From Maribacter sedimenticola (GTDB lineage Bacteria; Bacteroidota; Bacteroidia; Flavobacteriales; Flavobacteriaceae): DNA of 64,000 nt. Position numbers and translations under genes: made by a program. A model generated the notes under the pieces. It was not told where the DNA came from, ran no database searches, and saw nothing but the letters and a program-made list of their open reading frames with translations. Shown here piece after piece: positions 1 to 64,000 of this stretch. The stretch covers positions 1 to 64,000 of the forward strand of contig NZ_FZNV01000010.1 of NCBI RefSeq assembly GCF_900188415.1, read 5' to 3'. Position 1 is the stretch's first letter. Each line of letters opens with the position of its first letter.

Positions 1-1446
1 CTCGTCGGGCGTATCGATACCGTCGCCGTCGTCGTCAAGGTCGCGGTAGTTCACGTCCTCGGTGCCGTCCGTATCGGGAAGGTCCGTCGCAGGGTCGTCT
101 ATCTCGTCGTTCACATCGAATCCGTCGTTCACGTCAGAACCTTCATAGCCATCGTCAAGTCCGTCACCATCGGTATCGGTACCGGTATAGGACTGGTCGG
201 GAATGCCATCATAATTAAAATCGTTGCCCTCGTTGTTGTCGGGCACCGAATCGTTGTCGCTATCGTCATCAAGATAATCGACATTGTCCGTGCCGTCCGT
301 GTTCACGGGGTCAAGGCCCCCTATGTACGCGCTGTTGACCCCGTCGTTGGACGCATACGTGACCGAATCGTCCGCATTGGGCGCTATGTAGCCCGATGTG
401 GTCTGTGCCTCTACGTTGTCAGGTATGCCGTCGTTATCGCTGTCTATGTCCCTAAAATCTGGCTGACTATCGTTGTCTGAATTTATTGGCGTTATACCAC
501 TAGGGGTATAAACATCATCCATACCGTTTCGGTTATTATCAACACCCCCGGGGGCCAAATAACCATCAATTGTCTGGCTTTCATTATTATCTAAAATACC
601 ATCATTATCAGAATCTATATCCCGATAATCCGGCATACCATCACCATCGGTATCAATAGTACTTAAACCGTCTTCATAAGCATCATCAATGTCATTGCAA
701 TTGGTATCACCTAACGGTCTAAGATAACCGGCGGACGTCTGAGCCTCTACTTTGTCCTTAATACCATCCGCATCAGAATCAAAATCACGATAATCCGGGA
801 ATTCATCATTATCAGAATTTATAGGGATTATCCCAAAACCGTAACTGCCTTCGTACGCATCATCCAAACCATTAGCGTTAATGTCTATATTTAAGGGTGC
901 CACATAGCCTAAAAAGGATTGTGCCTCAACATTATCCCTAATACCATCAATATCAGAATCTATATCCAAATAATCAGGAATAGGTTTACAACTTCCTCTT
1001 ATACCATCTGTATTTACCGGGGTTAAGCCCAACATGCCAGATTGCTCAAAAGCATCATCCAAACCATTACCATTATCATCCCTGTTCCATCTAACAATAA
1101 GGGTTCCGTTGCCCTGGGCTTCAATAGTATCCAAAATACCGTCATTATCCGAATCAATATCCAAATAATTGGGAATTCCATCTCCATCTTGGTCAGACGG
1201 ATTGGTCAGGTAATTATTGTCCCCATCCTCATTTTGGTCTTCCACAGTATCCAAAATGCCATCATCATCCTCATCAATATCCGTATCATTGTTGGTAGTG
1301 GTATCGTTATTTTTATACATCAAAGAACCCTCCTGATTAGCCTTGCTAAATTGGATTCCGATTATAAAAAAAGAAAAACATATTAGAAATAAGTTTGAAA
1401 GTTTAAACCTAAATCCATCAATCTTCAATAATGTAGTTTTACCCAT
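1..1446 (-). CDS. Secreted thrombospondin type 3 repeat protein, 5' part (C-terminus beyond left edge)
   Basis: Reading from the ATG at 1446, the frame stays open for 482 codons to base 1, so only the N-terminal part is present. Residues 1 to about 36 form a signal peptide (basic start, then hydrophobic LFLICFSFFIIGIQ, then SKA before the likely cut). The rest is very acidic and made of DxDxDG-type calcium-binding loops (for example DSDNDGILD and DTDGDGMPDY), recurring about every 70-80 residues with a conserved core DYxDIDSDxDGIxDNxEAQ. This is the thrombospondin type 3 repeat family. Such proteins in Flavobacteriaceae usually continue into adhesion or T9SS sorting domains, which cannot be seen here. 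Function is inferred as cell-surface or adhesive. Base composition changes strongly near base 460: the 3' part seen here is G+C-rich with GAC/GGC codons, while the 5' part uses GAT/GGT. Confidence 0.85.
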   Translation of the reverse strand, partial: MGKTTLLKIDGFRFKLSNLFLICFSFFIIGIQFSKANQEGSLMYKNNDTTTNNDTDIDEDDDGILDTVEDQNEDGDNNYLTNPSDQDGDGIPNYLDIDSDNDGILDTIEAQGNGTLIVRWNRDDNGNGLDDAFEQSGMLGLTPVNTDGIRGSCKPIPDYLDIDSDIDGIRDNVEAQSFLGYVAPLNIDINANGLDDAYEGSYGFGIIPINSDNDEFPDYRDFDSDADGIKDKVEAQTSAGYLRPLGDTNCNDIDDAYEDGLSTIDTDGDGMPDYRDIDSDNDGILDNNESQTIDGYLAPGGVDNNRNGMDDVYTPSGITPINSDNDSQPDFRDIDSDNDGIPDNVEAQTTSGYIAPNADDSVTYASNDGVNSAYIGGLDPVNTDGTDNVDYLDDDSDNDSVPDNNEGNDFNYDGIPDQSYTGTDTDGDGLDDGYEGSDVNDGFDVNDEIDDPATDLPDTDGTEDVNYRDLDDDGDGIDTPDE

Positions 1447-1823
1447 AAGTGTTTAGTGTTTTACTAATCACCATGGCAATGTAGTGTTGCGTTTCGTATA
1501 AGAAAGTGGGGCTTACTTAATAAAAACTATGCTAAGATATAGTATAATTATTTCAACACAAATAGTTTTTCCTTTATCCATCAAATACAAAAGATGAACT
1601 ACTTATTAATTTGTTGAAAGTTACATTAATATCCTGTCGATACAATTAAGTACGGTATAAGTTAAGAAAAAGACTATGTAATGCGAAAATTCTTTTCACC
1701 ACCCTTACTTTTTACAAAAATTCTTTTCACCCGCTTTCGCTATACTTTTTAATTTTGATTTTTGCTTTAAATTACAGGAAGATGGAGAATACAAATTAGC
1801 TTATTTTTGCACAAATATTTTAC
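1447..1823. other. 377-base divergent intergenic region with a 15-bp direct repeat
   Basis: This spacer separates the divergent thrombospondin-repeat gene and prfC. It is AT-rich with no credible small gene. The sequence AAAATTCTTTTCACC occurs at 1686-1700 and again at 1717-1731, a 31-bp period. Outside the repeats lie GCGAAA (1683-1688) and TTTCGC (1735-1740), which are complementary. The repeats could be binding sites for a regulator of either gene, but nothing identifies the protein. No promoter matching TTG...TAnnTTTG was found for the minus-strand gene. Confidence 0.5.
1802..1809 (+). promoter_or_regulatory. -7 promoter element of prfC
   Basis: TATTTTTG matches the Bacteroidota -7 consensus TAnnTTTG exactly. 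It lies 14 nt before the prfC start codon, which would leave a leader of only about 10 nt. No TTG was found at the usual -33 distance, so this is a half-supported promoter. Confidence 0.45.
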
Positions 1824-3413
1824 ATGAGTTTTAAGCAAGAAATAGAACGAAGAAGGACTTTTGGCATAATTTCACATCCCGATGCCGGTAAAACCACATT
1901 GACCGAAAAATTGCTACTCTTTGGGGGCGCCATACAAGAAGCAGGAGCGGTAAAAAACAATAAAATAAAAAAGACCGCTACCAGTGATTTTATGGAGATA
2001 GAGCGACAAAGAGGTATCTCAGTTGCAACCTCTGTTCTAGCTTTTCTATACAAGGACAAAAAAATAAATATCCTTGACACACCTGGCCATAAGGATTTTG
2101 CAGAAGACACTTTTAGAACATTAACAGCAGTTGATAGTGTAATCGTAGTTATTGATGTTGCCAAAGGTGTGGAAGAACAAACGGTAAAATTGGTTGAAGT
2201 CTGCCGAATGAGGAAGATACCCATGCTGGTTTTCATAAATAAAATGGACCGTGAAGGACAAGATGCCTTTGACCTATTGGATGAATTAGAGCAAAAACTA
2301 GGGTTATCCGTTACACCATTAAGTTTTCCTATTGGTATGGGATATGATTTTAAAGGGATTTACAATATTTACGAAAAAAATATTAACCTATTTAGCGGGG
2401 ATAGCAAAAAAAATATTGAACAGACCATTGCCTTTGATAATGTCAACAACCCAGAATTGGAAAAGATAATAGGTTCCAATGCCGCTGAAGAACTTAGGGA
2501 TAATCTAGATTTGGTATGGGGCGTTTACCCAAAGTTCAACAAGGAATTATATTTAAAGGGTGATCAGCAACCTGTTTTTTTTGGTTCAGCTCTTAACAAT
2601 TTTGGTGTTAGGGAACTTTTGGACTGTTTTATTCAAATAGCCCCTACACCACGTTCAAAGAATGCCGAGGAGCGTATGGTAGAAGCTAGCGAAAAGGATA
2701 TGACCGGATTTGTTTTTAAGATTCATGCCAATATGGATCCAAAACACAGGGACCGTTTGGCTTTTATTAAAATAGTTTCTGGCACATTTGAACGAAATAA
2801 GCCATACCTACATGTAAGACAAGGAAAAAAATTAAAGTTTTCAAGCCCCAATGCTTTCTTTGCGGAAAAGAAAGAAATTGTGGACATTTCCTATCCTGGA
2901 GATATTGTTGGCCTGCACGACACAGGTAACTTTAAAATTGGGGACACTTTGACCGAAGGCGAAATATTGCATTATAAAGGGATACCCAGTTTTTCTCCAG
3001 AACACTTTAGGTACATCAATAATGCCGACCCCATGAAATCCAAGCAATTGTACAAAGGTATTGACCAATTGATGGACGAAGGTGTGGCACAGCTTTTTAC
3101 CCTAGAATTAAATGGCCGAAAGGTAATTGGTACCGTTGGCGCCCTACAATTTGAAGTAATACAATATAGACTAGAACACGAATATGGTGCCAAATGTAGC
3201 TATGAAAATTTCAATGTTTACAAAGCTTGTTGGGTAGGAACCGAAAATAGAAAATCAGAGGAATTCAAAGAATTTGAACGTGTAAAGCAAAAATTTTTAG
3301 CAAAAGATAAAAGGGGCCAGTTGGTCTTTTTAGCAGATTCACAATTTTCGTTGCAAATGACGCAACAGAAATATCCTTCTGTGAAGCTTCACTTTGTCTC
3401 GGAATTTGATTAA
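1824..3413 (+). CDS. prfC: Peptide chain release factor 3 (RF3)
   Basis: A 529-residue translational GTPase that removes RF1/RF2 from the ribosome after termination. The N-terminal G domain shows the P-loop HPDAGKTT at residues 18-25, the DTPGHKDF switch II motif near residue 85 and NKMD near residue 140. Domains II and III follow, and the length is normal for RF3. The opening [23 protein letters not shown] separates it from EF-G and LepA. It is a single-gene unit, divergent from the repeat protein on its left, and ends in a strong shared hairpin terminator facing the DUF3467 gene. The start is fixed by the family N-terminus. Confidence 0.95.
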
Positions 3414-3415
3414 AT

Positions 3416-3451
3416 AAAAAAGCCCAATCTAAAAATATTGGGCTTTTTTTT
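3416..3451. terminator. Bidirectional terminator between prfC and the DUF3467 gene
   Basis: AAAAAAGCCCAAT (3416-3428) pairs with ATTGGGCTTTTTT (3437-3449) around an 8-nt loop. A T-run follows on the plus strand and an A-run precedes it, so it can act for both convergent genes. The minus-strand DUF3467 stop codon abuts it. Confidence 0.85.
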
Positions 3452-3764
3452 ATGCTTCTCCCGTAGGTCCAAAATTTAGAGGTATGGAAGGTTGTTCATA
3501 ATCTTTTATCGTTCCATGTGCCTTTTCAAAACGTTGCACATTTTCGTTTAAAGCTTTTAAAAACTTCTTTGCATGTTGGGGGGTCAAAATTATTCTACTT
3601 TTAACCTTTGCTTTTGGCGCACCAGGCATCATACTGATAAAATCCACTACAAATTCTGAAACCGAATGATTAATAATGGCTAAATTGGAATAGATTCCTT
3701 CGGCCATCTTTTCATCCAACTCTATATTGATTTGTTTTTGATTCGGATTTTTATTCTCACTCAT
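3450..3764 (-). CDS. DUF3467 family protein
   Basis: A 104-residue soluble protein of the DUF3467 family. It is recognised by the pattern NIELDEKMAEGIYSN, then SEFVVDF, PGAPKAKVKSRIILTP and a C-terminal helix rich in lysine and glutamate. There is no signal peptide or membrane segment. The function is unknown. In Bacteroidota the gene habitually sits just downstream of rpoC, as here. However, a strong hairpin (3783-3813) lies between them, so its transcription either depends on read-through or on a promoter I could not identify. The start ATG at 3764 is the only reasonable one. Confidence 0.85.
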   Translation of the reverse strand: MSENKNPNQKQINIELDEKMAEGIYSNLAIINHSVSEFVVDFISMMPGAPKAKVKSRIILTPQHAKKFLKALNENVQRFEKAHGTIKDYEQPSIPLNFGPTGEA

Positions 3765-3782
3765 AGTTTTTAATTATAAAAA

Positions 3783-3813
3783 AAAGACCCTCAAAATAAA
3801 TTTGAGGGTCTTT
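3783..3813 (-). terminator. rpoC terminator
   Basis: A perfect 13-bp stem (3783-3795 with 3801-3813, AAAGACCCTCAAA and its complement) with a 5-nt loop lies immediately after the rpoC stop. On the minus strand it is followed by a T-run reading into TTATAATTA. This should end the rpoBC transcript before the DUF3467 gene, at least partly. Confidence 0.85.
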
Positions 3814-3817
3814 GATA

Positions 3818-6800
3818 TTAAAATCTTAAGGCCTCTTTTCTGGCCATTATCTCATCATACTCTTCCTTAGATCCTACGATTATGCTATCATAGTCCCTCA
3901 TTCCTGTACCTGCCGGAATCTTATGACCTACGATTACATTTTCTTTAAGACCCTCTAACGTATCTATCTTACCACTTACTGCAGCCTCGTTCAGAACTTT
4001 TGTCGTTTCTTGGAACGATGCAGCAGAGATAAATGACTTCGTCTGTAATGAAGCCCTTGTAATACCCTGCAATATTGGGGTGGCTGTTGCCGATACGGCA
4101 TCCCTTGCCTCTACAATGGCTTTATCACTACGTTTAAGCAATGAATTCTCGTCCCTCAATTCCCTTGGTGTAACTATTTGACCAGGTTTCAAGTTTTCCG
4201 AATCACCGGCATCCATGACAACTTTTTTACCGAAAATATTATCATTTTCCTTAATAAAGTCATCTTTATGAATTAATTGGTTTTCCAAGAAAATTGTATC
4301 TCCCGGATCAACGATTCTTACCTTTCTCATCATTTGCCTAACGACTACCTCAAAGTGCTTGTCATTGATCTTTACACCTTGTAACCTATACACCTCTTGC
4401 ACTTCGTTCACCAAGTACTGTTGTACGGCAGATGGTCCTTTTATTGCCAATATATCCTCAGGAGTAATAGAACCATCTGATAACGGCATACCTGCCCTAA
4501 CATAATCATTTTCCTGAACAAGGATTTGATTAGATAGCTTCACCAAATATTTCTTTACTTCTCCCAATTTGGATTCAATGATTATCTCACGGTTACCTCT
4601 CTTGATCTTACCAAAAGAAACAACACCATCAATTTCGGACACCACCGCTGGGTTAGAAGGATTTCGTGCCTCGAACAATTCAGTTACCCTTGGTAGACCA
4701 CCGGTAATATCACCTGCCTTTGCAGATTTACGTGGTATTTTAACCAAAATCTTACCTTCCTTGATCTTATCACCATCATCTACCATAATGTGGGAACCTA
4801 CAGGTAGGTTATATGAACGCAAGGTTTCTCCTTTATTATCTTGAATCAATAAAGTTGGAATCAACTTTTTGTTTCGAGATTCAGAAATAACTTTCTCCTG
4901 GAAACCAGTTTGTTCATCTATTTCTACTTGATATGTAACACCTTGTTCAATATTCTCATAGGCGATCTTACCTGGGAATTCAGAAACGATTACACCGTTA
5001 TATGGATCCCAAGAACAAATAACATCTCCTTTTTCAACCTTTGCACCATTTTCCACAAATAATTGTGAACCATAAGGAATATTGCTTGTACTTAAGGTTA
5101 TACCAGTTTTTGCATCAACAACTTTAATTTCCGTTGTTCTTGATATTACGATTTCAGCTGGACTACCATCCGAACCTTCACCGGTTACCGTTCTTAAATC
5201 CTCAATTTCAGCAATACCCGAGAATCTTACCTCTAATTTATTGTCCTCTGAAATGTTACCTGCAATACCACCTACGTGAAACGTTCTTAGTGTAAGCTGT
5301 GTTCCTGGCTCACCAATGGATTGTGCTGCAACAACACCTACAGCTTCGCCCCTTTGTACCATTTTATTGGTAGATAGGTTTCTTCCGTAACATTGTGCAC
5401 AAATTCCTTTTTCAGCCTCACATGTCAATGCCGACCTTACCTGAACTTTTTCTATAGGAGAATTCTCTATTTTCTTAACATCGCTCTCCATGATATGCTG
5501 ACCAGCCTTTAAGATCAACTCTTCCGTCATTGGATTGTAAACATCATGTAATGATACACGACCCAAGATTCTTTCTCCAAGACTTTCTACTACCTCTTCA
5601 TTTTTCTTAAGCGCCTGTACTTCTACACCTCTTAAGGTCTCACAATCTTCAGTATTAATAATTACATCTTGAGAAACATCTACCAGCCTTCTTGTTAGGT
5701 AACCAGCATCAGCCGTTTTAAGGGCCGTATCCGCAAGTCCTTTACGAGCACCGTGTGTTGATATAAAGTATTCAAGAATGGAAAGACCTTCCTTAAAGTT
5801 AGATAAAATTGGGTTTTCAATAATCTCACCACCACCGGCAGTAGATTTTTTAGGCTTAGCCATAAGACCACGCATACCCGTTAACTGGCGAATTTGCTCC
5901 TTAGAACCCCTTGCACCAGAATCAAGCATCATATACACAGAGTTAAACCCTTGTTGATCCTCACGAATACGTTTCATTGCCAACTCAGTTAACTGAGCAT
6001 TGGTAGATGTCCAAACATCAATTACCTGATTGTAGCGTTCGTTGTTTGTTATTAGACCCATGTTATAGTTTGCCATAATGCCGTCAACTTGACCATTGGC
6101 ATCTGCAATCATTTCATGTTTCTCTTTTGGTATAATAATATCCCCTAAACTAAAAGATAATCCTCCTCTAAAGGCAAAATCATACCCTAAATTCTTAATT
6201 CTATCCAAGAAATCTGCCGTTGTTGGCACATCAGTTACGGCTAAAATTCCACCGATAATATCCCTAAGGGATTTCTTGTTCAAGACATCATTGATATAAC
6301 CCGCCTCTTCAGGAACTTCCATGTTGAACAATACTCTACCTACCGTTGTTGGTATTATCTTATATACCAACTCTCCTTCTTCATTAAAATCCTTGGCCCT
6401 TACCTTGATACCGGCATTCAAATCTACCTTACCTTCATTAAAGGCAATTTCAACTTCTTCAAACGAGTAAAAAGTAATTCCTTCACCTTTTACAATCAAC
6501 TCAGGCGTAGATTTTCTTTCTTTGGTCATATAATATAGACCCAAGACCATATCCTGTGATGGTACCGTAATAGGAGAACCGTTGGCAGGGTTCAAAATAT
6601 TATGCGAAGCCAACATCAATAATTGACATTCTAGAATAGCCTCTGGCCCTAAAGGAAGGTGAACCGCCATTTGATCCCCATCAAAATCCGCGTTAAACGC
6701 AGTACAAACCAACGGGTGCAGACGTATTGCCTTACCTTCAATTAATTTTGGCTGAAAAGCTTGAATACCTAAACGGTGCAATGTAGGAGCCCTGTTTAAC

Positions 6801-8116
6801 ATTACAGGATGCCCTTTCAGTACATTTTCTAAGATATCCCAAACTACAGGCTCTTTTTTATCTATAATTTTTTTAGCAGATTTAACTGTTTTTACAATAC
6901 CTCTTTCAATCAGTTTCCTGATAACAAAAGGTTTGTAAAGTTCCGCAGCCATATCTTTAGGTAGACCACATTCAAACAACTTCATTTCCGGACCTACAAC
7001 AATTACCGAACGCGCAGAGTAATCAACACGTTTACCTAAAAGGTTTTGACGGAAACGACCTTGTTTTCCTTTCAATGAGTCTGAAAGTGATTTTAAAGGT
7101 CTATTTGATTCTGTTTTAACAGCAGAAGCTTTTCTTGTGTTATCGAACAAAGAATCCACCGCTTCCTGAAGCATACGTTTTTCATTACGTAAAATTACTT
7201 CTGGAGCCTTTATTTCAACTAATCTTTTCAGACGGTTGTTACGGATAATTACCCTTCTATAAAGATCATTTAAATCTGATGTTGCAAAACGGCCACCATC
7301 CAATGGAACCAATGGACGTAATTCTGGTGGTATTACCGGAATTACCTTCATAATCATCCACTCTGGCTCGTTCTCTCTATTTTCTTGGGATTCCCTTAAT
7401 GCCTCTACAACCTGTAGACGCTTTAAGGCCTCTGTTTTACGTTGTTTAGAGGTCTCCGTATTTGCTTTATGTCTTAACTCAAAAGAAAGTTCCTTTAAAT
7501 TAATCCTTCCCAATAGATCAATTAAACATTCCGCCCCCATCTTAGCGATGAATTTATTAGGATCGGAATCTTCTAAATATTGATTTTCTTGAGGAATGGT
7601 ATCCAAAATGTTCAAGTATTCCTCTTCTGTCAAGAAATCCATTTTCTGAATTTCCTCACCTTCAGGACCTTTGGCAATACCTGGCTGTATTACTACATAA
7701 CGTTCGTAGTAAATAATCATATCCAATTTCTTGGACGGCAAACCTAAAAGGTATCCTATTTTGTTGGGTAAGGAACGAAAGTACCAAATATGTGCTACAG
7801 GAACTACTAGGTTAATATGACCTACACGATCCCTACGAACCTTTTTTTCCGTTACCTCCACACCACAACGATCACATACAATACCGCGGTAGCGAATACG
7901 CTTATATTTTCCACAAGCACATTCATAATCCTTTACAGGGCCAAAAATACGCTCACAAAACAAACCATCACGTTCTGGTTTGTGCGTTCTATAATTAATT
8001 GTTTCAGGCTTTAAAACCTCACCTCTAGATTCTGCCAAAATTGATTCTGGCGATGCTAAACCTATTGAAATTTTATCGAACCTTTTTACTGGGTTATTAT
8101 CTTTTATTCTTGCCAT
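3818..8116 (-). CDS. rpoC: DNA-directed RNA polymerase subunit beta'
   Basis: A 1432-residue catalytic subunit of RNA polymerase. An N-terminal zinc site is formed by Cys66, Cys68, Cys81 and Cys84. The Mg2+-binding [12 protein letters not shown] motif falls near residue 470. A second cysteine cluster ([11 protein letters not shown]) lies near residue 890, followed by the bridge-helix and trigger-loop region with [16 protein letters not shown]. The C-terminal half carries the beta-barrel insertions usual for the Bacteroidota form, and the length is normal. It is 61 bp downstream of rpoB in the same operon and ends in a strong terminator. Confidence 0.98.
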
Positions 8117-8177
8117 AATAGCGTGCTGATAATGTTTTAATTTTTTTTACTTATAGTCTACAATAGTAACTATTGAA

Positions 8178-11100
8178 CTACTCCTCAAGTCTAATATCCA
8201 AACCTAATCCCTTAAGTTCGTGCATTAAAACGTTGAAAGATTCTGGTAAACCAGGTTCAGGCATTGTTTCGCCCTTAACAATAGATTCATAGGTCTTAGC
8301 TCTTCCGATTACATCATCGGACTTAACCGTTAAAATCTCACGTAAGGTTGCGGATGCACCGTAGGCCTCAAGTGCCCAAACTTCCATCTCACCAAAACGC
8401 TGACCACCAAATTGAGCTTTACCACCCAATGGCTGTTGCGTAATCAAAGAGTATGGTCCAATAGATCTAGCGTGCATCTTATCATCTACCATATGTCCTA
8501 GTTTCAACATATAGATAACACCCACGGTGGCCGGTTGATCAAAACGTTGACCAGTTCCTCCATCATACAAATATGTATGTCCAAATCTTGGAATTCCCGC
8601 TTCATCCGTATAAGCATTGATTTCGTCCAATGTGGCACCGTCAAAAATTGGAGTGGCAAATTTCTTACCTAATTTAAGGCCAGCCCATCCCAATACAGTT
8701 TCATAAATCTGCCCAATGTTCATACGAGATGGTACACCTAATGGGTTCAATACGATATCTACGGGAGTTCCATCTTCTAGGAACGGCATATCCTCATGAC
8801 GCACAATCCTGGAAACAATACCTTTGTTACCGTGTCTACCCGCCATTTTATCACCAACTTTTAGTTTACGTTTTTTAGCTACATAAACCTTGGCAAGCTT
8901 CATTATACCCGCTGGTAATTCATCCCCAACAGAAATGGTAAACTTATCCCTTCTCAAGTTACCTTGTAAGTCGTTAAGCTTAATCTTATAATTATGAAGC
9001 AAATCTGCTACCAATGCATTTGTTTCATTATCCGTAGTCCAACTTCCACCCACTAAATGAGCAAAATCATCCACAGAATTCAACATTTTCATGGTATACT
9101 TCTTACCCTTAGGCAAAACTTCTTCCCCTAAATCATTAAGTACTCCTTGTGAAGTTTTACCATTTACTATCGTAAATAATTTCTCAACAAGAACATCTTT
9201 TAATTCTTGGAACTTTACTTCATATTCCAATTCCAATTTAGAAAGCTCTTCCTTATCTTCTGAACGTTTTCTCTTATCCTTTACGGATCTAGAGAACAAT
9301 TTCTTTTCAATTACGACCCCTCTTAATGAAGGCGACGCTTTTAAAGAAGCATCTTTTACATCACCAGCCTTGTCTCCAAAAATGGCACGTAACAATTTTT
9401 CTTCAGGTGTTGGATCAGACTCCCCTTTAGGAGTAATCTTACCAATTAGAATATCACCGGGCTTAACTTCAGCACCTATTCTAATCATACCATTCTCATC
9501 CAAGTCTTTAGTAGCCTCTTCAGATACATTAGGAATATCATGTGTAAGCTCTTCCGCCCCTAATTTGGTATCCCTAACTTCCAAAGAATATTCATCAACA
9601 TGGATAGAGGTAAAAATATCTTCACGTACAACCTTCTCCGAAATAACGATCGCATCCTCAAAGTTATATCCTTTCCAAGGCATAAATGCCACGGTCAAGT
9701 TTCTTCCCAAGGCCAACTCACCTTTTTCGGTTGCATAACCCTCACATAATACCTGTCCTTTTTTAACCCTATCCCCTTTTTGAACAATTGGCTTTAGGTT
9801 AATATTGGTTCCTTGGTTGGTTTTTCTAAACTTCACCAAGAAATAGGTTTTCTCGTCTTCGTCGAAACTTATTAATCTTTCGTTATCAGTCCTATCGTAT
9901 TTGATGGTAATTTTCTGAGAATCAACATATTCAATAACACCATCGCCTTCCGCATTGATCAACACCCTAGAATCTGACGCTACCTGTCTTTCAAGACCTG
10001 TTCCCACGATTGGAGACTGTGGCTTCAACAATGGTACCGCCTGGCGCATCATGTTAGAGCCCATCAATGCCCTGTTCGCATCATCATGTTCCAAAAATGG
10101 AATCAATGAAGCAGAAATAGAAGCAATTTGGTTTGGTGCAACATCCGTATATTGAATATCAGATGGATCTACTACAGGGAAATCTCCTTCTTCCCTTGCA
10201 ATCACCTTATCCACACTTATCTTACCGTCATCATCCATAGGAATGTTTGCCTGAGCAATTTTCATTCCTTCTTCTTCCTCTGCACTTAAATATGCATAGT
10301 TTTTATAATCCACCACAGCGTCCGTCACCTTTCTATAAGGCGTTTCCAAGAAGCCCATAGGATTCACTTTCGCAAAAACAGAAAGTGAAGATATAAGTCC
10401 AATGTTTGGACCTTCTGGAGTTTCTATAGGACAAAGACGACCATAGTGTGTATAGTGAACATCACGAACCTCAAATCCTGCACGTTCTCTTGAAAGACCG
10501 CCTGGACCTAAAGCCGATAATCTTCTCTTGTGCGTAATCTCAGCAAGTGGATTTGTTTGATCCATAAACTGCGATAACTGGTTAGTACCAAAGAATGAAT
10601 TGATAACCGAAGACAGTGTCTTGGCATTAATCAAATCTATAGGTGTAAACACTTCATTATCACGAACGTTCATACGCTCACGTATTGTTCTGGCCATACG
10701 GGCAAGACCAACACCGAACTGAGATGACAATTGCTCCCCTACAGTTCTTACACGACGGTTAGAAAGGTGGTCAATATCATCGATCTCTGCTTTTGAGTTA
10801 ATTAACTCAATTAAATATTTAATGATTGTTATGATATCTTCCTTTGTCAAGACCTGCTTGTCCATTCCAATATCCAACTGTAACTTCTTGTTCATTCTGT
10901 AACGACCAACCTCACCTAGGTTATAGCGTTGGTCAGAAAAGAACAATTTATCAATTATACCACGTGCAGTTTCCTCATCTGGCGGTTCTGCATTACGTAA
11001 TTGACGATAGATGTGCTCAACAGCTTCCTTTTCAGAATTTGTTGGATCCTTTTGTAACGTATTATGGATAATGGCGTAATCTGATTGCGCATTATTCTCC

Positions 11101-11987
11101 TTATGTAACAAAATAGTCTTAACATCTGCATCGATTATTTCTGCAATATGCTCTTTTTCCAAAATAGTATCACGGTCCAATACTATTTCATTACGTTCTA
11201 TTGAGACAACTTCACCTGTATCCTCATCAACAAAATCTTCATGCCAGGTATTCAATACCCTAGCCGCCAATTTACGTCCCAATACTTTTTTAAGCCCGGC
11301 ATTAGAGACCTTTACTTCTTCTGAAAGGTCAAAAATTTCTAAAATATCCTTATCACGTTCAAAACCAATAGCCCTGAACAAGGTAGTAACCGGTAATTTT
11401 TTCTTTCTATCGATATAAGCATACATTACGCCATTGATATCGGTAGCAAATTCTATCCATGACCCTTTAAAAGGAATTACCCTGGCAGAATATAATTTAG
11501 TTCCATTTGCATGAAAAGACTGGCCAAAGAAAACCCCTGGTGATCTATGTAACTGAGAAACCACAACTCTCTCTGCGCCATTGATAACAAAAGTTCCACT
11601 TGGTGTCATATAAGGTATAGTACCCAAATACACATCTTGTACGATAGTCTCAAAGTCTTCATGTTCCGGATCGGTACAATACAATTTTAAACGTGCCTTT
11701 AAGGGAACGCTATATGTAAGACCTCTCTCAATACATTCTTGAATAGAATATCGGGGTGGATCAATAAAATAATCTAAAAACTCCAATACAAACTGATTTC
11801 TAGTATCAGTTATTGGAAAATTCTCCATGAAGGTATTGTATAAACCTTCATTACCTCTTTCATCTGATTTAGTCTCAAGTTGAAAAAAGTCTTGAAAAGA
11901 TTTAATCTGAATATCCAAGAAATCCGGATAATCCGGTGTATTTCTTGCGGAAGCAAAGCTTATTCTTTCAGTCTGATTTGTGAACAT
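8178..11987 (-). CDS. rpoB: DNA-directed RNA polymerase subunit beta
   Basis: A 1269-residue beta subunit. The start [16 protein letters not shown] is typical of Flavobacteriia. Recognisable segments include the rifampicin-pocket region [33 protein letters not shown] (given here only as landmarks: SQFMDQ and [12 protein letters not shown], near residues 470-500), the GRHGNKG motif, and the C-terminal [24 protein letters not shown] region. An acidic, lysine-rich insert around residues 900-960 is usual in this phylum. It forms the core enzyme with rpoC downstream; upstream, 132 bp and a hairpin separate it from rplL. Confidence 0.98.
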
Positions 11988-12061
11988 CTACGGACAGTGT
12001 TTTGATCGTGAGTACTAAAGGGGTAGTATACTTCTTAATATACCTAAATCTATAAAATGGC

Positions 12062-12094
12062 TTAGGTCTAACCGCAAAAAGCGAAAAGACCTAA
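12062..12094 (-). ncRNA. Hairpin in the rplL-rpoB spacer (possible processing or attenuation site)
   Basis: TTAGGTCT (12062-12069) pairs with AGACCTAA (12087-12094), and an inner CGC (12073-12075) pairs with GCG (12081-12083) around AAAAA. There is no following T-run, so it is not a standard terminator. In Escherichia coli the same spacer holds an attenuator and an RNase III site that set the ratio of ribosomal proteins to polymerase. A similar role here is inference. The rest of the 132-bp spacer shows nothing recognisable. Confidence 0.45.
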
Positions 12095-12119
12095 ACCAAA
12101 AGTAATATGGTTGTTGCTA

Positions 12120-12500
12120 TTATTTAAGCTCAACTTCTGCTCCAGCTTCTTCCAATGATTTTTTGATACCTTCTGCTTCATCTTTAGAAACAGCTTCCTT
12201 AACAGCTTTTGGTGCGCTGTCAACAATATCCTTAGCATCTTTCAAACCTAAACCAGTCAATTCCTTAACCAATTTAACTACTGCTAACTTAGAAGCACCT
12301 GGTGCTTTCAAGATAACATCGAATTCTGTTTGAGCTTCACCAGCATCACCACCTTCAGCAGCACCACCACCAGCGGCAACCGCTACAGCTGCAGCTGCAG
12401 GCTCAATACCGTATTCTTCTTTTAATATATCAGCTAACTCGTTTACTTCTTTTACCGTAAGGTTAACCAATTGTTCTGCGAAATCTTTTAAATCTGCCAT
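12120..12500 (-). CDS. rplL: 50S ribosomal protein L7/L12
   Basis: A 126-residue stalk protein that recruits translation GTPases. An N-terminal dimerisation segment (residues 1-35) is followed by an alanine/glycine-rich hinge ([16 protein letters not shown]) and a C-terminal domain with [18 protein letters not shown] and the [16 protein letters not shown] loop that contacts factors. It lies 50 bp after rplJ, matching the constant L10-L12 pairing. It is the most strongly expressed member of the cluster in other bacteria; the hairpin before rpoB would be consistent with separate dosage. Confidence 0.97.
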
Positions 12501-12550
12501 TTTCTATCGTTTAATAAAATTTTAAAATATACTTAGTTTATAGTGCGTAC

Positions 12551-13066
12551 TTATTTTTCAGATAATGTCTTAAGAATACCGGCAAGTTTACCACCGCCAG
12601 ATTTAAGTCCAGAAATAACATTCTTGGCCGGAGATTGTAACAATCCGATTATTTCACCAATCATTTCTTCCTTAGACTTAATGCTAACCAAAGCATCTAA
12701 GTTTTCATCACCTATATATATTGCTTCTTCAACAAAAGCTCCTTTTAATAAAGGCTTTTCAGATTTTTTTCTGAAGTTCTTTATCAATTTAGCTGGAGCA
12801 TTGGCTACATCAGAAAACATCAAAGAGGTATTTCCCTTTAATACTTCCGGCAATTCGCCAAATTCTTTGTCTGAAGCTTCCATTGCTTTTGCAAGCAAGG
12901 TATTTTTAACAACTGCCAGTTTAATGTTCGCCTTAAAAGCAGCTCTTCTTAAATCTGAAGTTACACCGGCATTTAAACCGGATATATCTGCTAAATAAAT
13001 ACTGGAACTATTAGCCAACTGCGCAGTCAAATCTTCTATAACCGTTGCTTTTTCTTCTCTTGTCAT
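12551..13066 (-). CDS. rplJ: 50S ribosomal protein L10
   Basis: A 171-residue protein forming the base of the L7/L12 stalk. It shows the L10 landmarks MTREEKATVIEDLTAQLANSS at the start, the middle segment LRRAAFKANIKLAVVKNTL, and a C-terminal helix for L12 binding. It starts 26 bp after rplA, so there is no room for a separate long autoregulatory leader like that of E. coli; any L10 autocontrol would have to act elsewhere. Confidence 0.96.
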   Translation of the reverse strand: MTREEKATVIEDLTAQLANSSSIYLADISGLNAGVTSDLRRAAFKANIKLAVVKNTLLAKAMEASDKEFGELPEVLKGNTSLMFSDVANAPAKLIKNFRKKSEKPLLKGAFVEEAIYIGDENLDALVSIKSKEEMIGEIIGLLQSPAKNVISGLKSGGGKLAGILKTLSEK

Positions 13067-13092
13067 ACTATTAATTTTTAACTAGCAGTTCG

Positions 13093-13782
13093 TTATACTG
13101 ACTTTGGGTCTAATTGCAAACTTGGGCTCATTGTACTTGACATGAAAACAGTTTTCATATATACACCCTTTGCAGCAGTTGGTTTCATCTTATTCAATGT
13201 ATCCAACAACTCTTTTGCGTTATCCACCAATTTATCCGCTGAGAAAGACGCTTTACCTATCGCAGCATGTACAATACCTGTTTTATCGACCTTAAAATCG
13301 ATTTTACCAGCTTTTACTTCAGATACAGCCTTGGCCACATCCATTGTTACGGTACCCGTCTTTGGATTCGGCATTAAACCTCTTGGTCCTAAAACACGAC
13401 CTAAAGGACCTAATTTACCCATAACGCTTGGCATTGTGATGATAACATCGACATCTGTCCAACCGCCTTTTATTTTTTCCAAATACTCATCTAACCCAAC
13501 ATAATCAGCGCCTGCTTCTTGAGCTTCAGCTTCCTTGTCCGGCGTTACCAAAGCCAAAACCTTAACGTCCTTACCGGTTCCATGTGGCAATGTTACCACA
13601 CCACGTACCATTTGATTAGCTTTTCTTGGATCAACACCCAAACGAACCGCCAAATCAACTGAGGCATCAAATTTTGTATTGGTTATCTCTTTAATTAAAG
13701 CAGAAGCCTCTACCAAAGAATATAATTTATCCTTTTCTATCTTAGAGTGCGCTTCTTTTTGCTTCTTAGTTAACTTTGCCAT
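13093..13782 (-). CDS. rplA: 50S ribosomal protein L1
   Basis: A 229-residue component of the L1 stalk, which moves deacylated tRNA out of the E site. Landmarks are [24 protein letters not shown] near residue 40, the central [29 protein letters not shown] and the C-terminal SPSLQLD. It follows rplK by 18 bp in the usual L11-L1-L10-L12 order, and L1 is often the autorepressor of this unit. Confidence 0.97.
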
Positions 13783-13800
13783 TTAATTGCTTTTAAGATT

Positions 13801-14238
13801 TTAAAAAGGTTTTTTACCTGATACCTTCATACCCATAGACCTAGCAGTACCAGCTATCATACTCATAGCCGATTCCACGGTAAATGCGTTAAGGTCAACC
13901 ATTTTATCATCGGCTATTACCTTGATTTGGTCCCAAGTTACACTCCCTAATTTTACTCTGTTAGGTTCGCCAGATCCTTTTTTAATCTTAGCCGCTTCCA
14001 ATAGCTGAACTGCCGCTGGTGGTGTTTTTACAACAAAGTCGAAAGACTTATCCTTGTAAACGGTGATAACAACTGGTAATACCTTACCTGGTTTATCCTG
14101 CGTACGAGCGTTGAACTGCTTACAGAATTCCATAATGTTAACACCGGCAGCACCTAAGGCGGGTCCAACCGGTGGCGATGGATTCGCTGCACCTCCCCTA
14201 ACTTGTAGTTTAACTACTTTACCTACTTCTTTTGCCAT
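13801..14238 (-). CDS. rplK: 50S ribosomal protein L11
   Basis: A 145-residue protein of the GTPase-associated centre of the large subunit. It contains the conserved [15 protein letters not shown] start (residues 15-29), [13 protein letters not shown], and the C-terminal RNA-binding domain ending in [12 protein letters not shown]. It is 70 bp downstream of nusG. No separate promoter is evident in that gap. Confidence 0.97.
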
Positions 14239-14308
14239 TGTTTAAAATTAAATTGAAAGTGTGTTTACGGAAGCAACACTACTTTAATTATGTATGTAAC
14301 ACTTAATA

Positions 14309-14860
14309 TTATACTTTTTCAACTTGCATATAACTTAACTCTAATGGTGTTTTTCTTCCGAAAATCTTAACCATTACCTCAAGCTTGCGTTTTTCTTCGT
14401 TTATCTTTTCGACCGTACCGTTGAATCCATTGAACGGACCATCTATTACCTTTACGGTCTCCCCAAATACAAATGGTATGGCAACACTATCGGTATTAAC
14501 CGCCAGCTCATCTACCTTACCAAGCATTCTATTAACTTCATTCTTTCTTAAAGGAACAGGATCTCCGCCTTTTGTTTCCCCTAAAAATCCAATAACATTA
14601 GTGATAGAACGAATAATATGAACCATTTCTCCTCCCAAATTGGCTTTAATCATAATATAACCAGGGAAATAAACACGTTCCTTATTAATTTTTTTACCGT
14701 TCCTGATTTGAACTACTTTCTCTGTAGGAACAAGTACATCCTCTAAATAATCAGAAAAACCGTGACGTTCAACTTCGCTTTCAATATAGCCTTTGATTTT
14801 ATTCTCTTGACCACTGACCGCCCTTACAACGTACCATTTCTTTTCCAATACTTCTGACAT
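14309..14860 (-). CDS. nusG: Transcription termination/antitermination protein NusG
   Basis: A 183-residue NusG. The NGN domain starts at KWYVVRAVSGQENK and contains VFFPGYI-like residues (RVYFPGYIMIKANL). The KOW domain (FVFGETVKVIDGPFNGFNGTVEKI) is near residues 130-160. It couples RNA polymerase to ribosomes and Rho. It sits 8 bp after secE, the arrangement found across bacteria, and upstream of the ribosomal protein genes. Confidence 0.96.
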   Translation of the reverse strand: MSEVLEKKWYVVRAVSGQENKIKGYIESEVERHGFSDYLEDVLVPTEKVVQIRNGKKINKERVYFPGYIMIKANLGGEMVHIIRSITNVIGFLGETKGGDPVPLRKNEVNRMLGKVDELAVNTDSVAIPFVFGETVKVIDGPFNGFNGTVEKINEEKRKLEVMVKIFGRKTPLELSYMQVEKV

Positions 14861-14868
14861 AGGTCCTC

Positions 14869-15057
14869 TTAGTTTAAAACAGTGTTGAAATATAACTTGA
14901 TCACCTTACTGAAGACCGTATCTACACCCCAAGTAGCCAAAGCAAATAGGATAGAAAACACCGCTACAACAACCATTAAATTTGATGATTCTGCACGTGA
15001 GGGAAGAGTAACATTATTCCTTAACTCTTCAACGGATTCTTTTATATATGTGAACAT
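14869..15057 (-). CDS. secE: Preprotein translocase subunit SecE
   Basis: A 62-residue single-pass membrane protein and essential clamp of the SecYEG channel. The amphipathic helix FTYIKESVEELRNNVTLPSRAE is followed by one transmembrane segment (LMVVVAVFSILFALATWGVD). Its short single-span form is usual outside the enterobacteria. Co-transcription with nusG is evident from the 8-bp gap. Confidence 0.93.
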   Translation of the reverse strand: MFTYIKESVEELRNNVTLPSRAESSNLMVVVAVFSILFALATWGVDTVFSKVIKLYFNTVLN

Positions 15058-15111
15058 CTAATTCTGTTTTACAATTTCAACTAATGAGATTTCAACCTCT
15101 ATACTCTTGCG

Positions 15112-15184
15112 CACGGGAGGAGAGACTCGAACTCCCGACACCTGGTTTTGGAGACCAGTGCTCTACCAACTGAGCTACACCCGT
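15112..15184 (-). tRNA. tRNA-Trp (anticodon CCA)
   Basis: A 73-nt cloverleaf on the minus strand. The D-arm is GCTCAGTTGGTAGAGC, the anticodon arm is CTGGT-CTCCAAA-ACCAG with anticodon CCA, and the T-arm contains TTCGAGT. The acceptor stem has one U-U mismatch. The 3' CCA is not encoded. It sits between tuf and secE, its usual place in Bacteroidota. Confidence 0.95.
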
Positions 15185-15231
15185 AAAAAATGGCGAATCA
15201 AATAATTCACCTATTCTTTTATTTGCATGTA

Positions 15232-15260
15232 AAGGTGTCCCGCATGAGCAGGACACCCTT
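15232..15260 (-). ncRNA. Hairpin between tuf and tRNA-Trp
   Basis: GGTGTCC (15234-15240) pairs with GGACACC (15251-15257) around a 10-nt loop, shortly after the tuf stop codon. The trailing T-run on the minus strand is only three bases, so it may be a partial terminator or an RNA-processing site that trims tuf mRNA away from tRNA-Trp. Both roles are inference. Confidence 0.5.
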
Positions 15261-15284
15261 ATATACAATACTCTTTAGATTGAA

Positions 15285-16472
15285 TTAATCTATAATCTTA
15301 GTTACCTGACCAGCACCTACAGTTCTACCACCTTCACGGATAGCGAAACGTAAACCTACGCTCAATGCGATTGGCTGAATCAACTCAACAGTAATAGTAA
15401 GGTTATCACCAGGCATTACCATTTCTACTCCTGCAGGAAGTGCAATGTTACCAGTAACATCCGTTGTTCTTACATAAAACTGTGGACGGTAGTTATTATG
15501 GAATGGCGTATGACGACCACCTTCTTCTTTTTTCAATACATAGACCTCAGCTTCAAACTTAGCATGTGGCTTAACAGAACCTGGCTTACAGATTACCATA
15601 CCACGGCTAATTTGAGATTTTTCAATACCTCTCAACAAGATACCTACGTTATCACCAGCTTCACCTCTATCCAATATTTTACGGAACATCTCAACCCCAG
15701 TAATAGTAGAGTTCAATTTCTCCGCACCCATACCAATGATCTCAACTGGATCACCAGTGTTTGCAATACCAGTTTCTATACGACCAGTTGCAACAGTACC
15801 ACGACCAGTAATCGTAAATACATCCTCAACAGGCATTAAGAAATCCTTATCAACATCCCTAGCAGGAAGCTCGATCCAGCTATCAACAGCATCCATCAAT
15901 TCCATTACCGTATCAACCCATTTTTGCTCACCGTTCAATGCACCTAATGCAGATCCAGCGATTACAGGTCCATTATCACCATCATACTCATAGAAAGAAA
16001 GCAATTCCCTTACTTCCATTTCAACAAGCTCGATCAACTCCTCATCATCCACCATATCCACTTTGTTCATGAAAACAACGATTCTAGGAATACCAACCTG
16101 GCGACCTAAAAGGATGTGCTCACGAGTTTGTGGCATTGGACCATCTGTAGCGGCAACAACTAAAATAGCACCATCCATTTGAGCAGCACCGGTAACCATG
16201 TTCTTTACGTAATCCGCGTGACCAGGACAGTCAACGTGAGCGTAGTGACGGTTAGCTGTAGAATACTCTACGTGTGAAGTGTTAATAGTAATACCTCTTT
16301 CTTTTTCTTCAGGAGCGTTATCGATAGAATCGAAACTTCTCAGTTCAGAAAGACCTGCGTTTGCCAATACAGTAGTAATAGCAGCAGTTAATGTAGTTTT
16401 ACCGTGATCCACGTGTCCAATAGTACCTATATTTAAGTGCGGTTTGGAACGATCGAAAGTTTCCTTTGCCAT
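15285..16472 (-). CDS. tuf: Translation elongation factor Tu
   Basis: A 395-residue GTPase delivering aminoacyl-tRNA to the ribosome. It shows the P-loop GHVDHGKT at residues 19-26, [12 protein letters not shown], and the beta-barrel domains II and III ending in [20 protein letters not shown]. The length is normal. It is embedded between tRNA genes and is probably co-transcribed with them. A -7 element in the spacer before it (16509-16516) may add a private promoter. Confidence 0.98.
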
Positions 16473-16508
16473 GTTTAATGAATTTTAATCTTAGTTTATA
16501 TTAGTGTA

Positions 16509-16516
16509 CAAATTTA
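16509..16516 (-). promoter_or_regulatory. Possible tuf promoter, -7 element
   Basis: On the minus strand this reads TAAATTTG, an exact TAnnTTTG match, about 36 bp before the tuf start. The nearest TTG lies only 14 bp upstream, inside the tRNA-Thr gene, too close for the normal spacing, so support is partial. Confidence 0.4.
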
Positions 16517-16527
16517 TACCTTAATTG

Positions 16528-16599
16528 AGCCAATGACGAGAATTGAACTCGTGACCTCTTCCTTACCAAGGAAACGCTCTACCCCTGAGCTACACCGGC
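16528..16599 (-). tRNA. tRNA-Thr (anticodon GGT)
   Basis: A 72-nt cloverleaf. The anticodon arm is TTTCC-TTGGTAA-GGAAG, giving anticodon GGT. The acceptor arm is GCCGGTG with CATTGGC (two G-U pairs). CCA is not encoded. It is the last of four tRNAs before tuf. Confidence 0.95.
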
Positions 16600-16627
16600 G
16601 TAAAGTGTCGAATCTATTTACAAAACA

Positions 16628-16660
16628 GACTCCTGCCTTCGCAGGGACGACATTTCTGTC
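16628..16660. repeat. REP-like palindromic element in a tRNA spacer
   Basis: CCTGC (16632-16636), the loop CTTC, and GCAGG (16641-16645) form a compact hairpin inside a longer imperfect palindrome, AGAC...GTCT. The core TCCTGCCTTCGCAGGGA resembles short palindromic repeats dispersed in many Flavobacteriaceae genomes. Only one copy is in this window, so the repeat status rests on memory of the motif. Confidence 0.35.
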
Positions 16661-16669
16661 TAATTATTG

Positions 16670-16742
16670 AGCGGGAGACCGGGTTCGAACCGGCGACATT
16701 CAGCTTGGAAGGCTGACGCTCTACCAACTGAGCTACTCCCGC
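16670..16742 (-). tRNA. tRNA-Gly (anticodon TCC)
   Basis: A 73-nt cloverleaf. The acceptor GCGGGAG pairs fully with CTCCCGC, and the anticodon arm TCAGC-CTTCCAA-GCTGA gives anticodon TCC. The T-arm contains TTCGAAC. CCA is not encoded. Confidence 0.96.
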
Positions 16743-16789
16743 TTATAACATTACAAAATTTCAATAAAATTACTTTAAAAATAGTTTTG

Positions 16790-16871
<82 letters not shown>

Positions 16872-16898
16872 TCAAACTAATATTTTAAAGAACTTCAG

Positions 16899-16972
16899 AG
16901 CCGATGGAGGGACTCGAACCCACGACCTGCTGATTACAAATCAGCTGCTCTAGCCAGCTGAGCTACATCGGC
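16899..16972 (-). tRNA. tRNA-Thr (anticodon TGT)
   Basis: A 74-nt cloverleaf. The acceptor GCCGATG pairs fully with CATCGGC, and the anticodon arm GCTGA-TTTGTAA-TCAGC gives anticodon TGT. CCA is not encoded. It is the first gene of the tRNA-tuf-rpoBC transcription unit, about 45 bp after its promoter. Confidence 0.96.
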
Positions 16973-16995
16973 TTATTTACGACTTTTATCGCCAT

Positions 16996-17021
16996 AAAAA
17001 AGCCCGCTATTTCTAACGGAC
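16996..17021 (-). terminator. hpf terminator overlapping the tRNA-operon start point
   Basis: On the minus strand GTCCGTT (17021-17015) pairs with AGCGGGC (17008-17002), including G-U pairs, around a 6-nt loop. Six Ts follow (17001-16996). It lies 54 bp after the hpf stop and just before the first tRNA. The predicted start point of the tRNA-tuf transcript falls inside the first arm. Confidence 0.65.
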
Positions 17022-17023
17022 TG

Positions 17024-17053
17024 CAAATGTATAGTATTTTTTGTTTATTCAAA
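17024..17053 (-). promoter_or_regulatory. Promoter of the tRNA-tuf-secE-nusG-rpl-rpoBC unit
   Basis: On the minus strand TTTG (17053-17050), an 18-bp spacer, and TACATTTG (17031-17024) match both Bacteroidota promoter boxes exactly. The expected start is around 17019, about 45 bp before tRNA-Thr. A second TTTG five bases further upstream gives a 23-bp spacer alternative. Confidence 0.75.
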
Positions 17054-17074
17054 ACAAATTTTAAAAAATTTTTA

Positions 17075-17377
17075 TCATGCCTGCACTCTTAATTTTTCCT
17101 TTTGTTTTATTAGCCTTCTTTCCAACGAATTACACGCAGAGTCTACAGCTTCCTCAAATGATTTACATTGCTTTTTTACAACGAATTTATCCTTAGGTAC
17201 GTTTATTTTTATCTCGACTATCTTATTTACTTTAGAACTCGTATTTTCCACCTTCATGTAGACGTCCGAACTAATGACCTTTGAATAAAAGGTTTCTACC
17301 TTGTTAAGCCTGTTCTGCAAAAAATCTATCAACTTACGATCTGCATTAAAATTTACCGATTGTGTATTTACTTTCAT
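17075..17377 (-). CDS. hpf: Ribosome hibernation-promoting factor, HPF/YfiA family (short form)
   Basis: A 100-residue protein that binds the 30S decoding region and stalls ribosomes in stationary phase or stress. The family pattern is MKVNTQSVNFNADRKLIDFLQNRLNK, with a basic C-terminal half (FVVKKQCKSFEEAVDSACNSLERRLIKQKEKLR). I placed the start at 17377: the upstream extension would overlap the xerC gene and lacks family similarity. The gene follows xerC by about 50 bp. A terminator at 16996-17021 closes the unit. Confidence 0.88.
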   Translation of the reverse strand: MKVNTQSVNFNADRKLIDFLQNRLNKVETFYSKVISSDVYMKVENTSSKVNKIVEIKINVPKDKFVVKKQCKSFEEAVDSACNSLERRLIKQKEKLRVQA

Positions 17378-17426
17378 ACTCAGAAAATTTATGGCCAAGA
17401 AAAATGTTGGCCTGATTAGACGATTA

Positions 17427-18317
17427 TTACTTGTTACCCCTTGGGTGCGCTTTTGCATGAACTTTTTTTAATTCTGCAATACTATTATGTGTGTATACCT
17501 GGGTAGACGCCAAGCTAGTGTGCCCCAACAATTCTTTGACCGAATTTAAATCCGCACCTTTATTCAAAAGATGGGTGGCAAAGGTGTGCCTTAAAATATG
17601 CGGGCTGGTCTTCACCTTGCTTGACACCATTCTAAAATACTTGTTTATTACTCTATAAACAAGTGTTTCATATAATTTATTGCCAGATGCCGTCAGAAAG
17701 ATAAAATTGGAATCATTTATCTGTTCAAGCCTTAGGCGCTTATTTAAATAGCCGATAATCATTTGCTCAGTTTCCTGCAGCATTGGGATCAATCTTTCCT
17801 TATTTCTTTTACCCAATACCTTAATGGTTTTGGCATCAAAATCAATATCCGATACTTTTAACCCAATAAGTTCCGCCCTACGCATACCGGTCGTATACAG
17901 AATATGTATTAACAATTGATCTCTACACCCTTCAAAAGTATCAGTAAATTCAATGGCGGAAAGTACATCCCTCATCTCCAGTTCAGAAAACGGCACCTCT
18001 ATTTTCTTGGATGTTTTCAACGCCCTATGCTTTATTAAAGGACTAACATTAATGACCTCTGTTTTTTGCAAAAATTTATAATACGCCCTTAGCGATGAAA
18101 TTTTTCTGTTAATGGACCTATTGTTGATCTTTAGCTCTGATAACCTAACTATCCAACTTCGCACAAGAGCATATTCAATATGATCTATGTCCTCAACCCC
18201 AAACGCCGCCGTAACAAACTCACAGAACGACATTATATCACTTTCATAAGCCTTTACGGTATGATCGGAATAATTCTTTTCCAATAATAGATATGAAGTA
18301 AATTCAGCTATAAACAT
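17427..18317 (-). CDS. Tyrosine recombinase, XerC/XerD family
   Basis: A 296-residue site-specific recombinase. An N-terminal SAM-like core-binding domain covers residues 1-90. The catalytic domain shows the first arginine in TGMRRAELIGL (near residue 148), His240-xx-Arg243 in HILRHTFATHLL, His266 in LLGHTS and the nucleophile Tyr275 in QVYTHNS. Length and motifs match chromosome-dimer-resolving Xer proteins rather than phage integrases. It sits in a housekeeping block, rpsU-xer-hpf, with no attachment sites or mobile genes nearby. Whether it is the XerC or the XerD orthologue cannot be decided here. Confidence 0.9.
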   Translation of the reverse strand: MFIAEFTSYLLLEKNYSDHTVKAYESDIMSFCEFVTAAFGVEDIDHIEYALVRSWIVRLSELKINNRSINRKISSLRAYYKFLQKTEVINVSPLIKHRALKTSKKIEVPFSELEMRDVLSAIEFTDTFEGCRDQLLIHILYTTGMRRAELIGLKVSDIDFDAKTIKVLGKRNKERLIPMLQETEQMIIGYLNKRLRLEQINDSNFIFLTASGNKLYETLVYRVINKYFRMVSSKVKTSPHILRHTFATHLLNKGADLNSVKELLGHTSLASTQVYTHNSIAELKKVHAKAHPRGNK

Positions 18318-18360
18318 TACTTAAAGGTATCAAAAGAATTAAGTTAGTTAAGATTTGCGC

Positions 18361-18390
18361 AAAAAAAATCCCGCATAAAGCGGGATTTTC
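18361..18390 (-). terminator. rpsU terminator
   Basis: AAAATCCCGC (18365-18374) pairs with GCGGGATTTT (18380-18389) around ATAAA. The minus strand runs on into eight Ts. It lies between the rpsU stop and the xerC start, so xerC is expressed by read-through or separately. Confidence 0.85.
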
Positions 18391-18409
18391 TATATTAAAA
18401 AAACAAAGT

Positions 18410-18604
18410 TTAGATTTCTTCTTGATCTCTAAGACCTTGAATATATTCTGCTTTTTGGATTTGAGCTCTACGAACTACAGATGGCTTATTGAACTGTTGA
18501 CGCTTTCGTAACTGTCTCATTGTACCTGTTTTATCAAACTTTCGCTTAAAGCGCTTTAAAGCTCTATCTATGTTTTCTCCTTCTTTTACTGGTATTATTA
18601 ACAT
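18410..18604 (-). CDS. rpsU: 30S ribosomal protein S21
   Basis: A 64-residue basic protein of the small subunit, near the 3' end of 16S rRNA. The family pattern is MLIIPVKEGENIDRALKRFKRKFDKTG, with RRAQIQKAEYI near the C-terminus. It has its own promoter and terminator, so it is a single-gene unit. It is preceded by a strong Shine-Dalgarno site, exceptional in this window. In Flavobacterium johnsoniae bS21 helps hide the anti-Shine-Dalgarno sequence, and rpsU is one of the rare mRNAs using a strong site, suggesting autoregulation. Confidence 0.96.
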   Translation of the reverse strand: MLIIPVKEGENIDRALKRFKRKFDKTGTMRQLRKRQQFNKPSVVRRAQIQKAEYIQGLRDQEEI

Positions 18605-18618
18605 GGGCTAAACCTCCT
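18605..18618 (-). promoter_or_regulatory. Strong Shine-Dalgarno site of rpsU
   Basis: The minus strand reads AGGAGG (18618-18613), then 8 nt, then ATG. It is a full match to the anti-Shine-Dalgarno core at good spacing. I checked the sequence just upstream of the other start codons that I examined closely in this window and saw no comparable purine box. Confidence 0.9.
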
Positions 18619-18637
18619 CTCTTTATGATTAAGGGTG

Positions 18638-18667
18638 CAAATATAAGAACTAAATTCATTTTAGCAA
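18638..18667 (-). promoter_or_regulatory. rpsU promoter
   Basis: On the minus strand TTG (18667-18665), a 19-bp spacer and TATATTTG (18645-18638) match the Bacteroidota consensus. The expected start is near 18633, giving a leader of about 29 nt that holds the Shine-Dalgarno site. Confidence 0.75.
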
Positions 18668-18697
18668 CCTATTATCAAATTTTTAAAAATTATTTAT

Positions 18698-19873
18698 CTA
18701 TTGCTGAACAGTAGCAGGTCTGTACTCCTTTTTATCAATAACCATCTTGGCAATTATCTCCCTAAGTATTTCAGAGGTTCCACCTCCAATTGGACCCAAC
18801 CTGCTATCCCTAAAGTTTCTGGCCATAGGATAATCCTCTATATACCCATATCCACCCAAAAACTGCAAACATTCATACGCCACCTCATCTGCTACCTTCG
18901 TTGATTTTAATTTTGAAATGGTGGCTTCCTTTACCACATACTGTCCTTTGTCCAAGCGATAAGCTACAGAATAATTATACTCCTTGCACATATCTATATC
19001 CGCATACATATCCGCAACCCTGTGCCTTAATGCTTGAAATTGGTCGATCGTCTTGCCAAAAGCCTCTCGCTCCGACATATATTGTAGTGCATATTCCAAA
19101 AAATATTCCGATCTGGCATGTGCATTGACGCCCATGATCAACCGCTCAAGGGAAAAATGCTCCATGATATAGGAAAAGCCCATATTTTCTTCACCCATAA
19201 GGTTCTCCACAGGTATCATGACATTATCGAACGCCAGTTCTGCCGTATCCGATGCTCTCCAACCCAATTTATTCAACTTGTTGGCCGTTACCCCTTTACT
19301 CTGCCGGTCTACCACAAAAATACTTATGCCCTTATTACCCAACTCAGGTGCCGTCTTGGCGGCAACGATCATATAATCCGCATACACGCCATTGGTTATA
19401 AAGGTTTTTGAACCATTTAATATATAATGGTCCCCTTTACGAACTGCCGTGGTACGCATTCCTGCAACATCACTTCCACCAAAAGGCTCAGAAACACAAA
19501 GACACCCAACCTTATCACCATCCACACTAGGTCGTAGATACTTTTCCTTAACAAAAGAATCGCCTTCCTTGTTCAAATGGGTCATTGCCAAATATGCATG
19601 GGCCCAAATTGCCGCAGCAAAACCTCCGGAATTCACCTTTTGCAATTCTTCCAATAAAATTACAGTATAGAACAAATCAAGACCCAGACCACCATCTTCC
19701 TCCGGTGTGGCAAGTCCAAAATATCCCATATCACCAAATTTCTTCCATATGAACCTTTCAATAGTTCCATTGGCCTCCCATTTATCTATATGCGGAACAA
19801 CTTCTTTCTGTAAAAATTCTTTTAAGCTTTCCCGAAAAAGTTGATGCTCTTCCGTGAAGTACATACTTTGCAT
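18698..19873 (-). CDS. Acyl-CoA dehydrogenase family protein
   Basis: A 391-residue FAD enzyme for alpha,beta-dehydrogenation of an acyl-CoA. The N-terminal helical domain is MYFTEEHQLFRESLKEFLQKEVVPHID. The middle domain contains CVSEPFGGSDVAGMRTTA and FITNGVYADYMIVAAKT, and the C-terminal domain ends with ECLQFLGGYGYIEDYPMARNFRDSRLGPIGGGTSEI (landmark ends only: FLGGYGY and GGGTSEI), where the glutamate of GTSE-type motifs is typical. I chose the ATG at 19873: a longer frame from 19939 would overlap the upstream gene by 56 bp. The substrate (fatty or branched acyl chain) is not determined by sequence. Confidence 0.9.
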   Translation of the reverse strand: MQSMYFTEEHQLFRESLKEFLQKEVVPHIDKWEANGTIERFIWKKFGDMGYFGLATPEEDGGLGLDLFYTVILLEELQKVNSGGFAAAIWAHAYLAMTHLNKEGDSFVKEKYLRPSVDGDKVGCLCVSEPFGGSDVAGMRTTAVRKGDHYILNGSKTFITNGVYADYMIVAAKTAPELGNKGISIFVVDRQSKGVTANKLNKLGWRASDTAELAFDNVMIPVENLMGEENMGFSYIMEHFSLERLIMGVNAHARSEYFLEYALQYMSEREAFGKTIDQFQALRHRVADMYADIDMCKEYNYSVAYRLDKGQYVVKEATISKLKSTKVADEVAYECLQFLGGYGYIEDYPMARNFRDSRLGPIGGGTSEILREIIAKMVIDKKEYRPATVQQ

Positions 19874-19883
19874 AGCGTTTTTT

Positions 19884-20762
19884 TTAGAGCGACAAATATA
19901 AACCAATTCTCTCAATTCGTTCCGATGGAAATCCTTCAATTTTTAACAATTCGTTCAAAGAATTAATACTTCCGTTGAGATTACGATAATTTACAATACG
20001 CTGGGCCACCACTTTTTGAATATATATCAATTTTGATAGTTCTTCAACCGTGGCCGTATTTACATTAATTTTTTCAACTTTTGGCTTGGATAGGACCTTG
20101 AACCGCTTAAGCGTTTTCTCCACAACCTCATCTTCAAGTCCATATACATCAAACAATTGTTCATCTACTAAAAAACCTCCTAGTCTATCCCTGAATTTTA
20201 TAATTCTAGTAGACAATTTTTCCCCAACTCCGTTTATTGTTTGCAATTGTTCTGCCGTCACTTCATTAATATCTAGAACAGGAATTGATTTTGAATAGTT
20301 TTTATGTTCGTTACCAAATTGATTACTTTCAACAGCACCGATCTTAGACTTGGTTACCCATTCTGGAAAATTAAAATTTGGCGAAATAGCTTTTAAGAGT
20401 GAATCTGATATTAACGTGACTTTTTGGAACTCTTCTGCAGAATTCACAAATTTACCCGTGTTCCTAAACTCATGTAACCTATCTATTTCCTCAACGGACA
20501 TGCCCAAACTATATCCTTTATAGTCCGAAATAAAATTTGGATTGAACTTATAGATAATTTTGTCTTTCTTTTCCGCCAATACCTGTTTAAGCGAATCTAT
20601 GCGTTGCTGCTCAGTAAAATTGCTTTTTAGGGGATAACCATCCCTAATATAATTGTGGTTTAAATAAAAAAAGATTTGAACCAACACAAGGAACAACAGC
20701 AAAAAGAAAATCCCACTACGTTCTTGTTTAGTGAACTTAAAGTGGGATTTTAATTTTTTCAA
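19884..20762 (-). CDS. Membrane-anchored helix-hairpin-helix (ComEA-like) protein
   Basis: A 292-residue protein. One N-terminal transmembrane helix (GIFFLLLFLVLVQIFFYL, residues 18-35) follows a basic stretch. Three helix-hairpin-helix segments then lie in the periplasmic part: around DYKGYSLGMSVEEIDRLHEF, DINEVTAEQLQTINGVGEKLSTRI and NVNTATVEELSKLIYIQKVVAQRI. These resemble the ComEA DNA-receptor motif, which binds DNA without sequence specificity. A role in DNA uptake or envelope DNA handling is inference. It is 10 bp upstream of the acyl-CoA dehydrogenase start and 12 bp downstream of the symporter, so the three genes may be one transcript. Confidence 0.75.
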   Translation of the reverse strand: MKKLKSHFKFTKQERSGIFFLLLFLVLVQIFFYLNHNYIRDGYPLKSNFTEQQRIDSLKQVLAEKKDKIIYKFNPNFISDYKGYSLGMSVEEIDRLHEFRNTGKFVNSAEEFQKVTLISDSLLKAISPNFNFPEWVTKSKIGAVESNQFGNEHKNYSKSIPVLDINEVTAEQLQTINGVGEKLSTRIIKFRDRLGGFLVDEQLFDVYGLEDEVVEKTLKRFKVLSKPKVEKINVNTATVEELSKLIYIQKVVAQRIVNYRNLNGSINSLNELLKIEGFPSERIERIGLYLSL

Positions 20763-20774
20763 AAGGTACGGTAA

Positions 20775-22394
20775 TTAATATACTTTTTTAATTGCCGTTA
20801 AATATCGCTCAAAACTCTTTTTTACTTTAGGAAAAAGTATGAGCAGACCTATCATGTTAGGGAACACCAATGCCAAAATCATAGCATCCGAGAATTTTAT
20901 TACCGCATCTAACGTTGCGGCGGCTCCTATTACTACAAACATTAAAAACAATACTTTGTAAATAATATCTGCGGTCTTTCCACGACCAAATAAATATTTC
21001 CATGATTGAAGACCATAATAAGACCAAGAAATCATTGTAGAAAAGGCAAATAGGATTATGGCTATTGTTAGGACATATCTAAATCCAGGAATTACGGAAT
21101 CATACGCCATAGAGGTTAAATCCACCCCACCTACATAATCACCTGTTTCACTCAACATTACCGTACTACCAATACCGTTACCGTACTCAAAGGCACCGGC
21201 ATCCATATTAAAGAAAATTATCACCAATGCTGTCATGGTACAAATGACCACCGTATCAATAAATGGTTCAAGTAGTGCTACAATACCCTCACTTGCAGGA
21301 TACCTGGTTTTAACGGCAGAATGCGCTATCGCCGCAGAACCTGCACCCGCTTCATTGGAAAAGGCCGCACGTTGGAAACCAACAATTATAACACCTATGA
21401 TACCCCCAATAGCAGCATCAGGAGAAAAAGCTCCGGAAAAAATCATTCCAAAAGCATCACCTATATATTTTATGTTGGCAAATATGATCACCAAAGACGC
21501 CAATACATAGATACCTGCCATAAAAGGCACGATTTTTTCTGTAACACTGGCTATCTTTTTAATACCTCCAATAATTACTACGCCTACCAAAATAGCAAGT
21601 ATTAAACCAATAATTACACCTGTGGCACCACCTTCCAAATTGAGCATTGAGGTCAATTGTACAGCTGCCTGGTTAGATTGAAAAGCGTTACCTCCACCAA
21701 ATGAAGCACCAACGCAAAGTACTGCGAATACGCCAGCAAGAATTTTACCTAATACTTTTAAGTTACTTTCACTTAATCCCCTGGACAAATAATACATTGG
21801 CCCACCATATACTGTACCATCTGGACCAACGTCCCTATACTTGACACCAAGGGTACATTCTACGAATTTTGTCGACATTCCTATTAGACCACATACAATC
21901 ATCCAGAATGTTGCACCAGGTCCTCCTAGGGCAATGGCGACCGCCACACCTGCAATATTCCCTAAACCTACGGTACCCGAAACCGCAGTGGCCAAGGCTT
22001 GAAAATGACTAACTTCACCTTCTTCACTTTCATCACGTATGGTATCTGGGATATCACCGTCTTCGGTCATGTGCATTTGAACTTTTTCAAGACCGTATTT
22101 TTCTATCTCCTCATATTTTCCACGTACTACATTGATTGCCAAAGGAAATTTACTTATACCTGGAAATTTGAAATAAATCGTAAAAAAAGTTGCTCCTGCA
22201 ATCAATAGAATTAAAACTATGGGAATATCAAAACCTGCAATGGGAACGGATGTTAACACCGTAGCCTCCCACCATATTGCAAATGGCATAAAAGCGTCGT
22301 TCACTTTTTCATCAAGACCTTTTTCCTGTGCAAAGGTCAATGTTGGTATTAAAAATGATAAAATGATCAGAAGTCTATACTTCATAGTTTTCAA
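20775..22394 (-). CDS. Alanine/glycine:cation symporter (AGCS family)
   Basis: A 539-residue inner-membrane sodium-coupled amino acid carrier with about 11 hydrophobic segments. Typical AGCS stretches are [33 protein letters not shown], and [21 protein letters not shown]. An N-terminal signal-like segment ending TLTFAQ precedes an extra-cytoplasmic region before the first conserved helix, usual in Flavobacteriia. An alternative start lies three codons downstream. The substrate is probably alanine or glycine, by family. Confidence 0.9.
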
Positions 22395-22476
22395 ATTAGT
22401 TATTGAATTTAGTTAGTTAATCTAGCAATATCTTAAAAATTATGGATGCAATCAAATTTATACGACATAAAGATTT

Positions 22477-23484
22477 TTATTCTATATGAAACATTTTGTT
22501 CAATTTTTTAATTTGTTCCGGTCTGCCCAACACTATAATCTTGCTCTTTGGCTGTAATTTTAAATCTGCCTCAGGATTTATGGTATAATCCCCATCAGGT
22601 GAAATATACCCAATAATTGTGCACCCTGTCTTTTTTCTAAGATCTAGATCCCTAAGCGAATTACAATCTATTTGATCCGCAAAATCCTCAATGGCCACTT
22701 CTTCCAAATTAGTGGTGTTCTCACCCTCCATAGATAATTTATCCATAAACGTTATTAAATCTGGCATAACAACCAAGGAGGCCATATGGTCACCTCCTAT
22801 TTTATCTGGCATTATTACTTTATCCGCACCCGCCAAAAACAACTTTTTTTGCGATGTCACCAATGATGCCCTACTAATGATAAAAAGATTTTTCTTTAAC
22901 TGCCTTGCAGACAATACAACAAAAAGATTGGCCGCATCATCCGGTAGTGTAGCTATAAGGTATTGTGCCCTTTGAATACCTGCGGTCATTAGTACTTCAT
23001 CATCATTGGCATCACCCTCAATAAAAAGAACCTCATCCTCATAACGTTCAATAACTTCCTTGTCCCTTTCTATAACGACAAAGGGTCTTTTATACGCCTT
23101 TAACCTCTCCGCCGCTTGCATACCGTTTCTCCCAAAACCACACACTACTACATGTTGATTTAAATTTTCAATAATATTCTTCATCTTCTTCTTTTTTAAT
23201 AATTGCAAGGAATTTCTTCCCAACATATACTCCGTAATCACGGATATGGCATAACCAAATATGAAAACGCTGGTCACAATTAAAATAACCGTAAAAATCT
23301 TACCGTCCGCACCCATTGGCCTAACCTCGGAAAAACCAACCGTTGTTACGGTAATAATGGTCATGTAAAATGCATCTACCCAAGAATAATCAGATATAAA
23401 TCTATAGCCAATTACCCCAAACGCCAATACCAAAAGCATTAACGCCAACGCCAAATATATCCTAGACTTGAACAGGTGTATCAT
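22477..23484 (-). CDS. Potassium channel with RCK/TrkA-N regulatory domain
   Basis: A 335-residue two-helix K+ channel: TM1 at residues 8-26, a pore helix, the filter TVGFSE at 48-53, and TM2 at about 64-85. A cytoplasmic RCK domain begins VVCGFGRNGMQAAERL (near residue 112, Rossmann GxGxxG), followed by a TrkA-C-like tail. The filter departs from the usual TVGYGD, with Phe and Ser-Glu; this variant is common in Bacteroidota relatives. It probably forms a ligand-gated K+ channel controlled by nucleotide or ions. It ends 3 bp after the PspC gene's stop region and is likely co-transcribed. Confidence 0.88.
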   Translation of the reverse strand: MIHLFKSRIYLALALMLLVLAFGVIGYRFISDYSWVDAFYMTIITVTTVGFSEVRPMGADGKIFTVILIVTSVFIFGYAISVITEYMLGRNSLQLLKKKKMKNIIENLNQHVVVCGFGRNGMQAAERLKAYKRPFVVIERDKEVIERYEDEVLFIEGDANDDEVLMTAGIQRAQYLIATLPDDAANLFVVLSARQLKKNLFIISRASLVTSQKKLFLAGADKVIMPDKIGGDHMASLVVMPDLITFMDKLSMEGENTTNLEEVAIEDFADQIDCNSLRDLDLRKKTGCTIIGYISPDGDYTINPEADLKLQPKSKIIVLGRPEQIKKLNKMFHIE

Positions 23485-23487
23485 ATT

Positions 23488-23715
23488 TTACAAATCAAAA
23501 ACGGAATTTCTTTTGGTATAGATGAGATCTTTTATCCTAAGCCAAAATGCCAGAAAAAGATAGAGGGCAAAGCCAAAGCCAACTGTGACAAATGTTAGGT
23601 ATATAAAGGATGTCCTTACCACCCTAGCTCTTATACCTAATCTTTCGGCAATTCTACCGCACACTTCAAAACCTCTTTTTTGTAGATAATGCAATAAATT
23701 ATAAAATAATTTCAT
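23488..23715 (-). CDS. PspC-domain membrane protein
   Basis: A 75-residue protein. The PspC domain is seen as VCGRIAERLGIRARVVRTSFIYLTFVTVGFGFALYLFLAFWL, with one long hydrophobic stretch crossing the membrane (quoted here as landmarks: CGRIAERLGI and RTSFIYL). PspC proteins sense or signal envelope stress in enterobacteria; the role here is not established. I chose the start at 23715 because the longer frame overlaps the preceding DUF2851 gene by 49 bp and its extra residues look non-native. Confidence 0.78.
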   Translation of the reverse strand: MKLFYNLLHYLQKRGFEVCGRIAERLGIRARVVRTSFIYLTFVTVGFGFALYLFLAFWLRIKDLIYTKRNSVFDL

Positions 23716-23726
23716 GGAGTATAAAA

Positions 23727-25004
23727 TTAGACTTTTATATTCATTAATTGGGCACCTATAGCACAATCCAAACATTTGCCGGTTTTACAATATGCATTGT
23801 AGAGTTGAAGATAAGCTTGGGACGATTTTGCATTTGTAATCTGTCCCCCAATGTCCCTATATCTTTCAATAATACTGTTTTGTTCACTTTTAAAAGTACC
23901 CATCAATTGAAATAATGCATCATTATTTGTTTGACCAATATATTGTTGATAGCTAAATTTTAAAGGAATTACCGTATTTATCATAATAAGCTGAACAAAA
24001 GAATCTGTAATATGCTTAATTTTCCTATTGGATTCTTTTTCAAACGTGTAATGGGTATTCCAATAGTCACTTGTACCCAAATTCACAAGATCAGATGCAT
24101 CTACATCTTTCCTATCTATTAAATTTTGAAACAAATTATTATTGGTAGCATAAATTTTGGAAAACTGTGCGAGTCTTATGGTAGGAAAGTTAAGTGGCCT
24201 TAATTTAAAAAATTTTGGTTTGGTCAGAGGCTGAACTAAATGGTATTTGGACTTTAAATATTGATATTCTTTAAATAACCGATTATAGTAACTATCTAGC
24301 CCCGGTTCCTGTTCTAACAACCCTGCCTGCCCCATGAGCAAACTTTCCATTACCAAAGGTTGCCCAAATAACTTTCTGACTATAGAATAGCGTATAGATT
24401 TACCAATGGCCAAAAATGCATCTGCATTTATTTTGGAACCAAAATTTTTTAAAAGCATCAAGAACAGAACATATTCCCAATCATTGTCTGTAAATTTCAA
24501 CAATTCATTAATTACCCCAGACTTGCCCTGTAAACGTTCTATGAACAGACGGTCAAGCCAATTTTCCTTTATAAACGTATCAACTTGCTTAAACTCATTC
24601 TCGCAATTTATAAATTTATAATTCTTAGTATTGAATAGTTGCTTGTACGTTTCAAGCAATGCTACAGAAATATATTCCTGCAAGGATAAGGTGGGTATTT
24701 GAGTACCATCTTTTCTATATACTGAAACATCGTCTTTCCAAACCACATGAAGAATGACATTGTCGTAACCTGCATCTAATTGGTGGTTATGTGCAAACCA
24801 ATCTGAAGATTTTATATGGATTTCTACGTTGCCGGCCCATAGTTGACCGTCCAGTTCTATTTGGGCATTAAAAAAATCCGGACCGCTTAGTTGGTTGTGT
24901 AATCCAGAACTCTTTACCTGAATAGATTTACCACATGTGGACTGCAGACCGTTTAAAGGATATTTTTTGTATTTCCATAAATAATGCAGTAAATCCTCTT
25001 TCAT
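23727..25004 (-). CDS. DUF2851 family protein
   Basis: A 425-residue soluble protein of the DUF2851 family, found almost only in Bacteroidota. Its N-terminal region MKEDLLHYLWKYKKYPLNGLQ, the segment LSGPDFFNAQIELDGQLWAGNVEIHIKSSDW (landmarks SGPDFFNA and GNVEIHI), and a cysteine pair near the C-terminus (CKTGKCLDCAIG) are typical. The Cys cluster may bind metal. The GNVEIH segment recalls nuclease-like folds, but the biochemical role is unknown. It lies 11 bp upstream of the PspC start. Confidence 0.85.
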   Translation of the reverse strand: MKEDLLHYLWKYKKYPLNGLQSTCGKSIQVKSSGLHNQLSGPDFFNAQIELDGQLWAGNVEIHIKSSDWFAHNHQLDAGYDNVILHVVWKDDVSVYRKDGTQIPTLSLQEYISVALLETYKQLFNTKNYKFINCENEFKQVDTFIKENWLDRLFIERLQGKSGVINELLKFTDNDWEYVLFLMLLKNFGSKINADAFLAIGKSIRYSIVRKLFGQPLVMESLLMGQAGLLEQEPGLDSYYNRLFKEYQYLKSKYHLVQPLTKPKFFKLRPLNFPTIRLAQFSKIYATNNNLFQNLIDRKDVDASDLVNLGTSDYWNTHYTFEKESNRKIKHITDSFVQLIMINTVIPLKFSYQQYIGQTNNDALFQLMGTFKSEQNSIIERYRDIGGQITNAKSSQAYLQLYNAYCKTGKCLDCAIGAQLMNIKV

Positions 25005-25014
25005 TTCCTAAAAA

Positions 25015-25040
25015 TAAAAAACCCGCCGTAAAGCGGGTTA
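25015..25040 (-). terminator. Terminator after the rhodanese gene
   Basis: AACCCGC (25020-25026) pairs with GCGGGTT (25033-25039) around a 6-nt loop. The minus strand continues into six Ts (25020-25015). It isolates the rhodanese gene from DUF2851. Confidence 0.8.
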
Positions 25041-25058
25041 AATTATTATAAGAAATTA

Positions 25059-25367
25059 TTATTCTGTCTCACCTTCCCAATTCATAAAACCTCCTTGAAG
25101 GTTATACGCATTCTCAATTCCTAAACTATTCATGATGGAACACGCTTGTCCGCTTCTGTTACCGGACCTACAATACACATAATAATTTTTGGACTTGTCC
25201 AATTTCTGTAATTCCTCAACGAACTCCTGTCCTTTATATATATCAAGATTAATTGAATTGGGAATTACACCGTCTTCCAATTCTTCTTCTGTTCTAACAT
25301 CAAGTATAACTGCATTGGGATCGTTTTCCAATTGCTCTTCCCAATCTTGTTGTGATAAATCTGCCAT
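25059..25367 (-). CDS. Single-domain rhodanese-like protein
   Basis: A 102-residue cytoplasmic sulfurtransferase-type domain. The active-site loop CRSGNRS carries the nucleophile Cys66. The substrate-binding DVRTEEELEDGVIPNSINLD is at residues 23-42, and GGFMNW near the end is also typical. It probably moves sulfane sulfur between carriers; partners cannot be deduced. It is divergent from the MarR gene, with 138 bp between starts. Confidence 0.9.
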   Translation of the reverse strand: MADLSQQDWEEQLENDPNAVILDVRTEEELEDGVIPNSINLDIYKGQEFVEELQKLDKSKNYYVYCRSGNRSGQACSIMNSLGIENAYNLQGGFMNWEGETE

Positions 25368-25475
25368 AGTAATTAATTATAGGGTAAAAATAATCGATTT
25401 TTATGAAAATCATACCCTACTGAAAATTTAACAAAAAATTAATCGCAATAAAAACAAACTACATAAAAATCTAAT

Positions 25476-25494
25476 TACATTTGTATATACAAAT
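25476..25494 (+). promoter_or_regulatory. marR-operon promoter with overlapping operator palindrome
   Basis: TACATTTG (25476-25483) matches TAnnTTTG exactly. Overlapping it, ATTTGTATATACAAAT (25479-25494) is a perfect 16-bp palindrome, the size and AT-rich form of MarR-family operators. A regulator bound here would cover the -7 box and start point, 12 bp before the start codon. No clear TTG was found at -33. Autorepression is the natural inference. Confidence 0.7.
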
Positions 25495-25505
25495 ATTGTA
25501 TTGAC

Positions 25506-25952
25506 ATGAATGTAGAGGAAATTATTAAGACCAAAACAAACATACCATTACCCAAGCGCACAATTATTCATTTATCATTGGTCGTGAACAAGATTGATGA
25601 AATAATTGCTACCGCACTTAAACCTTATGAAATTTCTATTCAACAATATAATGTACTAAGTATTCTAAGAGGTCAGAAAGGAAATCCTGCAAATTTATCT
25701 ACCATTAACGAACGCATGGTAACAAAAATGAGCAATACCACTAGGCTTGTAGATAAATTGATTATGAAAGGTTTTGTAAAGCGCCGTGTGTGCAAGGAGA
25801 ATAGAAGAAAGGTTGAAATTTTAATTACGGAAACAGGATTAAACATCCTTACGGAAATTGATGGTATACTTTTTGAAACTGAAAAACGTATTCTAGAAAA
25901 TTTCAACGAAAATGATTTAAATGAGTTTAATATTTTACTTGATAAATTTTAA
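25506..25952 (+). CDS. MarR family transcriptional regulator
   Basis: A 148-residue winged-helix repressor. The central DNA-binding part is ISIQQYNVLSILRGQ, then LSTINERMVTKMSNTTRLVDKLIMKGFVKRRVCKENRRKVEILIT (recognition helix near SNTTRLVDKL, wing near RKVEILIT). N- and C-terminal helices form the dimer interface. It is followed 9 bp later by a nitroreductase and then yceI, and preceded by a perfect palindrome. The likely job is to repress its own small operon until a phenolic, quinone or oxidant signal appears. The ligand is unknown. Confidence 0.9.
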   Translation: MNVEEIIKTKTNIPLPKRTIIHLSLVVNKIDEIIATALKPYEISIQQYNVLSILRGQKGNPANLSTINERMVTKMSNTTRLVDKLIMKGFVKRRVCKENRRKVEILITETGLNILTEIDGILFETEKRILENFNENDLNEFNILLDKF

Positions 25953-25961
25953 TTACTAAAC

Positions 25962-26594
25962 ATGAAAAACGTTCTAGATAAGCTTAATTGGCGATATGCC
26001 ACCAAAATGTTCGATGCTTCCAAAAAGGTATCTGAAGAAGATTTAAACATACTATTAGATGCGGCAAGACTTACTGCCTCATCATATGGGTTGCAACCCT
26101 ATCATTTTTATGTTATAGAGGACAAGGATGTTAGGTCCAAATTAAGAAAAGCCTCATATGATCAGCCACAAATAACAGATGCATCGCACCTTTTGGTATT
26201 AGCAAATAAACCTACCTTTGACGAAAGCTTGGTAGATAATTATATTGATAATATTATAAAGACTCGCGGGGTTTCCAAAGGTGATGTTGAAGGATATTCC
26301 AACATGATGAAAGGGGCACTAATGGGTTTGCCAGATGCACATAAAAACTCTTGGACATCAAACCAGACCTATATTGCCCTAGGTAACCTATTGACCATTG
26401 CCGCAGAAATGGAAATAGATACGTGTCCTATGGAAGGTTTTGACAAAGCTCAATACAATGAAATATTGGGATTAGCAGAGAATAACTTGAACGCGGCGGT
26501 AGTATTGGCCGTAGGATATCGTTCTAAAGAGGATAAGACCCAACATTACCCAAAGGTTAGGTATTCCAAAGAAGAAATTATTACACATATATAA
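25962..26594 (+). CDS. NAD(P)H-dependent nitroreductase/oxidoreductase (NfsB-like)
   Basis: A 210-residue FMN enzyme of the nitroreductase family. It shows the N-terminal NWRYATKMFDASKKVSEEDLNILLDAARLTASSYGLQPYHF (landmarks RYATKMFD and SSYGLQPY), the FMN-binding middle TSNQTYIALGNLLTIAAEMEIDTCPMEGF, and the C-terminal AVVLAVGYRSKED. It should reduce quinones or nitro compounds with NAD(P)H. It starts 9 bp after the MarR gene, so it is probably derepressed with it. Confidence 0.88.
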   Translation: MKNVLDKLNWRYATKMFDASKKVSEEDLNILLDAARLTASSYGLQPYHFYVIEDKDVRSKLRKASYDQPQITDASHLLVLANKPTFDESLVDNYIDNIIKTRGVSKGDVEGYSNMMKGALMGLPDAHKNSWTSNQTYIALGNLLTIAAEMEIDTCPMEGFDKAQYNEILGLAENNLNAAVVLAVGYRSKEDKTQHYPKVRYSKEEIITHI

Positions 26595-26623
26595 ATAAAC
26601 ACAAACATTAAAAATTAAAAAAA

Positions 26624-27205
26624 ATGAAAAAATCATTATTAAGTTTAGCATTGGTTGCCATATTTGGATTAACGGCAACTGCCTCTACCCCAAAGGAAGA
26701 TGAGAAAAAACAAGTAAACGTTAGCGCCAGTACAGTAACATGGAAAGGATATAAAGTTACTGGGGAACATAATGGTACCATTAAACTTAAATCAGGTTTT
26801 TTGGAAATGAACGGTAAAAAATTAACCGGTGGTGAGTTTGTAGTAGATATGACCACTATCTCTTGTAGTGATTTAGAACCTGGACAAGGAAAAGAAAAAC
26901 TGGAAGGTCATTTAAAATCTGGCGACTTTTTTGGAGTGGAAAACCACCCAACCTCCAAATTGGTTTTTACTTCAGTTAAACCAATGAACGATACGTCTTA
27001 TACCGTTACCGGAGACTTGACCATTAAAGGTATTACCAGTCCCGTAACTTTGGTTGTTTCTATGTTTGAGAACAAAGCTACAGCTACGATTAAAGTTGAC
27101 AGAACAAAATTTGATATTAAATATGGCTCTGGTAGCTTCTTTGATAATTTAGGGGATAAAGCTATCTATGATGAGTTTGACCTGGTAGTTGACCTTGCTC
27201 TTTAA
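26624..27205 (+). CDS. YceI family periplasmic protein
   Basis: A 193-residue protein with a signal peptide (KKSLLSLALVAIFGLTATAS). The mature part is a lipocalin-like YceI barrel: STVTWKGYKVTGEHNGTIKLKSG, GGEFVVDMTTI, LKSGDFFGVENHPTSKLVFTS, TGDLTIKGITSPVTL. YceI proteins bind polyprenyl lipids such as ubiquinone-type isoprenoids. It follows the nitroreductase by 29 bp, which fits a joint role in quinone or lipid stress. A good terminator follows. Confidence 0.9.
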   Translation: MKKSLLSLALVAIFGLTATASTPKEDEKKQVNVSASTVTWKGYKVTGEHNGTIKLKSGFLEMNGKKLTGGEFVVDMTTISCSDLEPGQGKEKLEGHLKSGDFFGVENHPTSKLVFTSVKPMNDTSYTVTGDLTIKGITSPVTLVVSMFENKATATIKVDRTKFDIKYGSGSFFDNLGDKAIYDEFDLVVDLAL

Positions 27206-27244
27206 ATTACTATTTAATTTTAGAATTAAATTTTAAACAATTTT

Positions 27245-27280
27245 AAATCCCTTTGATATATTTCAAAGGGATTTTGCTTT
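27245..27280 (+). terminator. Terminator after yceI
   Basis: AAATCCCTTTGA (27245-27256) pairs with TCAAAGGGATTT (27263-27274) around a 6-nt loop, followed by TGCTTTTT. It closes the marR-nitroreductase-yceI unit before the trp promoter. Confidence 0.85.
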
Positions 27281-27294
27281 TTGATACCGTAAAG

Positions 27295-27325
27295 TTTGAA
27301 AGTTTAATTTTCCTTTTTATATTTG
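27295..27325 (+). promoter_or_regulatory. trp operon promoter
   Basis: TTTG (27295-27298), 19 bp, then TATATTTG (27318-27325) is a full match to the Bacteroidota promoter. The start point should fall near 27330, only a few bases before the leader-peptide ATG at 27333, so the leader mRNA would be nearly leaderless. Confidence 0.8.
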
Positions 27326-27332
27326 ATGCTCA

Positions 27333-27389
27333 ATGAAAAATTTAAATGTAAATACTTGGTGGTGGAGCAACTTACGAAAAACATCGTGA
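27333..27389 (+). CDS. trp leader peptide
   Basis: An 18-codon reading frame encoding MKNLNVNTWWWSNLRKTS with three consecutive TGG codons (27357-27365), followed by TGA. It lies just after the trp promoter and 29 bp before a Rho-independent terminator that precedes trpE. Three adjacent Trp codons in such a short frame at this place are the signature of ribosome-mediated attenuation. The peptide itself probably has no other function. Confidence 0.9.
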   Translation: MKNLNVNTWWWSNLRKTS

Positions 27390-27452
27390 GCAAAGCATCA
27401 TTGTAGTAAAACTATATAAAGGCTTGTCATCACGACAAGCCTTCTTTATTTT
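27387..27452 (+). promoter_or_regulatory. trp attenuator: antiterminator arm and terminator hairpin
   Basis: AAGGCTTGTC (27419-27428) pairs with GACAAGCCTT (27434-27443) around ATCAC, followed by CTTTATTTTA: a 10-bp terminator stem ahead of trpE. TGAGCAAAGC (27387-27396), overlapping the leader stop codon, can instead pair with GCTTGTCA (27422-27429) with two one-base bulges, disrupting the terminator. A ribosome stalled at the Trp codons would leave this arm free; one reaching the stop codon would cover it. The alternative pairing is my inference. Confidence 0.8.
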
Positions 27453-27465
27453 ATCAAATTACCTT

Positions 27466-28863
27466 ATGACCTATCAATTTAAAACATACCACAAAAAAAT
27501 ACTGGCGGACACCGTAACCCCTGTAAGTGTTTACTTAAAAATAAGAGACCGTTTTCCAAACAGTATTCTGTTAGAAAGTAGTGATTACCATGCTAACGAC
27601 AATAGTTTTTCTTATATCTGCTGCAATCCTATTGCATCTATAAAAGTTGAAAACGAACATATCTATACACAATTTCCTGATGGCAATACAGAAACAATGG
27701 AAATTACACCAGAAACGGATGTAGTTAATATCATAGATAATTTTAGCAAAACCTTTAAAGCAGATAGTAATGATTTTAAATTTATAAATAACGGTTTATT
27801 CGGTTATATGGCTTATGATGCCGTTCGTTATTTTGAAGATGTAACATTATCTCCCAAACCGGACTCCATTAAAATTCCAGACACCTATTATGCTGTATAT
27901 CAGAATATCATTGCTATAAATCATTTTAAGAACGAGGCATACCTTTTTGCGCATTGTTATGAAGCTGAAAATAATATTCCTGAGTTGGAACAACTTCTTC
28001 ATATCAGAAACTTTGCCACCTATAATTTTAAAATAGAGGGAGATAAGGAATCTAACTTAAAAGATGAGGAATTTAAGGAACATGTTGCACTTGCTAAAAA
28101 ACACTGCCAACGGGGCGATGTTTTTCAGCTGGTATTAAGCAGGCGTTTTTCCCAAGGATTTAAAGGAGATGAGTTTAACGTATATAGAGCTCTACGTTCC
28201 GTAAACCCTTCTCCCTATCTTTTTTATTTTGATTATGGCGATTTTAAAATTTTTGGCAGCTCTCCTGAAGCTCAACTTATTGTCAGTGACGGCAAGGCAG
28301 AGATACACCCAATAGCCGGTACTTTTAAAAGAACGGGCAATGATGAGCAAGATGCACAGCTTGCCAAGGAACTTAAGGCAGATGATAAGGAAAACAGTGA
28401 ACATGTCATGCTTGTGGATTTGGCCAGAAATGATTTAAGCAGGAACGGTAATGTTGTACAAGTGGAAAATTATAGGGAAGTACAGTTTTTCTCTCATGTA
28501 ATCCACTTGGTTTCCAAAGTCACCGGTATGAAAAAGAAAGATATCCCTACCATGAAAGTAGTAGCGGACACCTTCCCGGCAGGCACCTTGAGCGGAGCTC
28601 CAAAACATATGGCCATGCAGCTTATAGAAAAGTATGAAAAAACCAGTAGGGGTTACTACGGTGGCGCTATTGGATTTATGGACTTTAAAGGCAATTTTAA
28701 CCACGCCATAATGATCAGGACCTTTTTAAGCAAAAATCACAAATTACATTATCAAGCGGGTGCGGGACTTGTTGCGGCATCCAACCCAGAAAGCGAGTTA
28801 CAGGAAACATATAATAAATTGGGAGCACTGACCAAAGCTTTGGAATTAGCTGAAGAAATTTAA
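27466..28863 (+). CDS. trpE: Anthranilate synthase component I
   Basis: A 465-residue chorismate-binding enzyme making anthranilate with the TrpG amidotransferase. The N-terminal domain is followed by the chorismate-binding core: VFQLVLSRRFSQGF, FIFGSSPEAQL-like FKIFGSSPEAQLIV, HPIAGTFKRTG, ELKADDKENSEHVMLVDLARNDL, and GAGLVAASNPESELQETYNK. I chose the ATG at 27466 because an upstream start at 27424 would lie inside the attenuator stem. The stop is one base from the trpG start. It is controlled by the leader peptide and attenuator. Confidence 0.95.
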   Translation: MTYQFKTYHKKILADTVTPVSVYLKIRDRFPNSILLESSDYHANDNSFSYICCNPIASIKVENEHIYTQFPDGNTETMEITPETDVVNIIDNFSKTFKADSNDFKFINNGLFGYMAYDAVRYFEDVTLSPKPDSIKIPDTYYAVYQNIIAINHFKNEAYLFAHCYEAENNIPELEQLLHIRNFATYNFKIEGDKESNLKDEEFKEHVALAKKHCQRGDVFQLVLSRRFSQGFKGDEFNVYRALRSVNPSPYLFYFDYGDFKIFGSSPEAQLIVSDGKAEIHPIAGTFKRTGNDEQDAQLAKELKADDKENSEHVMLVDLARNDLSRNGNVVQVENYREVQFFSHVIHLVSKVTGMKKKDIPTMKVVADTFPAGTLSGAPKHMAMQLIEKYEKTSRGYYGGAIGFMDFKGNFNHAIMIRTFLSKNHKLHYQAGAGLVAASNPESELQETYNKLGALTKALELAEEI

Positions 28864-28864
28864 C

Positions 28865-29428
28865 ATGAAGAAAATATTAGTCATAGACAATTACGATAGT
28901 TTTACCTATAACCTAGTCCATTATCTGGAGGAACTTGGTTGCGAGGTAATCGTAAAACGTAACGATCAACTTACATTGGATGAAGTTGACGCTTTTCAGA
29001 AAATAGTCTTATCACCTGGTCCCGGCATACCTGATGAGGCAGGCCTCTTAAAACAGATTATCGCTACCTATGCCCCTACCAAAAGTATTTTTGGCGTATG
29101 CCTTGGCCAACAGGCAATAGCAGAGGTTTTTGGCGGCTCATTAATTAATTTGGACGAGGTATACCACGGTATTGCTACTAAAATAAACATTACTAAAGAG
29201 GACCTGATCTTTACGGACATGCCAAAGGAAATTGAAGTTGGACGCTATCATTCCTGGGTTGTAAATGCCAATTTACCAAATGAACTAGAAGCTACTTCAG
29301 TTGATGAAAACGGACAAGTAATGTCCTTGAGGCATAAAAAATATGATGTTCGCGCAGTTCAATTTCATCCAGAATCAGTACTGACACCACAAGGCAAAAA
29401 GATGTTGGAGAATTGGTTAAACCTGTAA
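28865..29428 (+). CDS. trpG: Anthranilate synthase component II (glutamine amidotransferase)
   Basis: A 187-residue class I glutamine amidotransferase that supplies ammonia to TrpE. It opens with ILVIDNYDSFTYNLVHYLEELG. The nucleophilic cysteine lies in GVCLGQQAIAE (near residue 79), and the His-Glu of the triad in VQFHPESVLTP near the end. It may also serve p-aminobenzoate synthesis (PabA), as is common when one copy exists. The gene is tightly coupled to trpE. Confidence 0.94.
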   Translation: MKKILVIDNYDSFTYNLVHYLEELGCEVIVKRNDQLTLDEVDAFQKIVLSPGPGIPDEAGLLKQIIATYAPTKSIFGVCLGQQAIAEVFGGSLINLDEVYHGIATKINITKEDLIFTDMPKEIEVGRYHSWVVNANLPNELEATSVDENGQVMSLRHKKYDVRAVQFHPESVLTPQGKKMLENWLNL

Positions 29429-29496
29429 TACCAAGTAACTAGAAAACTTAAGCAAGAAAACAGCGTAGTAATTGCCTATTACTTAATAGTATAAAA

Positions 29497-30492
29497 ATGA
29501 AGGAAACACTAAATAAACTTATTAATCACGAAACATTGTCCAAGGAGGATGCTAAGCATATTCTAGTGAATATTGCAAAAGGTGATTACAACACCAGTCA
29601 GATAGCAGCATTCCTAACCGTATATATGATGCGCAGTATTTCCCTTGAGGAACTGGAAGGATTTAGAGATGCCCTGTTGGATCTTTGCCTGCCAGTTGAT
29701 TTATCTGCCTATAACCCTATTGACCTTTGTGGTACCGGCGGTGATGGTAAGGACACCTTCAATATTTCTACATTGGCATCATTTGTTACGGCCGGTGCAG
29801 GAGTTAAAGTAACCAAACACGGTAATTATGGTGTTTCTTCTAAATGTGGTAGCAGTAATGTTATGGAGTTTTTAGGTATTAAATTTAGTAATGACCCCGG
29901 TTTTTTGGAAAAATGTATCGATCAGGCCGGCATATGCGTTTTACACGCTCCACTTTTTCATCCTGCTATGAAAAATGTAGCACCAATTCGCAAAGATCTG
30001 GCCGTAAAAACATTCTTTAATATGTTGGGTCCTATGGTAAACCCCGCTTTTCCAAAAAACCAAATGGTAGGTGTCTTTAATTTGGAACTTGCTCGTATGT
30101 ATGGTTACCTCTATCAAAAGACCGATAAAAATTTTACCGTCCTACATGCTTTGGACGGTTATGATGAAATTTCATTGACCGGTAACACAAAGACTATTTC
30201 CAACCATACGGAAAGTATGTTGAAACCTTCTGATTTTGGTGTAAGCCAAATTATGCAATCAGATATAGTTGGGGGAGATTCCATTGACACTTCTGCTCAA
30301 ATCTTCCTGAACGTATTACAGGGCAAAGGCACGGAAGCACAGAACAATGTGGTATGTGCCAATGCGGGTATTGCCATTGCTACAGTTGAAGACCTTACAC
30401 CCGTTCAAGGTTTTGAACGCGCAAAGGAATCGTTAATTAGCGGAAAGGGTCTTGCGGCATTGAAAAAAATACAGGAGCTGAGTAGAAATTGA
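29497..30492 (+). CDS. trpD: Anthranilate phosphoribosyltransferase
   Basis: A 331-residue enzyme joining anthranilate to phosphoribosyl pyrophosphate. The PRPP loop is DLCGTGGDGKDTFNIST (near residues 75-91), followed by KHGNYGVSSKCGSSNVMEFLG and RKDLAVKTFFNMLGPMVNP. The length is normal for a stand-alone TrpD. There is a 68-bp gap after trpG without a visible terminator or promoter. Confidence 0.96.
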   Translation: MKETLNKLINHETLSKEDAKHILVNIAKGDYNTSQIAAFLTVYMMRSISLEELEGFRDALLDLCLPVDLSAYNPIDLCGTGGDGKDTFNISTLASFVTAGAGVKVTKHGNYGVSSKCGSSNVMEFLGIKFSNDPGFLEKCIDQAGICVLHAPLFHPAMKNVAPIRKDLAVKTFFNMLGPMVNPAFPKNQMVGVFNLELARMYGYLYQKTDKNFTVLHALDGYDEISLTGNTKTISNHTESMLKPSDFGVSQIMQSDIVGGDSIDTSAQIFLNVLQGKGTEAQNNVVCANAGIAIATVEDLTPVQGFERAKESLISGKGLAALKKIQELSRN

Positions 30493-30539
30493 GAAATAAA
30501 AAATAATCTGTCAAACACACAAATGCATAGCAGTAACTA

Positions 30540-31328
30540 ATGAATATTCTTGATAAAATAGTAGCCGACAAACGGAAAGAAGTAGATTTGAAAAAATCCA
30601 TACTATCCATATCATACCATGAAGCTTCAGCCCTCTTCAAAAGAAGTACAATTTCTTTAGCTAAGGCGCTAAAAATAAGTGATACAGGTATTATATCTGA
30701 GTTTAAACGCAGGTCTCCATCAAAGGAAAGCATTAACCAAAACGCCAACGTTGGCCAAGTGGCAAAAGGGTACGAGAAAGCTGGTGCTTGCGGTATGAGC
30801 GTATTGACGGACATTAAATATTTTGGTGGATCTTTAGAGGATTTGATCTTGGCCAGGGCATCCGTACAACTGCCCTTGCTCCGTAAAGAATTTATTATTA
30901 GTGAATATCAAATTATAGAAGCCAAGGCATTTGGTGCCGATGTTATTTTATTAATAGCCGCTATTTTGACCAAACAAGAAATAAAAAAGTTCTCCGAGCT
31001 TGCAAAAAGTTTAGGCCTAGAGGTGTTACTAGAGGTGCATAATGAGCAAGAGTTGCACAAATCCATAATGCCCAGTTTAGACATGTTAGGAGTAAACAAT
31101 AGAAACCTCAAGAATTTTGAAGTAAGTCTAAATACGAGTAAAACCCTTTCCCAACTAATTCCGGATGACTTTGTAAAAGTTTCCGAAAGTGGTATCAGCT
31201 CCATTGACGCAATCAAAGAACTTAGACCTTACGGATATAAAGGGTTTTTAATTGGTGAAAATTTTATGAAGACCAATGACCCGGGCAAAAGTGCCCAAAC
31301 ATTCATTAAAAATTTAAAAACGCAATGA
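30540..31328 (+). CDS. trpC: Indole-3-glycerol phosphate synthase
   Basis: A 262-residue TIM-barrel enzyme closing the indole ring. Landmarks are MNILDKIVADKRKEVDLKK, ISEFKRRSPSKESIN, SVLTDIKYFGGS, LLRKEFIISEYQI and LGVNNRNLKNFEVSL; the Glu, Lys and Asn residues in these segments are catalytic in the family. Its last codons overlap the trpF start by 4 bp (ATGA), indicating translational coupling. Confidence 0.96.
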   Translation: MNILDKIVADKRKEVDLKKSILSISYHEASALFKRSTISLAKALKISDTGIISEFKRRSPSKESINQNANVGQVAKGYEKAGACGMSVLTDIKYFGGSLEDLILARASVQLPLLRKEFIISEYQIIEAKAFGADVILLIAAILTKQEIKKFSELAKSLGLEVLLEVHNEQELHKSIMPSLDMLGVNNRNLKNFEVSLNTSKTLSQLIPDDFVKVSESGISSIDAIKELRPYGYKGFLIGENFMKTNDPGKSAQTFIKNLKTQ

Positions 31329-31951
31329 AACTCAAAATTTGTGGAATGAAACATAATACGGCCGAGGTTGCACAATTGCGACCAGATTACCTTGGCTTTA
31401 TCTTTTGGGAACATTCCTCAAGATTTTTTGACACTGAAATTCCACAGCTACCCCACCATATTAACAAAGTAGGAGTTTTTGTAGATGCCACACCCAAATA
31501 TATCATTGAAATGGTGAAGAAGCATCAACTTAAGGGAATTCAGCTTCACGGACAGGAAAGCCCAATATATTGTAAAAACATTTCATTGGACCTTATAAAG
31601 GAAAATCAAAAAGTGAGCATTATCAAAGTGTTTTCCATTAAGGATGAGTTTGATTTTGGAGTATTACAGCAGTATGAAAATTGTTGTGATTTTTTTCTGT
31701 TTGATACGAAAGGAAAATTACCGGGAGGCAATGGCTACACCTTTAACTGGTCTGTTCTAAAAAATTATCCGTCTAACAAACCTTATTTTTTAAGTGGAGG
31801 CATTGGACCGAACAACCTGGATAAAATCAAGCAATTTTTAGAATTGCCTGAATCCAATAACTGTTATGCCATTGATATCAATAGTAAATTTGAATTACAA
31901 CCCGGATTAAAAAATATTGAAGAATTACAAAAGTTTAAAAAAGCGCTATGA
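31325..31951 (+). CDS. trpF: Phosphoribosylanthranilate isomerase
   Basis: A 208-residue TIM-barrel isomerase for the Amadori step between TrpD and TrpC. It begins [10 protein letters not shown] (catalytic Cys in the ICGM motif), and shows [37 protein letters not shown] and [10 protein letters not shown]. It is separate from trpC, unlike the fused gene of enterobacteria. It overlaps trpC and trpB by 4 bp each. Confidence 0.94.
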
Positions 31952-33132
31952 ACTATAATGCAGATGAAAAAGGATACTACGGTGAATTCGGTGGTGCCTT
32001 TATCCCTGAAATGTTGTACCCAAACGTAGAGGAATTACGACAAAATTATTTAAAGCTGATGTATGAAGAATCTTTCCAAAAAGAATTTCATCAACTCTTA
32101 AAGGATTATGTGGGCAGGCCTTCTCCCCTATATTATGCAAAACGGCTTTCAGAAAAACATGGCTGTAAAGTCTATCTTAAAAGGGAAGACCTCAACCATA
32201 CCGGCGCCCATAAGGTAAACAATACCATTGGTCAAATCTTAATGGCCCAAAAACTCGGTAAAACAAGAATTATTGCCGAAACCGGTGCCGGACAACATGG
32301 GGTAGCTACCGCTACGGTCTGTGCACTAATGGGTATGGAATGTATTGTGTATATGGGGGAAATAGACATTGCACGCCAAGCACCCAATGTTGCCCGTATG
32401 AAAATGTTGGGTGCAGAAGTAAGACCTGCCAAATCCGGAAGCAGAACCCTTAAGGATGCCACAAATGAAGCAATAAGGGATTGGATCAACAATCCTGTAG
32501 ATACACACTATATCATTGGCTCAGCTATAGGACCACATCCATACCCAGATATGGTAACAAGATTTCAATCCGTAATATCCGAAGAGATAAAATGGCAGTT
32601 GAAAGAGAAAGAAGGTCGTGAAAATCCAGATTACGTGGTAGCCTGTATTGGTGGCGGAAGCAATGCCGCGGGCACCTATTACCATTTTCTCCATGAACCG
32701 GAAGTAGGTATAATTGCGGTTGAAGCTGCTGGTAAGGGAATTCACTCCGGCGAAAGTGCAGCTACGTCTGCTCTTGGAAAAATAGGTATTATCCATGGCT
32801 GTAAAACCATGTTGATGCAAACCGCTGATGGGCAGATTACAGAACCATATTCCATATCTGCAGGACTGGACTATCCTGGGGTAGGACCAATGCATTCACA
32901 CCTATACACGTCTAAAAGGGCAGAGTTCTATTCCGCAACAGATGATGAGGCCATGGCAGCAGGATTGGAACTGTCACAACTGGAAGGCATCATACCTGCC
33001 ATTGAAACCGGCCATGCATTCGCCATTTTCAATCATAAAAAATTCAAGAAAGATGATGTGGTCGTAATAAGTCTATCAGGTAGAGGAGATAAGGATTTGA
33101 ACACATATATTGATTATTTTAAGTTAGCATAA
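31948..33132 (+). CDS. trpB: Tryptophan synthase beta chain
   Basis: A 394-residue PLP enzyme that condenses indole with serine. The PLP lysine is in [13 protein letters not shown] near residue 86. [25 protein letters not shown] and the phosphate-binding [15 protein letters not shown] follow. The length and the start ([18 protein letters not shown]) fit the TrpB1 class that partners TrpA. The gene overlaps trpF by 4 bp and precedes trpA by 11 bp. Confidence 0.97.
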
Positions 33133-33143
33133 CATAACACCTT

Positions 33144-33908
33144 ATGAGCAACAGAATCAACACCAAATTAAAAGAGGACAAAAAACTATTATCCATATAT
33201 TTTACAGCTGGATATCCTTCACTGAACGATACGGTGCAAATCATAGAAGACCTAGAAAAGAACGGGGTAGATATGATCGAAATTGGACTGCCCTTTAGCG
33301 ACCCGTTAGCTGACGGACCTACCATACAGGAAAGCTCAACGGCGGCATTGCACAATGGCATAACCACAGAGATCTTATTTCAACAGATCAAGGATATACG
33401 CAAATCAGTTTCCATACCCTTGATCATTATGGGTTATTTTAACCCGGTATTACAATATGGTGTTGAGGCCTTTTGCCAAAAATGTCAGGAAATTGGCATA
33501 GACGGACTCATTTTACCTGACCTCCCCTTAGATGTCTACCAAGAGGAATATGAGGCTTTGTTCAAAAAATATGGACTGATCAATGTTTTCTTGATTACTC
33601 CACAGACCAGTAACGAGCGTATTGCCGAAATTGACAAGGCCTCTAATGGGTTTATTTATATGGTAAGTACTGCCAGTGTCACTGGATCCAAATCAGGATT
33701 TGGCAAAGAGCAGGAAAATTATTTTGAGCGTATTGCCGCTATGAACCTTAAAAATCCGCAAATAGTTGGTTTTGGAATCAAGGACAAAGAAACGTTTACG
33801 CAAGCTACAAAAACTGCCAAAGGCGCAATTATTGGATCAGCATTTATAAAATTTTTGACCTCAAGTGGGCCTAAATCAATCTCACAATTTGTAAAAAAAA
33901 TTCGCTAA
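33144..33908 (+). CDS. trpA: Tryptophan synthase alpha chain
   Basis: A 254-residue TIM-barrel subunit that releases indole to TrpB. It has FTAGYPSLNDTVQII, DMIEIGLPFSDPLADGPTIQESS (catalytic Glu and Asp in this region), and GFIYMVSTASVTGSKSG. It is the last gene of trpEGDCFBA. No convincing terminator hairpin is visible in the 187 bp that follow. Confidence 0.96.
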   Translation: MSNRINTKLKEDKKLLSIYFTAGYPSLNDTVQIIEDLEKNGVDMIEIGLPFSDPLADGPTIQESSTAALHNGITTEILFQQIKDIRKSVSIPLIIMGYFNPVLQYGVEAFCQKCQEIGIDGLILPDLPLDVYQEEYEALFKKYGLINVFLITPQTSNERIAEIDKASNGFIYMVSTASVTGSKSGFGKEQENYFERIAAMNLKNPQIVGFGIKDKETFTQATKTAKGAIIGSAFIKFLTSSGPKSISQFVKKIR

Positions 33909-34167
33909 ACAAGTTTTCTTTTCAAATAGAATATAGATGTCCGTTTTTAATACCTAACCAAGCTTTACTTAGCCATGAAATTATCATTGTGGTGCTATCC
34001 TACAATTAATAATGTTCTAAAATACACAATTACAAATAGTTAGCTGTAAGATTTTATATACATCTATTTAAATCAAAGGTACATTACCAAAAAAATTGGG
34101 TGTTAATCGAGTAATTGACCTCTCCAACGCCCATACCTCTATTTTTATGTGGTTAAACCAAACCATA

Positions 34168-37100
34168 ATGAAAATAAAACTACCATTAGTCCGTACCAAG
34201 AAAATTGCATTGGGCATCTTTTCCTTATGTCTATTAAGTGCCATTCCCTATTTTTCGGGATCGGGCTTGGATAGTCCAGAACCTATGGGCGCTTTTTTAA
34301 ACGGAGCATTCCCAGATAAATCCAATGCCAGCGATCCCTACATCAGTGTTTTTCCAAATTTGACCTTTGATTCTCCATTGACCTTTACGCCGGTTCCCAA
34401 TACCAACAAATTGGTAGTGGGCCAACGGGACGGAAAAATCTATTGGTTTGAAAATAGGAACGATGTTGCGGGCAAAAATCTTTTAAAAGATTACTCCAAT
34501 GAGGTTGGTGTAGTTTGGGACGGTGGCTTTTTAGGTTTGTCCATTCACCCTGATTTTGGTACTAATGGTAAAAACTATTTTTATCTTTTCTATACGACCA
34601 AAGATGGACAAGGACGAGATTATCCAGATTCCTTCTTAAGTGGTTTTGGTTGCAGCAGGGAAGATTACTGGGGCGGCTTTTTAATTTTAAAAAGAATAGA
34701 GGTAGACCCCGTTTCAATGAATGTTATTGATAACAGTGACCTTGAAATGATAAAAATGCGTATGTTCAGTTCCACTCACCGTGGTGGTGGAATGGCGTTT
34801 GGTGATGATGGTTTTCTGTATATCCCAACAGGTGACCAATCCGCTTATAGCAAACCACAGAACAGTACTACCGATTTAGATGGTGGCGTACTAAGAATAG
34901 ATGTGGACCAGGACCCAAATAAGAGTCATGCCCCAATAAGAAAAATGCCACAAGGAGGCCGTTTCCCAGATGAAATTTCAGGTGTTGGTTATGGTATTCC
35001 AAATGACAATCCTTTTTTAAGTCCAGACGGCAGCAGATTTGAAGAATATTATACCGTAGGCCATAGAAATCCGCATAGAATGACCAAGGATAAACTTACG
35101 GGAACCTTCTATATAGGGGAAATTGGTGAAGGTACACATGAAGAAATCAATATTATTAAACCAGGTAAAAATTACGGCTGGCCTGTCTATGAAGGATACT
35201 ACAACCGTGGTACTTCCTGTACCAATTTATTGGATGGCATGCCACATGAAGGACCGTTGGTGGCATTTCCACGATCGGACGCCAATGCACTTATAGGTGG
35301 CTATGTTTACAGAGGGGCGGCAATGCCGGATTATTATGGAAAATATATCTGTGCAGATTATGGCGTAGGTGAAGAAATATGGGCAGTGGACATTGTAACG
35401 GGAGCGTACGAGACAATTACCCAATTCTCGCCCACAAATATTATTTCATTTGGCGAAGACCATAATGGGGAGCTATACCTGCTCAGCCAAGGTAATAATG
35501 TAAAATTGTATAAGCTTAGACAACAAGGCGAATTAGAGGGAAGTGTACCTGAACTATTATCAGAAACTGGAGCTTTTACCAATTTACAGACATTGGAAAC
35601 AAATTCAGGAATATTACCCTATGAACTAATTGAATCCTTTTGGTCCGATGGTGCCGAGAAAAAACGTTGGATGGCCGTTCCAAATAACGGAACGCACAAC
35701 ACACCATCAGAGCAAATTTCTTTTTCCGAAAATGGTGATTGGCAATTTCCGGTAGGCAGTGTTCTAATAAAACATTTTGAGCTGCCCATAGATGAAAACA
35801 ATCCGTCATTGACCAAGCGATTGGAAACCAGGTTTTCCATAAAGGCCAGTACAGGGTCATTTTATTTTTTAACCTATAAATGGAACGACCAACAGACCGA
35901 TGCCGTATTACTACCCAATGGCCTAGATGAAAACATTACCATTACCAAAACAGATGGTAGTACCGCCACACAAAAATGGAGCTACCCGTCTACACAGGAT
36001 TGTATTTCATGTCATAACCCTGCAACCGGTGGTGCCCTAGGTACCAATACTAGATATTTGAACAGTGATTATACTTACCAAAAAACAGGGCGTACCGCAA
36101 ACCAATTGGTAACACTCAGTCATTTAGGTGTGCTAAACGAAACCATTACGGATGCAGCTACAGTTGATTTTCAAACATATAGGGCATTAGACGACCCATT
36201 GGCTTCCTTAGATGAAAAAGCAAGGTCATATATGGACTTAAATTGTGCGTATTGCCATAGGCCCGGTGGTACGGGAGACAGGGCCCGGTTTGACCTTAGA
36301 CTGTTCAACACTCTAGCCCAGACCGGTCTTTTTGATGCGGGTACCAATACACCCATAGGTATACCTGGAGAACGTATTTTTGTACCAGGTAATGCCGATG
36401 AATCTATTATATTCCACAGAACAAATTCGGTCGACCCTAGTATTATGATGCCCCCAATTTCCAAAAACCAGGTTGATGCCAAGGCGGTGCAACTCATAAG
36501 GGATTGGATCGATCAAATGGACCCCGAACCTTGCGGAATACGTAATTTAACTGAAGATTTTAGCAACACCTCCGCTAATGAATGGACTACATCAGGAACG
36601 GCATCTAAGGGTACTTTCGTAATAGCCGACCCCACGGCACAGACTTCCTCCGGTATTCTAACACAACCAGAGGACGATCATAGCGCTACGGATAACAATG
36701 CGTTCTTCACCGCGACCAACACATCCGTGGGCGTTAATGATGTGGACGGAGGAGTAGCCATTGCAACTTCCCCTACCTATACCATTGTAGACGAATCGGA
36801 ACTGTCTATCTGGTATTTCTTTGGACAACGGGATGCCGGTGACGATAACGGTGATTATTTTCTTTTGGAATACTCAATTGACGGTGGGGCTACCTATACA
36901 ACTTTGGCATCTTATGGTGATGAGACCGTAGTGGCAAGTTGGACCAATGCTACCGCTATTATTCCTTCAAATTCCAACTTGGTCGTTAGGATATCCGCAG
37001 CTGACGGACCTAATGATGGCGATATAGTGGAAGCAGGTATTGATGACTTTACCATTACATCAATTTGCCCGGACCCCATAAGGGTCACGGCGGTTGAATT

Positions 37101-38898
37101 GACCCCTGAAACATTAAATTTAATTGAAGGAACAACGCAACAATTGAATGCCCTTGTAAGCCCTGCAGATGCCGATGATATCTCGGTAACTTGGTCCTCC
37201 GACAACAATGACATTGCAACTGTGGATTCTAACGGTGTAGTAAATGCCATTCAGGAAGGGACTGCCACCGTTACGGTAACGACCAATGACGGTCAATTTA
37301 TGGACACCACTGTAATTTCCGTTGAACGTGCCCAAATTCCAGTAACCGGTATTTCCCTTTCACTAGAAACATTGACACTTATCCAAGGCCAAGCCACCAC
37401 CCTAATCGCTACGGTGACCCCACAAAATGCAGATGAAAAAGAGGTCATATGGACTACGAACAACCCACAGGTTGCTACAGTGGACAATAATGGCAAGGTA
37501 ACGGCAACAGGTTTGGGAGAAGCCAGCGTTACTGTAACGACCGTGGACGGAGGCTTTACGGCATCTACCTTTATTACGGTAAACTCTGCACCCAATGTTG
37601 AAATGTTAATTGCCCCAAACCCTGCAGATTATGTGGTTTATGTATACTTTGGGTATTCTGAGCCTTTGAACATCACAACCTTACATATTTATGACCAGAA
37701 CAACAATCTTGTAAAAACATTTACCGATCCGGCATCTATCTTGGATGGTGAAAACTATAGATTGCCCATAGCAGATTTACCCATTGGAAACTATACGATA
37801 GAAGGTGTAAGTACCATAGGTAATTATCAAAAAACCTTAAGCATTTCCAGGGAAAGTATTTCCGTAACGGGAATTACGCTTAGCTTACCGAACGCAAATG
37901 TACAGGTGGGCAATGAATTAACGTTGATACCTACAATAACTCCCTCAAATGCAACCGATAAAACGGTACTATGGAATTCTGACAATTCCAATATTGTAAC
38001 CGTGGATAGCTCTGGTAATATTACAGGCGTATCCGAAGGTATTGCCACTATAACGGCAACAACGGTAGACGGAAATTTTACGGCTACAAGCACGGTGAAC
38101 GTAAGTGCCAACCCCGTGAACAATGTAACTATATTAATGGCCCCTACACCAGCGGATTATGTGGTATATGTATTTTTTGATGCATTGGAACCTTTGGAAA
38201 TAACCGCCTTGCGTATTTATGATGACAATAACATCTTGGTCAAAATTTTTGATGACCCTGCATTGGTATTGGTAGAAGGCGATAACTATAGGCTTATTAT
38301 CAATGATCTGCCAGTGGGTGTTTATACTGTAGAAGGTGTGAGCACTACAGGAACGTACAGCAAGCAACTTACCATAGCCCGTGATAATATACCGGTAACA
38401 GGTTTGACCTTAGGAATAACCACGGCCAATATGATCGTTGGGGAACAATTGACCATACCGGCAACTATTGTTCCATCAGATGCAACGGACAAGACCGTTA
38501 TCTGGAGCTCAAGTGACGAGACAATTGCTACGGTAAATGAATTTGGAACGGTAACAGCGTTATCACAAGGAGAAATAACCATTACGGCGATAACTGCATA
38601 TGGAGATTATGAAGCAACATCTACCATTACCGTAGAGCCCATAATAATGCTAATTGCCCCTAACCCGGCAACGTTTGTGATCTACGTATATTTTTATTCC
38701 CCCAACCCCATGGAAATATCGACTATAAATATTTATGATGCTATGGGAAGATTGGTCAAGACCTTTAATGACCCTGAAGCCACTTTGGTTGAAGGTAATA
38801 ATTATAGGTTATTGGTAGAGGAATTGCCCTCAGGTTATTATTTTGTTGAGGGTGTTACGTCATTGGGGAATTATCAAAAACAAATTGTAATTGAATAA
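34168..38898 (+). CDS. Secreted PQQ-type sugar dehydrogenase / di-haem cytochrome fusion with Big2 and sorting-like repeats
   Basis: A 1576-residue exported protein. A signal peptide (IALGIFSLCLLSAIPYF) precedes a glucose/sorbosone dehydrogenase propeller (residues about 45-440; GHRNPHRMT and GEIGEGTHEEINIIKPGKNYGWP). A cytochrome part follows with two haem c motifs, CISCH at residue 612 and CAYCH at 693, resembling the SO2930/HNE_0200 family. A beta-sandwich then spans about 800-965. Four Big2 domains start near residues 972, 1057, 1232 and 1408. Three of them are each followed by a module resembling a T9SS C-terminal signal (starts 1146, 1322, 1494), the last at the protein end. The function inferred is oxidation of sugars at the cell surface, with electrons passed to haem. 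I chose the start at 34168 because only from there is the signal peptide normal. Confidence 0.85.
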   Translation: MKIKLPLVRTKKIALGIFSLCLLSAIPYFSGSGLDSPEPMGAFLNGAFPDKSNASDPYISVFPNLTFDSPLTFTPVPNTNKLVVGQRDGKIYWFENRNDVAGKNLLKDYSNEVGVVWDGGFLGLSIHPDFGTNGKNYFYLFYTTKDGQGRDYPDSFLSGFGCSREDYWGGFLILKRIEVDPVSMNVIDNSDLEMIKMRMFSSTHRGGGMAFGDDGFLYIPTGDQSAYSKPQNSTTDLDGGVLRIDVDQDPNKSHAPIRKMPQGGRFPDEISGVGYGIPNDNPFLSPDGSRFEEYYTVGHRNPHRMTKDKLTGTFYIGEIGEGTHEEINIIKPGKNYGWPVYEGYYNRGTSCTNLLDGMPHEGPLVAFPRSDANALIGGYVYRGAAMPDYYGKYICADYGVGEEIWAVDIVTGAYETITQFSPTNIISFGEDHNGELYLLSQGNNVKLYKLRQQGELEGSVPELLSETGAFTNLQTLETNSGILPYELIESFWSDGAEKKRWMAVPNNGTHNTPSEQISFSENGDWQFPVGSVLIKHFELPIDENNPSLTKRLETRFSIKASTGSFYFLTYKWNDQQTDAVLLPNGLDENITITKTDGSTATQKWSYPSTQDCISCHNPATGGALGTNTRYLNSDYTYQKTGRTANQLVTLSHLGVLNETITDAATVDFQTYRALDDPLASLDEKARSYMDLNCAYCHRPGGTGDRARFDLRLFNTLAQTGLFDAGTNTPIGIPGERIFVPGNADESIIFHRTNSVDPSIMMPPISKNQVDAKAVQLIRDWIDQMDPEPCGIRNLTEDFSNTSANEWTTSGTASKGTFVIADPTAQTSSGILTQPEDDHSATDNNAFFTATNTSVGVNDVDGGVAIATSPTYTIVDESELSIWYFFGQRDAGDDNGDYFLLEYSIDGGATYTTLASYGDETVVASWTNATAIIPSNSNLVVRISAADGPNDGDIVEAGIDDFTITSICPDPIRVTAVELTPETLNLIEGTTQQLNALVSPADADDISVTWSSDNNDIATVDSNGVVNAIQEGTATVTVTTNDGQFMDTTVISVERAQIPVTGISLSLETLTLIQGQATTLIATVTPQNADEKEVIWTTNNPQVATVDNNGKVTATGLGEASVTVTTVDGGFTASTFITVNSAPNVEMLIAPNPADYVVYVYFGYSEPLNITTLHIYDQNNNLVKTFTDPASILDGENYRLPIADLPIGNYTIEGVSTIGNYQKTLSISRESISVTGITLSLPNANVQVGNELTLIPTITPSNATDKTVLWNSDNSNIVTVDSSGNITGVSEGIATITATTVDGNFTATSTVNVSANPVNNVTILMAPTPADYVVYVFFDALEPLEITALRIYDDNNILVKIFDDPALVLVEGDNYRLIINDLPVGVYTVEGVSTTGTYSKQLTIARDNIPVTGLTLGITTANMIVGEQLTIPATIVPSDATDKTVIWSSSDETIATVNEFGTVTALSQGEITITAITAYGDYEATSTITVEPIIMLIAPNPATFVIYVYFYSPNPMEISTINIYDAMGRLVKTFNDPEATLVEGNNYRLLVEELPSGYYFVEGVTSLGNYQKQIVIE
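37336..38895 (+). repeat. Three in-frame coding repeats, each a Big2 domain plus a sorting-like module
   Basis: Units at 37336-37857, 37858-38388 and 38389-38895 (about 507-531 bp). Each encodes a Big2 domain (starting near xPVTGITLS, with TWSS/VTVDxxGxVTA strands) followed by a module of the form LIAPNPADYVVYVYF, IYDxxxxLVKTFxDP, GxNYRL, LPxGxYTVEGVSxxGNYQKQ. The third unit supplies the C-terminus. DNA identity has drifted, so the duplication is not recent. Confidence 0.85.
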
Positions 38899-38917
38899 TC
38901 GTCATTATGAATATTTA

Positions 38918-38950
38918 AAAAGGCCATCTAGATCAGATGGCCTTTTTTTT
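38918..38950 (+). terminator. Terminator after the sugar dehydrogenase gene
   Basis: AAAAGGCCATCT (38918-38929) pairs with AGATGGCCTTTT (38935-38946) around AGATC, then a T-run. A 12-bp perfect stem. Confidence 0.9.
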
Positions 38951-39105
38951 TATGAATGTAATAATAATCTACCCAGAAATACATTGACAAATAAAATTTT
39001 AGCATCAATTATAAACACATCAAAATTCGTAAAAGGATACTGGTCAATCAGCACGCATTTACCACGCTTTTTGTTACATTTAAAGAATATATGATGAACA
39101 TTGAT

Positions 39106-40608
39106 ATGAAAAAATTTCTATTTCTTTTAATTACCATATGCACCGCCCAAAGCTATGCCCAAGATTCTACTTTAATAAAGTCCAAAGTGGCCAATGCCAT
39201 TACAGAACTTAGGGATTTCGTTTTATTACCAAATGATGCCAATAATGCAGATGATATTGATACCAACCTGTATTGGCTAAGAAAAAAATTTACGGAAAGA
39301 GGCTTTAACTCATCCATTCTGGAAACGGAAGGTTTACCCCTATTTTTTGCCGCTTTGCCCATAGACGACAACAAACCAACCATTTTATTCTATATGCACT
39401 TTGACGGCCAATCTGTGGACATTTCAAAATGGGACCAAAAAAATCCGTACGAAGTGGTATTAAAATCTAAAGAAGGGGATGGTTGGAAAACCGAATCTTT
39501 TGATGCATTGAATGACGATATCAACTACGACTGGAGACTTTTTGGACGTTCTACATCAGATGATAAAGGACCTATTATCATGTTTTTAAACGCAATTGAC
39601 ATCTTACAAAAGGAACAAAAAACCCTACCCTTTAATATCAAAGTAATTTTGGATAGCGAAGAGGAGAAAAGTAGTGCTCCATTGCCAAAAGCGGTACGTG
39701 TCTATAGGGATTTATTAAAAGCGGACTATTTAATCATCAATGACGGTCCGGTTCATTCCTCTGGCAAACCCACTATTGTATACGGTTGTAGAGGTATCAC
39801 CACATTGACCATTACTACATATGGTCCTTTAAGACCACAACATAGTGGACACTATGGTAATTATGCACCAAACCCTGGAATGCAACTAGCCCATTTATTG
39901 TCATCTCTAAAGGATACCGATGGCAGGGTTCTCGTCAACGGATTCTATGATGGTATAGAACTAGATGAAGCTACTATGGCAGTTTTAAAAAGTGTACCTG
40001 ACAATGCCAATGAAATAAATACAAATTTAGCAATTGCCAATCCGGAAAAGGTAGGCTCTTTTTATCAGGAATCTTTACAATATCCTTCCTTGAACATTAG
40101 GGGGCTGGGTTCCGGTTGGATCGGTAAGAATGCAAGAACAATCGTACCTGCAGAAGCAACCGCAGAACTGGATATAAGATTGGTGCCAGAATCCGATGGC
40201 AATAGGTTGAAATCCTTAGTGAAAGAACATATTAAAAATCTTGGTTATCATGTAATGTCCACGGTCCCTACTAGGGAAGAACGTATGAAATTCGATAAAA
40301 TAGTTACCATTATGGAAGGAAACGTAACGGATGCCTTTAGAACAGATTTGACCAACCCTTTTGGCAATGCCTTAGTGAAGACCATGGAATCCAAATTTGG
40401 CGAAAAGCCCGTACAGATTAGAATTATGGGTGGTACCGTGCCTATATCCCCATTTATCAATGAATTAAAAATACCGGCTTTTATCGTGCCTATGGTCAAC
40501 CCGGACAATAATCAGCATAGCCCTAACGAGAATTTAAAAATAGGACAGATTGCGTATGGAATACAATTGTTCCATGCTATACTTCATAGTACCACCGTTC
40601 CTGAATAA
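39106..40608 (+). CDS. Exported M20 family metallopeptidase
   Basis: A 500-residue M20/M25/M40-type zinc peptidase with a signal peptide (MKKFLFLLITICTAQSYAQ). Metal-site motifs are MHFDGQSVD, STSDDKGP, DSEEEKSS (catalytic Glu pair), RLVPESDG and the terminal HSPNENLKIGQ. A lid domain sits between them. It probably trims dipeptides or acylated amino acids in the periplasm or on the surface. Earlier in-frame ATGs at 39091 and 39094 are possible; 39106 gives the most typical signal peptide. Confidence 0.88.
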   Translation: MKKFLFLLITICTAQSYAQDSTLIKSKVANAITELRDFVLLPNDANNADDIDTNLYWLRKKFTERGFNSSILETEGLPLFFAALPIDDNKPTILFYMHFDGQSVDISKWDQKNPYEVVLKSKEGDGWKTESFDALNDDINYDWRLFGRSTSDDKGPIIMFLNAIDILQKEQKTLPFNIKVILDSEEEKSSAPLPKAVRVYRDLLKADYLIINDGPVHSSGKPTIVYGCRGITTLTITTYGPLRPQHSGHYGNYAPNPGMQLAHLLSSLKDTDGRVLVNGFYDGIELDEATMAVLKSVPDNANEINTNLAIANPEKVGSFYQESLQYPSLNIRGLGSGWIGKNARTIVPAEATAELDIRLVPESDGNRLKSLVKEHIKNLGYHVMSTVPTREERMKFDKIVTIMEGNVTDAFRTDLTNPFGNALVKTMESKFGEKPVQIRIMGGTVPISPFINELKIPAFIVPMVNPDNNQHSPNENLKIGQIAYGIQLFHAILHSTTVPE

Positions 40609-40705
40609 TTCGTTTTAACAGTTACTAACAAAGGTTTACAAGTGCCTTAACGGAAATTATAATTGATTTTTGTTAGTTTAAAGGTGAACTTAAAAAACGA
40701 AGAAA

Positions 40706-40849
40706 ATGGGAATTATAAAAGATAATAAAAAGTTTAAAAGAAAAGTTGAACAAAGTAACCCTACCAATCCTACTGGAAATACGGATGTAGATACCAATAA
40801 ATTTGATATTGACAAGGGTACAATAAAAGATCAACAAAATAAGATGTAA
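40706..40849 (+). CDS. Small hydrophilic protein (47 residues), unknown function
   Basis: An ATG-to-TAA frame of 47 codons, beginning MGIIKDNKKFKRKVEQSNPT and continuing with an acidic, Asn/Thr/Asp-rich part ending KDQQNKM. There is no membrane segment or known motif. It fills a 310-bp gap between the M20 peptidase and ppc, and a strong hairpin terminator follows 18 bp later, which supports a real expressed gene. The basic N-terminus and polar tail give no function. Confidence 0.55.
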   Translation: MGIIKDNKKFKRKVEQSNPTNPTGNTDVDTNKFDIDKGTIKDQQNKM

Positions 40850-40867
40850 CGATATTGACCTTAATAC

Positions 40868-40897
40868 AAAAGCCCGATCTATATAGATCGGGCTTTT
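40868..40897. terminator. Bidirectional terminator between the small gene and ppc
   Basis: AAAAGCCCGATC (40868-40879) pairs with GATCGGGCTTTT (40886-40897) around TATATA. The whole is nearly a perfect palindrome with A- and T-runs on both sides, serving the convergent genes. Confidence 0.9.
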
Positions 40898-40919
40898 TAT
40901 TTGATATCACTATAGCTTT

Positions 40920-43466
40920 TTAGGCCGAGTTTCTACTTGCATTAATGTTGCCATATAAAGATCGGGTAACAATCTTCTCATACAATTCCTTATACTCGGT
41001 TCCTTCTCCAATGCGTTGAAGGGCATATTGTTGAATAACCAATAACGGCAATACTATATTTTCCCTTATATTGATTGATTCCCTGGATATGGCTTCTTTT
41101 TCCATTAAAATTTCCATACCGGACAATTTGAGCAACATTGCTTTGGAAAGTTCATACTCAGCATGTAAAATATCCCAAAAAGCACCATATTCCTCATTTT
41201 CCTTCATATAGCTTGTAAGCTCAAAATAGCATTTGGACAAACTCATCATACTGTTCATCATCAAAGCTTGGAAAAAAGGTACTTGGTCATATAACCTTTT
41301 TGCCTCTTCAAACCTGCCATCATCCTCCAAGGTCTTGAGTGCGGATCCTATTCCATAATATCCAGGAACGTTTTGCTTTAATTGGCTCCAAGATCCCACA
41401 AAGGAGATTGCACGCAAATCACTAAGTTCCAGTTTGGCCTTATTACCACGTTTACCCGGCCTACTACCAATATTTGCCTTGGTGTAATATTTAAGCGTAC
41501 TCATATTTTCCAAGTACGGCATAAATTTGTCATGGTGTTTTAGAGCGTCATACTTTTTAAAGCTCAATTCAGAAAGTTCTTCGATCAATGTCCTATCAGC
41601 ATCGGAAATAGTTATTTCCTTTCCTAAAATGGTATTGGACAGCCCTGCAGTCAATAGCTGCTCACTGTTATAGATAAACTGTTCCTTTGTTCCATACGTA
41701 CTGGTAATGGTCTGTCCCTGAATGGTCAATTGAATTTCGTTATTGGCCACTTTATTGGTCTGCGCTGCATAAAAACGATGTGTTTTTCCGCCACCCCTTG
41801 CCGGTGGACCTCCCCTACCATCAAAAAATATTGCCGCTATATCATTTTCCTCACATACGGCGGAAAGTGATTCCTTGGTCTTTAAAATGGACCAATTGGC
41901 TTTGAGATAACCACCATCTTTGGTACCATCAGAAAAGCCTAGCATTATAGTCTGCTTTTTATTCCTATCCTCCAAATGCGCCTTGTATTCCGGTAAATTG
42001 AACAAGAACTGCATAGTTGCCTCGGCATTGTCCATACCGTTCATGGTTTCGAACAAAGGAACAATGTCAAAAGTAATATTCTTGCCTGACCAACCACACC
42101 ATCTAAACAAAGCGTAAACAAAAAGTATGGAGAATACATCTTCAGAATTACTTATGATATAACGGTTACAGCCTTCCTCCCCATTTTTTTCCTGAATAGT
42201 CTGTAATTGCCAAATATTTTTAATAGTATCCTTTACGATTTCCTCGTCATAATCATTAGCTGTCAACTGAAGGTCTTCATGTAATAAAATATCTATGAGT
42301 CGGTCTTGGGATAATTCGCTGAGTTCGGTTTTTATTAGGCCATGTTTTTTTAAAACCTCGGTCATTACCTTAGTATGCATACTATGGTCCTGACGAATAT
42401 CTATTGTAGCAAAATGTACCTTAAAAATTTTCACCTTATCTATAAAACGATCTAAATCGCTTAAGTAAAGACTCTGGTATTTATCAATTAAAATTGCACG
42501 AATTTCTTCCAAGGGTACTATTAGATCATCATAACCGATATCCTTAGTACTATCAAACATAGCAATATACAAATTGGACCGAAGTTTATGCAAAGGTTCC
42601 TGCACCGCCTTGAACGTAAGTTTATGCAACAATCCTTTAAGATCATTGTAATAGCATTTCATTAAGGTCAACCGTAGTTCGTTCATTACATCCTTGGTAA
42701 TATCTGCCGTTACGAACGGGTTACCGTCACGATCTCCACCAGGCCAAAAACCTAACTTAACAATATCATGGTTCTCAAACTTTTTAGCACCAACACTTCC
42801 CTTTATATAGGCATACATATCACCAATGGCATCATAGTACACATGTCTTAGGGTATAGATAATATTCTTGGCCTCATCTAAAGGAGTGGGTTTTTTAGCA
42901 TTGATCAAAGAGGTAAGGCCTAATTGCTGTAACCCCACATCTATTTCATCTATTTTATCTTCAAGGATAAGCGTCCTTAAATTGGTAATAATATCAAGAA
43001 CCGCCGGGGTATAGAATTGTGTAGGATGGGCCGTTAAAACAATTCTTGCACTAAACGTGCTTAACTTGTCCCAAATGGTATCCCACGCATTGTTCTTCTC
43101 AACCAACTGAAAATAGTCCTTTAACGATAATGAACTAGAGTGCTTGTGCAATTTTGGAAACGCCGCATCTTCCACACTATCATAAAGCACCACTTGGCGC
43201 TCTACATATTGTATAATGCGAAACATAAAATCTATTTGCTCCTTTTCAGATTTTGTATCCACAAAATTCTCAAAAAAGTTTTCTAGGATTTCCTGGGGAT
43301 TTAACCCGTTGCTCAACCCTTTTTCCGACTGATTCAGTAATAAAGGAATTAGCATACCTACATTCTCAATATTCTCGTACGGAAGATTAAGAAATAGACT
43401 ATTGTAAACATTAAACTTATTCTGGACAGACTTCTTAAATTCTGCCAACCTTTCTTTTTGCTGCAT
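40920..43466 (-). CDS. ppc: Phosphoenolpyruvate carboxylase
   Basis: An 848-residue enzyme that carboxylates PEP to oxaloacetate, replenishing the TCA cycle. The catalytic motif LTAHPTQ lies near residue 155, GFWPGGDRDGNPFVT near residue 242, and FFDGRGGPPARGGGKTHRF near residue 550. The C-terminus ends in the usual RNSA-like form (NASRNSA). The length is slightly shorter than the 880-residue enterobacterial form but complete. It is a single-gene unit. Confidence 0.95.
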   Translation of the reverse strand: MQQKERLAEFKKSVQNKFNVYNSLFLNLPYENIENVGMLIPLLLNQSEKGLSNGLNPQEILENFFENFVDTKSEKEQIDFMFRIIQYVERQVVLYDSVEDAAFPKLHKHSSSLSLKDYFQLVEKNNAWDTIWDKLSTFSARIVLTAHPTQFYTPAVLDIITNLRTLILEDKIDEIDVGLQQLGLTSLINAKKPTPLDEAKNIIYTLRHVYYDAIGDMYAYIKGSVGAKKFENHDIVKLGFWPGGDRDGNPFVTADITKDVMNELRLTLMKCYYNDLKGLLHKLTFKAVQEPLHKLRSNLYIAMFDSTKDIGYDDLIVPLEEIRAILIDKYQSLYLSDLDRFIDKVKIFKVHFATIDIRQDHSMHTKVMTEVLKKHGLIKTELSELSQDRLIDILLHEDLQLTANDYDEEIVKDTIKNIWQLQTIQEKNGEEGCNRYIISNSEDVFSILFVYALFRWCGWSGKNITFDIVPLFETMNGMDNAEATMQFLFNLPEYKAHLEDRNKKQTIMLGFSDGTKDGGYLKANWSILKTKESLSAVCEENDIAAIFFDGRGGPPARGGGKTHRFYAAQTNKVANNEIQLTIQGQTITSTYGTKEQFIYNSEQLLTAGLSNTILGKEITISDADRTLIEELSELSFKKYDALKHHDKFMPYLENMSTLKYYTKANIGSRPGKRGNKAKLELSDLRAISFVGSWSQLKQNVPGYYGIGSALKTLEDDGRFEEAKRLYDQVPFFQALMMNSMMSLSKCYFELTSYMKENEEYGAFWDILHAEYELSKAMLLKLSGMEILMEKEAISRESINIRENIVLPLLVIQQYALQRIGEGTEYKELYEKIVTRSLYGNINASRNSA

Positions 43467-43744
43467 ATTTCAAAAACTTTATGCCACTAACTATTTGGCA
43501 AACATGATAAATTTCGTGTATAAATATCGCTAATCCTAAAGAATCTAGGGCATGATTTTAGCGAAATATCAGAATACTGGCAGGATACCACAAAATTGTA
43601 CGTATTCACAACAAATATTCCAAAAAACCGCACTACCCCTATACCTTTACTTTGTAATTAAGTAAATAAATTTTCATTTTCATATAGTGTTCTCGTAAAA
43701 GAGTCTTGTCTACAAAGCAAGACTCTTTTTAGTTTATACCACTT
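43467..43744. other. 278-base spacer between ppc and the UDG-like gene, containing a hairpin
   Basis: No gene of credible length was seen. AAAAGAGTCTTG (43697-43708) pairs with CAAGACTCTTTT (43718-43729) around a 9-nt loop. On the minus strand it follows the UDG-like gene by 15 bp and may be its terminator (four Ts follow). On the plus strand it is followed by five Ts but has no gene before it. A near-match to a -7 box (TTACTTTG) occurs near 43650 on the plus strand. Confidence 0.5.
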
Positions 43745-44404
43745 TTAAAAAAAATCCTTATACTGCATTACACGAAAATCCAATGTAGTAAACTCCGGGT
43801 TGTTCAATTTTAATTTTTTGTAACGTTCCAAACTCCCAACTGCCCTATTTGCAGCCCCGGATGGTGCCGTTAACGATACGGTCTTAATCTCCACTCCTGT
43901 TTTTGGATGAATAAACCTATGTATCCTAGGAACCTCATCGCTAATTTTTTTTAAGGAGATACCGTAATCCTTTAAGTGCTTACGAAAAAAATATTCCGGA
44001 CCATTTTTACTGTTACCCCCCGTAAACAATAATGTTTCTACTTTAGGATATTCCTCAAGATAGGATAAAACATTACGCAGAACAATTTGTTGCATGCCAA
44101 TATCGGAAGCATCTATTTTATTTCTTTTGGCCGCAGCGACTATATCACATATACCAATTTTATGTTGTTTAAGAAAGCGCTTTCGTTGGTCTACCGCTTC
44201 TTGTGTGGTCTCAAACCTTAAGTTTAAATTGAAGATACGGTCCAATATGGGCCATAATTGACCATCACGACTGCCATAACAGAAGTCTACATCACCCTCC
44301 TTTAATTCTCCGGTGGTAAACCTTGGTGGCGGCAAGGTACCTACAATTAACTTTACCGTATCTTTTTGTATAAATGGTTTGTAAGGATGGGTATGTAAAA
44401 ACAT
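43745..44404 (-). CDS. Uracil-DNA glycosylase superfamily protein
   Basis: A 219-residue protein of the UDG superfamily. It shows the early LIVGTLPPPRFT (motif A position), DFCYGSRDGQLWPILDRIFN, GICDIVAAAKRN, and the late LTAPSGAANRAVGSLERY. The usual water-activating residues of classical UDG are not obvious, so the base specificity is uncertain. It is probably a DNA repair enzyme. It is a solitary gene. Confidence 0.65.
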   Translation of the reverse strand: MFLHTHPYKPFIQKDTVKLIVGTLPPPRFTTGELKEGDVDFCYGSRDGQLWPILDRIFNLNLRFETTQEAVDQRKRFLKQHKIGICDIVAAAKRNKIDASDIGMQQIVLRNVLSYLEEYPKVETLLFTGGNSKNGPEYFFRKHLKDYGISLKKISDEVPRIHRFIHPKTGVEIKTVSLTAPSGAANRAVGSLERYKKLKLNNPEFTTLDFRVMQYKDFF

Positions 44405-44494
44405 AAACGGGTCAAGGGTTTAATTACATGAGTCCAAGAAAATAACCATTCCTTTCTAAATTACTAACTTTAAATGAATGTATAAACTTAAATT

Positions 44495-44623
44495 ATGGGC
44501 AAAGGAGACAAAAAATCTAAAAAAGGAAAAATTTCAAATAATTCCTATGGAGCCAGAAGACCTAGGAAAATTAAAAAAAGACCTACAGTTGAAGAAAAAA
44601 TAAAGGTGAGCAAGAAAAAATAA
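44495..44623 (+). CDS. 30S ribosomal protein THX
   Basis: A 42-residue very basic protein (MGKGDKKSKKGKISNNSYGA then RRPRKIKKRP). The MGKGDKKxxxGKI...GxxRPR pattern is the THX (bTHX) family that sits at the top of the 30S head in Thermus and Bacteroidota. It converges on the lipoprotein gene, with only 2 bp between the two stop codons and no terminator. Confidence 0.8.
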   Translation: MGKGDKKSKKGKISNNSYGARRPRKIKKRPTVEEKIKVSKKK

Positions 44624-44625
44624 AA

Positions 44626-44991
44626 CTATTCATCTATTCTAAATGTCAGCGCTATATTTTCCTCTTCATCAATGGTTATTTGATACGTATAAAAACCAAC
44701 AGGCAATGTATCTGAAGGCACTTCCTCAGGAAAATAATTATAACTTGTTGAATCTGTTAAAATGGTCAATGCTGTAGTTTGGTATGCCGTATCATATTCC
44801 AAATATGATGAAAATTCATCAGGTGCAATATTTTCATAAACGGTGTCGCGTTGGGTTACCCGTACCTCGTTAAAAAAGAATGAGGTACTATTTTGTATCC
44901 TTATGTTGACCATATCAATATTATCATCCCTATCGGTACAAGAAAACAAAAGAACCAAACCAAGAACAGCAAGTAAAAATACCCTTTTCAT
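44626..44991 (-). CDS. Small lipoprotein, unknown function
   Basis: A 121-residue exported lipoprotein. The signal KRVFLLAVLGLVLLFSC gives a lipobox with the acylated Cys at about residue 18. The mature part (IRIQNSTSFFFNEVRVTQRD...) is short, beta-rich and has no known domain, similar to other hypothetical Bacteroidota lipoproteins. It lies 47 bp from yaaA and could share its transcript. Confidence 0.7.
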   Translation of the reverse strand: MKRVFLLAVLGLVLLFSCTDRDDNIDMVNIRIQNSTSFFFNEVRVTQRDTVYENIAPDEFSSYLEYDTAYQTTALTILTDSTSYNYFPEEVPSDTLPVGFYTYQITIDEEENIALTFRIDE

Positions 44992-45038
44992 ATATGTTAT
45001 TTAACTATAGTCAATAACGTAAAAGCGTAGATAATATT

Positions 45039-45800
45039 TTACCTTATAAATACGGGCTGGTTCTGTTTTACGGTATGTTCTGGGCTAAATTGGTAATCAT
45101 CCAAATTAAATCCTTTTATTTCGTCCAAGGTATTTGCATTGTGATCAATGATATATCGTACCATAGACCCCCTAGCCTTCTTAGCAAAAAAACTGATGAT
45201 TTTTAGTTTATCATTTTTCCAATCTTTAAAAACGGGAGTAATGATAGTTGCCTTAATATTTTTGGGCTGTAATACATTATAATATTCATTACTGGCAAGA
45301 TTGACCAACAATTCTCCTTCTTTCATCTCATTATTTACAAATTTGGTTAGCCTATCTCCCCAATATTCGTACAGGTTTTTTTTTCTTCCAATTTTTAACG
45401 AGGTACCCATTTCCAATCTGTAAGGTTGCATAAGGTCCAGAGGTTTTAAAATACCGTATTGGCCCGATAAAATTCGTAGCTTTTGTTGGAGTTCCATTAT
45501 TTTATCCTCTGACATGGAATAGGCATCCAACCCTTGGTACACATCTCCACTAAACGCAAAAATTGCCTGCCTGGCATTTTTTGGTGTAAAAGGAGTGGTA
45601 AAATCTTGATTTCGCTGCCAATTCAATTCTGCCAATTTATCTGATATGGACATAAGCTCTGACAGGTCCTTAGGTTTTTTCTTGGACAATATCTTATTGA
45701 GCTTAATGGCATCATCTATAAAATTGGGTTGCGTATATTCCTTTACAGGAAGTGTACTCTCATAATCCAATGATTTGGCCGGCGAAATAATAATTTTCAT
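45039..45800 (-). CDS. yaaA: Peroxide stress protein YaaA
   Basis: A 253-residue protein of the YaaA/DUF328 family. It starts MKIIISPAKSLDYES and shows ARQAIFAFSGDVYQGLDA, LRILSGQYGILKPLDLMQPYRLEMGT and the late FFAKKARGSMVRYI motif. In E. coli YaaA limits intracellular iron during peroxide stress and binds DNA. The length is normal. It may be co-transcribed with the lipoprotein gene that follows it. Confidence 0.93.
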   Translation of the reverse strand: MKIIISPAKSLDYESTLPVKEYTQPNFIDDAIKLNKILSKKKPKDLSELMSISDKLAELNWQRNQDFTTPFTPKNARQAIFAFSGDVYQGLDAYSMSEDKIMELQQKLRILSGQYGILKPLDLMQPYRLEMGTSLKIGRKKNLYEYWGDRLTKFVNNEMKEGELLVNLASNEYYNVLQPKNIKATIITPVFKDWKNDKLKIISFFAKKARGSMVRYIIDHNANTLDEIKGFNLDDYQFSPEHTVKQNQPVFIR

Positions 45801-45893
45801 AATGCAATTTTATTTGACTATAAAAATAAAGAGGAAATAAGGGAAGACCAATAGAATCTTATATAAGACTTTTAATGATACTATTGAAAAATC

Positions 45894-46922
45894 CTATTCT
45901 ATACTGTTTTTAGTGTATTGACGCCACTTTTCTATAGCATTGACCATATCTTCCGGTAGTTCAGAATCAAAACTCATATGCTTGCCCGTGACCGGATGAG
46001 TAAATCCTAAAGTTTTAGCATGTAAGGCTTGTCTGGGCAGTAACTTAAAGGTGTTTTCCACAAATTGCTTGTACTTGGTGAAGGTAGTACCTTTTAATAT
46101 ACGTTCTCCCCCATAACGCTCGTCATTGAACAAAGTATGTCCTATGTATTTCATATGCACACGTATTTGGTGCGTTCTACCGGTTTCCAATCTACACGAA
46201 ACCAATGTAACATACCCCAAACGTTCCAGTACCTTAAAATGCGTTACAGCTTCTTTACCTTCTTCACCATCTGGAAAAACATGCATCTGTAGCCTGTTTT
46301 TAGGATTTCTTCCTACATGTCCTTCAATAGTACCTTCATCTTCCTCCACATTACCCCAAACCAAGGCAATGTATTCACGCTCAGAAGTTTTATCAAAAAA
46401 TTGCTTTGCCAAATGGGTCATTGCGGCTTCGGTCTTTGCAACGACCAACAATCCGGAAGTATCCTTATCTATCCTATGAACTAATCCTGGTCGTTCGTTA
46501 CTGTTTACCGGTAAGTTATCCGTATGGTGTATAAGTGCATTGATCAAGGTTCCCGAATAATTGCCATGACCGGGATGTACTACCATACCTGCAGGTTTAT
46601 TAACCACCAAAAGCACTTCATCCTCATAGACAATATCCAATGGAATATCTTCTGGAATCAATAAGAATTCATGTGGTGGATGCTCAAACATGACTTTTAC
46701 CTCATCTCCCGCCTTTACCTTGTAATTAGATTTTACGATTTCGTCATTTACCCAAACATGACCATCTTTTGCTGCTTGTTGAATTTTGTTCCGTGTAGCG
46801 TTCTCTATAAAGTTCATTAAAAACTTATCTACCCTTAACGGCACTTGACCTTTTGAAGCTATAACACGATGGTGTTCAAAAAGTTCGCCATCTTCATTTT
46901 CGGGTTGTTCAATATTACTCAT
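45894..46922 (-). CDS. RluA/RluD family 23S rRNA pseudouridine synthase
   Basis: A 342-residue pseudouridylate synthase. An N-terminal S4 RNA-binding domain (RVDKFLMNFIENATRNKIQQAAKDGHVWVND) precedes the catalytic core with HRIDKDTSGLLVVAKT (catalytic Asp near residue 149). The motif MVVHPGHGNYSGTLINALIHH and the late GRTHQIRVHMKYIGHTLFND complete the RluD pattern. It overlaps the upstream PASTA gene by 4 bp, a conserved pairing in Flavobacteriaceae. The target is probably the 1911/1915/1917 site. Confidence 0.9.
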   Translation of the reverse strand: MSNIEQPENEDGELFEHHRVIASKGQVPLRVDKFLMNFIENATRNKIQQAAKDGHVWVNDEIVKSNYKVKAGDEVKVMFEHPPHEFLLIPEDIPLDIVYEDEVLLVVNKPAGMVVHPGHGNYSGTLINALIHHTDNLPVNSNERPGLVHRIDKDTSGLLVVAKTEAAMTHLAKQFFDKTSEREYIALVWGNVEEDEGTIEGHVGRNPKNRLQMHVFPDGEEGKEAVTHFKVLERLGYVTLVSCRLETGRTHQIRVHMKYIGHTLFNDERYGGERILKGTTFTKYKQFVENTFKLLPRQALHAKTLGFTHPVTGKHMSFDSELPEDMVNAIEKWRQYTKNSIE

Positions 46923-47512
46923 TCCTGTTCTGAATCTGCCTTTATTATAGCACGTTCCGGTATTGAACCATTACCACAAATCAATTCTATTTTTGATGTC
47001 TTAGGTAATTTATCACCTGGCTTAATATATTTTCCCTTAAATTTTAATTGGTACACCATATCCTTACCCAATTCATCTACATAAGTAACGCGCTCAACAT
47101 CCAGACCAACAGCCTTTAGCATAGAGGAAGCATTTCTCTTGGTTACTTGTATTATTTTTGGCACGGTCACTTTCTTATAGCCAGAAGGGTTTACGGTGAA
47201 ATATATTTTCCTATTGGTCTTTACCTTGGCCCCGGCAGAAGGGGTTTGTTCTATAATAGAAAACCTAGGATAATCTGGATTGTAATTCGCCGAATCTAAA
47301 ACCTCATATCTAAGACCTGCATCTTCAATGGATTTTCGCATTTCCATGACCGATTGTTTAGAAAAGTCCGGAACCTCCACAAATTCACCATGATTAGTGG
47401 TGCTTTTAAGCCAATTCAAGACTAAAAAAATTATGATTATGGAAAATAAAAGGGCGAGACCTAACTGAATTAAAAAGGTCTTACTCCTTAAAAAATTTAA
47501 AAAATTTCTCAT
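46919..47512 (-). CDS. PASTA-domain membrane protein
   Basis: A 197-residue protein with a short cytoplasmic N-terminus, one transmembrane helix (IQLGLALLFSIIIIFLVL) and two PASTA repeats (VEVPDFSKQSVMEMRKSIEDAGLRYEVLDSANYNPDYPRFSIIEQTPSAGAKVK, quoted as landmarks VEVPDFSKQS and QTPSAGAKV; then VTVPKIIQVTKRNASSML). PASTA domains bind peptidoglycan stems. No kinase domain is present, so it is likely a cell-wall sensor or anchor. I chose the start at 47512 because a good promoter lies between it and the earlier in-frame ATG at 47557. Confidence 0.85.
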   Translation of the reverse strand: MRNFLNFLRSKTFLIQLGLALLFSIIIIFLVLNWLKSTTNHGEFVEVPDFSKQSVMEMRKSIEDAGLRYEVLDSANYNPDYPRFSIIEQTPSAGAKVKTNRKIYFTVNPSGYKKVTVPKIIQVTKRNASSMLKAVGLDVERVTYVDELGKDMVYQLKFKGKYIKPGDKLPKTSKIELICGNGSIPERAIIKADSEQE

Positions 47513-47530
47513 ACGTACAGTTTGACCCAA

Positions 47531-47557
47531 CAAATATAGTAAATGCCCCCTTACCAA
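47531..47557 (-). promoter_or_regulatory. Promoter of the PASTA-rluD unit
   Basis: On the minus strand TTG (47557-47555), 16 bp, then TATATTTG (47538-47531). The -7 box is a perfect match; the spacer is a little short. The start would be near 47526, 14 bp before the chosen ATG. Confidence 0.55.
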
Positions 47558-47685
47558 TTGGCGGCTTCTTTTCGTAAGTTCCCTTCAACTTTATCAACCC
47601 TTAACGAAAATTAATGGTGGATGTCCCTTTTTTATTTTGCTCCAATACGTCATCTTTGCCATAACATTCTCTTTTTGTATAATTC

Positions 47686-48660
47686 ATGAAAAAAAATATA
47701 GCAATTATAATGGGCGGCTATTCCAGCGAATATAAAATTTCGCTTAAAAGTGGCAATGTAGTCTATACTTATTTGGATAAAGAACAGTTTAATCTATACC
47801 GTATACATATTTTTAAGGATAAATGGGTTTATGTAGATGATGCCGGTACAGAAGTACCAATTGACCGTAACAACTTTTCCATATCTTTAAATGGCACCAC
47901 CATAACCTTTGATTGTGTTTTTAATGCCATACATGGAACGCCAGGAGAAGACGGACTTATGCAGGCCTATTTTAAATTGCTGAACATACCGCATACTTCT
48001 TGTGGATTTTACCAAGCCGCACTTACCTTTAATAAAAGAGATTTGCTTAGTGTTTTAAAACCTTATGGCATAAAATCCGCCCCTGCCTATTATTTGAATT
48101 TAGGGGACAAAATCAATGAAACAGATATTATAAATAAAGTGCAATTACCATGTTTTGTCAAGGCCAATAAATCTGGTAGCAGCTATGGTATAACCAAAGT
48201 CTATAAAAAGGAAGAATTAAAAAACGCCATTGCCACAGCCTATAAAGAGGACGATGAAATTATTATTGAAGGTTTTTTGGAAGGTACGGAAGTTTCTGTT
48301 GGTGTATTAAAAATCAATGGAGTTACCACGGTATTACCTATTACGGAGATTGTAAGCGAAAACGATTTTTTTGATTACGAAGCCAAATATGAAGGTAAAT
48401 CCCAAGAAATAACCCCGGCAAGAATCAATGACGAGCAACTTGCCAATGTAACCACCGTATCCAAAAAAATATATGACATCCTAAAAATGACCGGTTTTTC
48501 CAGAAGCGAATTTATTTTCATTGGCAATGAACCGTATTTGTTGGAGATGAACACCACACCAGGATTGACCACAGAAAGTATTTTACCCCAACAGGCCAAA
48601 GAAGCAGGTATAACCTTGCCCCAGCTATTTGAAAATGCCATTATAGAAGCATTGTCCTAA
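47686..48660 (+). CDS. ddl: D-alanine--D-alanine ligase
   Basis: A 324-residue ATP-grasp ligase for peptidoglycan precursors. It starts MKKNIAIIMGGYSSEYKISLKSG. The substrate-binding AIHGTPGEDGLMQAYF motif, KANKSGSSYGITKV (ATP-binding) and EMNTTPGLTTESILP near the end match the family. The gene lies 31 bp before coaD, divergent from the PASTA protein, so cell-wall and CoA genes are neighbours. Confidence 0.95.
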   Translation: MKKNIAIIMGGYSSEYKISLKSGNVVYTYLDKEQFNLYRIHIFKDKWVYVDDAGTEVPIDRNNFSISLNGTTITFDCVFNAIHGTPGEDGLMQAYFKLLNIPHTSCGFYQAALTFNKRDLLSVLKPYGIKSAPAYYLNLGDKINETDIINKVQLPCFVKANKSGSSYGITKVYKKEELKNAIATAYKEDDEIIIEGFLEGTEVSVGVLKINGVTTVLPITEIVSENDFFDYEAKYEGKSQEITPARINDEQLANVTTVSKKIYDILKMTGFSRSEFIFIGNEPYLLEMNTTPGLTTESILPQQAKEAGITLPQLFENAIIEALS

Positions 48661-48691
48661 TTTGCCTATATTTAGAACGTAAAATTCATTT

Positions 48692-49144
48692 ATGAGACGC
48701 GCAATTTTTCCCGGTTCTTTTGACCCCTTGACCTTGGGGCACCATGATATCATTATGCGGGGTATTACCCTCTTTGATGAAATAATTATTGCCATAGGTA
48801 AGAATGCCGATAAAAAATATATGTTCACATTAGAGCAGCGCATGAAATTCATTACTGAAACTTTTAAGGATCAACCTTCCATTTCGGTAAAATCCTATCA
48901 AGGGCTTACGGTAGATTTTTGTAAGAAAGTAAACGCCAATTTTATTTTAAGGGGACTAAGAAATCCTGGGGATTTTGAATTTGAGAAGGCTATTGCCCAT
49001 ACGAACAGAAAATTATCCGAGATAGAAACCGTGTTTTTATTGACCTCATCGGGCAAATCCTATATCAGTTCCTCTATTGTAAGGGATGTAATACGTAATA
49101 ATGGTGATTATACCGGGCTGGTACCTCCTTTTGTAAGAAAATAG
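48692..49144 (+). CDS. coaD: Phosphopantetheine adenylyltransferase
   Basis: A 150-residue nucleotidyltransferase making dephospho-CoA. The FPGSFDPLTLGHHDII motif (T/HxGH at residues 14-18) is at the start, followed by the RGLRNPGDFEFEKAIAHTNR substrate segment and SSGKSYISSSIVRDVIRNNGDYTGLVPPFV near the end. It sits 31 bp after ddl. Confidence 0.95.
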   Translation: MRRAIFPGSFDPLTLGHHDIIMRGITLFDEIIIAIGKNADKKYMFTLEQRMKFITETFKDQPSISVKSYQGLTVDFCKKVNANFILRGLRNPGDFEFEKAIAHTNRKLSEIETVFLLTSSGKSYISSSIVRDVIRNNGDYTGLVPPFVRK

Positions 49145-49266
49145 AGAAAAAGACCCTTTACACCACACAAAAACAGTTTTCAACAACATTTATTAATAAA
49201 ATGACAACAAATCGGCTTTAAAAGTTAGAATATTCCATTATTTTAGTAGGAAAATTCTTTCCGACT

Positions 49267-51108
49267 ATGCTAAAATCAAATAAGAGTATCATATCGTCCT
49301 TAGATTGGATTGCACAAATTCCCTCCTCCATTGCAATCATAGATACGGATCTAAGATTAAAAAGCGCTTCTCCAAAATGGCTTTCAACATTTAATTTTAG
49401 TTTAGAGAAAATCAAGGACCAACAAATTCCTGACCTATTTCCACAATTAGGACCAGAGTTCCAAACCCGGTTATCTTATAGTCTAGATGGTCTCAGGGAT
49501 ATAAAATTTAAGTATAGCCCTATCCATCAAACGGATACACAGCAAAATTCTTTTTGGCATTTAAACCCTTGGAAAGATGGTTACGGAAATATAATTGGTG
49601 TTATCATTAAAGTAGAAACCATATCAAAAGCTCAAGAACTGCAATGGGAACTAAACAAGACCAAACGCCTTCTAAATCAAAAGGGTTCCATTGCACAAAT
49701 AGGCAGCTGGGAATACGATATCAAGGAAAACAATTTACAATGGACACCTTCAGTATACAAAATTTATGGTGTTTCCAATGAGTTCATACCTACTATAGAA
49801 AATGCCATTCATTTTTATTTACCTGAAACCTCTAGAAAAACCATAAAGGATTCCTTGGAAAATGCCATACAATCCGGTTTACCTTGGAATGAAAAATTAC
49901 AATTGAAACAAAAGGACGGTACCGTAATCTGGGTAAACTCTATAGGGCGTCCAAAATTTAAGAATGGAAAGTGCACAAGAATAATTGGTACCCTACAAAA
50001 TATTACCGATACCATTCTAGCAAATTCAACAACGCTCACCGTAGAACCAACCAAGTATCCCTTGTTTGAAAAGGTCCCTTTTGGTTTAGCTATTATTGAT
50101 CGGTCATCTGGGCAAATTAAAGATGTAAACAATAGACTTCTACAACTCACGGAATTTGAGAAAACGCATTTCCTTCAACGACATTTCACTGCATTTATCA
50201 AAAAAAATCAGCAAACGGACTTTATTATGCTTAGTAAGCAATTAAAGGAAAGCGGTGAGTTCAGTGCATTTAAAACTACATTTACCACCAAGAACAAAAA
50301 GAATATTACTATACAGATTTCCGGGGCTATTCTTCAGGATGAAATAGATGGTAATCTACTTTGTACAATTGAGAATATCACATCACAGAGCAACCTGGAA
50401 AGAAATTTCAAGAAGACCATTAGGGTATCCAAGGAAAAAAATGAAAAGTTATTGAACTTTGCCCATATGGTATCTCACAACCTTAAGACGCATGCCACCA
50501 ACTTTTCATTACTGCTTAATTTTTTAAATGCAGAAAATGGCGCGCACGAACGCAAGAAATTAATGCATATGTTGTTTAGTGCATCTGACAACTTAACGGA
50601 AACAATAAAAGGATTAAGGGAAATTGTTGAAGTACGTTCCAATATTAATCTAGAAAAAAAATCACTTTCCCTCAACGAACATGTTTTCCTAGTAGAGCAA
50701 AATGTAGCCGGTCTATTAAAGGAGACCAAAGGTAAAATTGTCAATGAAATAGCAGATACGGTAACAATTAATGCATTGCCCGCATATCTCAATAGTATTT
50801 TGACCAATTGCATTACAAACGCTATCAAATACAGAAAAGAAGGAAAAAGTCCCATAATCATAATTAGTGCCAAGGAAGAAAAAAATTATACGGTATTGAG
50901 CATTGAGGACAACGGAATTGGTATTGATCTTGAAAAACATGGCGACAAACTCTTTGGCCTTTACAATACATTTCACAGAAATAAGGATTCTAGAGGAATT
51001 GGCCTGTATATTACCAAAAATCAAATAGAGGCAATGAACGGTAAAATAAGCGCAATAAGCACTGTAGGACAAGGAACAACCTTTAAAATTTATTTCAATA
51101 AAAATTGA
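49267..51108 (+). CDS. PAS-domain sensor histidine kinase 1
   Basis: A 613-residue cytoplasmic kinase without membrane helices. Three PAS domains cover roughly residues 15-125, 145-260 and 265-380. The dimerisation helix carries the phosphorylated His404 in NFAHMVSHNLKTH. The ATP domain has the N box NAIKYR, G1 box DNGIGID and G2 box GIGLYITKNQ. It is a clear paralogue of the next gene over its whole length. The absence of transmembrane helices suggests it senses an internal signal. The ligand is unknown. Confidence 0.88.
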   Translation: MLKSNKSIISSLDWIAQIPSSIAIIDTDLRLKSASPKWLSTFNFSLEKIKDQQIPDLFPQLGPEFQTRLSYSLDGLRDIKFKYSPIHQTDTQQNSFWHLNPWKDGYGNIIGVIIKVETISKAQELQWELNKTKRLLNQKGSIAQIGSWEYDIKENNLQWTPSVYKIYGVSNEFIPTIENAIHFYLPETSRKTIKDSLENAIQSGLPWNEKLQLKQKDGTVIWVNSIGRPKFKNGKCTRIIGTLQNITDTILANSTTLTVEPTKYPLFEKVPFGLAIIDRSSGQIKDVNNRLLQLTEFEKTHFLQRHFTAFIKKNQQTDFIMLSKQLKESGEFSAFKTTFTTKNKKNITIQISGAILQDEIDGNLLCTIENITSQSNLERNFKKTIRVSKEKNEKLLNFAHMVSHNLKTHATNFSLLLNFLNAENGAHERKKLMHMLFSASDNLTETIKGLREIVEVRSNINLEKKSLSLNEHVFLVEQNVAGLLKETKGKIVNEIADTVTINALPAYLNSILTNCITNAIKYRKEGKSPIIIISAKEEKNYTVLSIEDNGIGIDLEKHGDKLFGLYNTFHRNKDSRGIGLYITKNQIEAMNGKISAISTVGQGTTFKIYFNKN

Positions 51109-51224
51109 TGGAGATTATCTAAAATTGAACCTATTTCCTATTACACAACGTAATTTGAAACATTCACAACAAATTTACCTTAAACCTACAAACACCAACT
51201 AATTTAGTAAGAAATTACATCGAT

Positions 51225-53078
51225 ATGATTAAAGTTCCCCAAACATCGAGTACCTCTTTTATAATAAAACAGCTGCCGACACCAACGGCATTTGTGGATA
51301 CAAATTATAATGTTATACATGCATCTGACAAATGGATGCAATTGTTTAAAAAGCACACGACAACACATAAAAAGTCTAGCCTATTTGAATTGTTTCCCAA
51401 CCTAAGTCCTAAATGGAAGAACGTGCTTGAAAACTGTTTTAAAGGTAATCCCCAGCCATTAGGTATACACCAGGCAGAAGACGACAAGAACAATGAGTTG
51501 TGGTATGAGTGGTCCAATTCTCCTTGGTACGATAACAATGAAGAAATTATTGGTGCCATTATTCAGATTACGGATATCACAGATTCTATAAATAGCGAAC
51601 TGGAACTTAATAAAAAAGACCTTTTACTAAAGCAGCAGTCTGAAATAACCAAAATTGGTAGATGGGAATATGATGTCAACAATAATATCCTGACCTGGTG
51701 TAACATCACAAAGGCAATTCATGAAGTTCCGCCCCATTTTACACCTAATATTGAAAATGCCATTTACTATTATAAAGAGGGCCATAGCCGTAATGCAATA
51801 TCCATGGCGCTATTTGAAGCTCAGGAAAAGGGAAAGGCATGGAGCAATCTAAAATTACAGATCGTAACCGCTAACGGAAAAGAAAAATGGGTTATGGCTG
51901 GCGGTAAACCAATTTACCACAATGGGGAATTAGTTGGTTTAATAGGTACATTCCAAGATATACAAGACCAGGTAGATGCGGACAACAAGACCTTGAACAA
52001 TGAAAAATTATTGAGGACCTTGATTGACAATCTACCCGTTAACGTATATATAAAGGATACGGAATCCAGAAAGATATTGGTCAATAAAGCGGAGTGCGAT
52101 TTTCTAGGCGTTGATAATCCCGAAGAAATTTTAGGAAAGAGCGACTTTGACCTCTATCCTGCAGAATCAGCTGCCAGATCTAGGGAAGAGGACTTAATGG
52201 TAATGAATACCTTAAAACCCATTATCAGTAAGGAAACGCTTAACATAAAATTAGACGGCAAGGAAACCTCCTTCCTAAGCTCCAAGATTCCATTACTCAA
52301 CAATAAGGGTATTGCTTATGGTATTGTAGGTATAAGCTTGGACATCACCGCATTAAAAGAAAAGGAAACTGAATTAAGGAATATTATCAACATTGCATCT
52401 ATCCAAAATAAGAAACTGTTGAATTTTGCGCATATCGTATCGCATAACCTAAGATCGCATTCTGCGAATTTCAGCATGCTGCTCGACTTTTTAAACGATG
52501 AGGAAGATGAGGATGAGAAAAAACGGATTATTAAGATGCTATCTGATTCCTCCAATAATTTATTGGAAACTTTGGATAATTTAAACGATGTTATTTCAAT
52601 CAACACCAATACCAACATTGAAAAAAAATCAATTAATTTATACAAAAAGGTATTGGATGTACATCAATATTTAACAGGATATCTTCTTAACAACAAGGCA
52701 GAGATAAAGAATACTATACCCAAAACGTTTAAGGTAAAATCAGTACCTTCTTATTTGGACAGTATATTAAACAATTTCATCACTAATGCCGTAAAATATA
52801 AGGACCCCAAAAGAAACTCTAAAATTGTACTAAGTGCATCTAAGGAAGATGGTTATTCCGTATTGACCATTGCGGACAATGGCTTGGGAATTGATCTTGA
52901 AAAACATGGCAAAAAATTATTTGGCATGTACAAAACGTTCCATGAGCATAAAGATGCTAGAGGTATTGGTCTTTACATAACAAAAAATCAAATAGATGCC
53001 ATGAACGGTAAAATTGAAGTGAGCAGTGAAGTAGGAAAAGGAACGGAATTCAAAATATTCTTTAATGACAAAAATTAG
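51225..53078 (+). CDS. PAS-domain sensor histidine kinase 2
   Basis: A 617-residue soluble kinase with the same layout as its upstream neighbour. PAS domains lie at about residues 12-125, 145-260 and 265-380, the last of PAS_4 type (IDNLPVNVYIKDTESRKILVNK). The phosphorylated His407 is in NFAHIVSHNLRSHSANF, and the ATP site has NAVKYK, DNGLGID and GIGLYITKNQ. It overlaps the response regulator start by 14 bp, so the two are translationally coupled and probably partners. Confidence 0.88.
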   Translation: MIKVPQTSSTSFIIKQLPTPTAFVDTNYNVIHASDKWMQLFKKHTTTHKKSSLFELFPNLSPKWKNVLENCFKGNPQPLGIHQAEDDKNNELWYEWSNSPWYDNNEEIIGAIIQITDITDSINSELELNKKDLLLKQQSEITKIGRWEYDVNNNILTWCNITKAIHEVPPHFTPNIENAIYYYKEGHSRNAISMALFEAQEKGKAWSNLKLQIVTANGKEKWVMAGGKPIYHNGELVGLIGTFQDIQDQVDADNKTLNNEKLLRTLIDNLPVNVYIKDTESRKILVNKAECDFLGVDNPEEILGKSDFDLYPAESAARSREEDLMVMNTLKPIISKETLNIKLDGKETSFLSSKIPLLNNKGIAYGIVGISLDITALKEKETELRNIINIASIQNKKLLNFAHIVSHNLRSHSANFSMLLDFLNDEEDEDEKKRIIKMLSDSSNNLLETLDNLNDVISINTNTNIEKKSINLYKKVLDVHQYLTGYLLNNKAEIKNTIPKTFKVKSVPSYLDSILNNFITNAVKYKDPKRNSKIVLSASKEDGYSVLTIADNGLGIDLEKHGKKLFGMYKTFHEHKDARGIGLYITKNQIDAMNGKIEVSSEVGKGTEFKIFFNDKN

Positions 53079-53481
53079 TGAGATCACTATAATCGATGAT
53101 GATGCTATTACGGTTTTTGGTTTAAGAAAGTTAATTAGCCTTGCCGTTGAATGCGATATTATTGAATCTTATGCAAACGGGTTGTTGGCCATAGATGCCA
53201 TGAAAGAAAAACTACATAAAAATAAACCTATCCCTAAAATATTATTTTTAGACATTAATATGCCTATAATGGACGGATGGGAATTTTTAGAAGCGTTTAT
53301 ACAATTACCCATTAAGGATAGGGTACGAATTAATATCGTTACCTCTTCCATAGATCCCTATGACAAAAAACAATGGGAACATTACAGGACCAAAAGCCAC
53401 CATTTGATCACGTTCAATCAAAAACCAATTGATAAATCCAAAATAGAGGATATTACAAAAATTGCCGAAAGCGTAAACTAA
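53065..53481 (+). CDS. Single-domain response regulator
   Basis: A 138-residue CheY-like receiver with no output domain. The acidic pocket is Asp11-Asp13 (TIIDDDAITVFG), the phosphoacceptor is Asp63 in LFLDINMPIMDGWEF, a Ser/Thr switch lies in VTSSID and the conserved lysine in NQKPI. It starts inside the last codons of kinase 2. With no DNA-binding domain it must act through protein contacts or as a phosphate relay. Confidence 0.9.
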   Translation: MTKISEITIIDDDAITVFGLRKLISLAVECDIIESYANGLLAIDAMKEKLHKNKPIPKILFLDINMPIMDGWEFLEAFIQLPIKDRVRINIVTSSIDPYDKKQWEHYRTKSHHLITFNQKPIDKSKIEDITKIAESVN

Positions 53482-53493
53482 TGATTAAATTTG
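53462..53493 (+). promoter_or_regulatory. Promoter of the M14 peptidase gene
   Basis: TTG (53462-53464), 21 bp, and TAAATTTG (53486-53493) fit the Bacteroidota consensus. It starts inside the 3' end of the response regulator gene. The start point near 53498 leaves a leader of about 39 nt before the ATG at 53537. Confidence 0.65.
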
Positions 53494-53536
53494 TGCTTGT
53501 TTAACCGCATGCACACTCTTAATACTTATTCCGGCA

Positions 53537-55285
53537 ATGAGACCATTATTTCTATTTGTTATCTTTTCCCTACTATTTTCATGTAAAAAGGTTGAGGAAA
53601 ACTACGTACAGGAATTCCCTACACCTTTTGAACAATCCAATAAAGAAGAAACGGCCACATATGAGGAGGTTTTGGATTTCTATAAAAAACTTGCCAAAGA
53701 GTTCTCCAGTATAAATATTCAAACTATTGGCACTACAGATAGTGGCCATCCATTACATGTCGTCACCTTTAGCCCAAAAGGCAACTTTAATTTTAAAAAG
53801 CTTAGCGTTGACCATACATTAATGCTAATAAACAATGGTATTCACCCAGGTGAAAGTGATGGTATTGACGCTACAATGCTTTTATTCAGGGATTTGGCCA
53901 GTCAAAAAATAGAAAGTCCCAAACAAACCATCATTGCAACTATCCCAATCTATAATATTGGAGGGGCATTAAACAGAAACAGTACCACCAGGGCAAACCA
54001 AAATGGCCCAAAGGCATACGGTTTTAGAGGCAATGCAAGAAATTATGACCTTAATAGAGATTTTATAAAGAGCGATACCAAAAATGCGGCAACTTTTGCC
54101 GAGATCTATCACCTTATCAATCCTGATGTTTTTATTGATAATCATGTAAGCAATGGTGCAGATTACCAATATACCCTTACACACCTTTTTACCCAACATA
54201 ATAAATTGGGTGGAGCTTTAGGTAATTATGTCCATCAACAATTTATGCCCCTTTTAAAGGATTCCCTTTTACAGGACAATTGGGAAATTACCCCCTATGT
54301 CAATGTTTTCAATAAACCACCGGAAACCGGATTTCAGCAATTTATGGACCACCCAAGATATTCCACCGGATACACCACCCTTTGGAACACTTTGGGCATG
54401 ATGGTTGAAACCCATATGTTGAAACCTTATAAAGAACGCGTAGCGGGCACCTATGAACTCATGAAAAATATGATTGCCTTAAGTGATATTGAAGGTCCTA
54501 AAATTAAGGAATTGCGCACATTAAGGGCCAAAGAGTTGGCAGATGCTCAATATTACCCTATTGCATGGCAAGTAGACACAACAAAATCCAGTACAATTAA
54601 ATTTAAGGGGTTTACAGCAGATACCATTACTAGTGAAGTTACAGGTTTTCCTAGATTAAAATTCAATAGACAGGCCCCAATAGAGAATGAAATTGAATAC
54701 AAGGACTTTTTTATGGCATTGGATTCTATTGAAATACCCAAAGCCTACGTAATTGGCAAACAATGGTCCTCTATCATAGATAGATTGAACATGAACCATA
54801 TACAATATGAAACCATTAAAACGGATACCCTCATACAAATTGAATCTTACAGCATTACGGATTACCAAACAGTGAGTGCTCCTTATGAAGGTCATTACCT
54901 TCATTATAACACCCAACTTTCAACAGAAGATAGAGCTCAAAATTTTTATGCCGGCGATATTATTGTACCTGTTGATCAACCTGGTATTAGATATATCATT
55001 GAGACCTTGGAACCATCAGCTAAGGACTCGTTTTTCAACTGGAACTTTTTTGACACCATTTTACAACAAAAAGAGGGATTTTCACCGTATGTTTTTGAAG
55101 ACACCGCAATACAGATACTTAAAAATAATCCCGATTTACAAACTGCCTTTGAGAATAAAAGGAATACTGATCCCAATTTTAAGGAAAATTGGTATTCACA
55201 ATTAGATTGGCTGTTTAAACAAAGTGATCTTTATGAAAAGGCACATATGCAATATCCTATATATAGGATTGCACGTACAAATTAA
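53537..55285 (+). CDS. Lipoprotein M14 family zinc metallopeptidase
   Basis: A 582-residue exported lipoprotein. The signal RPLFLFVIFSLLFSC ends at the acylated Cys16. The M14 zinc site begins with His103 and Glu106 in NNGIHPGESDGID, followed by RNYDLNRDF and the third ligand His in DNHVSNGADYQYT. The glutamate base is probably in VETHMLKPYKERV. A C-terminal beta-rich extension (from about residue 340) is usual for this flavobacterial subfamily. The substrate is unknown. Its stop codon overlaps the Nudix stop codon on the opposite strand (TTAA). Confidence 0.88.
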   Translation: MRPLFLFVIFSLLFSCKKVEENYVQEFPTPFEQSNKEETATYEEVLDFYKKLAKEFSSINIQTIGTTDSGHPLHVVTFSPKGNFNFKKLSVDHTLMLINNGIHPGESDGIDATMLLFRDLASQKIESPKQTIIATIPIYNIGGALNRNSTTRANQNGPKAYGFRGNARNYDLNRDFIKSDTKNAATFAEIYHLINPDVFIDNHVSNGADYQYTLTHLFTQHNKLGGALGNYVHQQFMPLLKDSLLQDNWEITPYVNVFNKPPETGFQQFMDHPRYSTGYTTLWNTLGMMVETHMLKPYKERVAGTYELMKNMIALSDIEGPKIKELRTLRAKELADAQYYPIAWQVDTTKSSTIKFKGFTADTITSEVTGFPRLKFNRQAPIENEIEYKDFFMALDSIEIPKAYVIGKQWSSIIDRLNMNHIQYETIKTDTLIQIESYSITDYQTVSAPYEGHYLHYNTQLSTEDRAQNFYAGDIIVPVDQPGIRYIIETLEPSAKDSFFNWNFFDTILQQKEGFSPYVFEDTAIQILKNNPDLQTAFENKRNTDPNFKENWYSQLDWLFKQSDLYEKAHMQYPIYRIARTN

Positions 55286-55872
55286 TCCCCTTCAAATAAA
55301 ATCTTGATATTGGCATAGGAATTCTGTAGCGCCTTTTGGATCTTTATGGGTCCTTTCCATCGTACCTTTACGATTCCCTCTTTTTTCTCCGGTTTCAACT
55401 TACCGTTATAATCGGTCTTCATTGCATACCAATGCACTTGTTTTAGGGTATAGATGCCACCGTTCTTAAAAATATGGTATGTGGTGCGTAAAAAGTTTTC
55501 AATCTTTAATCCTTTGACCCCGGTTTCTTCCATGACCTCGCGAATGGCACAATCCTCTATTGATTCCCCCTTATCCAATTTACCCTTGGGCAAGTCCCAC
55601 TTATCGTTCCTATATATAAACAATACCTTTCCTTCCTCATTGGTTACCACCCCTCCGGCCGCGACCACCAAAGGAATTTCCTTGGTGAATTTTTTTAGAA
55701 TTTCCTCATGGTTTGGATGATAGATATAAGCCTCTGTTAATTTTTTCTTTTTTAAAGATTTAATTGCTTCTTGAATTGAATCTTGGTTGAGTAGAAAATA
55801 CTCCCCATTTGCCGTTTCTGATAGTTTATTTGTTAAAATCAAAGGCAATTCATTGACAAAAACTTTATACAT
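55282..55872 (-). CDS. Nudix hydrolase
   Basis: A 196-residue protein whose N-terminal region (residues 1-65) precedes a Nudix domain. The full Nudix box GKLDKGESIEDCAIREVMEETGV is met, with Gly97, Glu103, Arg111-Glu112, Glu115-Glu116 and Gly118 in place (split for reading: GKLDKGESIED then CAIREVMEETGV). It should hydrolyse a nucleoside-diphosphate-linked substrate. The substrate is unknown. MYKVFVNELP at 55872 is the preferred start. Methionines at 55878 and 55881 would overlap the divergent pyrE start. Confidence 0.87.
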   Translation of the reverse strand: MYKVFVNELPLILTNKLSETANGEYFLLNQDSIQEAIKSLKKKKLTEAYIYHPNHEEILKKFTKEIPLVVAAGGVVTNEEGKVLFIYRNDKWDLPKGKLDKGESIEDCAIREVMEETGVKGLKIENFLRTTYHIFKNGGIYTLKQVHWYAMKTDYNGKLKPEKKEGIVKVRWKGPIKIQKALQNSYANIKILFEGD

Positions 55873-55875
55873 TTG
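55868..55875 (+). promoter_or_regulatory. Possible pyrE -7 element inside the Nudix start
   Basis: TACATTTG matches TAnnTTTG exactly and ends 4 bp before the pyrE ATG, so the transcript would start at or next to the ATG. It overlaps the first codons of the divergent Nudix gene. No good -33 box at normal spacing was found. Confidence 0.5.
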
Positions 55876-55879
55876 CATC

Positions 55880-56524
55880 ATGGTTTTAGACAAAAACACG
55901 GCTAAAAAAACAGCAGAGCTTCTGCTGCAAATTAATGCAATAAAATTGAAACCCGAAAATCCTTTTACATGGGCTTCTGGTTGGAATTCTCCTATCTATT
56001 GCGACAATAGAATTTTACTGTCCTACCCTCTTATAAGAAATTATATTAGGGATGAAATGGCTAAGCAGGTAGAGCAACTCTACGGCAAGCCAGATTGCAT
56101 TGTGGGTGTTGCTACAGGGGCCATAGGAATTGGGGCATTGGTGGCAGACAAGCTTAACCTACCCTTTGTTTATGTAAGGCCCCAACCAAAGTCACATGGC
56201 AGACAAAACCAGATTGAAGGGCATTTGGAGGCCAACCAGTCCGTAGTGGTCATAGAAGACCTTATCAGCACTGGCAAAAGTAGCCTTAATGCCGTTGATG
56301 CTTTGCGTGATCAAAAGGCAAACGTAAAAGGAATGTTGGCAATTTTTACCTATGGTTTTCAAACCGCATTGGATAATTTTAAGGATAAAAATACGGAGCT
56401 GCATACTTTAAGTAGTTATGAGTATCTAATAGAACAAGCATCTGAAACAGGCTATGTAAAAGATGATCAGTTAAAAACATTAATGGAGTGGAGAAAAGAC
56501 CCTTCTAAATGGACAAATAAATAA
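55880..56524 (+). CDS. pyrE: Orotate phosphoribosyltransferase
   Basis: A 214-residue enzyme that makes orotidine 5'-phosphate in pyrimidine synthesis. It shows NPFTWASGWNSPIYCDNR near the start, DCIVGVATGAIGIGALVADKL, YVRPQPKSHGRQNQIEG (flexible loop), and the PRPP motif VVVIEDLISTGKSSLNAV. The start VLDKNTAKKTAELLLQINAIKL matches the family. It starts 7 bp from the Nudix start and is followed 2 bp later by an SRPBCC gene. Confidence 0.95.
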   Translation: MVLDKNTAKKTAELLLQINAIKLKPENPFTWASGWNSPIYCDNRILLSYPLIRNYIRDEMAKQVEQLYGKPDCIVGVATGAIGIGALVADKLNLPFVYVRPQPKSHGRQNQIEGHLEANQSVVVIEDLISTGKSSLNAVDALRDQKANVKGMLAIFTYGFQTALDNFKDKNTELHTLSSYEYLIEQASETGYVKDDQLKTLMEWRKDPSKWTNK

Positions 56525-56526
56525 AT

Positions 56527-56919
56527 ATGTTTATAGAATCGCCAAAGGCAGAAGTTGCTAAAACGCAAGAGGAAACTTATAATTTCTTAAATGACCTGTC
56601 AAATTTTAGACAATTAATGCCAGATAACATTGATAAATTTGAAGTCCTATCAGAAAACCGGTTTCTTTTTGCATTAAAAGGAATGCCGGAAATTGTCCTT
56701 GAAAAAAAAGAGGAATCCCCATATAATAAATTAGTGCTTGGAGCGGCAAGTGATAAACTTCCCTTTACGTTAACTGCGGATATTATAGAACTATCCACTG
56801 AAAAAAGTGAGGTTACCTTAAGTTTTAATGGTGAGTTTAATGCTATGATGGCCATGATGATCAAGACCCCTATCACCAATTTCATTAAAACACTTTCAAC
56901 AAATTTGGCCAAAGTTTAG
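56527..56919 (+). CDS. SRPBCC/START-like domain protein
   Basis: A 130-residue soluble protein with a single START-like helix-grip fold. The N-terminal MFIESPKAEVAKTQEETYNFLNDLSNFRQLMPDNIDKFEVLSE is typical, and the C-terminal long helix covers TNFIKTLSTNLAKV. It is linked to pyrE by a 2-bp gap, a conserved neighbourhood in Flavobacteriia. No function is proven; such proteins often bind a hydrophobic ligand. Its stop overlaps the birA stop (TTAG). Confidence 0.75.
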   Translation: MFIESPKAEVAKTQEETYNFLNDLSNFRQLMPDNIDKFEVLSENRFLFALKGMPEIVLEKKEESPYNKLVLGAASDKLPFTLTADIIELSTEKSEVTLSFNGEFNAMMAMMIKTPITNFIKTLSTNLAKV

Positions 56920-57647
56920 TACTGCTGCTGAACTTCCTTTAACCCAAATTCGCGTAAAGTACCATCATCTAGCTCAACTTTGAGCTTACCACTTTTACTT
57001 ACCCCTGTAATACTTCCGGATACCATATTCTTATCTTGGTCCATAAAATGGCTATGCTCCCCATTTTTAAATAAATTGGATTCATAGGATTTATAGAGCC
57101 TTTCTTCCATGTCAACCATAGGTTTTTTTAAATGCCGGTGTAAATGATCAACCAGAATGCCGAAAATGTTCTCCAAGTTCTGTTCGCTACCAAAAATATT
57201 GATCAAAGAAGAAGCATTTGGGGCATAATTAAAGGCCACTTGGTTCACATTTAGTCCAAAACCAATGATACTCCTTTTTATTTTACTGCCAGCCAGCATA
57301 TTCTCTATTAAAATACCACCAATTTTTGAATTACCTGACAGAATGTCGTTAGGCCATTTTACACTTAAGTTTGGCACTCCCAATGTCTGCAAAGCCTCTA
57401 AAATTGCTAGTGAAACCGAAATACTAAGTACAAACATTTTATCCACAGGAATAGCTAAATCTTTTTTTAAAATACTGATTGCTAGATTTTTACCTTCTTC
57501 AAACTCCCATTTACTATTTAATTGTCCCCTACCTGCCGTTTGATTTTTCGTCATTACAACCGTAAAATCATTTAAATTGGTCTGGGTCGATAATTCTTTC
57601 AAATAAGTATTTGTAGAGGCCGTGGCATCAAGTTTGATTATTTGCAT
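56916..57647 (-). CDS. birA: Biotin--[acetyl-CoA-carboxylase] ligase
   Basis: A 243-residue biotin protein ligase. It shows the KLDATASTNTYLKEL start, the GRGQLNSKWEFEEGKNLAISIL biotin/ATP-binding stretch, SVKWPNDILSGNSKIGGILIE, and a short C-terminal SH3-like domain. There is no N-terminal DNA-binding domain, so it is a monofunctional ligase and not a repressor. It is divergent from rsfS. Confidence 0.93.
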   Translation of the reverse strand: MQIIKLDATASTNTYLKELSTQTNLNDFTVVMTKNQTAGRGQLNSKWEFEEGKNLAISILKKDLAIPVDKMFVLSISVSLAILEALQTLGVPNLSVKWPNDILSGNSKIGGILIENMLAGSKIKRSIIGFGLNVNQVAFNYAPNASSLINIFGSEQNLENIFGILVDHLHRHLKKPMVDMEERLYKSYESNLFKNGEHSHFMDQDKNMVSGSITGVSKSGKLKVELDDGTLREFGLKEVQQQY

Positions 57648-57713
57648 TTGCGGTACATATTGTTATTCTTTAATGTATTGTTAAAAACTAGACCTAAAAG
57701 AACAAAAAAATAA

Positions 57714-57721
57714 TAACTTTG
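57714..57721 (+). promoter_or_regulatory. Possible rsfS-ftsH promoter, -7 element
   Basis: TAACTTTG matches TAnnTTTG, 19 bp before the rsfS start. No TTG lies at a normal distance upstream, so the element is only partly supported. Confidence 0.4.
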
Positions 57722-57740
57722 TAAAAATTAAAATTTTTGA

Positions 57741-58118
57741 ATGCAGGAAAGAAAAGCTAGCGTAGATGAGTTAATTGCATTAATTATACAAGGAGTTGAC
57801 GAAGTAAAAGGACACAATATAAATCTATTGGATTTAAGAGAAATTGAAAATACCGTTTGTGATTACTTCATAATTTGTAACGGTACATCCAATACGCATG
57901 TAAATGCGATCGTAGGATCAATCCAAAAAACAGTAAGCAAAGCAATTCAAGATAAACCTTGGCATGTAGAAGGCGAGGATAATGCCGAGTGGGTACTAAT
58001 GGACTATGTAAACGTCGTAGTTCATGTATTCCAAAAGCAAGTTCGTGAATATTACGATATAGAAGGCCTATGGGGTGACGCAAAGTTCACGGTCATAGAT
58101 AGCAGCGTTAATCAATAA
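57741..58118 (+). CDS. rsfS: Ribosomal silencing factor RsfS
   Basis: A 125-residue protein that binds L14 and blocks joining of ribosomal subunits during starvation. It contains the segment DLREIENTVCDYFIICNGTSNTHVNAI, then KPWHVEGEDNAEWVLMDYVNVVVHVFQKQVREYYDIEGLWGDAK (landmarks WVLMDY and YYDIEGLWGDA). It starts a conserved run with ftsH 9 bp later. Confidence 0.95.
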   Translation: MQERKASVDELIALIIQGVDEVKGHNINLLDLREIENTVCDYFIICNGTSNTHVNAIVGSIQKTVSKAIQDKPWHVEGEDNAEWVLMDYVNVVVHVFQKQVREYYDIEGLWGDAKFTVIDSSVNQ

Positions 58119-58127
58119 AAAATTAAA

Positions 58128-60131
58128 ATGGCAAAAGAAAACAAAACAAATCCAAAAAAACCAAAATTTAGCTCTTGGTGGATTTATGGATTGGTAGCAG
58201 TATTACTTATAGGCTTTCAACTATTTAGTAGTGATGATTTGGCAAGTACCAATAAGACAACTACCTCAGAACTTCAAGAATATTTACGGAACGGGGATGT
58301 CAAGAAAATTCTGATTATCACAAACACCAACCAGGCAAAGGTGTTTTTGACCGATGAGGCAATTGCAAAAGATGTCCATAAGGACGTTAACGAAAAGTCG
58401 TTTTTGCCCACATCTGACAATGTACCCCAATACACGTTAGATTATGGTGATCTTCAAATATTCCAGAATGAAATTACCGATATTAAAAAGGAGAACAATT
58501 TAGATACCATCATAGAATTTGGAAAGGAATCAACGGCCATTATAGATTTCTTACTGTCCTTGTTGCCTTTTGTACTTATCATTGGTATATGGATTTATTT
58601 GATGCGTAGAATGTCCGGCGGTGGCGGTGGAGGCGCAGGAGGTCAAATTTTCAACATTGGAAAATCAAAGGCTAAACTGTTCGATGAAAAGACAGATACA
58701 AGAACATCGTTCAAGGATGTTGCCGGTTTAGAAGGCGCAAAGGAAGAAGTTGAGGAGATTGTTGAGTTCCTAAGAAATCCGGACAAGTATACCTCCTTAG
58801 GTGGTAAAATACCTAAAGGTGCATTATTGGTAGGCCCTCCAGGTACCGGTAAGACATTATTGGCAAAAGCGGTTGCCGGAGAAGCCAAAGTTCCTTTCTT
58901 CTCGTTATCTGGTTCAGATTTCGTAGAAATGTTCGTTGGTGTAGGTGCATCTAGGGTACGTGACCTTTTCAAACAAGCAAAAGATAAATCGCCTGCTATC
59001 ATATTCATTGATGAAATTGATGCCATAGGTAGAGCAAGGGGTAAAAATAACTTCACGGGGTCTAACGATGAGCGTGAAAATACCCTTAATCAGTTATTAA
59101 CGGAAATGGATGGTTTTGGCACCAATACTAACGTAATTGTATTAGCCGCCACCAACCGTGCCGATGTATTGGATAAAGCATTGATGCGTGCCGGTAGATT
59201 TGACCGTCAAATATATGTTGACCTACCAGATATTCGTGAGCGTAAGGAAATTTTTGAAGTTCACCTAAGACCCATTAAAACCTTGGAAACGTTAGATTTG
59301 GACTTTTTGGCTAGACAAACCCCAGGATTTTCTGGAGCGGATATTGCCAATGTTTGTAATGAAGCAGCATTAATTGCAGCAAGAAACGAGAAAAAAGCAG
59401 TTGACAAGCAAGATTTCCTTGATGCGGTAGATAGAATCGTTGGTGGGCTTGAAAAGAAAAATAAGATTATAACTCCAGGAGAAAAAGAAACCATAGCTTA
59501 CCATGAAGCCGGTCATGCCACTACGAGTTGGATGCTGGAACATGCCGCTCCATTGGTCAAGGTAACCATTGTACCAAGAGGCCAATCTTTGGGTGCCGCA
59601 TGGTACTTGCCAGAAGAGCGTTTAATCGTAAGACCTGAGCAAATGTTAGATGAAATGTGTGCTACTATGGGTGGTAGGGCTGCAGAAAAAGTCATCTTTA
59701 ACAAAATATCTACCGGTGCGTTAAGTGATTTGGAAAAGGTAACCAAACAAGCTAGGGCCATGGTTACCATTTACGGACTTAATGACGAAATAGGAAATAT
59801 AACCTATTACGATTCTTCAGGTCAAGACTCTTACGGATTCTCCAAACCATATAGTGAGGACACTGCTAGAAAAATAGACGCTGAAATCTCTAAGATCATA
59901 GAAGAACAATATCAAAGAGCCATAAAAGTCCTAACGGAAAATAAGGATAAACTTACCACTTTGGCAGAAAGATTATTGGAGAAAGAAGTTATCTTTAAGG
60001 AAGATTTGGAAAAAATCTTTGGCAAACGAAATTTCGAAAAAGATATCTTAGCTTTAGAAAACGAAAAAAAACTGAACGAAGAGAAAGATTCTACGGAAAT
60101 AGAAGATCAGGAAATTACAGAGAATAACTAA
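58128..60131 (+). CDS. ftsH: ATP-dependent zinc metalloprotease FtsH
   Basis: A 667-residue membrane-bound AAA+ protease that removes damaged membrane proteins. An N-terminal transmembrane helix, periplasmic segment and second helix come first. The AAA module has the Walker A GPPGTGKT at 236-243 and Walker [10 protein letters not shown]. The zinc protease part has HEAGH at 459-463. A Gly-rich linker ([11 protein letters not shown]) follows the second helix, and the C-terminal tail is acidic and rich in Glu/Lys. It follows rsfS by 9 bp. Confidence 0.97.
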
Positions 60132-60171
60132 TATTGCATTAATTTAACCGGCAATTGTTATAACAGAATAA

Positions 60172-60783
60172 ATGGGGATTTTAGATATGTTATTTGGTGG
60201 GGGTAAAAAGAAAGTTTCTAAAGAAACTGCTGAAACCCGTGGTGACCATATGCCAGACCTAAACATTCCCGTAGATGAAAAATTTACCATCCATTTTAAA
60301 AAAAATGGTGGTAAATTCATTTACTGTATCAATGATGCCGAAATTTCCAATGCCATACAGAATATTGTAATCGAGAACAATTGGGAAAACGAGCCTTTTT
60401 ATATTTTAAATAAAAGACTTGCCGAAAAATTCTCAAAGGAATCTATTTCCTACACCGATAATCCTAGGGATAGCGAGGTGTTTTTCACTACATGCGAACA
60501 TCTAATCGCCCAAAATGGCAGCATTTTGGTATGCTCCAACCAGTTATTGGAAAAAAAGGTAAATGAACTTCCAAGTAACGTTGTGGTTTTTGCAACCACA
60601 AGTCAATTGGTGGAATCTATAGGCGAAGGTCTAAAAACGATCAAGAAAAAATACGGACAAAAAATACCGGCCAATATTACAACATTAAAACACTTTAAGG
60701 CTACCGCAGAAAATTCAGATGATTTCCTAACCTATGGTAGTAGCACTAAAAATCTTTATCTTTTACTTCTGGAAGATTTATAG
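60172..60783 (+). CDS. LUD-domain (LutC/YkgG-like) protein
   Basis: A 203-residue soluble protein of the LUD family. The N-terminal MGILDMLFGGGKKK is followed by a Rossmann-like core (FFTTCEHLIAQNGSILVCSN, VVFATTSQLVESIGEGLKTIKKKYG, TTLKHFKATAENSDDFLTYGSSTKNLYLLLLED). LutC-type proteins take part in lactate oxidation, but here no LutA/LutB genes are near, so the role is unknown. It sits between ftsH and cdsA, an arrangement common in this family. Confidence 0.72.
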   Translation: MGILDMLFGGGKKKVSKETAETRGDHMPDLNIPVDEKFTIHFKKNGGKFIYCINDAEISNAIQNIVIENNWENEPFYILNKRLAEKFSKESISYTDNPRDSEVFFTTCEHLIAQNGSILVCSNQLLEKKVNELPSNVVVFATTSQLVESIGEGLKTIKKKYGQKIPANITTLKHFKATAENSDDFLTYGSSTKNLYLLLLEDL

Positions 60784-60784
60784 T

Positions 60785-61588
60785 ATGAAGGAAATTTTAC
60801 GAAGGTCATTAACAGGGGCGGTTTATATCATCCTATTGCTATCTGCAGTTTTTCTGAGTTCAGATGCTTTTGATTTTTTGTTCATGACCTTTGGCCTAGC
60901 ATGTCTTTACGAATATAAAAAGCTGGTAGGATTAAAAGGCTATCATATTTTTGCTGCTTATTTGGCTCTTTGGTGGGCGTTTATTTATTTGGTAAAAGAC
61001 CATCAAGTAATCAATATATTAATGGTAATTACAATTGCTGTTGATTTATACCTGCTCTATAATCTATTTTCCAAAAAGGAAATAAAGTATACCAAGTTTT
61101 TAAAATTCATAATTGGCCTGTTCTATATAGGAGGAGGTTGTATTTTTTTAACTATGATTCCTTACAAGAATGATGCTTTTGCAAAATTATTGATTATGGG
61201 AATTTTTATATTAATTTGGGTAAACGATTCCTTTGCCTATCTAGTAGGGAAAAGCATTGGCAGAACTAAATTGTTTCCATCGGTTTCGCCTAAGAAAACG
61301 GTTGAAGGTACGCTGGGCGGACTAATTTTTGCACTTGCCGCAGCGTATTTGATCGCTACACAGGAACAGTTGATAAGTCCTATACAATGGATGATTATGG
61401 CTACGGTAATCGTTGTAGCCGGTAGTATAGGGGATTTAATAGAATCTAAATTTAAAAGAGCGGCAGGAGTTAAGGACAGTGGTGCAATTTTACCCGGTCA
61501 TGGTGGAATGTTAGACCGTTTGGATAGTCTTGTATTTGCTGCACCTTTTGCCTATTTAACGTTAAATATTTTTAGTTATGTTTCATAG
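60785..61588 (+). CDS. cdsA: Phosphatidate cytidylyltransferase
   Basis: A 267-residue membrane enzyme making CDP-diacylglycerol. About eight hydrophobic segments are seen. The family signature near the C-terminus is IGDLIESKFKRAAGVKDSGAILPGHGGMLDRLDSL (landmarks SKFKRAAGVKD and PGHGGMLDRLD). The start at 60785 lies 1 bp after the LUD gene stop; a longer frame from 60734 is merely overlap. It overlaps psd by 11 bp. Confidence 0.94.
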   Translation: MKEILRRSLTGAVYIILLLSAVFLSSDAFDFLFMTFGLACLYEYKKLVGLKGYHIFAAYLALWWAFIYLVKDHQVINILMVITIAVDLYLLYNLFSKKEIKYTKFLKFIIGLFYIGGGCIFLTMIPYKNDAFAKLLIMGIFILIWVNDSFAYLVGKSIGRTKLFPSVSPKKTVEGTLGGLIFALAAAYLIATQEQLISPIQWMIMATVIVVAGSIGDLIESKFKRAAGVKDSGAILPGHGGMLDRLDSLVFAAPFAYLTLNIFSYVS

Positions 61589-62261
61589 AGAGGGACAAAA
61601 AATTATATTGTTTTCTTTTTGCCTGGTTGGTATAAGTGTCATTTTAGCACACTATTTCATAGACATCTCATGGTTAAAACTTACCGTTCAGTTACTTGGA
61701 TTGGTAGCCATGGTTGCTATTTTGCAGTTTTTTAGAAACCCAAAAAGACTTGCCATTAAAAACTTTGATGAAATCCTTTCTCCTGTAGATGGTAAGGTTG
61801 TAGTCATTGAGGAAGTTTTTGAAAAGGAATATTTTAAGGAAAAAAGAAGGCAGGTATCTATTTTTATGTCCCCCACCAATGTACATGTAACCCGTTACCC
61901 CGCAAGTGGCACCATATCTTTCTCCAAGTACCACCCAGGGAAATATCTATTAGCCTGGCACCCAAAGGCCAGCGAGGAAAACGAACGTACGACAGTAGTA
62001 ATTAAAACCCCTAAGTTTGGTGAAATCCTTTACCGCCAAATAGCAGGTGCCATGGCAAGGCGCATTGTAAATTATGCTGAAAAAGGAGAAAGTGTACAAC
62101 AGGGAGACGATTCCGGTTTTATAAAATTTGGTTCTAGGGTAGACTTGTTCTTACCTTTAGATAGTCAAATTAATGTAAAATTGAATCAAAAAGTAAAAGG
62201 AGCGCAAACTTGCATTGCCACTTTTGTTGACCCAAATGAAAAAGAAGAAATCACTTATTGA
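61578..62261 (+). CDS. psd: Phosphatidylserine decarboxylase proenzyme
   Basis: A 227-residue pyruvoyl enzyme converting phosphatidylserine to phosphatidylethanolamine. It has N-terminal hydrophobic anchors (ILFSFCLVGISVILAHYFI). The ILSPVDGKVVVIEE and FMSPTNVHVTRYPASG motifs follow, and the self-cleavage Gly-Ser in FIKFGSRVDLFLP near residue 190 splits it into two chains. This is the short form typical of Bacteroidota. It is translationally coupled to cdsA (11-bp overlap) and to the ACBP gene (26-bp overlap). Confidence 0.93.
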   Translation: MFHREGQKIILFSFCLVGISVILAHYFIDISWLKLTVQLLGLVAMVAILQFFRNPKRLAIKNFDEILSPVDGKVVVIEEVFEKEYFKEKRRQVSIFMSPTNVHVTRYPASGTISFSKYHPGKYLLAWHPKASEENERTTVVIKTPKFGEILYRQIAGAMARRIVNYAEKGESVQQGDDSGFIKFGSRVDLFLPLDSQINVKLNQKVKGAQTCIATFVDPNEKEEITY

Positions 62262-62493
62262 GTTTGAAAAGGCCGTAGCCTATGTCAATAGTTTTACAGA
62301 GCCTATTCCTGCCGATGTTCTTCTAAAGCTATACGCCTACTACAAAATTGCAAATTCCAATTTTGACAACCCTGGCAGCAAAACCCCTTTAATCAATGCA
62401 TTTAAGGCAAATGCACTTTTTCAGGCTAAAAATTTAAGTAAAAAGGAAGCCATGAAATCCTATATAGCCTTAGTGGAGAAAGAGTTGAAATAA
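62236..62493 (+). CDS. Acyl-CoA-binding protein
   Basis: An 85-residue four-helix protein of the ACBP family. It shows FEKAVAYVNSFTEPIPADVLLKLYAYYKIANSNFDNPG (the LYxxYKxA signature) and the C-terminal AMKSYIALVEKELK. It is expected to carry medium/long-chain acyl-CoA, fitting its place after cdsA-psd in lipid synthesis. The start at 62236 overlaps psd by 26 bp in another frame. Earlier ATG at 62215 is less likely. Confidence 0.82.
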   Translation: MKKKKSLIEFEKAVAYVNSFTEPIPADVLLKLYAYYKIANSNFDNPGSKTPLINAFKANALFQAKNLSKKEAMKSYIALVEKELK

Positions 62494-62513
62494 GCCTAAT
62501 ATCATGGCTTATT
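62489..62513. terminator. Short convergent hairpin over both stop codons (ACBP / response regulator)
   Basis: AATAAGCC (62489-62496) pairs with GGCTTATT (62506-62513) around a 9-nt loop. The stem includes the stop codons of both convergent genes. The T-runs are short, so it is a weak or partial terminator. Confidence 0.4.
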
Positions 62514-63198
62514 CCCGCAATATAAACCCTTGGCCATGAATATTATCTATACTCAAACTATCATCCATCTCCAAATATTTACGTAATCGTGTAATAAATA
62601 CGTTCAAGCTTTTCTTGTTAAAGTAGTCGTTTGCACCCCATAATTTTATCAAAATATCCTTATGACTGCACAATTTATTCTTTCTCAGCACCAAATAATG
62701 TAATAGTTCACTTTCTTTGGTGGTCAGGTGAAATATTTCATTCTTAAACATCAATTCTTGATTGATTACATTAAATGTATACCTGCCAATCTTAAAAATG
62801 GTGGCTTTTTCTCCAGCTGTGGTTCCTATGGACATCCTGGACAATAAATTTTCTATTCTAATGACCAGTTCTTCTTCATCAATAGGTTTTTTCAAATAAT
62901 CTACTGCGCCTATATAAAAACCTTTTAATACGTCTACTTTAAGAGAACGTGCGGTCAAAAATAAAAAAGGTAGCTCTGGAAAACGCTCTTTAATTTGTTC
63001 GGCAAGGGTAAAGCCATCCATACCTGGCATGGTAATATCCAATATTGCCAAATCATACTTTACGGTTTCCAAATTTTTAAGTGCACTTTCCCCATTAGTA
63101 AACCAACTTATTTCAAAATTTTTCATCCTAAGGTATTCCGATAATAAATACCCCAGATCTGTACTGTCCTCTACTAAGATTATATTATGTTTATTCAT
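62509..63198 (-). CDS. OmpR-family response regulator
   Basis: A 229-residue regulator. The receiver carries acidic residues Glu10-Asp11, the phosphoacceptor Asp54 in AILDITMPGMDGF and the switch/lysine in YLKKPIDEEEL. A winged-helix DNA-binding domain lies at residues 130-229 (LTTKESELLHYLVLRKNKLCSHKDIL, KSLNVFITRLRKYLE, NIHGQGFIL). It overlaps the kinase gene upstream by 8 bp, so the two are one two-component pair. The target genes are unknown. Confidence 0.93.
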   Translation of the reverse strand: MNKHNIILVEDSTDLGYLLSEYLRMKNFEISWFTNGESALKNLETVKYDLAILDITMPGMDGFTLAEQIKERFPELPFLFLTARSLKVDVLKGFYIGAVDYLKKPIDEEELVIRIENLLSRMSIGTTAGEKATIFKIGRYTFNVINQELMFKNEIFHLTTKESELLHYLVLRKNKLCSHKDILIKLWGANDYFNKKSLNVFITRLRKYLEMDDSLSIDNIHGQGFILRE

Positions 63199-64000
63199 TG
63201 CACAGGGGTATTAAAAGAGATATTTGAGTTCCCTTGCCAACCGCACTTTTCACTTCAACTTTTCCTTTATGTTTTTCCACAATATTCCTAACGTAACTTA
63301 ATCCAAGTCCGTAACCTTTTACCATAGTGCGCTCATTGCCCGTAACCCTATAATACTTTAAAAATATCTTTTTCTGATCATTTAAGGATATTCCTTGACC
63401 GTTATCCGCTATCTCAATGACCAACCAATTATCCTTTTTAAAAGCGTTGAGTTGAATGACCGGGCTTTCCGCATATTTCTTTGCATTGTCCAAGATATTG
63501 TTAATCGCATTTTCTAAATGAAAAACTTCAGTTCTCAATATAAATTCCCCTTCATGTATCTGATAGCTAAAGGTTGCCTTTTCAATGGTCACCAATGTGG
63601 CAAATTCTTTGCACAAATTGAGCAAATAAGGTCTAAAATCAACTTTTTGAAACTTTAAAACCCTCTTTTCGGACTCTAAACTACCTAGCTCCAAAACTTT
63701 GTCAATATGTACAGATAGTCTTTTTACCTGCTGCCTGATCATTTCTAAAATTGGTTTTTGATTTGACAGGGCGGTTTCATCCAAAATTTTAGTGGCCAAA
63801 CCAATTGAAAATACAGGTGTTTTTAATTCATGGGTTAAATTATTAATAAATTCATTGGTCGTGGTAATTACACGCCGTTGCCAATAAAATGTTCGCAACA
63901 CCCAGACTACTGCAATACAAATACCTAAAATGAATAGGATACTCGGTAAGGTAAAACCATTTAACTTGGATAAAAAATACCCGTTCAAGTTCCTAAAATG
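63191..64000 (-). CDS. Sensor histidine kinase, C-terminal part (N-terminus beyond right edge)
   Basis: The frame is open to the right edge (reading H-F-R-N-L-N-G from base 64000), so the sensor half lies outside. Present are one transmembrane helix (LPSILFILGICIAVVWVLRTFY), the phosphorylated His in FINNLTHELKTPVFSIG, the N box NNILDNAKKYA, the G1 box DNGQGI and the G2 box GYGLGLSYV. It is an EnvZ/PhoR-type membrane kinase and the partner of the OmpR regulator that follows. Confidence 0.9.
   Translation of the reverse strand, partial: HFRNLNGYFLSKLNGFTLPSILFILGICIAVVWVLRTFYWQRRVITTTNEFINNLTHELKTPVFSIGLATKILDETALSNQKPILEMIRQQVKRLSVHIDKVLELGSLESEKRVLKFQKVDFRPYLLNLCKEFATLVTIEKATFSYQIHEGEFILRTEVFHLENAINNILDNAKKYAESPVIQLNAFKKDNWLVIEIADNGQGISLNDQKKIFLKYYRVTGNERTMVKGYGLGLSYVRNIVEKHKGKVEVKSAVGKGTQISLLIPLCNE

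Follow-up and report, generated by a model that had tools for sequence, protein, structure and literature searches.

A Bacteroid-trp (RF01692) leader ahead of trpEGDCFBA in Maribacter sedimenticola: a probable ribosome-mediated attenuator with a predicted near-leaderless start

The trp leader of E. coli (trpL) works through three alternative pairings of its RNA, 1:2, 2:3 and 3:4, with two Trp codons in the leader peptide, these being located in segment 1. Attenuators whose leader peptide lies at the very start of the RNA have also been described. The trp leader peptide of Sinorhizobium meliloti (trpL/rnTrpL) is leaderless, the RNA beginning with the ATG (available text of PMC7298713), and the ilvBNC attenuator of Corynebacterium glutamicum has been discussed as a leaderless mRNA (available text of PMC11857589). 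Among Bacteroidota, the RNA family Bacteroid-trp, catalogued in Rfam as RF01692, was listed by Weinberg et al. 2010 (available text of PMC2864571). It has been noted 5' of the trp operon of F. psychrophilum (available text of PMC6414381), a species in which there are strong clues for leader-peptide attenuation 5' of amino-acid operons (PMC9723704).

Here, a stretch of 64,000 nucleotides of Maribacter sedimenticola (contig NZ_FZNV01000010.1, positions 1 to 64,000; the window in what follows) was analysed, following an earlier note that had read a trp attenuator from the letters of the DNA. The attenuator, at 27295..27466, is a member of the known family RF01692. The covariance model matches with 54.4 bits against a gathering score of 49, over model positions 1-131 of 131; the match ends at 27428 and is followed at 27466 by the start of trpE, placing it upstream of the trp genes, and the Trp-rich leader peptide expected of the family is present as MKNLNVNTWWWSNLRKTS. 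The parts that the earlier note had listed are all found, in the order given there (Table 1): a promoter with both boxes, an 18-residue peptide with three adjacent Trp codons, an antiterminator arm lying over the stop codon of the peptide, and a 10-bp terminator ahead of trpEGDCFBA. The observation is real, has a good explanation and is largely of a known kind. What goes beyond the Rfam model is a modestly interesting twist, consisting of a near-leaderless start and a model of switching by a loop-directed antiterminator, with the mechanism inferred from sequence comparison and folding. We consider it highly probable that an RF01692-family, ribosome-mediated transcription attenuator controls trpEGDCFBA, with its RNA starting 2-3 nt 5' of the leader AUG.

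Table 1. Features of the trp leader and operon, in window coordinates.
Feature	Position	Strand	Basis
-33-like promoter element TTTG, 19 nt 5' of the -7 box	27295..27298	+	sequence
RF01692 match, starting inside the promoter and ending at the 5' arm of the terminator	27313..27428	+	covariance model
-7 box TATATTTG (Bacteroidota sigma-A TAnnTTTG)	27318..27325	+	sequence; box assignable in relatives
Predicted transcription start, 2-3 nt 5' of the ATG	27330..27331	+	inferred from box-to-start spacing
trpL leader peptide, 18 aa, MKNLNVNTWWWSNLRKTS, ATG at 27333, stop TGA 27387-27389	27333..27389	+	sequence; frame and Trp run conserved
Long leader stem, pairing 27353-27364, which lies across the Trp codons, with 27396-27408	27353..27408	+	folding
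Three adjacent Trp codons TGG TGG TGG	27357..27365	+	sequence
Protector hairpin CUUACGA 27371-27377 with UCGUGAG 27384-27390, hiding segment 2	27371..27390	+	folding
Antiterminator UCGUGA 27384-27389 with UCACGA 27430-27435, located in the terminator loop and the beginning of the 3' arm	27384..27435	+	folding; complementarity in relatives
Intrinsic terminator stem, 10 bp, AAGGCTTGTC/GACAAGCCTT, loop AUCAC	27419..27443	+	sequence, folding
T-rich tract 3' of the terminator	27444..27452	+	sequence
trpE	27466..28863	+	NCBIfam match, ATG 27466
trpG	28865..29428	+	NCBIfam match
trpD	29497..30492	+	NCBIfam match
trpC	30540..31328	+	NCBIfam match
trpF	31325..31951	+	NCBIfam match
trpB	31948..33132	+	NCBIfam match
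trpA	33144..33908	+	NCBIfam match

The seven downstream ORFs follow the order trpE, G, D, C, F, B, A by their NCBIfam matches, with the scores of trpE and trpF lying under the curated cut-offs shown and those of the other five passing at least one cut-off. The upstream gene ends at 27205. A separate 12-bp terminator-like hairpin, AAATCCCTTTGA/TCAAAGGGATTT, is located 3' of that gene at 27245-27274. The same window holds a tRNA-Trp gene (anticodon CCA) at 15111-15184 on the minus strand, at a distance of about 12 kb from the operon, and further tRNA genes (Thr, Gly, Tyr, Thr) at 16527-16972. On the other side, 3' of trpA, there is an ORF of 1600 aa (34096-38898, plus strand) with similar segments repeated, which to the eye looks like a secreted protein.

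Matches to RF01692 at E<=0.001 are found in 30 of the 36 genomes of the genus (own genome counted), and in 208 of 299 genomes of the family. A draw of 395 genomes from the class gave matches in 27, and 13 of those 27 belong to the same family. The loci taken from the family (L002-L071) are a non-random choice, these being the 30 top-scoring and then 20 plus 20 picked by hand from those listed. A second sample was fetched by TrpE, independently of the RNA, and comprises the best 80 of 588 confirmed stretches, among which the closest TrpE has 85% identity and comes from Maribacter. Three of these (L138, L201, L204) have too short an upstream sequence. Conservation of the leader frame, which the earlier note had set as a check on its reading, is borne out: 75 of the 77 usable trpE loci have a short frame that contains adjacent Trp codons, and 74 of those 75 have an ATG within reach, the upstream stretches of L125 and L189 being the two without adjacent Trp codons. 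The dimensions of the leader are likewise conserved. The TGG run is three codons long in 88/94 loci and two in 6/94, the distance from the ATG to the first TGG is 24 nt in 79/94, and the distance from the last TGG to CGUGA is 19 nt in 62/94.

The distance between the -7 box and the leader ATG is 7 nt. In F. johnsoniae, the start lies 4-5 nt from the -7 box in promoters deemed probable, and the -33 element is weakly defined (PMC6847099); in F. psychrophilum the -7 box is located at -12 to -5 (available text of PMC9723704). Given the 7-nt gap and the reported box-to-start spacing of 4-5 nt, the predicted 5' UTR is 2-3 nt long. This agrees with the earlier note, which had placed the ATG only a few bases after the expected start, and the gap is 5-7 nt in all 29 of the other genus loci fetched. 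The box distance here and in the genus supports the prediction of a near-leaderless start. Elsewhere in the same genome TATATTTG is found 3-9 nt 5' of an ATG at 53 sites, as compared to 33 for the reversed control pattern; 30 of these 53 sites were fetched, and none of them showed another leader peptide containing consecutive copies of one amino acid. Bacteroidota mRNAs are reported to be without Shine-Dalgarno sites (available text of PMC6847099). The statement rests on that source because the assembly, although rated 99.99% complete, gave no match to its own 16S rRNA for a check of the anti-Shine-Dalgarno sequence.

The best surviving alternative is that the attenuator works on a leadered RNA, started further upstream from another promoter, with the close TATATTTG being incidental. 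The RNA start in the window is a prediction, and TANNTTTG is common by chance: in 3116 bases it is observed 5 times against 5.3 expected, so that the box alone is no better than chance. Leaderless mRNAs make up only 5.5% of those mapped in F. psychrophilum (available text of PMC9723704). Among the genera of the family sampled through the RNA search, with loci partly picked by score, the gap is long (>9 nt) in 42 of 64 and short in 22, L055 being omitted from the 100 loci of this count for its apparent GTG start (it lies 5 nt 3' of a TACATTTG box). Against a leadered RNA, a -7-type box can be assigned 4-24 nt 5' of the leader ATG in 72 of 75 trpE-anchored relatives, the exceptions being L167, L174 and L200, where the ATG or the box is unassignable. 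If the box was followed by more than one in-frame ATG, the gap was measured to the first. Of these 72 relatives, 31 have a gap of 4-9 nt and 41 one of 11-24 nt; it is never below 4 nt, which is the smallest gap that keeps the AUG intact at a 4-nt box-to-start spacing. Furthermore, TATATTTG is the only TAnnTTTG in the interval that separates the leader from the upstream gene (27206-27332), and the hairpin at 27245-27274 also speaks against a more distant promoter. We regard a leadered start in this window as unlikely.

The two gap classes, the short one including Maribacter (L126) and the long one Flavobacterium species such as those at L159-L164, differ in more than length. The long-gap form has an A-rich 5' UTR, with A at -4 in 36/41 and at -3 in 27/41, and the short-gap form does not (A at -3 in 11/31); in F. 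johnsoniae, initiation has been reported to be favoured by an adenine at -3 (available text of PMC6847099). On one quick TrpE tree, with the classes cut at 9/11 nt, there are 10 changes between them, of which 6 are forced by starred branches; without the four rows of 9-12 nt there are 7 changes, 4 of them forced. The two forms thus appear to interchange repeatedly on the TrpE tree, with at least four to six changes, a count that depends on the cut.

Returning to the near-leaderless attenuator, we infer the following order of events, the start site, the translation of the peptide, the response to Trp and the kinetic order all being predicted. Transcription would start 2-3 nt 5' of the leader AUG, and the ribosome would initiate almost at the 5' end of the RNA, where a Shine-Dalgarno site has no room. 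With ample Trp-tRNA, the ribosome would pass the three Trp codons, reach the UGA and cover UCGUGA (segment 2), on which the terminator would form and transcription of trp would end. With Trp-tRNA in short supply, the ribosome would stall on the Trp codons, covering the upstream partner CUUACG; as the terminator loop and the first part of the 3' arm emerge from the polymerase, the freed segment 2 would pair with them, and the operon would be read. If the leader is not translated, the leader hairpin would hold segment 2, and the terminator could form. The proposal of ribosome-mediated attenuation made in the earlier note is supported, in sequence and in models of folding, by the conserved leader frame with its WWW, by the alternative structures and by the terminator.

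It could be asked whether Trp is sensed in some other way, by TRAP, a Trp repressor, a T-box or a Trp-binding RNA, with the leader peptide being a by-product. No evidence in support of this was found, and it leaves room only for unknown regulators. The TrpBP (TRAP, mtrB) family has no match in the genome of M. sedimenticola, with a positive control in Bacillus subtilis, and the same is true of the Trp repressor (trpR) family, with positive controls in E. coli and B. subtilis. No T-box is found in the window at the gathering score, nor at E<=1 in 27200-27520. The earlier note had seen neither TRAP nor T-box elements, and these searches give the same answer. In addition, the Trp codons and the leader frame are conserved. 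Another sensor is in our judgement very improbable.

A central part of attenuation by the ribosome is the pair of mutually exclusive structures, which change together in relatives. UCGUGA, which overlaps the leader stop codon, has alternative partners, either the upstream leader arm or the terminator loop and 3' arm; in the latter case there is a side pairing of AAGC (27393-27396) with GCUU (27422-27425). The earlier note had proposed a search for covariation upstream of trpE, and such covariation is present: across 16 diverged representatives of the class, chosen by hand for their divergence, the loop and segment 2 co-vary, as illustrated by GAACAGC with GCUGUUC (L116), GUCGUAAG with CUUGCGGC (L101) and CGUGAUC with GAUUACG (L120). 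When terminators were swapped among these 16 leaders, only one in 10000 permutations reached the observed summed pairing energy. Taken singly, the cases are weaker: only 4 of the 16 spacers have their own terminator core in first place, and the window comes 5th, L119 9th, L117 12th and L181 13th. Compared to mononucleotide-shuffled spacers, 81 of 95 loci reach p<=0.05 and 14 miss it. A tabulation across loci of the base after CGUGA against the facing loop base gave no clear association.

The protector hairpin also varies in a compensated way: among 61 distinct sequences, one pair of its arm is C-G 24 times and U-A 18 times. Here 75% of the cells are paired in register, as against 59% when slid by -3. 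The support for the protector is weaker than that for the antiterminator, because the slid arm still pairs 59% of cells.

It is worth adding that the terminator stem is nearly invariant, with GGCUUGUC in 70 of 76 loci, and that the arm GGCTTGTC, again in 70 of 76, is conserved beyond the apparent need of a plain terminator. The antiterminator explains only part of this invariance.

The RNA of the window was folded from 27330 with ribosome masks and followed along the path of the polymerase. When the Trp codons are masked, UCGUGA pairs with UCACGA (-16.2 kcal/mol) for polymerase positions 27436-27439. Moving the mask to the stop codon blocks this pairing, and at 27439 the terminator stem has begun to form; a weak pairing of the Trp codons with the terminator region is also predicted. 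With no ribosome, segment 2 lies inside the protector hairpin, and with the polymerase at 27433-27436 the Trp codons (27359-27365) transiently pair with 27427-27433, in the terminator arm and loop; by 27439 this has been displaced, and the long leader stem together with the terminator stem is the best structure. The long stem is seen in the untranslated folds with the polymerase at 27415, 27439 and beyond, and is consistent with a stem of the RF01692 consensus. The untranslated state in the window folds is thus not clean. After completion of the 3' arm (27443), every state folded favours the terminator in stability (with a stalled ribosome, -19.7 to -22.1 kcal/mol as compared to -16.2 for the antiterminator). 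In this model antitermination must therefore be kinetic, with the antiterminator forming first.

The same protocol was applied to 94 loci, with 5 nt of the 3' arm out and an antiterminator defined as at least 4 pairs. L167 was dropped from the 95 for want of an ATG, and the terminator of L109 was placed by hand, as it was in the swap test. The antiterminator is predicted in 93 loci with the ribosome stalled (the sole exception being L117), in 2 with the ribosome at the stop codon, and in 26 without a ribosome. In five runs with shuffled spacers, the corresponding numbers are 24-32, 11-16 and 16-32, and in five runs with shuffled terminators 21-29, 3-11 and 5-7. The full pattern of terminator, antiterminator and terminator for no ribosome, ribosome stalled and ribosome at stop is found in 55 of 94. 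Folding and comparison together point to exclusive antiterminator and protector pairings that depend on the position of the ribosome, with exceptions, as in the 26 of 94 loci that form the antiterminator without one.

An intrinsic terminator (27419-27452) stands ahead of the first gene, and AT-rich spacers often contain terminator stems and short ORFs, so that one might suppose a plain terminator with a chance ORF and no regulation; the recurrence of the arrangement across genus, family and class, and an antiterminator complementarity in excess of shuffled controls, leave this next to no probability.

An attenuator requires a ribosome that loads without delay and stays abreast of the polymerase. 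In this respect the gap classes form a natural comparison within the same switch, whose predicted 5' UTR measures 0-5 nt in some genera, and in others is A-rich and about 6-20 nt long; as a result the timing of Shine-Dalgarno-free initiation against transcription could be tested with one reporter. A broader picture would have a leaderless trp attenuator in about one third of Flavobacteriaceae genera (22/64), repeatedly gained and lost against the A-rich leadered form, with ribosome loading tied to the 5' end as it leaves the polymerase, and with the released leader RNA, a ready-made leaderless mRNA bearing the nearly invariant terminator stem, having a second role in trans as in Sinorhizobium; we offer this as a long shot.

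In the literature, as far as its available text goes and supplements aside, we found no description of a loop-directed antiterminator of a Bacteroidota trp leader, nor of a leaderless start of such a leader or its exchange with a leadered form. The closest described system is Bacteroid-trp itself, which like the window is from Bacteroidota, upstream of trp genes and with a Trp-rich leader peptide (available text of PMC2864571). The RF01692 model lacks both the terminator and the antiterminator pairing for this member, and the present analysis supplies the antiterminator that it omits; a leaderless start finds no mention in the available text of its description (PMC2864571, supplements aside). 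The resemblance to S. meliloti rnTrpL lies in the leaderless trp leader peptide, predicted to be near-leaderless in the window; the differences are in phylum and in the RNA, which is its own. The terminated RNA of S. meliloti acts in trans (available text of PMC7298713). The C. glutamicum ilvBNC attenuator, discussed as a leaderless mRNA, would resemble the window in its start, and differs in concerning branched-chain amino acids and in belonging to another phylum (available text of PMC11857589).

The comparison with the enterobacterial trp attenuator, which the earlier note had drawn as a similar logic in an RNA of its own, holds for this member of RF01692. As in E. coli trpL, there is a 1:2, 2:3, 3:4 logic with the Trp codons in segment 1. 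Unlike E. coli trpL, the window has a predicted near-leaderless start without a Shine-Dalgarno site, three Trp codons and an unrelated RNA, and the predicted partner of its segment 2 is chiefly the terminator loop together with the beginning of the 3' arm.
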